29,325 nt of DNA from the IMG/VR virus record IMGVR_UViG_3300008107_000271, positions 1-29,325 of that record, one strand, 5' to 3'. Below, in pieces: positions 1 to 29,325 of this stretch. The translations under genes and the position numbers were made by a program. Below the pieces are notes generated by a model, which did no database searches, was not told the DNA's origin, and worked only from the letters and a program-made list of their open reading frames with translations. This DNA is from a virus. The first letter of the stretch is position 1, and each line of letters begins with the position of its first letter.

Positions 1-198
1 CCAAGGGAACACCCTGGGCTATTCGTGTTCAATACTTGTGAGCAATTCTTGAGAACATTCCCTGTTTTGCCCAGGGACGAAGATGACATGGACGATGTTG
101 ACAGTAAGGCAGAAGATCATATCGGAGACGAGACAAGATATCGTATAAGGATGATGAATCAGAAAACTGGTAGCGGCAGAACTACTGGTTACTTTTAA
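1..198 (+). CDS. Terminase large subunit, C-terminal end (partial at 5' edge)
   Basis: Frame 1 is open from the window edge to a TAA at 196-198 and gives the last 65 residues of a protein. It contains the pattern CEQFLRTFP, then DEDDMDDVDS, then EDHIGDETRY. This is the usual end of the large terminase nuclease domain, where the acidic DVD..AEDH..D..RY stretch is conserved. The protein is the ATP-driven packaging motor and headful or cos nuclease, acting at the portal. Its position directly before a portal gene supports the call. The ATPase domain lies outside the window, so I cannot tell the packaging type. Confidence 0.85.
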   Translation, partial: PREHPGLFVFNTCEQFLRTFPVLPRDEDDMDDVDSKAEDHIGDETRYRIRMMNQKTGSGRTTGYF

Positions 199-215
199 TC
201 AGGAAGGGCAGCAGT

Positions 216-1697
216 ATGGCATTGAGCAACAAGCATCCAGAGTACAGCACCTTCCTCGAGGATTGGTTACTCATGCGCGATTGCTATCGCGGTGAGCGGG
301 TCATAAAAGACAAAGGGCAGATATACCTTCCAGCCACCATTGGGATGCAGTCGGACGGGATGAACGTCGGGCAGGTGGGGTATATGGCTTATGAGGCGTA
401 CAAACAAAGAGCGCTCTTCCATGATTATGTGAAGGAAGCGGTGCAGTCAATGATCGGGATGATGCATTGTAAGCCACCGATCATCAAATTGCCGGCGGCC
501 ATGGAGCCAATGCGAGAACGGGCAACGGTCGAAGGCGATTCGCTTGTAAACTTGCTGCGTTTTATCAACGAAGAGCAGCTGATTACTGGCCGGGTAGGGA
601 TTATGCTCGACTTGCCGTCTAATCCAAGGGAAGGTAAAGCGATGCCGTATTTTGCCCGGTACAGGGCGGAAACGATCATCAACTGGGATGATGGGGCTAA
701 CGAAGAACTGACGCTACCGAAGCTGAATCTTGTTGTGTTGGACGAAAGTGCGTATGAGCGCAGCGATGATTTTACATGGACGTACAAGAACAAATGGCGA
801 GTGCTTATGTTGGGTGCCTTGAACCCCAACGAAGCAACCGGAATGTACAGCACAGGTGAATTCAGGGATGATAAGGCAAATCTTGGCAATTTGACTGGCG
901 AAACCATGATCCGGCCGAGCATCGCCGGCAATGAGTTGGATGAGATTCCGTTCGTGTTCATAAACAGCAAGGACCTTGTGACGGGTGTTGATGACCCCCC
1001 TTTGATCGGCCTAGCGAACATTGCGTTGGCTATCTACCGTGGGGAGGCTGATTACCGGCAGAATTTATTCATGCAGGGGCAAGATACCCTTGTGGTAGCT
1101 GGCTCGGCCGACGAGACTTTCCGCCTCGGGGCAGGAGCAACAATCCTTCTGCCGCAAGGCGGGGAGGCGAAGTACATCGGCGTAACTGCCGTTGGTCTGC
1201 CCGAACAGCGGCTTGCGCTGGAAAACGACAAAATGTCTGCCAGCACGAAGTCCGGCCAGATGATAGACACTCGCTCGAAGGAGCGGGAGAGCGGCGACGC
1301 CCTGAAAACTCGGATTGGTGCCCAGACGGCTACGCTGAACCGGATTGCCCTGACGGGTGCTGCCGGCCTTGAGCAGCTGCTGAAAACGGCGGCGAAGTGG
1401 CTCGGTGCCAATCCTGAGGAAGTCTCTGTTCGTCCGAACCTCGACTTCGCTGACGAGAAACTCATCAGCCGCAGCCTTGTTGAACTGGTTACTGCGAAAA
1501 ACATGGGTGCGCCTCTCTCCCGTGAATCTCTCCACAACCTGATGCGGGACAAAGGGTTGACGTACATGGAATTTGAGGAGGAGTTGAATAAGATCGAGGA
1601 AGAAGAACCGATTGGCATGTTGAACGGGGTAATGAATAATCCTTCTAATAACCCGCCTGACAACGTACCCGACCCAGAAGATAATCCAGATGCCTAG
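216..1697 (+). CDS. Portal protein (DUF4055 family)
   Basis: A 493-aa protein that forms the dodecameric ring at the capsid vertex through which DNA enters and leaves. The N-terminus (roughly residues 1-100, with HPEYSTFLEDW, RDCYRGERVIKDKG and YLP) and the middle (IPFVFINSKD, PPLIGLANIALAIYRGEADY at about 245-285) match the DUF4055 portal-like family found in siphoviruses and podoviruses. The C-terminus is acidic and Asn/Pro-rich, probably disordered. The ATG at 216 is preceded by AGGAAGG at 201-207. The stop overlaps the next gene by 8 nt, and terminase lies immediately upstream, which is the normal order. Family recognition is from memory of conserved patterns, not a search. Confidence 0.85.
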   Translation: MALSNKHPEYSTFLEDWLLMRDCYRGERVIKDKGQIYLPATIGMQSDGMNVGQVGYMAYEAYKQRALFHDYVKEAVQSMIGMMHCKPPIIKLPAAMEPMRERATVEGDSLVNLLRFINEEQLITGRVGIMLDLPSNPREGKAMPYFARYRAETIINWDDGANEELTLPKLNLVVLDESAYERSDDFTWTYKNKWRVLMLGALNPNEATGMYSTGEFRDDKANLGNLTGETMIRPSIAGNELDEIPFVFINSKDLVTGVDDPPLIGLANIALAIYRGEADYRQNLFMQGQDTLVVAGSADETFRLGAGATILLPQGGEAKYIGVTAVGLPEQRLALENDKMSASTKSGQMIDTRSKERESGDALKTRIGAQTATLNRIALTGAAGLEQLLKTAAKWLGANPEEVSVRPNLDFADEKLISRSLVELVTAKNMGAPLSRESLHNLMRDKGLTYMEFEEELNKIEEEEPIGMLNGVMNNPSNNPPDNVPDPEDNPDA

Positions 1698-2916
1698 CAG
1701 TGATAAGATCCCAGAAAATCCGGAAACAGCCAATGAGGCATTCTTGAGTGCCTTGTTACGGCATCAGATTTACATCCTGCGCTTTTCTGAGAAGCTGCGT
1801 AAAAAGATTGAGGCTCTTCTGAATGCCGTTGAGCAGGATTTGGAGGACAAGATTTTTTCGCGGCTGCGCGGCACAACAGGCCTCTCCTCCCCTGGGCAAT
1901 TGAAGCGGATGGAAACGCTTTCACGCATTGTCAAGAACATGCGCTTAAAATCCTGGGAGCAGGTGAACGAAGTTTGGCTGGAAGAGTTAACTGCGCTCGC
2001 TAAGGCAGAGCCGGCAACGATCAGCAGCATTGTAACAACGGTAAGTCCAGTGATAGTGGAAACGGTGTTGCCTCCTCCTCGGTTGCTGGAAACACTGGTG
2101 AAGTCGAAGCCCTTCCAAGGGAGGGTTATGAAGGACTGGATCAAAACCTTGCGTGACGAGGACATTCGTAGAATCGAGTCATCTATCCAGATCGGCATGG
2201 TGCAAGGGGAGAGCAACAACGATATTGCCAAGAGGATAGTCGGCACGGCTCAGTTGCGGGGCACCGAAGGGGTAACAGAGATTACCCGTCGCCAAGCGGC
2301 GGCGTTAACACGAACGGCGGTGAATTTCATCGGTAACGAGGCCAGGAGTGCCTTTTTTAAAGCCAACGAGGATATTATCGAGGGCGAACAGTTTGTGGCA
2401 ACCCTCGACTCGCGGACAACGGCAGTATGCAGGGCAAATGATGGGAAGAAGTTTAAAATAGGTGAAGGTCCAATTCCTCCCCTGCATTTCAACTGCCGCA
2501 GCTTGCGCGTACCCGTACTCCTCGGAGACGCCCTAGGCGATAGGCCGGCAAAGGCAGTAACAAATAAGCAGCTGCTCAGGGAATTCAGTGCGAAGAACGA
2601 TATCAACGTGAAGTCGCGAGATGACTTGCCCAGAGGGTTGAAAGGTGAATTCGACAAGTTCAGCAGGAAGAGGATCCGTGAGTTGACTGGTCAGGTGCCG
2701 GCAACAACCTCTTATCAGACGTGGTTAAAGTCTCAGTCCAAAGAATTTCAAGAAGACGTCTTGGGAAAAACAAAAGCCAAGCTGTTTAGAGACGGAAAGT
2801 TGCAGCTGGACAAGTTTGTTACTCGCAACGGTACTGAGTTAACATTGAGCCAGCTGGCCAAAAAACATGCCGACGCTTTCCGTGCAGCTGGGTTAAATCC
2901 GGAGGATTTCATATGA
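1690..2916 (+). CDS. Minor head protein, SPP1 gp7 / Mu gpF-like
   Basis: A 408-aa protein whose residues about 150-280 carry the head-morphogenesis domain typical of SPP1 gp7 and Mu gpF. Visible marks are TRTAVNFIGNEAR, the LDSRTTAVCRANDGK stretch with Cys247, and PPLHFNCRSLRVP with His266 and Cys269. Members are minor capsid proteins near the portal, carried inside the head or ejected with DNA. The C-terminal part (about 340-400, TSYQTWLKSQ onward) is the usual tail of this family. The start ATG overlaps the portal stop by 8 nt, implying translational coupling. Base composition is visibly more GC-rich here and in the portal than in the following genes. Confidence 0.85.
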   Translation: MPSSDKIPENPETANEAFLSALLRHQIYILRFSEKLRKKIEALLNAVEQDLEDKIFSRLRGTTGLSSPGQLKRMETLSRIVKNMRLKSWEQVNEVWLEELTALAKAEPATISSIVTTVSPVIVETVLPPPRLLETLVKSKPFQGRVMKDWIKTLRDEDIRRIESSIQIGMVQGESNNDIAKRIVGTAQLRGTEGVTEITRRQAAALTRTAVNFIGNEARSAFFKANEDIIEGEQFVATLDSRTTAVCRANDGKKFKIGEGPIPPLHFNCRSLRVPVLLGDALGDRPAKAVTNKQLLREFSAKNDINVKSRDDLPRGLKGEFDKFSRKRIRELTGQVPATTSYQTWLKSQSKEFQEDVLGKTKAKLFRDGKLQLDKFVTRNGTELTLSQLAKKHADAFRAAGLNPEDFI

Positions 2917-2962
2917 TCAAGTCTTGAGATCTCTAAAAATAAAAGTAACTAAAGATACAAAA

Positions 2963-2978
2963 GTCAACATGTGTTGAC
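2963..2978. promoter_or_regulatory. Inverted repeat, operator-like, upstream of scaffold/capsid genes
   Basis: GTCAACA TG TGTTGAC forms a perfect 7-bp dyad with a 2-bp centre, in the 106-bp gap between the minor head and scaffold genes. A second small palindrome, GAGATCTC, lies at 2926-2933. The arm is too short and lacks a T-run to be a terminator, so a protein-binding site is likelier. No convincing -35/-10 pair could be placed beside it. Function is inferred only from position. Confidence 0.35.
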
Positions 2979-3022
2979 CCCTTTGTGAAAAGCATGGGCT
3001 CAAACAAAACAGGAACTCGTTT

Positions 3023-3841
3023 ATGTCAATTAAAGCACTCTACACCAGTAAAGAAGAAATTCCAGAAAAGTATGTAGATCTATACGAAGAGAGAAGCGGC
3101 TCTTATCATCTTGTAAAAATCGATGGCCTTCGAACGGATGCGGACGTGAGTCGTGTTCAGACGGCGTTGAACCAAGAAAAAGCTGCCCACACAGCGATAA
3201 AGCAAAAATTTGAAGGTCTTTTAGGTGGGAAAAAAGTTGAAGAAGTTCAAAGCCTCCTCGACAAAATTCCTGAATTAGAAGCTGCTGCTGCAGGTAAAGT
3301 TGATGATGAAAAACTCAACGTGATCATTGAAAGTCGGCTGAAAACCAAAATTTCTCCGATTGAACGTGAACGTGATCAAGCAAAACAAAGGGCTGCTGAA
3401 CTCGAAGGTAAAGTGAGTCAATTTGAAAGCCTGAATAAACAAAGGGCTATTCACGATGCCGTTCGTGCTGCTGCCACAAACAGTAAAATCCTAGATAGCG
3501 CAAAAGAAGACGTTTTGCTTTTGGCTGAACGAGTTTTTGAGATCAACGAAGAAGGTAAAATCACTGCCAAAGATGGTGTTGGGACAACTCCCGGCATTGC
3601 CCCAGAAGTTTGGCTGACTGAAATGTTGGACAAACGTCCGCATTGGTGGCCAGCTTCTGTCGGTGGCGGGGCAAGAGGTGGTGCGGGTGGAAAAGGCTTT
3701 GCCAATAATCCTTGGTCTGCTGACCATTGGAATATGACAGAGCAGAATCGTCTTTACAATACTTTGGGGGCTGAGAAAGCCAAGCAACTGGCTGAATCTG
3801 TGGGATCTTTTATTGGTTCTGCTCGTCCTCCAAAAAAGTAG
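3023..3841 (+). CDS. Capsid scaffolding protein
   Basis: A 272-aa, mostly helical, charged protein just before the capsid gene, which is where scaffolds sit. Residues about 60-145 are heptad-like and rich in Lys, Glu, Gln and Ala (PIERERDQAKQRAAELEGK), consistent with a coiled coil that drives procapsid assembly. The C-terminus has a Trp-containing segment (RPHWWPAS), a Gly-rich linker at about 213-226 and a basic end, SARPPKK, as expected for capsid-binding tails of scaffolds. An N-terminal segment, YEERSGSYHLVKIDGL, is common in these proteins. There is no protease motif. The role is assigned from composition and context, as scaffold sequences diverge quickly. Confidence 0.75.
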   Translation: MSIKALYTSKEEIPEKYVDLYEERSGSYHLVKIDGLRTDADVSRVQTALNQEKAAHTAIKQKFEGLLGGKKVEEVQSLLDKIPELEAAAAGKVDDEKLNVIIESRLKTKISPIERERDQAKQRAAELEGKVSQFESLNKQRAIHDAVRAAATNSKILDSAKEDVLLLAERVFEINEEGKITAKDGVGTTPGIAPEVWLTEMLDKRPHWWPASVGGGARGGAGGKGFANNPWSADHWNMTEQNRLYNTLGAEKAKQLAESVGSFIGSARPPKK

Positions 3842-3924
3842 TTGCTTTTTCTGAAAAGATGAAGTAATTGATCATTATCGCTTGCACATGGGTGCGGCTA
3901 CTGGATTGAACCATGGGGTTGAAC

Positions 3925-3940
3925 CAGTTTTTTAAAACTG
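3925..3940. promoter_or_regulatory. AT-rich inverted repeat in the capsid-gene leader
   Basis: CAGTTTT TT AAAACTG is a 7-bp dyad 31 bp upstream of the capsid ATG, inside a 130-bp gap. The gap also holds a direct repeat, TTGAACCA, at about 3906 and 3918. It may be a leader hairpin or regulator site for the strongly expressed capsid gene. A weak terminator is possible but there is no T-run after it. Confidence 0.25.
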
Positions 3941-3971
3941 AACTCAACAACAACCCTTTAGGAGATTTTCC

Positions 3972-5024
3972 ATGGCCGCAGGTCCAATTACACAGGTAGC
4001 CGACATTGTCGTACCAGCGATTTTCACTGCTGCAACGCAGCAATTAACAGAAGAAAAAGCACGGATCATTCAGTCCGGTGCTCTTGTTCGTGACCCTTTG
4101 CTAGACGAAAAACTTGCTGGCGGTGGTTTAACCTTTAACATACCCTCCATGCGCGATTTGGATAGCAGCGACGTAGAACGTATCACCACAGATACAGCAC
4201 ACTCTGAATTTGGTGGTGCCGCTGAACCAAACCCCTTCAAAATTGGAAGCGCAACTGAAATTGGTGTGCGGTTGAGCCGTAACGCAAGTTGGTCGTCCGC
4301 TGATTTGGCTGAGGCTCTTGCTGGCCTTGATCCCATCAACAACATTACCAATCGGGTTGGTTATTACTGGTCTCGTCGTCTGCAAGCTGCCGCCATTGCT
4401 GCTGTTACTGGTGTGTTCGCCGATAACGCTGCTGCACCAAGTGGTACCGAACACGTTCAGAACGACATGACTGTTGATATTTCTGGTGCTGCCTTTGTTG
4501 ACGGCACCACGAACTTCTCGGCAGAAGCGTTTATTGACGCAGTTACTACGATGGGTGACTCTGCGGATCAACTTGGCCTCATGATAGTCCACTCAGTTGT
4601 GTATTCTCGGATGCAGAAAAACAACCTGATTGATTTTATCCCTGATGCCCGTAGTGAAGTTTTAATTCCTACGTTCTTGGGCCGTCAAGTCATTGTTGAT
4701 GACTCTGTGCCCCGTACTGGTAGTGTCTATGACAGCTGGATTTTTGGTGCTGGTGCTCTCCGTCTCGGGATGAGCAGCCCCAAAGTACCCACTGAAATTG
4801 AACGCAAGCCTGGTGCCGGTAACGGTGGTGGTCAAGAAGTGCTGTACAACCGTGTTGAATGGTGCATTCACCCAGCAGGATACCGTTATGCCGGTACCGC
4901 CCCCAACGGTGGACCAAGCAACTTGAACACCACTAACAACCTTGCGAACTTGAACTCTTGGGTACGGGTGTTGCCCGAACGTAAGCAGATTAAAATTGCT
5001 CGTTTGATCAGCCGTGAGGCATAA
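3972..5024 (+). CDS. Major capsid protein
   Basis: A 350-aa protein with a good ribosome-binding site (TTTAGGAG before the ATG) and with a strong terminator immediately after it, as expected for the most abundant virion protein. The N-terminal pattern (ITQVADIVVPAIFTAATQQL, SGALVRDPLLDE, then LTFNIPSMRDLDSSDVER) and the middle (WSSADLAEALAGLDP, WSRRLQAAAIAAVTGVFADN) match capsid proteins of the HK97 fold that pair with DUF4055 portals. No N-terminal prohead protease or delta domain is visible, which agrees with a separate scaffold gene. It forms the icosahedral shell. Confidence 0.85.
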   Translation: MAAGPITQVADIVVPAIFTAATQQLTEEKARIIQSGALVRDPLLDEKLAGGGLTFNIPSMRDLDSSDVERITTDTAHSEFGGAAEPNPFKIGSATEIGVRLSRNASWSSADLAEALAGLDPINNITNRVGYYWSRRLQAAAIAAVTGVFADNAAAPSGTEHVQNDMTVDISGAAFVDGTTNFSAEAFIDAVTTMGDSADQLGLMIVHSVVYSRMQKNNLIDFIPDARSEVLIPTFLGRQVIVDDSVPRTGSVYDSWIFGAGALRLGMSSPKVPTEIERKPGAGNGGGQEVLYNRVEWCIHPAGYRYAGTAPNGGPSNLNTTNNLANLNSWVRVLPERKQIKIARLISREA

Positions 5025-5035
5025 CCTTAACTTTT

Positions 5036-5060
5036 GAGGGGGTTAAAAACCCCCTCTTTT
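5036..5060 (+). terminator. Rho-independent terminator after the capsid gene
   Basis: GAGGGGGTT (5036-5044), loop AAA, AACCCCCTC (5048-5056), followed by TTTT then G. A perfect 9-bp GC-rich stem and a U-tract 12 nt after the capsid stop codon make this a textbook intrinsic terminator. It probably limits read-through, so that capsid mRNA is in excess over the downstream head and tail genes. Confidence 0.9.
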
Positions 5061-5085
5061 GTTATTTACTTTATGGAGTTTTATT

Positions 5086-5604
5086 ATGGCAAAAGGTTTA
5101 CCTCGTTCTAAAAATCGCGGATCAAAACAATTGGATGATATCCTTAAACAAACGCTGCGTATCCGTGGTCAAGCCATTACTGTGGATGGGTTGACGGGTA
5201 TTGGTTTTGGAAGCTCAACTCTTGGTGGTCTGCCTGAAGGTAACATCTTGTTCTTTGGTGCTGTTGCTTACGTAACAATAAGAACAGCTGCTGGTGGTAT
5301 TATCGCCACGTTCACTGGTGCTTACTCTCTGGGCACTACGGCGACTGCCGATTCTACGTTGTCCGCTACTGAAATTAACTTGGTGCCGCAAACTACCCTT
5401 GCTGCTGCTACTGCTGGTGTTTCTCCCCGTACTCGTGGAACTAGTGGTGCGACGGAAAGCGGTGTAATACTTAACAACACCACGAACACTTTGCGGGTGT
5501 TCTTGAACTTGTTAATTGACGATGCTAGTATTTCAGCTAACGCTCAGGCTTGTACGATTGATGCGGATGTAGTACTAAGCTACACAATGATGCTAGATAA
5601 CTAA
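5086..5604 (+). CDS. Small head protein, possible capsid decoration protein
   Basis: A 172-aa protein read from the ATG at 5086, which has GGAG at 5075-5078. An upstream in-frame TTG at 5059 lies in the terminator and is not used. The first 40 residues are basic (GLPRSKNRGSKQLDDILKQ). The rest is rich in Gly, Ala, Thr and beta-prone segments (GNILFFGAVAYVTI, INLVPQTTLAAATAGV), ending in a beta-rich part with LRVFLNLLIDD. Position after the capsid gene and the all-beta composition suggest a decoration or cement protein on the capsid surface. I do not recognise a named family, so this is an inference. Confidence 0.55.
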   Translation: MAKGLPRSKNRGSKQLDDILKQTLRIRGQAITVDGLTGIGFGSSTLGGLPEGNILFFGAVAYVTIRTAAGGIIATFTGAYSLGTTATADSTLSATEINLVPQTTLAAATAGVSPRTRGTSGATESGVILNNTTNTLRVFLNLLIDDASISANAQACTIDADVVLSYTMMLDN

Positions 5605-5615
5605 GGGGTAACAAA

Positions 5616-6197
5616 ATGAGTAACATTGTACGTGCTTTGAGACAATTAGACACTACCAATGACGAACATTGGACTAGTGAAGGCTTGCCGCGACTGGATA
5701 TTGTCACCAGCTTGACCAAACAAAAAATTGTTACTCGTTCTGATGTTAATGCGGCTGCGCCTTACTTCACTCGTGAAAACCCTCTGTTTGAACTTGAGGA
5801 CGCAACTGGCGAACTGACGAAAGCAGCAGACGAAGAAGTTCAGCCCGAAGAAATTGATGAAACTCCTGATTCGACTTTGTCTGTTCTTGAGCAACAACTC
5901 GCAGAAGCTGATAAGCAATTGGCAATTGCTGAGGCTGCGTTACAAAAAGCCTTGAAAGTAAAACAAGAGGCCGATGCAGCTAAAGACGAACTTTTGGTAA
6001 AACGTGCCAAAAATTTCAACCAATATGACAATCAAATTGCCATTATGGAATTTTTGGAAAGCCAAAAACGTCTTCGTGAACGTAGGGCGGCTACCCTGAA
6101 TCCGATTGCCCCACAAAGTCCAAAGTCTGTTCTTGATCAATCACTGGCTTTAAGAGCCAAACCAAAACGCCCAGGGGTGAAGAAGCCTGGGGGCTAA
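5616..6197 (+). CDS. Head-region protein with FluMu-like N-terminal domain and coiled coil
   Basis: A 193-aa protein. Residues 5-52 (LRQLDTTNDEHWTSEGLPRL, then TRSDVNAAAPYFTRENP) match a short domain known from Mu-like prophages (HI1506-like): Leu-Asp..Asn-Asp..Trp-Thr..Gly-x-Pro, then an Arg-x-Asp/Glu-Val segment. Residues about 85-150 are a long Ala/Glu/Lys/Gln coiled coil, and the end is basic and Pro/Gly-rich (RPGVKKPGG). The gene sits between capsid and neck genes, 11 nt after its neighbour. It is probably a structural or assembly protein. Function is unknown. Confidence 0.6.
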   Translation: MSNIVRALRQLDTTNDEHWTSEGLPRLDIVTSLTKQKIVTRSDVNAAAPYFTRENPLFELEDATGELTKAADEEVQPEEIDETPDSTLSVLEQQLAEADKQLAIAEAALQKALKVKQEADAAKDELLVKRAKNFNQYDNQIAIMEFLESQKRLRERRAATLNPIAPQSPKSVLDQSLALRAKPKRPGVKKPGG

Positions 6198-6212
6198 AAC
6201 TGAGGAATTAAA

Positions 6213-6734
6213 ATGGCTTTTGTCGTTGAAATTGGTACGGGATTAGCAACAGCAACGGCTTATGTTGATGTTGCTTTTGTTGATGCTTATTTTTTAGATC
6301 GAAACAATTTAAATTGGACTGCCAGTACTCTACAAAAACAAGCTGCTATTATTAAGGCTACAGATTACATTGATACCCGCTGGGGCAATTCCTTCCTCGG
6401 ACGTTCAGAGTTTCCCGACATACCTCAAGCCCTTTGCTTTCCTAGGTTGAACATCCTGAATAAAGATGGTCGTTTTGTTACCGGTATTCCCACAAACTTG
6501 AAAAAAGCCACGGCAGAATATGCTTTGAGGGCGCTCACCCTTACTCTGTTGCCTGACCCTACGATAGACGATAGTGGCAGACCGATTTCTTCAAAGACCG
6601 AAAAAGTTGGACCAATTGAGCAATCCACTGACTACGAGGTCAGTGGCACTGCCCCAATTATCTTGCGGCCATACCCTGCTGCGGATAGGTTGCTTTTTGA
6701 TTATATTTCCCCTTCTGGTAGAAATTTTAGGTAG
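6213..6734 (+). CDS. Neck / head-tail connector protein (DnaT-like family)
   Basis: A 173-aa protein with the pattern TATAYVDVAFVDAYF, then LQKQAAIIKATDYIDTRWG and, near residue 70, PQALCFPRL, then LKKATAEYALRAL. This is the family annotated in phages as 'putative DnaT-like ssDNA-binding protein', which lies at the head completion position and is best read as an adaptor under the portal. There is no sign of a replication role here, since its neighbours are all head and neck genes. It is followed 5 nt later by the next neck gene. Confidence 0.75.
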   Translation: MAFVVEIGTGLATATAYVDVAFVDAYFLDRNNLNWTASTLQKQAAIIKATDYIDTRWGNSFLGRSEFPDIPQALCFPRLNILNKDGRFVTGIPTNLKKATAEYALRALTLTLLPDPTIDDSGRPISSKTEKVGPIEQSTDYEVSGTAPIILRPYPAADRLLFDYISPSGRNFR

Positions 6735-6739
6735 CAGCC

Positions 6740-7141
6740 ATGGCAGTAAAAGACTACGCACCGCTGTTACTGCTTTCAAAAAACCTTGTTCAAAAATTTG
6801 GTCGTGCAATAACCTTGCGGAAACTCGACGCTGTTTCCGCAACTGGAGGGAAACCTTGGTTGGGGGCGACAGACCCAGTCGCAACAGGTACAAGCACATC
6901 AACATACGCTATCGGCTGCCACCCAGACAGCACCTACTTCCTGGGCATTTCTCTGGCGACAGAAGACCTGTTAAAAACCACTGAATTGATTTTTATCACT
7001 TCCCCGGGCGACATAGACCCTGAAAATCTTGACAAGTATACAACTGTCGTAGATGGCTCAGAAGAATACAAGATTACATTTATTGAGAAGCTCAAGCCGG
7101 CAACCGTCACCATACTCTACTACATCGGGGTGTCGAAATGA
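6740..7141 (+). CDS. Head-closure / neck protein (putative)
   Basis: A 133-aa protein between the DnaT-like adaptor and the probable tail terminator. Features include a hydrophobic N-terminus (YAPLLLLSKNLVQKFGRAIT), a Gly/Pro loop region, and a beta-rich C-terminus ending in TVTILYYIGVSK. Small beta-barrel stopper proteins (gpFII or SPP1 gp16 type) have this length, and commonly contain a central 'x-L-x-x-Y' turn followed by 'VVDGSEEYKI', as seen here near residue 105. The stop codon shares ATGA with the next gene. The assignment is mostly positional. Confidence 0.6.
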   Translation: MAVKDYAPLLLLSKNLVQKFGRAITLRKLDAVSATGGKPWLGATDPVATGTSTSTYAIGCHPDSTYFLGISLATEDLLKTTELIFITSPGDIDPENLDKYTTVVDGSEEYKITFIEKLKPATVTILYYIGVSK

Positions 7142-7557
7142 CGGCTACATACGCTCAGGCGCGGGATGAAATTTTTGCTGTTATCAATGCGGCATGGTCA
7201 ACAACAAGTTTTTTGATGATCTGGCCAGACAAGGTTGCGGAAAAACCAATACCTAGAACTCCCTGGGCGCGCACCACAATACTACATACGGACGGTGGTC
7301 AGTCAACTCTTGCGAACCACCAAGGGTTGCAACGTTTTCGCAGAGACGGCATCGTAACTGTCCAGATTTTTACTCCTGTGGGGGAAGGTACTCAAAGAAG
7401 TTATGATTTAGCGAAAGTCATTTCTGATGCATTAGAGGGAACGACAACTGCAAGAGGTGTGTGGTTTCGGAATGTTCGGTTGAAAGAAATAGGTAGCGAT
7501 ACACCATGGTTTCAGGTAAATATCAATTCTGATTTTTACTATGAAGAATTAAAATAG
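7138..7557 (+). CDS. Tail terminator protein (DUF4128-like)
   Basis: A 139-aa protein beginning at the ATGA overlap with its upstream neighbour. The layout MTATYAQARDEIFAVINAAW, a Trp-Pro-Asp segment (MIWPDK), FRRDGIVTVQIFTPVGEG, and a C-terminal FQVNINSDFYYEE strand matches the lambda gpU-like / DUF4128 fold that caps the tail tube and joins it to the head. It lies directly before the tail tube gene, the expected location. Confidence 0.7.
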   Translation: MTATYAQARDEIFAVINAAWSTTSFLMIWPDKVAEKPIPRTPWARTTILHTDGGQSTLANHQGLQRFRRDGIVTVQIFTPVGEGTQRSYDLAKVISDALEGTTTARGVWFRNVRLKEIGSDTPWFQVNINSDFYYEELK

Positions 7558-7569
7558 GGAGACGTTAAA

Positions 7570-9099
7570 ATGGCGTTAGTGGCAAAACAGGACAGTAACA
7601 ATACAGGCCTCCGGATTGCGGTAGAGCAATCAATTGGCGTCCTCCCAGGTAGCCCAGTGTGGGTTCCTTACGAACCCAACGATTACACTGATTTTGGTGG
7701 CCAGCTATCGCTAACTGCTAGGAACCCTATCAACGCTTCTCGTCAACGTAAAAAAGGCGTCATTACTGATCTTGATGCAACGGGTGGTTTCAATACCGAT
7801 TTGACCCAAAGTAACTTGCAAGACATTTTGCAAGGGTTTCTATTTGCTGATACTCGTTTGAACAACACTAACGTCGCCACTACTGCCGTCAACGGTGCTG
7901 GGTTGTACAGCCGTAGCAACACCACTGGCTTCAACGTTGGAAGTTTGGTGCTTTGTGCTGGGTTTACCAACGCTGCTAACAACGGCTTAAAAGTTGCCAC
8001 TACTATATCTGCTGGGGTGAGCGTCACCCTTTCTGGAATTTCGGTTGTTGAAACACCTCCTGCTACCGCCACCATGACTGTTGTTGGTCACCGGGTGCAG
8101 GTCGCTGCGGACGTGCAAGTAAACAACGCTGGTGTGCTTCCTGTGCTGACCTCCACTACTTTGAACTTCACTACCCTTGGCCTTCTCCCGGGGGAAACGA
8201 TCTTCATCGGTGGTGACAACACTGCCAACCAATTTGCAACGGCAGCCAACAACGGCTTTAAACGGGTAAAGTCTGTTGTTGCAAACACAATCACCATTGA
8301 TAAATCTGTTCTCCCAATGGTCACGGACACAGCTGCTGGTAAAACAGTTGACATCTATTATGGTCAGGTGCTGAAAAATGAAACTGGTGCTTTGATCAAA
8401 CGTCGGACGTACCAACTTGAACGGACACTTGGCGCACCAGATGATTCATTCCCCGCACAAATTCAGTCTGAATACATTGTTGGTGCCGTGCCCAATGAAC
8501 TCAACATGAATTTCCAGACTGCTGATAAAGTTGTTTGTGACCTTAATTTTATTGGCACTAACAACGAACAGCGGACTGGTGCGACAGGGGTGAAAACTGG
8601 TACTCGTCCGACTCTTGTTGACTCTGACGCCTTCAACACTTCCTCGGACTTCAGCAAGCTGCGCCTTTCGGTGCTGGCTGCCAACAACCCTGCCCCAACG
8701 GCACTTGTGGCATACATTACTGAATTCACCTTGAATTTCAACAACAATGCAAGCCCGAACAAGGCTGTGTCTGTTCTTGGGGCTTTTGATGTTTCTGTTG
8801 GTACTTTCCAAGTTGGTGGGAGCCTTACTTGCTATTTTGCTGACGTAACCAGCATTGCTGCTGTCCGTAACAACAGCAACGTAACACTTGACTTCGCATT
8901 GGTCAAGAACAACGTAGGTATTGCCGTAGATATCCCATTGATCGCTCTTGGGGATGGCCGCCTTAACATTGCTCAAGATGAAACGATCACTATCCCTCTG
9001 AGCGCAGAGGCAGCGACAGGGGCAAGCTGGGATGTAAACATGGATCATACAGTGATGTTTTGCTTTTATGATTATCTTCCTAATTTGGCCGACGTATAA
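7570..9099 (+). CDS. Major tail tube protein
   Basis: A 509-aa protein, long for a tube subunit (often 200-330 aa). The N-terminus (GLRIAVEQSIGVLPGSPVW, then YTDFGGQL, SRQRKKGVITDLDATGGFNT) and the later TYQLERTLGAPDD, with FTLNFNNNASPNKAVSVLG near residue 390, fit the large phage tail tube family. The extra length lies in two similar beta-rich inserts at about 118-177 and 198-266. Each has a Gly-x-x-x-Ala-Asn-Asn-Gly turn (FTNAANNGLKV; FATAANNGFKRV). GGGAG precedes the ATG. It polymerises into the tube around the tape measure. Confidence 0.8.
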   Translation: MALVAKQDSNNTGLRIAVEQSIGVLPGSPVWVPYEPNDYTDFGGQLSLTARNPINASRQRKKGVITDLDATGGFNTDLTQSNLQDILQGFLFADTRLNNTNVATTAVNGAGLYSRSNTTGFNVGSLVLCAGFTNAANNGLKVATTISAGVSVTLSGISVVETPPATATMTVVGHRVQVAADVQVNNAGVLPVLTSTTLNFTTLGLLPGETIFIGGDNTANQFATAANNGFKRVKSVVANTITIDKSVLPMVTDTAAGKTVDIYYGQVLKNETGALIKRRTYQLERTLGAPDDSFPAQIQSEYIVGAVPNELNMNFQTADKVVCDLNFIGTNNEQRTGATGVKTGTRPTLVDSDAFNTSSDFSKLRLSVLAANNPAPTALVAYITEFTLNFNNNASPNKAVSVLGAFDVSVGTFQVGGSLTCYFADVTSIAAVRNNSNVTLDFALVKNNVGIAVDIPLIALGDGRLNIAQDETITIPLSAEAATGASWDVNMDHTVMFCFYDYLPNLADV

Positions 9100-9101
9100 A
9101 A

Positions 9102-9123
9102 AGTGGGGAGTATTCTCCCCACT
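9102..9123. terminator. Hairpin after the tail tube gene; T-run only on the minus strand
   Basis: AGTGGGGAG (9102-9110), loop TATT, CTCCCCACT (9115-9123) is a perfect 9-bp stem starting 2 nt after the tail tube stop. On the + strand it is followed by AAAATT rather than T's. On the - strand it is followed by TTTTTAT. It therefore looks more like an mRNA-stabilising hairpin, or a minus-strand terminator, than a strong block to late transcription. Confidence 0.5.
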
Positions 9124-9149
9124 AAAATTAACGAACAAAGGAATACAAT

Positions 9150-9578
9150 ATGTCAATGTACGGACAATTTCAAACTGACACAAGTTTGGAAACACAAGGC
9201 ATCATAATTGATTATGGTAGTTTTCGTGTTACGATTGCAAGGGCTGGTGGTGCCAATAAGCGTTTCTCAAAAACTTTAGAATCAAAAACCAAGCCATTCA
9301 AACGCGCAATTCAAACAGACACCATGGACAATGAACGCGGCCTGGAAATTCTGCGAGAAGTTTACGCCGAAGCCATTGTTCTGAACTGGGAAACGAAAAA
9401 AGATAACACCTTTGTGCAAGGTATCGAAGCCCAAGATGGCTCTCTGTTGCCTTTCAGCAAAGAAAATGTTGTTGCTACCTTTAAAAACCTCCCTGATCTT
9501 TTTACGGATATTCAACAACAGGCAGAAAAGTCTGCTCTTTTCCGTAAATTGCTGCAGGAACAAGACTCAAAAAACTAA
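9150..9578 (+). CDS. Tail assembly chaperone, short form (gpG-like)
   Basis: A 142-aa protein located between tail tube and tape measure, the fixed position of lambda G-like tail chaperones. It starts MSMYGQFQTDTSLETQGIII and ends LLQEQDSKN. The middle resembles tail chaperones (ETKKDNTFVQGIEAQDGSLL, then FKNLPDLFTDIQQQAEK). It coats the tape measure during assembly and is absent from the virion. The last codons form a slippery heptamer from which a fraction of ribosomes enter the -1 frame to make the longer product described separately. The ATG has AAAGG upstream. Confidence 0.8.
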   Translation: MSMYGQFQTDTSLETQGIIIDYGSFRVTIARAGGANKRFSKTLESKTKPFKRAIQTDTMDNERGLEILREVYAEAIVLNWETKKDNTFVQGIEAQDGSLLPFSKENVVATFKNLPDLFTDIQQQAEKSALFRKLLQEQDSKN

Positions 9579-9925
9579 GTGAAGTCCTGCTTTACAAACT
9601 AGAGCAGGGCGAAGTTGAAGAACTGATTCTGCAGCAGGTGGCAAAAAATAATGCTCCGCTGCCGGATCGGATTAAAAACGCACCCCAATTAAATTGGGGG
9701 CTTGAATTATACTATGCCGCCTTTTTTGATCTTTCCAGCTGCCGCCCTCTGGGCATGTCGCCCGGGCCAATTCGCTGGATTGATATTCATGACTACGCAG
9801 ATAGACTATCCTTAGATGATGAACAACGAGAGGATTTGCATACGTATGTCCGTGCTATGGACATGACATATCTTTCTTGGTACGAGAAAAAGTCTAAGGA
9901 GAAAAAGCATGCCAAGCCTCGGTGA
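9150..9925 (+). CDS. Tail assembly chaperone, frameshifted long form (gpGT-like)
   Basis: Predicted -1 frameshift product: 142 residues of the G-like protein, then, from a re-read C at 9575, 116 residues ending at 9925, total about 258 aa. The T part reads LSEVLLYKLEQGEVEEL, then QQVAKNNAPLPDRIKNAPQL, then PGPIRWIDIHDYADRL and VRAMDMTYLSWYEKKSKEK. That ending (Trp/Ile..A..L..E..E.....R.MD..YL) is the usual T domain, which contacts the tail tube protein. It lacks a plausible start of its own: a GTG at 9638 has no ribosome-binding site and would cut off part of the domain. The last 17 nt overlap the next gene. Frameshift efficiency cannot be read from sequence. Confidence 0.8.
9569..9610 (+). 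promoter_or_regulatory. -1 programmed ribosomal frameshift signal
   Basis: The heptamer A AAA AAC at 9569-9575 is in the correct phase (TCA AAA AAC TAA in frame 0). It is followed by an 8-nt spacer and a hairpin, GTCCTGCT (9584-9591) / AGCAGGGC (9603-9610), with one G-U pair and an 11-nt loop. An AGGAA at 9556-9560, about 8-9 nt upstream of the heptamer, may act as an internal stimulatory Shine-Dalgarno. All parts of a bacterial -1 frameshift cassette are present at the place where siphoviruses use one. Confidence 0.85.
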
Positions 9926-10340
9926 TTTTTCAAGACGCATCCGGCGGCGCGCAGCCGATATTGAACGGAATGTGAACCGCACGGTGCGCCAAGTTGCCCT
10001 CGTTGCGGATAGGGAACTCGTGCTCGCTACCCCAGTAGATACGGGGCGTGCTCGCTCGAACTGGTTTGTTAACCTAGGAGTGCCCAACAGGTCGGTGTCC
10101 GAACCCTATTTCCCTGGGGAGAAAGGCAGTACCGCCTCTTCCAACAGCCAAGCAGCAATTGATCAAGCAGCTGAAGCTATTTCTAGACGCCAGATAGGAC
10201 AGGACATTTACATTTCCAATAACTTGGACTATATTGGCAGTCTAAACGACGGCTCATCTGCACAGGCTCCAGCGCAATTTGTTGAAGCTGCCGTACAGCG
10301 GGCAGTTAATGTTGTGAAAGGTGCTCAGGTTGTAAGATAA
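9909..10340 (+). CDS. Tail-completion protein, HK97 gp10-like
   Basis: A 143-aa basic protein. Residues 1-35 are Arg-rich and helical (FSRRIRRRAADIERNVN), followed by LATPVDTGRARSNWFVN near residues 40-55. The 'PVDTGR.R..W' motif is the hallmark of the HK97-gp10-like / minor tail completion family. The C-terminus has the usual Asn-Asn-Leu-x-Tyr (ISNNLDYIGSLNDGSSAQA) and FVEAAVQRA segments. The protein joins tail to neck. Its location after the tail chaperones, rather than before the tail terminator, is less common. It overlaps GT by 17 nt and shares TAATG with the tape measure start. Confidence 0.8.
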   Translation: MPSLGDFSRRIRRRAADIERNVNRTVRQVALVADRELVLATPVDTGRARSNWFVNLGVPNRSVSEPYFPGEKGSTASSNSQAAIDQAAEAISRRQIGQDIYISNNLDYIGSLNDGSSAQAPAQFVEAAVQRAVNVVKGAQVVR

Positions 10341-13015
10341 TGGCCACAGAACGCATTGATATTGTTGTTTCTGAATCCGGTACGCGAACTGTTAGGCGTA
10401 ACTTGGAAGGGCTTGGCCAAACGGCTACTGCGACTGAAAAATCTTTCAACTCTTTAAAAGCTGTTTTGGCAAGTGTTGGTGCTGCTTTCGGTGTTCGAGA
10501 AGTTATTCAATTCGCTGATTCTTACACAAATCTTCAAAATAGAATAAAAACAGTAACTCAAAACACTGCCCAGTTAAAAGCTGTTACAAAACAGTTGCTT
10601 GACGTTTCTAACGAAACTCGTCAATCCTTCAGAGGTACTACTGAATTATATGTTAGGCTTGCAACATCTTCAAAAAATTTAGGACTGAGTCAAAAAGAAT
10701 TATTTGACTTTACTACCAGTTTGAATCAAGCAGTTGCTGTTTCTGGTGCGACTTCAAGAGAAGCTGAAAACGCAATTGTTCAATTCAGCCAAGGTATTGC
10801 CGCAGGTGCATTGCGGGGTGATGAACTACGTTCTGTCCTTGAGCAATTGCCTGTTGTGGCAGATGTTATCGCACAAAAGCTAGGTGTTACTCGAGGTGAA
10901 TTGAAGAAGTTAGGTGAATCTGGAGCAATTTCGACGGGTATTATCATTGAGGCATTTAAAGACGCTCGTGAAGAATTAGCCGATAAATTTGGAAAAAGTG
11001 TACCAAAGATTGGAGATGCTTTTACTAAATTAAGTAACAACGCTTTGTTTCTTTTTGGTGAATTTGATAAGGGTATTGGGATAAGCAGAACTCTTTCTGA
11101 AGTAATAAACACCCTGAGTGAAAATTTAGAAACACTTGGAAGGGTTGCAATTGCAACAGGGTTAGCACTTTCCGTTAACTTGACTCAACGAGGCCTCATT
11201 GCCGCTGTAGGTGGCGTTCGGGCATTGAGTGTAGCAATCCGCGCAAACCCTCTGGGCATTCTGGCAACAGCTGTTGTGGCAGTTAGTGCACTCCTTGTTT
11301 CTTTTTCTGATAAGATAAAACTTTCTGGAGAAGGTTTCACGACATTGAAAGATTTCGGTCTTGCCGCCTGGGAACAAATTCGTGAAGGTTTAGGAAGACT
11401 AGGTGAAAACTTTTCAAGGGTTTTTTCCGGTATTGGTGACTTTGCACGATCAATTTTTGGTGATATAAGTTTTTCTTTTCTTGATGTTTTGAAAGGCATT
11501 GCGATTGGCGCCGATAGGCTTACTGGAATTTTTGTTGGTGTTTTAGAAGGTCTTAAAGCCGGATTCATAGGATTGTTTGGACTGCTTGACAGCTTTTTCA
11601 CTAAAATAATCAACGCTGTGATCACCAAGGTTGAGGCTGGTGTAAACGCAGTCATTCGCAGTTTGAACAAAGTTTCTGATTATCTTGGTACTGGAAAAAT
11701 CGATGAAGTCATTCTTGGTAGATTGCAAGGTACTGCCAGCAATACTTCAGAGAATCTTGGCCAACTCGTCAAAGACGGATTTTTAAAAGGTTTTGATGGG
11801 CAAAACTCTGTGCAAAACGCCCTAGAAACTACCTTGAACAGAGCCTCAGATATTGCAAAACAGCGTATTCAAGAGCAAGCCGACCTAGAAAAAAAGTTAA
11901 GGGAAGAACAAGACAAATTCAGTGTTAAACCAGAAGCTGCTCAAACTACTTCTCTTCAACCAACGCAGGGTGGTAATAATGGACCATCGTTTGACCAACT
12001 TCTCGGGCAGTTGCAGCAGGAAGGCCAGCTGTTGCAGTTGAATAACAGAGAACGGGAAGTGCGCTACAATTTATTGAGCCTTGAGTCCCAACTCAATAGG
12101 CAGCTTACCCCAGAGGAGGCTGCTCGTGCGCAGCAGCAGCTGGAAGCTAACCAAGCCTTGGGCGACCAGGCAAGGCTCTACGACGAGATAAATGCACCTC
12201 GTGAAGACTACAAGCAAGGCATAGAGGCTTTAAATGTGCTGTTGGAAGATGGCCGCATAAGCCTTGAGGATTACAACAGCAAGCTGCAAGATATCCGCAT
12301 TTCCTACTTGGAAACAAAAACAGATCTTGAATCCGGCGTTGAACGGGCTTTTGCTAAAGTCGCCAGAGACGCTGGGGACGCTGCTACTCAAATTGAAAGT
12401 GTTATCACCAACGCATTTGGCAAAGCTGAAGACGCTTTTGTTGAATTCGTGAAAACCGGCAAGCTGAGTTTTAAAGGTCTTGTTGACGGCATCATTGAAG
12501 ATTTAACACGCCTTGCATTTAAGCAAGCCCTTGTTAGTGCCGCTGCTTCTGCTTTTGGTAGTAGCGCTGACGCTGTTGGGGGAGGAGGTGGTGGAGGAGG
12601 CGGGGGTGGTGGTTTTGGCGACATCTTTGGCTCTATCTTCGGCAGTAGTGGTGGAGCCTCTTCTGGGAGCGCAGGAGCATTAAAGAGCGCACCTTCCCCA
12701 GGGGGTATTCAGTCCTACCAGTATGCTGATGCAGCTTCCTCCTCTGGGGGTTTTGCCTCGCTCTTCGGATTTGCTAACGGGGGGGAGTTTCAAGTTGGTG
12801 GTACTGGCGGGACGGACAGCCAGCTGGTTGCTTTCCGGGCAAGTCCCAATGAAACTGTGAAGGTAACAAAACCAGGGCAAGAAGGCGGGAGTGGTGGGGA
12901 TACGATCATTATCAACATCAATACTACAGATGCTGATTCTTTTCAGCGCTCTAGTGGGCAAGTAATGAGCCAATTCGCTCAGAACTTGGCTCGGACGAAG
13001 AAGAGGTACACATAA
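10340..13015 (+). CDS. Tape measure protein
   Basis: An 891-aa protein that sets tail length and is ejected during infection. Residues about 60-235 form the conserved tape-measure domain (YTNLQNRIKTVTQN, LYVRLATSSKNLGLSQ, FSQGIAAGALRGDELRSVLE, LGVTRGELKKLGE). Hydrophobic stretches at about 265-320 are likely to insert into membrane. A central coiled region (QQEGQLLQLNNREREVRYN) leads to a lambda gpH-like C-terminal domain near residues 680-740 (VFVEFVKTGKLSFKGLVDGI type pattern). A poly-Gly run follows near residue 750. At the usual ~0.15 nm per residue the tail would be about 130 nm. Codon use becomes more GC-rich after about 11,990. Confidence 0.9.
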   Translation: MATERIDIVVSESGTRTVRRNLEGLGQTATATEKSFNSLKAVLASVGAAFGVREVIQFADSYTNLQNRIKTVTQNTAQLKAVTKQLLDVSNETRQSFRGTTELYVRLATSSKNLGLSQKELFDFTTSLNQAVAVSGATSREAENAIVQFSQGIAAGALRGDELRSVLEQLPVVADVIAQKLGVTRGELKKLGESGAISTGIIIEAFKDAREELADKFGKSVPKIGDAFTKLSNNALFLFGEFDKGIGISRTLSEVINTLSENLETLGRVAIATGLALSVNLTQRGLIAAVGGVRALSVAIRANPLGILATAVVAVSALLVSFSDKIKLSGEGFTTLKDFGLAAWEQIREGLGRLGENFSRVFSGIGDFARSIFGDISFSFLDVLKGIAIGADRLTGIFVGVLEGLKAGFIGLFGLLDSFFTKIINAVITKVEAGVNAVIRSLNKVSDYLGTGKIDEVILGRLQGTASNTSENLGQLVKDGFLKGFDGQNSVQNALETTLNRASDIAKQRIQEQADLEKKLREEQDKFSVKPEAAQTTSLQPTQGGNNGPSFDQLLGQLQQEGQLLQLNNREREVRYNLLSLESQLNRQLTPEEAARAQQQLEANQALGDQARLYDEINAPREDYKQGIEALNVLLEDGRISLEDYNSKLQDIRISYLETKTDLESGVERAFAKVARDAGDAATQIESVITNAFGKAEDAFVEFVKTGKLSFKGLVDGIIEDLTRLAFKQALVSAAASAFGSSADAVGGGGGGGGGGGGFGDIFGSIFGSSGGASSGSAGALKSAPSPGGIQSYQYADAASSSGGFASLFGFANGGEFQVGGTGGTDSQLVAFRASPNETVKVTKPGQEGGSGGDTIIININTTDADSFQRSSGQVMSQFAQNLARTKKRYT

Positions 13016-13016
13016 A

Positions 13017-13616
13017 ATGGCATTTCACGATATTCGCTTTCCCGATGAAATAAGCTATGGGGCATCTGGTGGTCCAGAGTTTCAAACCTCAATTGTAATG
13101 GTTAAGTCAGGGCAAGAAAGCAGGAACCAAAACTGGTCTCAGTCTAGAATCAAATGGGACGTCAGTACGGCTGTTAGGGATCGTTCAGACCTGAACCAAC
13201 TTATTGCGTTTTTCCGCGCTCGGGAAGGCAGGGCGCACGGCTTCAGGTTTAAGGATTGGACGGATTTCACTGGCACCCAACAAAACATTGGGACAGGTAC
13301 TGGTGTACAAACTACCTTCCAACTTACAAAAACCTACAATGATGGATTGATAACAAAAGTAAGGAACATTACCAAGCCAGTAACAGGAACTGTCCGCATC
13401 TATCTTAACGGTGTTGAGCAGTTTTCAGGATTTACTGTTGGGGTTACTACCGGCATTGTTACATTTACAGTTGCGCCGGGTGCTGGTGTTGCTGTAACCG
13501 CGACCTATGAATTTGATATTCCGGCACGCTTCGATACCGACCAATTAAAAGTCAACATACAAGGTTACGAAGCCTTCATCGGTGACGCCATAAACATTGT
13601 GGAGATAAGAGAGTGA
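13017..13616 (+). CDS. Distal tail protein, DUF2460 family
   Basis: A 199-aa protein. The N-terminus (FHDIRFPDEISYGASGGPEF), then NQNWSQSRIKWDVS and IAFFRAREGRAHGFRFKDW, is the DUF2460 signature. In gene transfer agents and lambda-like phages this protein is the distal tail ring linking the tube to the hub. A middle beta segment (TVRIYLNGVEQFSGF) carries the typical insertion, and the end, YEAFIGDAINIVEIRE, fits the family. It starts 1 nt after the tape measure stop and its stop overlaps the next start as GTGA. It begins the DUF2460, DUF2163, NlpC, hub order of GTA-like tail tips. Confidence 0.9.
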   Translation: MAFHDIRFPDEISYGASGGPEFQTSIVMVKSGQESRNQNWSQSRIKWDVSTAVRDRSDLNQLIAFFRAREGRAHGFRFKDWTDFTGTQQNIGTGTGVQTTFQLTKTYNDGLITKVRNITKPVTGTVRIYLNGVEQFSGFTVGVTTGIVTFTVAPGAGVAVTATYEFDIPARFDTDQLKVNIQGYEAFIGDAINIVEIRE

Positions 13617-14476
13617 CCCTAAGCATTCCCTCAGCAATACAAACTGCCCTTGATAGTGGCTTTACTACCTTTTGCACGTTAATTCGGATTGTTCGTACCG
13701 ATACTGTGGAGTTTTGCTTCACTGATCTTGACATTGACGTAGTTTTTGAGACGAAGACGTATAAATCAAAGGGGGGGTTCAACGCCTCTGCGGTCGAGTC
13801 CTCTTCTGGGCTTTCAGTTGATAACCTAGACTTTGATGCCGTCATAGACGATGTTACAATCACGGTAGCTGATTTAAAACAAGGGTTGTTCAATAATGCA
13901 GCCATTGAAGTTTTGTTGGTTGATTATAAAAATTTAGCAACCGGCAATAAAGTGCTACTCAAGACTGGTACTCTTGGGGATGTTACTGTTCGGGACAATG
14001 GCTCTTACTACGCTGAGGTGCGTGGTATGAACAACCGCCTCCAAACAAGGATTGGCCAAGTTTATACCCCACTTTGTAATGCTCGGCAGCTGGGAGATGC
14101 CCGCTGCAAGTTTTCTATGGTTGGTTCAACTTTTGTAACAACAGTTGCTTCGGTTATTGACAATAGGACTTTCACCCACACTACTTCGGTTCAGGCAACA
14201 GATTATTTCAATTTTGGTGTTGTTGATTGGCTTGCTGGTTCAAGCAATAACGGTGCCAGCATGGAGGTTAAATCCTACGTGAACAGCCTTGGTGTTGGCA
14301 CCATCACTTTGCAGCTACCTATGGCAAAAAACATTATCGTTGGTGATTCTTTTAGGGCAAAAAGAGGTTGCGATAGGAAATTCCTTACTTGCAAAAACAC
14401 ATTCAACAATGCAGTTAATTTTCGGGGCTACCCAGACCTCCCTGGGCTAGATGAGATGTTAAAGTCTGGGGCATGA
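13613..14476 (+). CDS. Tail tip protein, DUF2163 / BR0599-like
   Basis: A 287-aa protein starting at GTG 13613, within the GTGA overlap. Visible features are FCFTDLDIDVVFETKTYKSK near residue 35, GFNASAVESSSGLSVDNLDF, and VYTPLCNARQLGDARCKF near residue 155, a Cys-containing stretch. The end has FRAKRGCDRKFLTCKNTFNN and FRGYPDLPG. These four conserved Cys residues and the 'C....F.N..NFRG.P..PG' end are typical of the DUF2163 plus BR0599 C-terminal domains. GTA structural work places the related protein in the baseplate between distal tail protein and hub, where Cys residues may bind a metal. This one has all four. Confidence 0.88.
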   Translation: MTLSIPSAIQTALDSGFTTFCTLIRIVRTDTVEFCFTDLDIDVVFETKTYKSKGGFNASAVESSSGLSVDNLDFDAVIDDVTITVADLKQGLFNNAAIEVLLVDYKNLATGNKVLLKTGTLGDVTVRDNGSYYAEVRGMNNRLQTRIGQVYTPLCNARQLGDARCKFSMVGSTFVTTVASVIDNRTFTHTTSVQATDYFNFGVVDWLAGSSNNGASMEVKSYVNSLGVGTITLQLPMAKNIIVGDSFRAKRGCDRKFLTCKNTFNNAVNFRGYPDLPGLDEMLKSGA

Positions 14477-14477
14477 A

Positions 14478-14924
14478 ATGCAACTTGAACGAGATGAAAT
14501 TGTGCGGGTGGCCAGGAGTTGGATTGATACCCCCTACCACCACCAAGCTGCGCTGAAAGGCGTCGGCTGCGATTGCATTGGGTTGCTCGTAGGGGTTTGG
14601 AAGGAATTGATTGGACAATTACCTGTTGAACCTCCCGTTTATTCCCCTCAATGGCACCTACATCAAAAAGAAAGCCAGTTGATAAAGGTGTTGAAGGAAT
14701 GGTACGGCTTTGTTGAAATAACGGCCACCTACCCTCCTGCCGGCAGCGTCCTTTGCATGGGGCTTGAACGTGGTCCAGCCCACCATGCCGGTATTTCTAC
14801 GGGCAACGGCACCTTTGTTCATTCTTATTCATTATCGAAAAAAGTTGTTGAGGTTACTCTTGACCCATCTTGGAAAAGGCGCGTCCATGCAATCCTAGAA
14901 TATCCTGAGGTGGTCGGTGGCTAG
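14478..14924 (+). CDS. Tail-associated NlpC/P60 peptidase
   Basis: A 148-aa cysteine peptidase domain, expected to cut peptide stems of peptidoglycan at entry. The catalytic Cys is Cys33 in GCDCIGLLVG, His103 (AHHAGI) is the probable catalytic His, and His115 in the TFVHSY segment can be the third polar residue. The N-terminus RDEIVRVARSWIDTPYHHQ is characteristic of the phage NlpC family found in tail tips. The gene follows DUF2163 with a 1-nt gap and overlaps the next gene by 8 nt. All active-site residues are present, so an active enzyme is expected. Confidence 0.9.
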   Translation: MQLERDEIVRVARSWIDTPYHHQAALKGVGCDCIGLLVGVWKELIGQLPVEPPVYSPQWHLHQKESQLIKVLKEWYGFVEITATYPPAGSVLCMGLERGPAHHAGISTGNGTFVHSYSLSKKVVEVTLDPSWKRRVHAILEYPEVVGG

Positions 14925-15549
14925 GCTCGCCCTTGCCGTCGCTGGGGCTGCCATCGGCGCTGCCGTTGGTGGACCAGTTGGTGCGCGCATTGGTTTTATT
15001 GCTGGTTCTTATTTGGGAGGCGTCCTTTTTCCTCCAGATGGACCGCCTGATCAAGTAAATGCTGGACCAAGAATAAGTGACACAAGGGTGCAAACATCGG
15101 CATACGGGCAATATTTACCCGTTGTCTATGGTCGTGTAAGGCTCTCAGGAAACATCATATGGGCAAGCCCAGTAAGGGAGGTTATACAGGAGTCTTCTCA
15201 GGACGTTGGTGGTGGGAAAGGTGGCGGCAGTAGCAGTTCAATCACCTCGAGAACATATCTCTACTACAGGTCTTTTGCGGTGGCACTTTGTATTGGACCA
15301 GCTGTTGCGATCCATAAAATATGGGCAAACACAGAAGTGATCTACGACCTTGCTGCAGGGACATCTGCTTATGAAAATGTTCGTTATCTTGGAACTGAAA
15401 CTCAAGTTGCAGATTCGATCATGGAATCTTTTGAAGGTGTTGGTAATGTACCAGGCTACAGAGGGTTAGTGTATGTTGTGTTTGACGACATGCTTATCTC
15501 AAACTTCAGCAATGCAATACCATCACTCAATTTTGAAGTAGAGGTATAA
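14917..15549 (+). CDS. Tail hub N-terminal domain protein, copy 1
   Basis: A 210-aa protein from GTG 14917. It matches only the first domain of GTA/siphovirus hub proteins: a Gly/Ala-rich hydrophobic start (GAAIGAAVGGPVGARIGF), TSAYGQYLPVVYGRVRLSG, IIWASPVRE, a Gly/Ser loop, YLYYRSFAVALCIGP, and EGVGNVPGYRGLVYVVFDD. In related phages these patterns open a hub of 1000 or more residues. Here the protein stops after about 200. The sequence and the neighbour suggest a split hub rather than a damaged one, because the stop falls at the end of the domain and the next gene begins 1 nt later. Confidence 0.75.
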   Translation: MARLALAVAGAAIGAAVGGPVGARIGFIAGSYLGGVLFPPDGPPDQVNAGPRISDTRVQTSAYGQYLPVVYGRVRLSGNIIWASPVREVIQESSQDVGGGKGGGSSSSITSRTYLYYRSFAVALCIGPAVAIHKIWANTEVIYDLAAGTSAYENVRYLGTETQVADSIMESFEGVGNVPGYRGLVYVVFDDMLISNFSNAIPSLNFEVEV

Positions 15550-15550
15550 G

Positions 15551-17215
15551 ATGGCAGTCCTCGCTCTCGGGCTTGCTGGTGCCGGTATCGGCTCTACTGT
15601 TGGTATGGCTCCAATGGGGTTCTTGCTCGGTACTGCCGTGGCCAATCTACTGTTCCCGGGCAACGAAGGGGGTAACTCTGCAAAACCACAAGATGGGAGG
15701 TTGCGGCTCAATGATAATCTCCTGCAGACATCTTCCTACGGAGCAGTTATCCCTTTGGGGTATGGGCTTTACCGCGCAGCAGGAAACGTCATATGGTCTT
15801 CAGGTGTTGAAGAAGCAATTGAGACGATTACTATCGGGACTATTTCAACGGGTAAAGGCGGCGCGGCGGGAGCGCTCGCAGGTGGTAGTTCAACTCAGGC
15901 TTCACCAACAAGAGAGCGTAAATTCTTAAAAGCCAGCATCGCAATTGCTTTTGCAGAAATTCCCCAACACCGTCTTGAAGACAATGTTTTTTCTACAACT
16001 CAAGAATCTCAAGAAGATGGTGATACCGTCAACATAACTGAACGAAAAAGCTACGTCGGTATAAGAAGAATTTGGCTCAACAATTTTTTAGTGAGGGACT
16101 GGAGGTCAGATCAATTAACACCTCCAGATGATCTAACAATCGAAGAATATTTGGGTGACGAAAGCCAAATGGTCAGTGGAACAATAGAAGGGTTTGAAGG
16201 TGCAGGGAACGTCCCAGCCTATCGCAACACCCTGTACGTTGTTATTCCTGATTTAGAATTGACGGCTTTTGGGAATGCATTACCTGCTGCCAGCGCTGAA
16301 CTGTACGAAAGGGCTGACCGGATTGATAACCTAGAAGAAGGGGTTGAAGGCTTAGCATTAAGCCCAGACCAAAAATTCCTTTGGGTAACTTCCCACACAA
16401 AGCGAGTAATACAGAAGGTTGATGTTACCTCCCTCAGTGTTGTAGCACGCCCAGGGAGGGACACTCAAGCCTTTGGGGAATATCTGGGTTTATTGCCCCC
16501 ACACCCCTGGAGGTGTGCTACAAGCCCAGACGGGCAGTATGTATGGGTTGTTCATAAAGGAGACAAAAAACTTACCCGGGTGAGTACTGCGAACAACACT
16601 TGGGTATCTTACAATGTTGATAAAAAGTATGCCATGGATGTTACTGTTGACAGCAGTAACAATGTGTGGGTTGCTTATCCTTTCTACAACATGGTCACCA
16701 AATATAATTCAAGCGGCGTAAAACAATTTGATGTATCTGTTACCGATGCTCCTTGGACTGTTGGGTATGATTCAGCTTATGACGCTGTATGGGTTGGTGG
16801 TAGCAAAAATGTTCATAGAATTTCCGTCGCCAGCGGCACGCTCGTTGCTTCTATTAACACTGGCCGATATTTCCACAGCGACCATGCTTTTGGCACTAGG
16901 AACAGCGATTTATGGACTTCCTCTACGGGAAATGATGTAGCTACACTAATTGATCGAAACAACAACACCTACCGACGGGCAAGGAACACACCTACTTACC
17001 CTATTGGTGCTGACTGCAATCCGTTGGACACAATTGGATCGATTTACATTGCTTGTTTTTCAGGGAATAGGTTACGGGCTTTTAGTTTTCAAGCACGTGC
17101 CCACTTCAACGCAGGAACAATCGCCTTCCCTGGGCAATGTATTGCGATGCCCAATGGGAAGTGCTTTGTTACCAACACAAGACTCGGAATTGTACAACAA
17201 ATGGATTTCAGATAA
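15551..17215 (+). CDS. Hub N-terminal domain copy 2 fused to a beta-propeller
   Basis: A 554-aa protein. Residues 1-255 repeat the upstream protein's layout: Gly-rich start, TSSYGAVIPLGYGLYRAAG, VIWSSGVEEAI, then EGFEGAGNVPAYRNTLYVVI and FGNALPAASAEL. Residues about 262-554 contain seven repeats of a blade-like pattern (for example LSPDQKFLWVTSH, TSPDGQYVWVVHKGD, DSSNNVWVAYPF, DSAYDAVWVGG, RNSDLWTSS, IGSIYIACF, NGKCFVTN). This is the signature of a YVTN/NHL/Vgb-type seven-bladed propeller, commonly a binding platform or a lyase. The propeller could bind a surface glycan or position the next enzyme. The exact propeller family is not settled. Confidence 0.65.
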   Translation: MAVLALGLAGAGIGSTVGMAPMGFLLGTAVANLLFPGNEGGNSAKPQDGRLRLNDNLLQTSSYGAVIPLGYGLYRAAGNVIWSSGVEEAIETITIGTISTGKGGAAGALAGGSSTQASPTRERKFLKASIAIAFAEIPQHRLEDNVFSTTQESQEDGDTVNITERKSYVGIRRIWLNNFLVRDWRSDQLTPPDDLTIEEYLGDESQMVSGTIEGFEGAGNVPAYRNTLYVVIPDLELTAFGNALPAASAELYERADRIDNLEEGVEGLALSPDQKFLWVTSHTKRVIQKVDVTSLSVVARPGRDTQAFGEYLGLLPPHPWRCATSPDGQYVWVVHKGDKKLTRVSTANNTWVSYNVDKKYAMDVTVDSSNNVWVAYPFYNMVTKYNSSGVKQFDVSVTDAPWTVGYDSAYDAVWVGGSKNVHRISVASGTLVASINTGRYFHSDHAFGTRNSDLWTSSTGNDVATLIDRNNNTYRRARNTPTYPIGADCNPLDTIGSIYIACFSGNRLRAFSFQARAHFNAGTIAFPGQCIAMPNGKCFVTNTRLGIVQQMDFR

Positions 17216-18603
17216 TGGCTGGCGTAGCAGAAGCGTATTTTGGTGCAGAAGCAATTCAAGGGATAGCCTCTCTTGATAGAGCAGCCTTGTTCTTAGAGGG
17301 TAATGATGAATTTTTGAATTTCTACGATACTCAAAGAAAACGAGTTCAGAAATTTGCAGATTCCTATTTGCAAGATGCGGCAGAACCTGTTGTCACGATG
17401 ATCTCTGCCGGTTCGACGACAACTACACCAGCCGTGGCTGCGACTCGTCGCGGATTCCAAGATTTTCGCCGGATGCAAGTTTTGGTTCAAGGTTGGAAAA
17501 CTTTCAACAACAACGACTACCGTGATCATGCAATGCAGATGATATTGGATTGGGCTGACACAAATATACCAACAGGACACCCAATTAACCAGACGCACTT
17601 TGAGGGACTGCATTATGCCCTCAAAGACCTCGCACCCAATGGAACCCCTGGGCAATTCACAACAACTGACTATAACACTCGGGTAAAACCTTGGCTGGAA
17701 GCCATACGGGACGTAACTGTCGCTTGGGCATTCCCTCCTGAACCCGGCGGCGGCACTTTGCTGTATGGGAACCACTATGCTCACCACTACATGCAGCTGT
17801 ATATGTGTTACCGTTCGTTAGGGGATACAGCATCTGCTTCAGCAATGCTGACAACAGTAGATACTTTTGCTACTGAAAATTTCCCGTTCGGCAATCCAGC
17901 TATTACTTACCCATTGACGCACACAATAACTGGCCTCAATCAAGCAAGTAAGTGGTTTGAGATTAATGCCGACTACACAACAAGATACACAACAGGAATT
18001 ACTTTCAACATAATTGGTTCAACCGGAAATAATGGCACTTATACAGTAGCTTCCAATGCCACATTTATTGGTGGCAAAACTCGGATTGTAGTAACAGGAA
18101 CAATTCCCAGCGCTGTTGTTGACGGCTCTATCCAAGAAATTTTTCAAACTCCTCCCCACCAAATGCCCAGAGCAGCCACGGACGCTGGAGAAAGCATTGA
18201 CTTTATTCGCCGAGATGCTTTTCATTACCATACTTATGATCTTCAACCTTGGTTAACATTGGCATTGGCAGAAGGGACAAACAGGTACGAAACAAAACTG
18301 ACTCAAGCATGGGATTGGTGGTGGAATAAAGTATTAGACGTTTCAGACCTGCACACTGAATTTACCAATAGTTCAGATGATTTTGACCAACTGCGTTGGG
18401 AAGGTTCTCGTTCTGAGTATCTACAGCCTGGCACTTTTTGGATGCCTGACGAAGCAGCAAGAACAATATTTTTGTGGTATTTGTATAAATTGACCTTGAA
18501 TCCCAGTTACCCTGTTAATGATGCAATTTTAGCTATGGGAATCCGGTCTGATAGAATATCAACAGAGTGGCCATATTGGTTTCGTTTTATTTTGGGGGTA
18601 TAA
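17215..18603 (+). CDS. Polysaccharide-lyase-like tail protein (alginate lyase-like)
   Basis: A 462-aa protein starting at the TAATG overlap at 17215, not at the upstream in-frame ATG 17137, which would extend it into the previous gene. It has an alpha/alpha-toroid character (many aromatic and His-rich helices). Two segments recall alginate lyase-type enzymes: YGNHYAHHYMQLYMCYRSLG (Asn186, His187, His190, His191) and RRDAFHYHTYDLQPWLTLA (Arg332, His337, Tyr338, His339, Tyr341). Residues about 240-311 are a beta-rich insert ending NGTYTV...GGKTRIVVTG. It probably digests host capsule or exopolysaccharide from the tail tip. Fold and substrate are inferred; the catalytic set is not proven. Confidence 0.5.
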   Translation: MAGVAEAYFGAEAIQGIASLDRAALFLEGNDEFLNFYDTQRKRVQKFADSYLQDAAEPVVTMISAGSTTTTPAVAATRRGFQDFRRMQVLVQGWKTFNNNDYRDHAMQMILDWADTNIPTGHPINQTHFEGLHYALKDLAPNGTPGQFTTTDYNTRVKPWLEAIRDVTVAWAFPPEPGGGTLLYGNHYAHHYMQLYMCYRSLGDTASASAMLTTVDTFATENFPFGNPAITYPLTHTITGLNQASKWFEINADYTTRYTTGITFNIIGSTGNNGTYTVASNATFIGGKTRIVVTGTIPSAVVDGSIQEIFQTPPHQMPRAATDAGESIDFIRRDAFHYHTYDLQPWLTLALAEGTNRYETKLTQAWDWWWNKVLDVSDLHTEFTNSSDDFDQLRWEGSRSEYLQPGTFWMPDEAARTIFLWYLYKLTLNPSYPVNDAILAMGIRSDRISTEWPYWFRFILGV

Positions 18604-20235
18604 GTGGCATCGCTACAAAATGTTATCTTAGACATCTGCCAAAGAGCAGGATACCAAGTCAGTGAAATTGATGTTTCCCTGCTAAGTGGTACTGTTGACG
18701 GTTTTGTGCTTTCTAACCGCTCTTCTGCGCGCTCGATGATTGAAGAATTGCAGAAGGCTTTTCTTTTTGAAGGGATAGAAAGTAACGGAAAGATTAAATT
18801 CGTCCCATTAAACCAATCCTCTTCAGTAACAGTTTCCGTTGATGAACTGGTGGCCACAGGCCAAGGCGATAATCCCAAATTCCTAGAAATAGGTTACAGC
18901 GACGACAATGACCTACCCAAAACAATTTCAATAAATTATGTTGCCAAGACAGCAGACTATCAGCAAGGAACCCAAGAAGCAATCCGACAAATTGCGGACA
19001 CAGGTGAGGCAGAAACTATTACCATCGCGGTGGTAATGGATAACGACACAGCACGCCAGCTTGCGGAAAAAATACTGTATCTGCGTTGGACAAGACGGAT
19101 CACTTATAATTTTGCCCTCCCAGTAAAATATCTCCGCATTGAGCCAGCTGACGTGATCAGTATAACTGATGGGAGTTTCACCCATGTTATCCGGATTTTG
19201 AAGAAGCAACTCTCTGGACAAACAATCTTGTTCGAAGGGGAGTCTGCAGATTCTGCTACCTATACTCAACCAATAACTGGTGGTGACATTACCGTACCCG
19301 GCGGTGTTGTTTTCGACCCAGGTAACACAACACCTCAATACCTAGACATACCATTGCTCAGGGAGGTTGATGACAATTCTGGTTTCTACATCGGGGTTGG
19401 CAGGTCAGTTGCCAGCTGGAGGGGTGCGCAGATATACCGTTCTGCAGATAACGTCAGCTATAACATATTGACAGCAATGTCCGTCCCTACAATTATGGGT
19501 GTTGCCCTCACTGCCCTGCCGACTGGACCACATTGGTATATGGACAGAGTTAACGCAGTTGACGTGCAGCTGACCTATGCAGACCAATTGCTTTCTACGA
19601 CTGAGGCCAATCTTTTGAACTCAGTCAACTCTGCCATTCTCGGAAACGAAGTAATACAGTTTCAAACTGCTACCCTGATAGGAGTCCGCACCTACCGCCT
19701 CTCTGGGCTATATCGTGGCCGCCTTGGTACTGATTGGGCAAAAGGATCTCACGCAATAAATGAACGCTTTGTCATGTTAATTCCAGGAGGTAACTTCGAA
19801 CGGATTCTTGACCCCACGAGTTTGTTGAATGCCTCCCGTTACTACAAGCCTGTTTCTATCGGCCAAGACATCAGCATCGTAACTGCTGGGACTTTCACCA
19901 ATACGGGTGTTGGCTTAAAACCTTATTCACCAGCCCATTTCAAAGCAGTGAAGCAGACCAACGGAGATTTTATTTTAAGCTGGATTCGCAGGACTCGGTA
20001 CAACGGCAGCTGGCTAAGTTTTTCGGACGTACCTCTGAACGAAGAACGGGAAGAGTACACCCTGAACATCTATAATGGACCAACAATTGTCAGAACAACG
20101 ATTGTTTCTTCTCCTACATTCACCTATACTGCTGCAATGCAAATTACTGATTTTGGTAGCGTGCAATCAACCATAACCTCACAAGTGGCTCAGAATAGTG
20201 CTACCATTGGCCCAGGTTATTATGCTGCAATTTAG
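18604..20235 (+). CDS. Tail hub C-terminal half (phage-tail_3 domain)
   Basis: A 543-aa protein from GTG 18604, directly after the previous stop. The start QNVILDICQRAGYQVSEIDV, then VDGFVLSNRSSARSMIEELQ, LEIGYSDDNDLPKTISINYV and RWTRRITYNFALPVKYLRIE is the phage-tail_3 region of lambda J and GTA hub proteins. The rest (SWRGAQIYRSADNVSYNIL, TYRLSGLYRGRLGTD) matches the hub's C-terminal domains. A stand-alone protein lacking the N-terminal hub domain is unusual; that domain occurs in two upstream genes, so the hub is likely assembled from separate polypeptides. It sits at the tail tip. Confidence 0.8.
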   Translation: MASLQNVILDICQRAGYQVSEIDVSLLSGTVDGFVLSNRSSARSMIEELQKAFLFEGIESNGKIKFVPLNQSSSVTVSVDELVATGQGDNPKFLEIGYSDDNDLPKTISINYVAKTADYQQGTQEAIRQIADTGEAETITIAVVMDNDTARQLAEKILYLRWTRRITYNFALPVKYLRIEPADVISITDGSFTHVIRILKKQLSGQTILFEGESADSATYTQPITGGDITVPGGVVFDPGNTTPQYLDIPLLREVDDNSGFYIGVGRSVASWRGAQIYRSADNVSYNILTAMSVPTIMGVALTALPTGPHWYMDRVNAVDVQLTYADQLLSTTEANLLNSVNSAILGNEVIQFQTATLIGVRTYRLSGLYRGRLGTDWAKGSHAINERFVMLIPGGNFERILDPTSLLNASRYYKPVSIGQDISIVTAGTFTNTGVGLKPYSPAHFKAVKQTNGDFILSWIRRTRYNGSWLSFSDVPLNEEREEYTLNIYNGPTIVRTTIVSSPTFTYTAAMQITDFGSVQSTITSQVAQNSATIGPGYYAAI

Positions 20236-20244
20236 GAGTCTGTA

Positions 20245-21861
20245 ATGGCTAACACTGTTCGCAACGCTTTCCCTCTTTTGGAGGTTGCTCAAGCGCAAAA
20301 AGAAACAACCCACAATGAAGCGTTGAGGATAATGGATATCCTCAACAATATGTTGATAAAAGATCGGACTTTGGCAACACCGCCGGGTTCACCTGCTAAT
20401 GGAGATACCTATCTTGTTGCAGCTTCTGCTACTGGTGTTTGGGCAGGGCAAGATGGGAAGATTGCATTCTTCTATGACGGCTGGAGTTTTATTACAGCTT
20501 ACGAAGGCATGCAAGGTTACGTTGATAACGAGGAAAGACAAATAATCTTTTCCGACGGTTTTTGGCGAGAACTCCCTGGCTCTTGGGCAGCAGGTATCAG
20601 TGCTTCCTCTTCAGCTGATCAAGTCAACCTTTTTGCAGTAGATGTTGGCTCCATCAAGCCTGTAAATACCGGCACCGATGGGGCAATTGTTGTTTTGCCG
20701 CAGCTATCTACAATTGACCCTAGAAGTATGTTGAGTGTTAAGAAAACAAACTCCGACGACAACTCTACTCTTGTCATTCATGGTTTTCCCTTAAACCTGT
20801 TGACTTTTTCTAATGATCAATCGAACGCTGCTTGGGCAAAAACTTTTACCACTATTTCTACAAACGTCGGTCTTGACCCTACTGGAGCAACAACCCTAGA
20901 TAAAATTCAAGAAGACAACACGACAAACTTGCACGAAATTGCCCAGGTGTATGCCAAGCCTTTTGGTATTACTCGGCTGGTGGCTTCATTTGTTGTTCAG
21001 GCGGTAGAGCGTAACACAGTGATGTTGATGATTGACCAAGGTGGTTCAGCCAACAGGGCTGAAATGCGCGTTGCTCTTTCAACAAACACGGTTAGTAACA
21101 CAGCAAGCGCTGGGAATGCCACGTATGTCAGCGGAACTTGCACAGACTTACCGAACAGCAACAAGTTGATAACGATTGTTGTTGACGTAACGGCAGCGGC
21201 GCACAACTGGTCTGTCCGGCTGCGACTTTTCAACGGATCCTCTACCTATTTGGGTGTTACTGGCCAAGGAGTATTTGCAGGTAGGGCGCAGCTTGGTTTT
21301 TACGCACCTCTGCCATCCTATACCGATACTACAACAACTAATGCCATTGAAACGATAGATGGTTCTACAACACGGGAAATACGCACCCAAGGGGGGGCAC
21401 TTACTGTTTTCAGAGGGACAACAGAATGGGCTATTGACAGGCCAGAGTCTGACGTTGACTCTGGGACGTGGACGCCTTCTGTTAGCGGGTCAACAACTTC
21501 AGGGACTCAAACCTATGGCACAAGGGTAGGGCATTGGACGAGGCGTGGTCGATGGATAGATTTCATCTGCTCAGTGAACGTCAGCACGCTAGATGCTGCC
21601 ACGGCAGGGAACCTTCGCATCACAGGACTCCCATTCGCCGCTTTCAACGTCGCTGGGCTTCATCAACCTGTTGCTATTAACATCCGCAGCAACATGACGC
21701 TAACTGCTGGCTATACAATGTTCTCTGCTTACATGACGAACAACAGTGCCATTATTAACTTGGCGCAGATGGGTAGTAACGTAGCCCAGGCGTTGCTGCA
21801 GGCAACTGCGGCGGCCAGTGGTTTAACCATAGACATTCAAGGGACAATACGGACAAACTGA
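20245..21861 (+). CDS. Tail fibre / receptor-binding protein with DUF2793 and carbohydrate-binding modules
   Basis: A 538-aa protein with AGGAG ahead of the ATG. Residues 1-105 are DUF2793-like (FPLLEVAQAQKETTHNEAL, GDTYLVAASATGVWAGQDG), which anchors fibre-type proteins to the tail tip. Residues about 188-365 form a beta-sandwich carbohydrate-binding module typical of phage fibres (NLLTFSNDQSNAAWAKTF, then QVYAKPFGITRLVASFVV, LRLFNGSSTYLGVTGQG). Residues about 400-538 are the C-terminal tip module (SGTWTPSVSGSTTSGTQTYG, VGHWTRRGRWIDFI). Three modules in one protein imply a receptor-binding fibre. The sugar recognised is unknown. Confidence 0.75.
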   Translation: MANTVRNAFPLLEVAQAQKETTHNEALRIMDILNNMLIKDRTLATPPGSPANGDTYLVAASATGVWAGQDGKIAFFYDGWSFITAYEGMQGYVDNEERQIIFSDGFWRELPGSWAAGISASSSADQVNLFAVDVGSIKPVNTGTDGAIVVLPQLSTIDPRSMLSVKKTNSDDNSTLVIHGFPLNLLTFSNDQSNAAWAKTFTTISTNVGLDPTGATTLDKIQEDNTTNLHEIAQVYAKPFGITRLVASFVVQAVERNTVMLMIDQGGSANRAEMRVALSTNTVSNTASAGNATYVSGTCTDLPNSNKLITIVVDVTAAAHNWSVRLRLFNGSSTYLGVTGQGVFAGRAQLGFYAPLPSYTDTTTTNAIETIDGSTTREIRTQGGALTVFRGTTEWAIDRPESDVDSGTWTPSVSGSTTSGTQTYGTRVGHWTRRGRWIDFICSVNVSTLDAATAGNLRITGLPFAAFNVAGLHQPVAINIRSNMTLTAGYTMFSAYMTNNSAIINLAQMGSNVAQALLQATAAASGLTIDIQGTIRTN

Positions 21862-21862
21862 T

Positions 21863-22321
21863 ATGTACACTTTATCTCAAAAATCAAAGAAAACACTCAT
21901 TGGCGTCAAACCAAACCTTGTCAAAGTTGTTGAGAAAGCAATAACAATAACGCAGGTTGATTTTGGTGTTTTAGAAGGTGTTCGGACGCTTGAACTCCAG
22001 AAAAAGTACGTCGCTCAAGGCAAGTCCCGCACCCTAGACTCGAAGCATCTCTCTGGGGATGCTGTTGACCTCGTTGCCTATGTTAACGGGAAAGTTTCTT
22101 GGGAGGAAGATTGCTATTTTGCAATTGCTGCTGCAATGCAGCTTGCTGCCATTGAATACCAAGTCATTGTCGGTTGGGGAGGGGTTTGGGATACGAGTTT
22201 GAACAAACTGTCTCATAATCTTGACAAAGAAGTAAAGGGCTATTGGACAAGGTTTAAAGCCAAAAATCCTAAGAGAGTCCCATTTTTCGATGGACCGCAC
22301 TTTGAGTTGAGAGCTCAATGA
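21863..22321 (+). CDS. Endolysin, peptidase M15 (L,D- or D,D-carboxypeptidase-like)
   Basis: A 152-aa zinc peptidase of the VanY / L-alanyl-D-glutamate type. Zinc ligands are His62 and Asp69 in SKHLSGDAVDL (the H-x6-D motif) and His146 in DGPHFEL, the usual distance apart. The N-terminus, SQKSKKTLIGVKPNLVKVVE, and GVRTLELQKKYVAQGKS also match. It cleaves peptide cross-links or stem bonds in peptidoglycan. No signal peptide is seen, so it needs the holin encoded 43 nt downstream. It opens the lysis cassette. Confidence 0.9.
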   Translation: MYTLSQKSKKTLIGVKPNLVKVVEKAITITQVDFGVLEGVRTLELQKKYVAQGKSRTLDSKHLSGDAVDLVAYVNGKVSWEEDCYFAIAAAMQLAAIEYQVIVGWGGVWDTSLNKLSHNLDKEVKGYWTRFKAKNPKRVPFFDGPHFELRAQ

Positions 22322-22364
22322 TCAAAAACCGGGTAATGGTTTATAAAATGATCAGGGGTTTTTT

Positions 22365-22577
22365 ATGGAAGAATACAAAACACTTTTAGCCTCCAAAACC
22401 ATTTGGGGTGGAATTATAGCCTTGGCTGCTGGCATTGCCGGCCTCTTTGGTTACTCTGTGCACCCTGCAGATCAAGCCACGATTGTAGAAGTTGGTACTG
22501 CCCTTGCTTCTGCGGTTGGTGGTGGTCTTGCTGTTGTTGGTCGCATTAAAGCAACCAAAAAAATTGGCAAGCAATGA
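22365..22577 (+). CDS. Holin, small membrane protein
   Basis: A 70-aa protein with a first helix WGGIIALAAGIAGLFGY (residues about 14-31) and a second Ala/Gly-rich hydrophobic stretch (EVGTALASAVGGGLAVVG, about 41-60), ending in a basic tail KATKKIGKQ. That gives two membrane segments. Size, charge pattern and position right after the endolysin fit holins that open the inner membrane. AGGGG precedes the ATG with 6-nt spacing. The ATGA at its end couples to the next reading frame. Confidence 0.8.
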   Translation: MEEYKTLLASKTIWGGIIALAAGIAGLFGYSVHPADQATIVEVGTALASAVGGGLAVVGRIKATKKIGKQ

Positions 22578-22801
22578 ATTTCTTCTTAAAAATAAGAACA
22601 CTTTTTACTTTCCTTTGGCTTTCTAACAAAAGAATCAAAACTCATGAGCGAACAAATTCTTTTGAAGAAAAACCACAACCCTCTTTTGAGGCAGTTGACC
22701 CCCGTGTTCGTTATTTTAATCAGCTTCGCATTAACCGCCCTGATGGGGTTGTATTTTTCGAAGAACATACCAAAAGTAAATCCACACAAAAATCCTTGTA
22801 A
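22574..22801 (+). CDS. Possible small protein overlapping the next lysis gene
   Basis: A 75-aa reading frame that starts at the ATGA overlap with the holin stop, which favours translation by coupling. The start, FFLKIRTLFTFLWL, is hydrophobic and basic, and the rest is hydrophilic. It overlaps the better-supported 22644 gene by 158 nt in another frame. I do not recognise its sequence. It could be a short leader needed to couple translation from the holin to 22644, because 22644 has no good ribosome-binding site. Confidence is low. Confidence 0.3.
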   Translation: MNFFLKIRTLFTFLWLSNKRIKTHERTNSFEEKPQPSFEAVDPRVRYFNQLRINRPDGVVFFEEHTKSKSTQKSL

Positions 22802-22904
22802 CTATTGGAAGCCAATTTCTTGGTCTGATAAGGATAGTGCCGAAACTATCCTTGGAATTAAATCTAACAATGTTGCGTATGACGCCTTCGGTTGTTCAAA
22901 ATGA
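22644..22904 (+). CDS. Lysis-cassette membrane protein with two conserved Cys
   Basis: An 86-aa protein with a basic N-terminus, one membrane segment (FVILISFALTALMGLYF, about residues 22-38) and a short outside domain, NPCNYWKPISWSDKDSAETI then SNNVAYDAFGCSK. The pattern Cys-x-x-Trp-Lys-Pro-Ile, Ser-x-Lys-Asp, and a final Cys is seen in small proteins beside phage lysins. A spanin-like role is possible, but there is no lipobox and no long coiled coil. Its stop overlaps the next start (ATGA). Its start lacks a strong ribosome-binding site, so coupling to the overlapping upstream frame is likely. Confidence 0.65.
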   Translation: MSEQILLKKNHNPLLRQLTPVFVILISFALTALMGLYFSKNIPKVNPHKNPCNYWKPISWSDKDSAETILGIKSNNVAYDAFGCSK

Positions 22905-23161
22905 GCGACGAGGTTCTCACCCATGCCCAGAAGGAAGAATTGCGCATCTTGATATCTGATAGCGTGAAGCAAACATTGATTCAGTTGGGCATCGCCAGCA
23001 CTGACCCAATTGAGATGCAGAAAGACATGTTGCATCTCAGAGAATGGCGCAAGTCAATGGACTCTATAAAGAGTAAAGGTGTCTTGACTATGATTACAAT
23101 TGCCGTCACTGGTTCGGCTGCCGCTTTCTGGATTGGCATTAAAGATCTGCTTTATAAGTGA
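22901..23161 (+). CDS. Small C-terminally anchored membrane protein of the lysis cassette
   Basis: An 86-aa protein read from ATG 22901, within the ATGA overlap. Residues 1-55 are charged and helical (HAQKEELRILISDSVKQTLI, EMQKDMLHLREWRKS). Residues about 60-82 form one membrane helix (GVLTMITIAVTGSAAAFWIG) near the C-terminus. Similar small phage proteins with a 'LR.WR' helix and a terminal membrane segment are often labelled holin or holin-accessory. It may be a second holin or antiholin. It is the last gene before the repeat region. Confidence 0.65.
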   Translation: MSDEVLTHAQKEELRILISDSVKQTLIQLGIASTDPIEMQKDMLHLREWRKSMDSIKSKGVLTMITIAVTGSAAAFWIGIKDLLYK

Positions 23162-23164
23162 GAC

Positions 23165-23450
23165 AACTCGACTTAACTCGAGTTGCTTTGTTCCGTTTTT
23201 CGCAAGTCGAGTGCGCCCAGGAAGGGCTGCTGCCCTTGCGTTGGGGCTTGGCAACTCGACTCGCTCGACTTGCTTGGGGTGTTTTTGTTGCTCGGGTTTC
23301 CTCTTATTTTCTTTACTACTACTAAAAGAGTAAGTAAGTCGAGTGAGTCGAGTCGGTGGCGATAAAAACTCTTTAAAACCGAAACTTATAAAAAGCCAAT
23401 TTTTAAGTTTCAGTCGAGTTTAGGTCGAGTTAAGTCGAGCGAGTCGAGTT
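23165..23450. repeat. Eleven-copy decamer array (AAGTCGAGTT-type), origin- or operator-like
   Basis: Decamers with core AGTCGAG (or CTCGACT on the other strand) start at 23165, 23175, 23204, 23253, 23262, 23336, 23345, 23411, 23422, 23432 and 23441. Nine have the exact 7-base core and two have one mismatch. Ten form five tandem pairs with 9, 10 or 11-bp steps, about one DNA turn. Left-side pairs mostly read CTCGACT and right-side copies AGTCGAG, giving a large dyad: 23253-23271 is the exact reverse complement of 23432-23450 (19 bp) and differs at two positions from that of 23336-23354. The array fills the 354-bp gap between lysis and replication genes. An iteron origin, partition-like site or clustered operator would all fit. 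Confidence 0.8.
23361..23410. other. AT-rich segment within the repeat array (possible unwinding element)
   Basis: This 50-bp stretch is 39/50 A+T by direct count and lies between two groups of AGTCGAG copies (ending 23354 and beginning 23411). AT-rich DNA beside iterons is the typical place for origin melting. It could equally hold a promoter for the downstream helicase gene, although no clear -35/-10 pair stands out. Confidence 0.45.
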
Positions 23451-23515
23451 CATGATTTAAAAACCGCCCTCCCTGGGCATTATTGCAATTGCAGTTGCAA
23501 GAAAAGGAACTGAAG

Positions 23516-24976
23516 ATGTACGAGTTTGGTTCTGAACCATTTAAACACCAGCGGGAATGTTTTGAAGAAAGCAAGGATCTTGAATCTTTTGCAATTTTAT
23601 GGGAACAAGGGTGCGGCAAAACCAAATTAGCAATTGACAACGCATGCTATCTTTATGAAAACGGTAAGATAGACGGGGTGTTAATAATTGCCCCTTCAGG
23701 CGTTCACAGGAACTGGCTCACAGACGAGTTACCCACACACCTGCCGAAACGGCTGAAGGGTGTTGTGCGGGGCAAGGTTTGGGAAACTTCTAAGGCGAAC
23801 AATATCTCCTACAAGCAAGACGCTGAAGAGTTTTTGAAGCACAAAGGCTTTTCATGGCTGTTTATGTCTTACGACGCCTTCATTACCGATAAGGGGAAGG
23901 ATTTCGCTTGGAAATTCTTGCGCAGCCGCAGATGCTTCTATGCTCTAGACGAAGCACACAACATAAAATCTCCCAAGGCTTTACGGACGAAGAGCATCAC
24001 CAAGAGTGGGAAGTATGCCCATTACCGCCGGATCCTAACCGGCACCCCTATTGCCCAAGGACCATTTGACATTTACTCGCAACTGAAATTCTTGAAGGAA
24101 GATTTCTGGAATGAATACGGCTTCAGCAGTTTTAGGGTGTATAAATTTCACTTTGGTGAGTGGCTGACCAAAGAACAGCAGGAGCAGATATCTGGTTACA
24201 ACCCCGGCTATGATAAACTCCTGGGCTATAAAAACATTCACCACTTGCAAAAGATATTGGGAAAAGTTTCTTCTCGGGTAACAAAAGAATCAGCTGGATT
24301 GAACCTCCCTCCTAAGCTGTATTCAAAACGGTATTTCAGCCTCACCCCTGCCCAGAAGAAAGCGTATAAATCCTTGCGGGACGAGTATGTTGCCGTCCTC
24401 GATAGCGGTGCTGTTGTTGAGGCCAATTTGGCTATTACCCGCTTGTTACGCCTCCAACAAATCATCTGCGGCTACGTCCATATTGATCAAGAAGAACCAG
24501 TACAGTTGATCGGCGAAACAAACCCCCGCCTCCAGCTTCTCGAAGAGATTACTGACGGCCTCTACCACCCAGCCATTATCTGGTCTAAGTTTACGAAGGA
24601 CATAGACCAGATAATGGAACTCCTTGGCGATAAGGCTGTGCGCTACGACGGCCAAGTTTCTTCTGAGCAAGCTGCAATAAACAAGGAACGCTTTCAGAAA
24701 GGCGAGGTTCAGTTTTTTGTTGGCAATCCCCAGAAGGGCAAGGAGGGCTTGACCTTGGTTCAAGCCAAAACTGTCATCTACTACAGCAACAGTTTTAAGT
24801 TGATTGACAGATTGCAGTCAGAAGACCGTGCCCACCGTATTGGCCAAGACACTGCAGTCAATTATATTGACCTTGTTGCCTCGGATACTGTTGATGAACA
24901 TATTATAAATTCATTGCGAGAAAAATTTGATATTGCCACAAAGATTACTGGCGACGATTTTAGAGGATGGCTATGA
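23516..24976 (+). CDS. SNF2-family helicase / ATPase
   Basis: A 486-aa protein read from ATG 23516, which has AAGGA 7 nt upstream; the earlier in-frame start at 23483 lacks one. It is a minimal SNF2 (SF2) motor: motif I WEQGCGKTKLA with Lys35, motif II LDEAHN (Asp145-His148), motif III LTGTP (175-178), and C-terminal motifs EGLTLVQAKTVIYYSN and DRAHRIGQ (437-444, arginine-finger region). No extra nuclease or binding domain is visible. SNF2 proteins move on double-stranded DNA and remodel bound proteins; phage versions are thought to serve replication or recombination. It is the first gene after the repeat array. Confidence 0.9.
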   Translation: MYEFGSEPFKHQRECFEESKDLESFAILWEQGCGKTKLAIDNACYLYENGKIDGVLIIAPSGVHRNWLTDELPTHLPKRLKGVVRGKVWETSKANNISYKQDAEEFLKHKGFSWLFMSYDAFITDKGKDFAWKFLRSRRCFYALDEAHNIKSPKALRTKSITKSGKYAHYRRILTGTPIAQGPFDIYSQLKFLKEDFWNEYGFSSFRVYKFHFGEWLTKEQQEQISGYNPGYDKLLGYKNIHHLQKILGKVSSRVTKESAGLNLPPKLYSKRYFSLTPAQKKAYKSLRDEYVAVLDSGAVVEANLAITRLLRLQQIICGYVHIDQEEPVQLIGETNPRLQLLEEITDGLYHPAIIWSKFTKDIDQIMELLGDKAVRYDGQVSSEQAAINKERFQKGEVQFFVGNPQKGKEGLTLVQAKTVIYYSNSFKLIDRLQSEDRAHRIGQDTAVNYIDLVASDTVDEHIINSLREKFDIATKITGDDFRGWL

Positions 24977-25332
24977 CCGTATTTATTGTTCAAGATCAAA
25001 AACATGTTGATCCAAAGCAGGATAACCAGCTTGTTTCAAAGTTTGACTTCACTGCTGCCAAGAAGTTTGGAAAGTTGTTTCACCTGTTGAAGCCTTCTGC
25101 AAGTCCTTTTGCGATTCAACCTGTCTTGGAGAAATTGCATTTTGATTTGAAAACTTTCAATGACGACGACTACTTACTCCTTGTTGGCAGTCCTGTCCTC
25201 ATTGGGTGCGCTGTTGCTGTGGCCGCAGACTATAACGACGGCAACGTCAATCTGTTGCAGTGGAGTGGTGCAAAACGAGATTATGTGCCGGTGAAGATTA
25301 AGAATTTGTTTAATTATCAAGAACCACAATGA
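24973..25332 (+). CDS. Conserved phage protein of the replication region
   Basis: A 119-aa protein. The ATG at 24973 overlaps the helicase stop (ATGA) and is 6 nt after AGAGG at 24962-24966. The upstream ATG at 24967 has almost no spacing and is less likely. Typical pieces are MTVFIVQDQKHVDP, FTAAKKFGKLFHLL, DDYLLLVGSPVLIGCAVAVA and VNLLQWSGAKRDYVPV. I know this pattern from replication regions of many podo- and siphoviruses, where the function is unknown. Coupling to the SNF2 gene suggests they work together. Confidence 0.7.
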   Translation: MTVFIVQDQKHVDPKQDNQLVSKFDFTAAKKFGKLFHLLKPSASPFAIQPVLEKLHFDLKTFNDDDYLLLVGSPVLIGCAVAVAADYNDGNVNLLQWSGAKRDYVPVKIKNLFNYQEPQ

Positions 25333-25391
25333 TTGCTTTTTGTTTCTAACAAGGTTTTATTTCATTAACATCTAAAGAAAAGGAGTTTCAG

Positions 25392-25940
25392 ATGTTTGAC
25401 TATGGTGAGTATAAAGATCAACCCTTAGACGAAAAAATGCGGATGATTCAAGCGTTGGCTGTTGAGCAAAAACGTCTTGAACGTATTGTTGAAGAAAAAG
25501 AGGTTGAGTTTAAAGAGGCGAAGCGTGCTTTGGCGGATATCGCTGAAAACAAACTACCTCAATTGATGGATGAAATTGGCTCTGCTGACTTCACCACAAA
25601 AGACGGTGTTCGTATTTTGGTGAAGGAAGATATCAAGGCAAGCATCTCTGACGAACGTCGAGAAGAAGCGCTGAAATGGCTTGAAGAACACAATTTTGGT
25701 GACCTTGTTAAACGAGAGTTCAAAATTGTTTTTGGCCGTGATGAAGAAGAGTGGGCAAAAGAGTTTCAGGCAAGTTTGTCCGAAAGCGAACGCTCTTTGA
25801 ACTATGAGGTCAAACGTGGTGTCCATGCATCAACTTTGGCTGCTTTTATTCGTGAGCAATTAAAAGAAGGAATAGACATCCCACTTTCTACTTTTGGAGT
25901 GTTTCGACAACGCAAGACAACCATTAAGGTAAAAGTGTAA
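25392..25940 (+). CDS. Conserved phage protein with N-terminal coiled coil
   Basis: A 182-aa protein with AAAGGAG before its ATG. Residues about 12-55 are a charged coiled coil (EQKRLERIVEEKEVEFKEAK). They lead to NKLPQLMDEIGSADFTTKDG, then SISDERREEALKWLEEHNFG and KREFKIVFGRDEEEWA, with a C-terminal VKRGVHASTLAAFIREQLKE. The combination 'LP..M.E.G', 'A..WL....' and 'VH..TL.AF..E' recurs in phage proteins next to replication or ssDNA-binding genes. Function is unknown. It lies upstream of the 286-aa protein, with which it commonly occurs. Confidence 0.65.
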   Translation: MFDYGEYKDQPLDEKMRMIQALAVEQKRLERIVEEKEVEFKEAKRALADIAENKLPQLMDEIGSADFTTKDGVRILVKEDIKASISDERREEALKWLEEHNFGDLVKREFKIVFGRDEEEWAKEFQASLSESERSLNYEVKRGVHASTLAAFIREQLKEGIDIPLSTFGVFRQRKTTIKVKV

Positions 25941-25942
25941 AG

Positions 25943-25981
25943 TTTCCGGCAACGGAAAGTCTGACCTTATCGGGATGGTCA
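25943..25981 (+). promoter_or_regulatory. Two small hairpins in the leader of the next gene
   Basis: TTTCCG-GCAA-CGGAAA (25943-25958) has a GNRA-type tetraloop, and TGACC (25962-25966) pairs with GGTCA (25977-25981). They lie in the 79-bp gap before the 26020 gene and no T-run follows, so they are likelier to be leader structure than a terminator. Low confidence. Confidence 0.25.
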
Positions 25982-26019
25982 AAAAATAATTCCCTCAACT
26001 TGATAAAAGGTAAATTGTT

Positions 26020-26880
26020 ATGAGTAAAACTACCCCAGTCGCTACGAAGAAAGCAGCAGTCCCTGCTGTTGTTGAAGAAGTAACAGCACTGCCAGCAGTT
26101 GTTGATGACTTTGATTATGGTGCCGATGCCGGCACTGGCTTCGAAGGAACTTCCAAGGCTGACCTAGCAATCCCCTTCCTGGGCGTGTTGCAAAGCAACA
26201 GTCCTCAGGTAGTTGATGAAAACCCCGCCGGGGCAAAAGCTGGGTTGTTGTACAACACGGTAACTCGTGAACTCACTGATGCGAAAAACGGCATTAATCT
26301 GTTGCCCGTTTACAAAGACCATCTGTTTGTTGAATGGGTGCCACGGGAAAAAGGTGGTGGCTTTGTCGCGGCACATGCTCCGGATTCTGACCTTGTTAAG
26401 GAAACATTGGCTGCCCTTAATGGTGTTCGGACTCCTAAGTTGATTCTCAAGAACGGCAACCAACTCGTAGAAACTTACTACATTTACGCTTTGTTGCTGA
26501 ACGAAGATGCTACTGCGTCAATTGGTTTTTGTGTTATCTCTTTTACGTCCACAAAAATTAAGCCATATCGTGATTGGCTCACCAGCATGTTTATGATTAA
26601 AGGGCGTCCTCCGATTTTTGCTTTCCGCTCCAAATTGAAAACGGTAAGACAGCAAAATGAAAAAGGAGTTTACTACAATTTCCAAATTGAGCCTTTTGGC
26701 GATAGTTGGAAGTCTAGCCTCATTGACCCAAGCATTGGTAAAGACTTGCTTGATGAGGCTCGGTCTTTCCGGGAAATGATTACCTCTGGTACTGCTCGTG
26801 CTGCCTACGAGACCCAAGAAGGTGATGCTGCCGGTGGAGAGACTGTAGTTGTTGAAGCAACAGGTAAAGCACCATTCTAG
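26020..26880 (+). CDS. Conserved phage protein, possibly ssDNA-associated
   Basis: A 286-aa protein. A low-complexity Lys/Ala/Val N-terminus (about 1-30) is followed by a core with DLAIPFLGVLQSNSPQVVDE, LYNTVTR, INLLPVYKDHLFVEWVPREK, QLVETYYIYALLL, FTSTKIKPYRDWLTSMFM and KGVYYNFQIEPFGDSW. This set of motifs defines a widespread phage family whose members sit near helicases and polymerases. Some are annotated as ssDNA-binding proteins, but I cannot show that from sequence. A strong terminator follows, which suggests high expression from its own unit. Confidence 0.65.
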   Translation: MSKTTPVATKKAAVPAVVEEVTALPAVVDDFDYGADAGTGFEGTSKADLAIPFLGVLQSNSPQVVDENPAGAKAGLLYNTVTRELTDAKNGINLLPVYKDHLFVEWVPREKGGGFVAAHAPDSDLVKETLAALNGVRTPKLILKNGNQLVETYYIYALLLNEDATASIGFCVISFTSTKIKPYRDWLTSMFMIKGRPPIFAFRSKLKTVRQQNEKGVYYNFQIEPFGDSWKSSLIDPSIGKDLLDEARSFREMITSGTARAAYETQEGDAAGGETVVVEATGKAPF

Positions 26881-26897
26881 TTTTATCTGTTTTGATT

Positions 26898-26924
26898 GGG
26901 GAATCTTCGGATTCCCCTTTCTTT
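26898..26924 (+). terminator. Rho-independent terminator with UUCG tetraloop
   Basis: GGGGAATC (26898-26905), loop TTCG, GATTCCCC (26910-26917), then TTTCTTT. The 8-bp stem is capped by the very stable UUCG loop and followed by a U-rich run, 17 nt after the stop codon of the 286-aa protein gene. It probably attenuates transcription into the helicase gene downstream. Confidence 0.9.
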
Positions 26925-26946
26925 AGAAAAGGAACAAGGAGTTTTT

Positions 26947-28179
26947 ATGGATTTTTCACCGCAACAAGATAAAGCCTTGATGGCTGTTTCTAACTGGATA
27001 AAGAACAAAAACCGTCCACCAGTATTCCGTTTATTTGGTTATGCAGGCACCGGAAAAACAACACTGGCGAAGCACTTCGCTTCTAACCTAGATGGCCGTG
27101 TTTTCTTCGGGGCGTATACCGGAAAAGCAGCACATGTTCTGAAGACAAAAGGTTGCCCCGATGCCGGCACGATTCATTCAATGATCTACATCACTCGTGA
27201 TAAAGGCAACCAAAAATACATGGAGTTGGAAGAGCAATATCTGCAGTTGATCCATGAATTAAAGAATGAGTACCCTCCATTCTATGATTTGTCAAAACAC
27301 CCTCAGGTTGTGCACATAAAAGACTTGATGAAAAAAGAGCAGAACAAAGTAAACAAGCCTTCTTTTTCGTTGAACAAAAGTTCAGACATCCGAGGTGCCA
27401 AGTTAGTTGTCATAGACGAGTGCTCAATGGTTGATACCAGCATGGGAGAAGACCTTTTGAGTTTTGGCGTACCCATTCTCGTCCTAGGGGATCCGGCTCA
27501 GCTACCCCCTATTATGGGAGGAGGGTTCTTCACTAACCAAACGCCTGATTTCATGCTGACAGAAATACACCGTCAGGCGAGAGATAACCCAATTCTAGAG
27601 TTGGCCACGAAGGCACGCAATAACCAAGCCATCCTCCCTGGGCAATATGGTACATCCTCTGTTGTTGAAAAAATAACTGCTCAGGACGCTTTGTCGGCAG
27701 ACCAGATACTGGTCGGCAGGAATGCTACCCGGTTCAGCAGCAACGCACGGATGCGGCAGTTGAAGGGAATTACTTCCAAATATCCGGTAGAAGGGGACAA
27801 GCTGGTCTGCTTGCGCAACAACAAAGAAAAAGGGTTGCTCAACGGTGCCCTTTGGAAGGTTGAAGAGATGATAGACATCCTTGAAGAAGATAAACGGGTG
27901 TATATGCGCATTTCCCCAGAGGATGGGGGTGACCAGTTGGAGACTGATGCCCACTCAACGTACTTCCTCGGCAACGGTGAAAAGATGCCATGGTGGGAAC
28001 GCAAGGAGTCGGAGGAGTTTGATTATGGCTACGCCCTCACCGTTCATAAAAGCCAAGGCTCACAGTGGAACAAAATACTGCTCATAGACGAGTCTCAGGC
28101 GTTCAAGAAGGACGCTGCTCGTTGGCTCTATACGGCCATAACAAGAGCGGCTGAAAGCATTAAAATAATGGTTGGGTGA
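26947..28179 (+). CDS. SF1 helicase, RecD/Dda-like
   Basis: A 410-aa protein read from ATG 26947, 5 nt after AGGAG; a longer in-frame start at 26896 runs through the terminator and is rejected. Walker A is GYAGTGKTT (Gly31-Thr38), Walker B VVIDECSM (Asp157, Glu158), motif III GDPAQLPPI (181-189), motif IV region TEIHRQ, and motifs V/VI ALTVHKSQGSQW and LYTAITRA near 363-375 and 395-405. This is a Dda/RecD2-like 5'-3' DNA helicase without the N-terminal RecBC-interacting region, suited to displacing proteins or starting replication. It couples to the small gene downstream. Confidence 0.92.
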   Translation: MDFSPQQDKALMAVSNWIKNKNRPPVFRLFGYAGTGKTTLAKHFASNLDGRVFFGAYTGKAAHVLKTKGCPDAGTIHSMIYITRDKGNQKYMELEEQYLQLIHELKNEYPPFYDLSKHPQVVHIKDLMKKEQNKVNKPSFSLNKSSDIRGAKLVVIDECSMVDTSMGEDLLSFGVPILVLGDPAQLPPIMGGGFFTNQTPDFMLTEIHRQARDNPILELATKARNNQAILPGQYGTSSVVEKITAQDALSADQILVGRNATRFSSNARMRQLKGITSKYPVEGDKLVCLRNNKEKGLLNGALWKVEEMIDILEEDKRVYMRISPEDGGDQLETDAHSTYFLGNGEKMPWWERKESEEFDYGYALTVHKSQGSQWNKILLIDESQAFKKDAARWLYTAITRAAESIKIMVG

Positions 28180-28373
28180 TGGAAAAAATACTTGACGAAA
28201 TAACAAAAGCGATTGGACCAGTTATGGTGGCACTCATCATGATGAAAAAGAAAAGAGCCGTGAAACGTGCTGTTCTTGTTGAAGCGGCAGAGACGTTGTA
28301 CACAGCTGCGCAAAAAATCCAAGGCTTGATTGCGCAGATTGATTCCAAGCGTAAACTCAATCAACAACCGTAA
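28179..28373 (+). CDS. Small uncharacterised protein, 64 aa
   Basis: Read from ATG 28179, overlapping the helicase stop by 1 nt; a GTG one codon earlier is also possible. It has a short hydrophobic helix (AIGPVMVALIMM, about 12-23), a basic patch (KKKRAVKRAV), and a helical tail (ETLYTAAQKIQGLIAQIDSK). It could be membrane-associated or DNA-binding. It is not recognised as a known family. Tight coupling to the helicase supports that it is a real gene. Confidence 0.55.
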   Translation: MEKILDEITKAIGPVMVALIMMKKKRAVKRAVLVEAAETLYTAAQKIQGLIAQIDSKRKLNQQP

Positions 28374-28388
28374 GCCAAAAGGGACTTT

Positions 28389-29325
28389 ATGATTATTCTT
28401 GACGATTCACGGGATTCCCTTTTGACAGAATTTGGCAAGATAACACTGAAAGAACAATACTGCCTCCCTGGGGAATCCTACCAGGAAGCCTTCGCCCGGG
28501 CAGCAACAGCTTTTTCTGGCGGCGACGAGGCTCTTGCCCAGAGGTTGTATGACTATGCTTCGAAGCAATGGTTCGCCTTCTCGACGCCTCTGCTTGCCAA
28601 CGGCGGCACAAAGCGAGGGCTACCCATCAGCTGCTTTCTGAACTATGTTGAAGACAGCATTCAGGGACTTGTGGACAATTTCAGCGAGAACGCTGTTTTA
28701 AGCACCAACGGTGGCGGCATCGGCACCTACTGGGGAAAAGTCCGTTCTGTGGGTGAAAGTACGTCTCGTGGCGTTGAAACCCCAGGGGTAATGCCCTTTA
28801 TGCACGTCCAAGATGCGCAATCGTTAGCATACCACCAAGGCAAAACTCGTCGCGGCTCTGCAGCAACATACTTGGATGTTTCTCATCCAGAAATTTTTGA
28901 ATTCATCAACATGCGCTCTTCTACAGGAGGGGACGTTCACCGCAAAAATGAAAACTTGCACCACGGCGTAAATATTCCGGACGCTTTTATGGAGGCGGTA
29001 GAATCCGATGGTGATTGGCAGTTGATTGACCCAAATTCAAAACGAATAACCGAAACGGTAAAAGCCCGCAAGCTATGGATTGCTATTCTGCAGCAGCGAT
29101 TGAAGCTGGGAGAACCGTACATCTTTTTTGTTGATACGGCCAACAAAGCATTGCCTCAAAGCCTCAAGGAATGGGGTTTAAAGATTCACCACAGCAACCT
29201 CTGCACTGAAATAACACTTCCAACAAACAAAGACCGCACTGCTGTTTGCTGCTTGAGCTCAATCAACCTTTCAAAGTTTAATGACTGGTGGTTTGTAAAA
29301 GAGCAATTCAGCACTGACCTTATCA
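28389..29325 (+). CDS. nrdA: Ribonucleotide reductase large subunit, N-terminal part (cut by window edge)
   Basis: An open frame from ATG 28389 (AGGGA upstream) to the window end gives the first 312 residues. It has FSTPLLANGG (64-73) and SCF with Cys82, equivalent to the first redox Cys. It also has NLCTEI (270-275), with Cys272 as the radical Cys and Asn270 and Glu274 conserved, and AVCCLSS with Cys287 or Cys288 as the second redox Cys. The allosteric ATP-cone that precedes the catalytic barrel in host NrdA is absent: only about 63 residues lie before the FSTP motif. It makes deoxynucleotides for phage replication. The motifs support class I best, but class II cannot be excluded without the C-terminus. 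Confidence 0.85.
   Translation, partial: MIILDDSRDSLLTEFGKITLKEQYCLPGESYQEAFARAATAFSGGDEALAQRLYDYASKQWFAFSTPLLANGGTKRGLPISCFLNYVEDSIQGLVDNFSENAVLSTNGGGIGTYWGKVRSVGESTSRGVETPGVMPFMHVQDAQSLAYHQGKTRRGSAATYLDVSHPEIFEFINMRSSTGGDVHRKNENLHHGVNIPDAFMEAVESDGDWQLIDPNSKRITETVKARKLWIAILQQRLKLGEPYIFFVDTANKALPQSLKEWGLKIHHSNLCTEITLPTNKDRTAVCCLSSINLSKFNDWWFVKEQFSTDLI

Follow-up and report, generated by a model that had tools for sequence, protein, structure and literature searches.

Megatrons are trimeric baseplate proteins that close the tail of RcGTA-type siphophages. The megatrons of RcGTA (Rcc01698; PDB 6tba/6teh) and of phage R4C (8gtc) have an N-terminal (N), a central and a fibre-binding domain in common, and each consists of one chain that includes a single N domain and also a peripheral domain, which in RcGTA is a TIM barrel (published as residues 230-744 of the 6tba megatron). 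Other arrangements are already known in named phages. Xanthomonas phage Pfeifenkraut and Stenotrophomonas phage Sonora have a three-gene split with separate N and C chains and a gene between them, and Caulobacter phage CcrColossus carries tandem megatron N domains (gp122/gp123). Propellers have also been described at baseplates, in S. aureus phage phi11 gp45 and PhiKZ gp131C, and were proposed to bind the host; the sections of that article considered here place the five blades of phi11 on a separate trimeric receptor-binding protein and describe no mount on a megatron N domain for either protein (PMC4901313).

The window analyzed here is a stretch of 29,325 nt from a virus of bacteria. At positions 14917-20235 it contains four abutting genes for parts of an RcGTA-type megatron, termed N1, N2-propeller, toroid and C (Table 1). 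The gene order distal tail protein, hub, NlpC and megatron is common to the window and to RcGTA and R4C. In contrast to these two, the window has four chains, two N domains, and a propeller together with a lyase homologue in the peripheral slot. Judged by homology, a tail-tip protein that is usually one chain is here spread over four genes, with one end duplicated. The separation of N and C chains resembles Pfeifenkraut and Sonora, but these phages have one N domain, their middle gene encodes a phrog_4176 tail fibre, their C protein begins with a phrog_4950 segment, and their loci gave no propeller or lyase match. The tandem N domains resemble CcrColossus, which, however, has two whole megatrons and a C half in each. 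The window is a variant of these known one-N split and tandem whole megatrons.

Table 1. Features of the split megatron locus and its neighbours in the window
Feature	Position	Strand	Evidence or remark
Distal tail protein (DUF2460), same module	13017..13616	+	Pfam PF09343 E 1.3e-74
Baseplate hub proper (DUF2163/Gp84_N + BR0599), same module	13613..14476	+	PF09931 E 3.5e-44, PF09356 E 7.8e-21
NlpC/P60 tail peptidase, same module	14478..14924	+	Pfam PF00877 E 3e-5
N1: stand-alone megatron penetration + adhesin-like domain, without insert	14917..15549	+	phrog_4271 1-203 E 7e-72; 6tba_8A 1-201
N2-propeller: second megatron N domain (residues 1 to ~255) + seven-repeat beta-propeller (~257-554)	15551..17215	+	
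29-residue insert, N2 residues 139-167	15965..16051	+	Confined to propeller-bearing N domains
Most variable propeller part (residues ~401-520)	16751..17110	+	Invariant columns, DNA identity
AlgL-type (PF05426) toroid, putative polyuronate lyase	17215..18603	+	Pfam E 5.5e-5; hhalign E 2.5e-52
Candidate catalytic Asn186 to His190, toroid	17770..17784	+	N186, H190 invariant in 17/17 aligned proteins
Toroid beta insertion, residues ~235-307	17917..18135	+	Beta strands in low-confidence model
Candidate catalytic Arg333 to Tyr341, toroid	18211..18237	+	R333, Y338, Y341 invariant in 17/17
C: megatron central (Phage-tail_3) + fibre-binding (Rcc01698_C) half, own chain	18604..20235	+	Pfam
DUF2793 tail-fibre-like gene, 3' of megatron genes	20245..21861	+	PF10983 E 5.1e-24

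An earlier note on this DNA had described a split hub with a duplicated N-terminal domain and a separate phage-tail_3 half. The name does not hold, as the split protein is the megatron and the hub is the DUF2163 protein at 13613, but both parts of the description were borne out. The C gene product matched Phage-tail_3 (E 1.3e-33) and Rcc01698_C (E 1.4e-26) in Pfam, and aligned with residues 766-1296 of 6tba_8A (E 8e-36). N1 and the first ~250 residues of N2-propeller are homologous (30% identity, BLASTP E 1e-27). Both matched PHROG 4271 from position 1 (N2 1-239, E 6e-40; N1 as in Table 1), and a joint N1/N2 profile matched residues 1-201 of 6tba_8A (E 2e-30) and also 8gtc_M (E 1.5e-29), both megatrons of solved structure. 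The two N domains are thus not unrelated folds, an outcome that the earlier note had allowed for, but homologues of one megatron domain.

Phylogenetic trees of the N domains were calculated after removal of near-duplicate rows and of fragments failing the length filters. N1 and N2 each formed one clade in both four-gene lineages (support 99/96 and 100/99). N2 grouped with the N domains of three-gene relatives in a quick tree (88) and did not do so in a careful subset of 47 rows, and grouping of N1 with N2 was not rejected by the AU test (p 0.71). The 29-residue insert was found in 9/9 N2 and 4/5 three-gene rows; it comprised 0 residues in 6/6 N1, and the site held 0-1 residues in all 64 other rows. 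The separate clades and the lack of the insert in N1 leave a recent origin of N1 as a copy of N2 unsupported.

The remainder of the second chain had been described as a seven-bladed propeller. The fold itself was supported: Foldseek with the N2-propeller model yielded propellers of the YVTN, WD40 and Vgb types (best E 1.7e-12), and an NHL profile match (E 4e-9) was obtained for the relative L079. The count of seven comes from repeat motifs chosen by eye at residues 277, 331, 372, 413, 454, 498 and 538, and only about four blades were modelled confidently, the pLDDT exceeding 50 almost exclusively at residues 265-437 (mean 42.5 for this poor AlphaFold model). The virginiamycin B lyase family PF24684 stayed below its cut-off of 50 in the best relative (L028, 48 bits), and no match was listed for the window protein. 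Variability is concentrated in the distal propeller, where residues 401-500 had 10-37% invariant columns among four phages. In the near-identical phages L002 and L003 the DNA identity was 80% for the propeller versus 97.5% for the lyase gene, which is almost constant, and it fell to 57% in the stretch matching the most variable part. Swaps of the propeller/lyase pair, which the earlier note had proposed to look for, were not seen in related loci: a propeller-only profile matched 14 ORFs in 82 viral loci, all in loci also holding a toroid, and none in 9 named-phage loci. Together, this suggests that specificity probably shifts by diversification of the propeller, not by exchange of the enzyme, and that the propeller is probably the receptor-binding part that grips the host.

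The next gene had been noted as His/Tyr-rich, toroid-like and lyase-like, and its product indeed resembles PF05426 (23.2 bits; cut-off 22.2; E-value in Table 1). When the family was searched in the genome, the toroid scored 19.3 bits and thus below the cut-off. PF05426 was matched by 9/9 phage members at E-values up to 0.5, and hhalign connected phage-type toroids with cellular PF05426 proteins (Table 1). Among PDB sequences, a PL5 lyase was matched weakly (E 0.04). With AlgL-type enzymes (nearest PDB chain 7fhz, a polysaccharide lyase) the toroid has the helical-domain profile match and the Asn/His/Arg/Tyr pattern in common, but it differs from them by its lack of an evident signal peptide, its inserted beta domain and its location in a tail operon. 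These four residue types are what we take to be the active-site pattern of PF05426, which makes N186, H190, R333 and Y341 candidates for the respective roles. Several acidic residues were also invariant across the 17 phage-type and cellular toroid proteins, and His187, adjoining Asn186, is Trp in L026, L028, L031, L121 and some cellular relatives. The beta insertion is absent from L026, L028, L031 and all 9 aligned cellular relatives; a common origin with an insertion in DUF2163 was considered and dropped when hhalign found no match. The start of the gene lies at 17215, the aligned start in the 6 records compared, and not at 17137, which would give a longer ORF.

The AlphaFold model of the toroid was also poor (mean pLDDT 51.8). 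Foldseek yielded no lyase fold for the helical part; all leading matches had E >0.01, covered mostly ~75-100 residues (GH110, ATP synthases, lambda tail tip) and were not used as evidence. The toroid received no name from NCBIfam, and a protein search of named phages gave a single weak match, from a Klebsiella phage (E 6e-3). One cellular relative (L141) is flanked by PilZ-HlyD and GT2 genes, after which come genes for a sugar-nucleotide dehydrogenase and GMP-PMI; another (L139) lies, judged by eye, outside such an exopolysaccharide-type operon. Taken together, the toroid is a putative polyuronate lyase, related to enzymes that cut alginate-like slime.

The TIM-barrel family PF13547 (GTA_TIM) was matched by none of the four megatron proteins, and it was also missing from 6 of the 8 relatives scanned. 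The two others (L033, L069) are single-gene forms with GTA_TIM in the slot that propeller and toroid hold here, in agreement with the replacement previously proposed. In single-chain relatives the slot ranges from 9 to 672 aa and either contains a TIM barrel or unassigned segments or is empty, and the gene breaks fall at most ~30 residues from the published borders of the peripheral domain. The megatron can therefore be divided close to domain boundaries without being lost, and its slot takes unlike modules. Delivery from separate subunits, as formerly suggested, applies to the lyase and C, which are chains of their own; the propeller is fused to its N2 mount. The replacement does not require N1: six three-gene relatives (L076, L079, L097, L120, L121, L151) have a single N with propeller, toroid and C. 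Three of them (L120, L121, L151) are in Alphaproteobacteria MAGs, which suggests hosts of that class. The three-gene and insert-less forms hint at steps toward the split. Distant scans with A1 and A3 both returned the same five contigs. A DNA-level search of named phages gave no match; the nearest by portal is PaMx25, whose tail is organized differently, as judged by annotation only.

The four-gene order is complete in the window, L001-L004, L026, L028-L031 and L118, and is seen in part in L005, L110, L111, L113 and L116, whose contigs end within the cluster (L113 and L030, L003 and L004, and L001 and L005 are identical where they overlap). That gene content and order recur together excludes chance. 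In one related lineage, purifying selection acts on each of the four genes, with dN/dS values of 0.040-0.095 for L026/L028-L031 pairs. The closer pair L002/L003 gave 0.52 for N1, 0.31 for N2-propeller, 0.19 for the toroid and 0.09 for C; as dS of N1 was only 0.02, this pair says little on N1. For the window and L001 synonymous sites were saturated and no ratio was obtained. Sequencing error, which the earlier note had allowed for, and pseudogene formation are ruled out by the recurring breaks and the dN/dS values, and from these sequence comparisons the split is a real, conserved arrangement.

We propose, with a probability of roughly two in three, that the locus encodes a multi-chain megatron on which both a polyuronate lyase and a propeller for receptor binding are mounted. 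C would carry the fibres and dock on two proteins, the distal tail protein and the DUF2163 hub. N1 would provide the penetration and adhesin-like domain, which usually lies ahead of the peripheral one. N2, as a second, modified N domain, would present the propeller at the position of the RcGTA TIM barrel, with the toroid bound alongside. During infection the variable propeller face would recognize a glycan or protein on the host surface, and the lyase would trim an acidic exopolysaccharide of the alginate-like kind. The N-terminal stretches of N1 and N2 are hydrophobic and may insert into the outer membrane. Virion assembly and location, stoichiometry, enzyme activity, substrate and receptor role are all predictions.

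It is very improbable that the split exists on paper only and that chains such as toroid and C are still joined by readthrough or frameshifting. Toroid and C are in frame and one stop codon apart in 14 of 16 four-gene records, but the identity of this stop (TAA, TAG or TGA) varies even between close records, C is out of frame in L027, L118 and 5/5 three-gene records tested, the relative frames of N1 and N2 vary between records, and a start codon is present at each listed junction. The toroid might instead be a free exopolysaccharide lyase, a passenger in the baseplate operon that is released at lysis and clears slime for the progeny, which would leave N1, N2-propeller and C as the baseplate. 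Lone toroid genes in two MAG contigs without nearby tail genes (L122, L123) indicate that the enzyme can exist apart from a tail, its cellular relatives are separate proteins, and the cluster tolerates additional ORFs (on the reverse strand in L120 and L125, between N2-propeller and toroid in L026). We nevertheless regard this as unlikely, because in all tail loci with both toroid flanks readable (window, L001-L005, L026-L031, L111, L113, L116, L118, L076, L079, L097, L120, L121, L151) the toroid sits between N-propeller and C, flanked mostly by overlaps or short gaps (longer after N-propeller in L026 and L120). In addition, it fills part of the slot where relatives hold an in-chain TIM barrel, and no obvious signal peptide was seen by eye at the phage toroid start.

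Similarly improbable is a non-catalytic role, in which propeller and toroid would both be carbohydrate-binding decorations and the lyase fold would persist with a lectin or spacer function. A comparable role is conceivable for the megatron TIM barrel, whose function in RcGTA is described as unknown in the part of the literature considered, and the Trp that replaces His187 in L026, L028 and L031 fits as well. The invariance of Asn186, His190, Arg333, Tyr338, Tyr341 and several acidic residues in 17 proteins and the low dN/dS values argue against it.

For the mounted propeller and lyase, a speculative extension, which we consider doubtful, is that N1 and N2 are non-equivalent N domains alternating round the tail axis in a closed 3+3 ring, with six hydrophobic N-terminal segments instead of three. 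If so, the outer-membrane penetration apparatus would be heteromeric, one subunit type would also bear the receptor-binding propeller, and receptor binding by N2 would be coupled directly to pore formation. Through the toroid, a phage tail is connected with an enzyme family that occurs in alginate-like exopolysaccharide operons, which allows a guess at the slime barrier that is crossed. As each function is on its own chain, each can be expressed and tested singly.

The window is a virus record of 29,325 bases. Its tail module runs from the tape measure through the DUF2460 distal tail protein, the DUF2163 hub, the NlpC peptidase and four adjoining genes to the DUF2793 fibre. The four genes jointly match one protein found elsewhere, the RcGTA-type megatron.

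Megatron genes of the window and their matches to PHROG 4271 and to the solved RcGTA megatron
Gene	Position in the window	PHROG 4271 positions	RcGTA megatron residues
N1	14917-15549	1-203	1-201 (6tba/6teh)
N2-propeller	15551-17215	1-239	1-201 (6tba/6teh)
Toroid	17215-18603		
C	18604-20235	751-1303	766-1296 (6tba)

Among solved structures, N1 and N2 also match the start of the R4C megatron (8gtc). Excerpts of PMC7296036 divide the RcGTA megatron into iris/penetration (1-46), adhesin-like (47-229), peripheral (230-744), central (745-984) and fibre-binding (985-1304) domains, and comparison with the match limits places both breaks at most about 30 residues from the ends of the peripheral domain. 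A split hub with a duplicated N-terminal domain had been proposed in an earlier note. The duplication is borne out, as N1 and N2 both match PHROG 4271 from position 1, but the term "hub" there denotes the megatron; the DUF2163 protein is the actual hub. The portal (window 216-1697) shares 55% identity with its counterpart in Pseudomonas phage PaMx25 (Queuovirinae, Nipunavirus), the tail module of which is annotated very differently; together, this makes a head/tail mosaic. The tape measure (10340-13015) is just 37–47% identical to its counterparts, compared with about 63–83% for the neighbouring tail proteins of those phages.

The split into four genes is real and not an artefact, and the proposed gene set and order recur in related contigs. 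Two protein scans of IMG/VR yielded five contigs that share these genes and their order, at 63–83% amino acid identity to the window; L005 is a fragment, and over the compared parts L003 equals L004 and L001 equals L005 in sequence. A wider scan with a diverse alignment of the C half gave 528 confirmed loci, and the best 80 included 77 new loci (L026-L102, near-duplicates left in). Among these, N and C were in one ORF in 63 cases, one of which (L063) was broken within the C half, and not in 14. Six of the 14 (L026-L031) contained N2-propeller, toroid and C, with N1 visible in five, the contig of L027 beginning inside N2. Three had one N-propeller, toroid and C (L076, L079, L097), three had two-gene breaks (L046, L060, L068), and two were truncated contigs (L048, L070). 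A scan with the toroid added the N1- and N2-containing loci L110, L111, L113, L116 and L118; L113 is identical to L030, and L110 has its N1 split in two, on a contig that stops within the toroid. The stop codon at the toroid/C junction is TAA, TAG or TGA, and C lies in the frame of the toroid in 14/16 four-gene records and 0/5 three-gene records. For four pairs among L026 and L028-L031, dN/dS was 0.054–0.080 for N1, 0.062–0.073 for N2-propeller, 0.040–0.095 for the toroid and, in three of the pairs, 0.057–0.082 for C. The two-gene break of L060 (5250-8743) and L068 (5431-8752) is apparently independent; the sister locus L082 (5345-8665) is one ORF. Near its start, the second gene of L060 has a weak CBM_5_12 match under the cut-off (E 0.003).

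Split megatrons are already known. In both Xanthomonas phage Pfeifenkraut and Stenotrophomonas phage Sonora, N is likewise encoded apart from C; CcrColossus carries a tandem pair of complete megatrons. Neither a split megatron with a propeller nor an AlgL-type tail protein was found in the portions of open-licence literature searched, which included PMC7296036, PMC10276861, PMC13420450, PMC11445458, PMC8601537 and PMC4901313.

In a tree of C (78 dereplicated rows), the four-gene rows form one clade (SH-aLRT 92), nested in a 39-row clade (98) together with the three-gene rows and 24 further rows: L046, which has a two-gene break, and 23 single-ORF rows. Pfam found GTA_TIM in both of the tested members of those 24 (L033, L069). 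The N-to-C interval of single chains spans 9 to 672 aa, and in five loci (L043, L044, L052, L078, L086) Pfam matched nothing in it at E 0.01. Alphaproteobacteria MAGs likewise hold three-gene loci with a single N (L120, L121), and the L121 genome has another such locus, L151, at a second place. The adhesin-like domain carries an insert of 25–29 residues in 9/9 N2 rows and 4/5 three-gene rows, but not (0–1 residues) in 6/6 N1 and 64/64 other rows. L121 lacks the insert, yet its N is fused to the propeller; the same holds for L151, judged by match length. In the simplest order, propeller and toroid would have entered the slot and the chain broken, the N domain would then have acquired the insert, and an insert-less N (N1) would have been added or retained. 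N1 could be either a copy of the ancestor of N2 or derived from another phage.

Seven repeat motifs identified by eye fit the seven-repeat propeller proposed earlier. PDB sequence and fold searches returned designed Pizza, PknD, YVTN, WD40 and Vgb propellers. A propeller-only profile matched 14 ORFs in 82 viral loci, every one beside a toroid, and none among the ORFs of nine named-phage loci. The DNA of L002 and L003 is 97–99% identical over distal tail protein, hub, NlpC, N1, toroid and C, 93% over the N2 domain and 91.5% over the DUF2793 gene, but 80% over the propeller, where 150-base windows (L002 5600-6199) are at 57–80%, most of them gapped. Among four phages, only 10–37% of N2-propeller residues 401-500 are invariant, and N2-domain residues 81-120 form a second variable stretch. 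Because of this divergence and variability, the sequence pattern may be read as that of a recognition surface. Excerpts of PMC4901313 report the phi11 propeller, and suggest that of PhiKZ gp131C, as candidate receptor binders. In the four-gene contig L026, an additional ORF containing a repeated peptide (5428-5850) lies between N2-propeller and toroid.

PF05426 was weakly matched by 9/9 phage toroids scanned (best E 1.2e-5). A toroid scan of genome contigs gave 24 loci, part in tail modules and part cellular; 8/8 cellular relatives tested match PF05426 (E 1e-10 to 4e-35), and comparison of profiles from 9 phage and 12 cellular proteins gave E 2.5e-52. N186, H190, N222, G325, D329, R333, Y338, Y341, E382, D391 and R394 are invariant in 17/17 aligned proteins (8 phage-type, 9 cellular). 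Calling the toroid an enzyme is not easy, however: its predicted structure is of poor quality, and among PDB sequences a PL5 lyase is matched at an E value of 0.04. The cellular gene lies between two large same-strand ORFs in four of five contexts (L126, L129, L132, L141), the exception being L139. Pfam was run on both flanking ORFs in L126 and L141 and identified HlyD, joined by PilZ in L141, as well as a GT2 glycosyltransferase; a nucleotide-sugar dehydrogenase and GMP-PMI are additionally present in L141, and a dehydrogenase in L132. Because of these neighbours, the context is read as an alginate-like exopolysaccharide operon, presumably comparable to alg44, algL, alg8, algD and algA. A Bryobacterales MAG (L131 1-2916) encodes a 972-aa ORF that ends in a toroid-family lyase and looks PilZ/HlyD-like by eye in its N part. 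Phage-type toroid genes also stand alone, with no tail genes nearby, on two short Alphaproteobacteria MAG contigs (L122 2776-4191, L123 1952-3346); the former has neighbours that look topoisomerase- and RimM-like by eye, and the latter protein carries the beta insertion of the toroid.

By analogy with RcGTA, C would dock on the distal tail protein and the hub, and N1 and C would rebuild a megatron without the peripheral domain, a form that exists as one chain of 763–779 aa in L056, L084 and L087. N2 carries the propeller, and the toroid would sit beside it; in three-gene relatives, the single N-propeller would have to serve both N roles. A Gly/Ala-rich hydrophobic N-terminal stretch is kept in both N1 and N2 (Gly+Ala 44% and 40% of 45 residues). 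Outer-membrane entry is proposed for the RcGTA N-termini in excerpts of PMC7296036, but this is uncertain because a 2026 preprint (PMC13420450, excerpts) attributes the three helices of the channel to the tape measure protein instead.

Small reverse-strand ORFs lie within or just past the split megatron cluster in L120 (8204-8575), L125 (1563-1910) and L124 (2972-3711), lipoprotein-like, ParE-like and VapBC-like by eye, as if the megatron-gene borders were landing sites for passenger genes.
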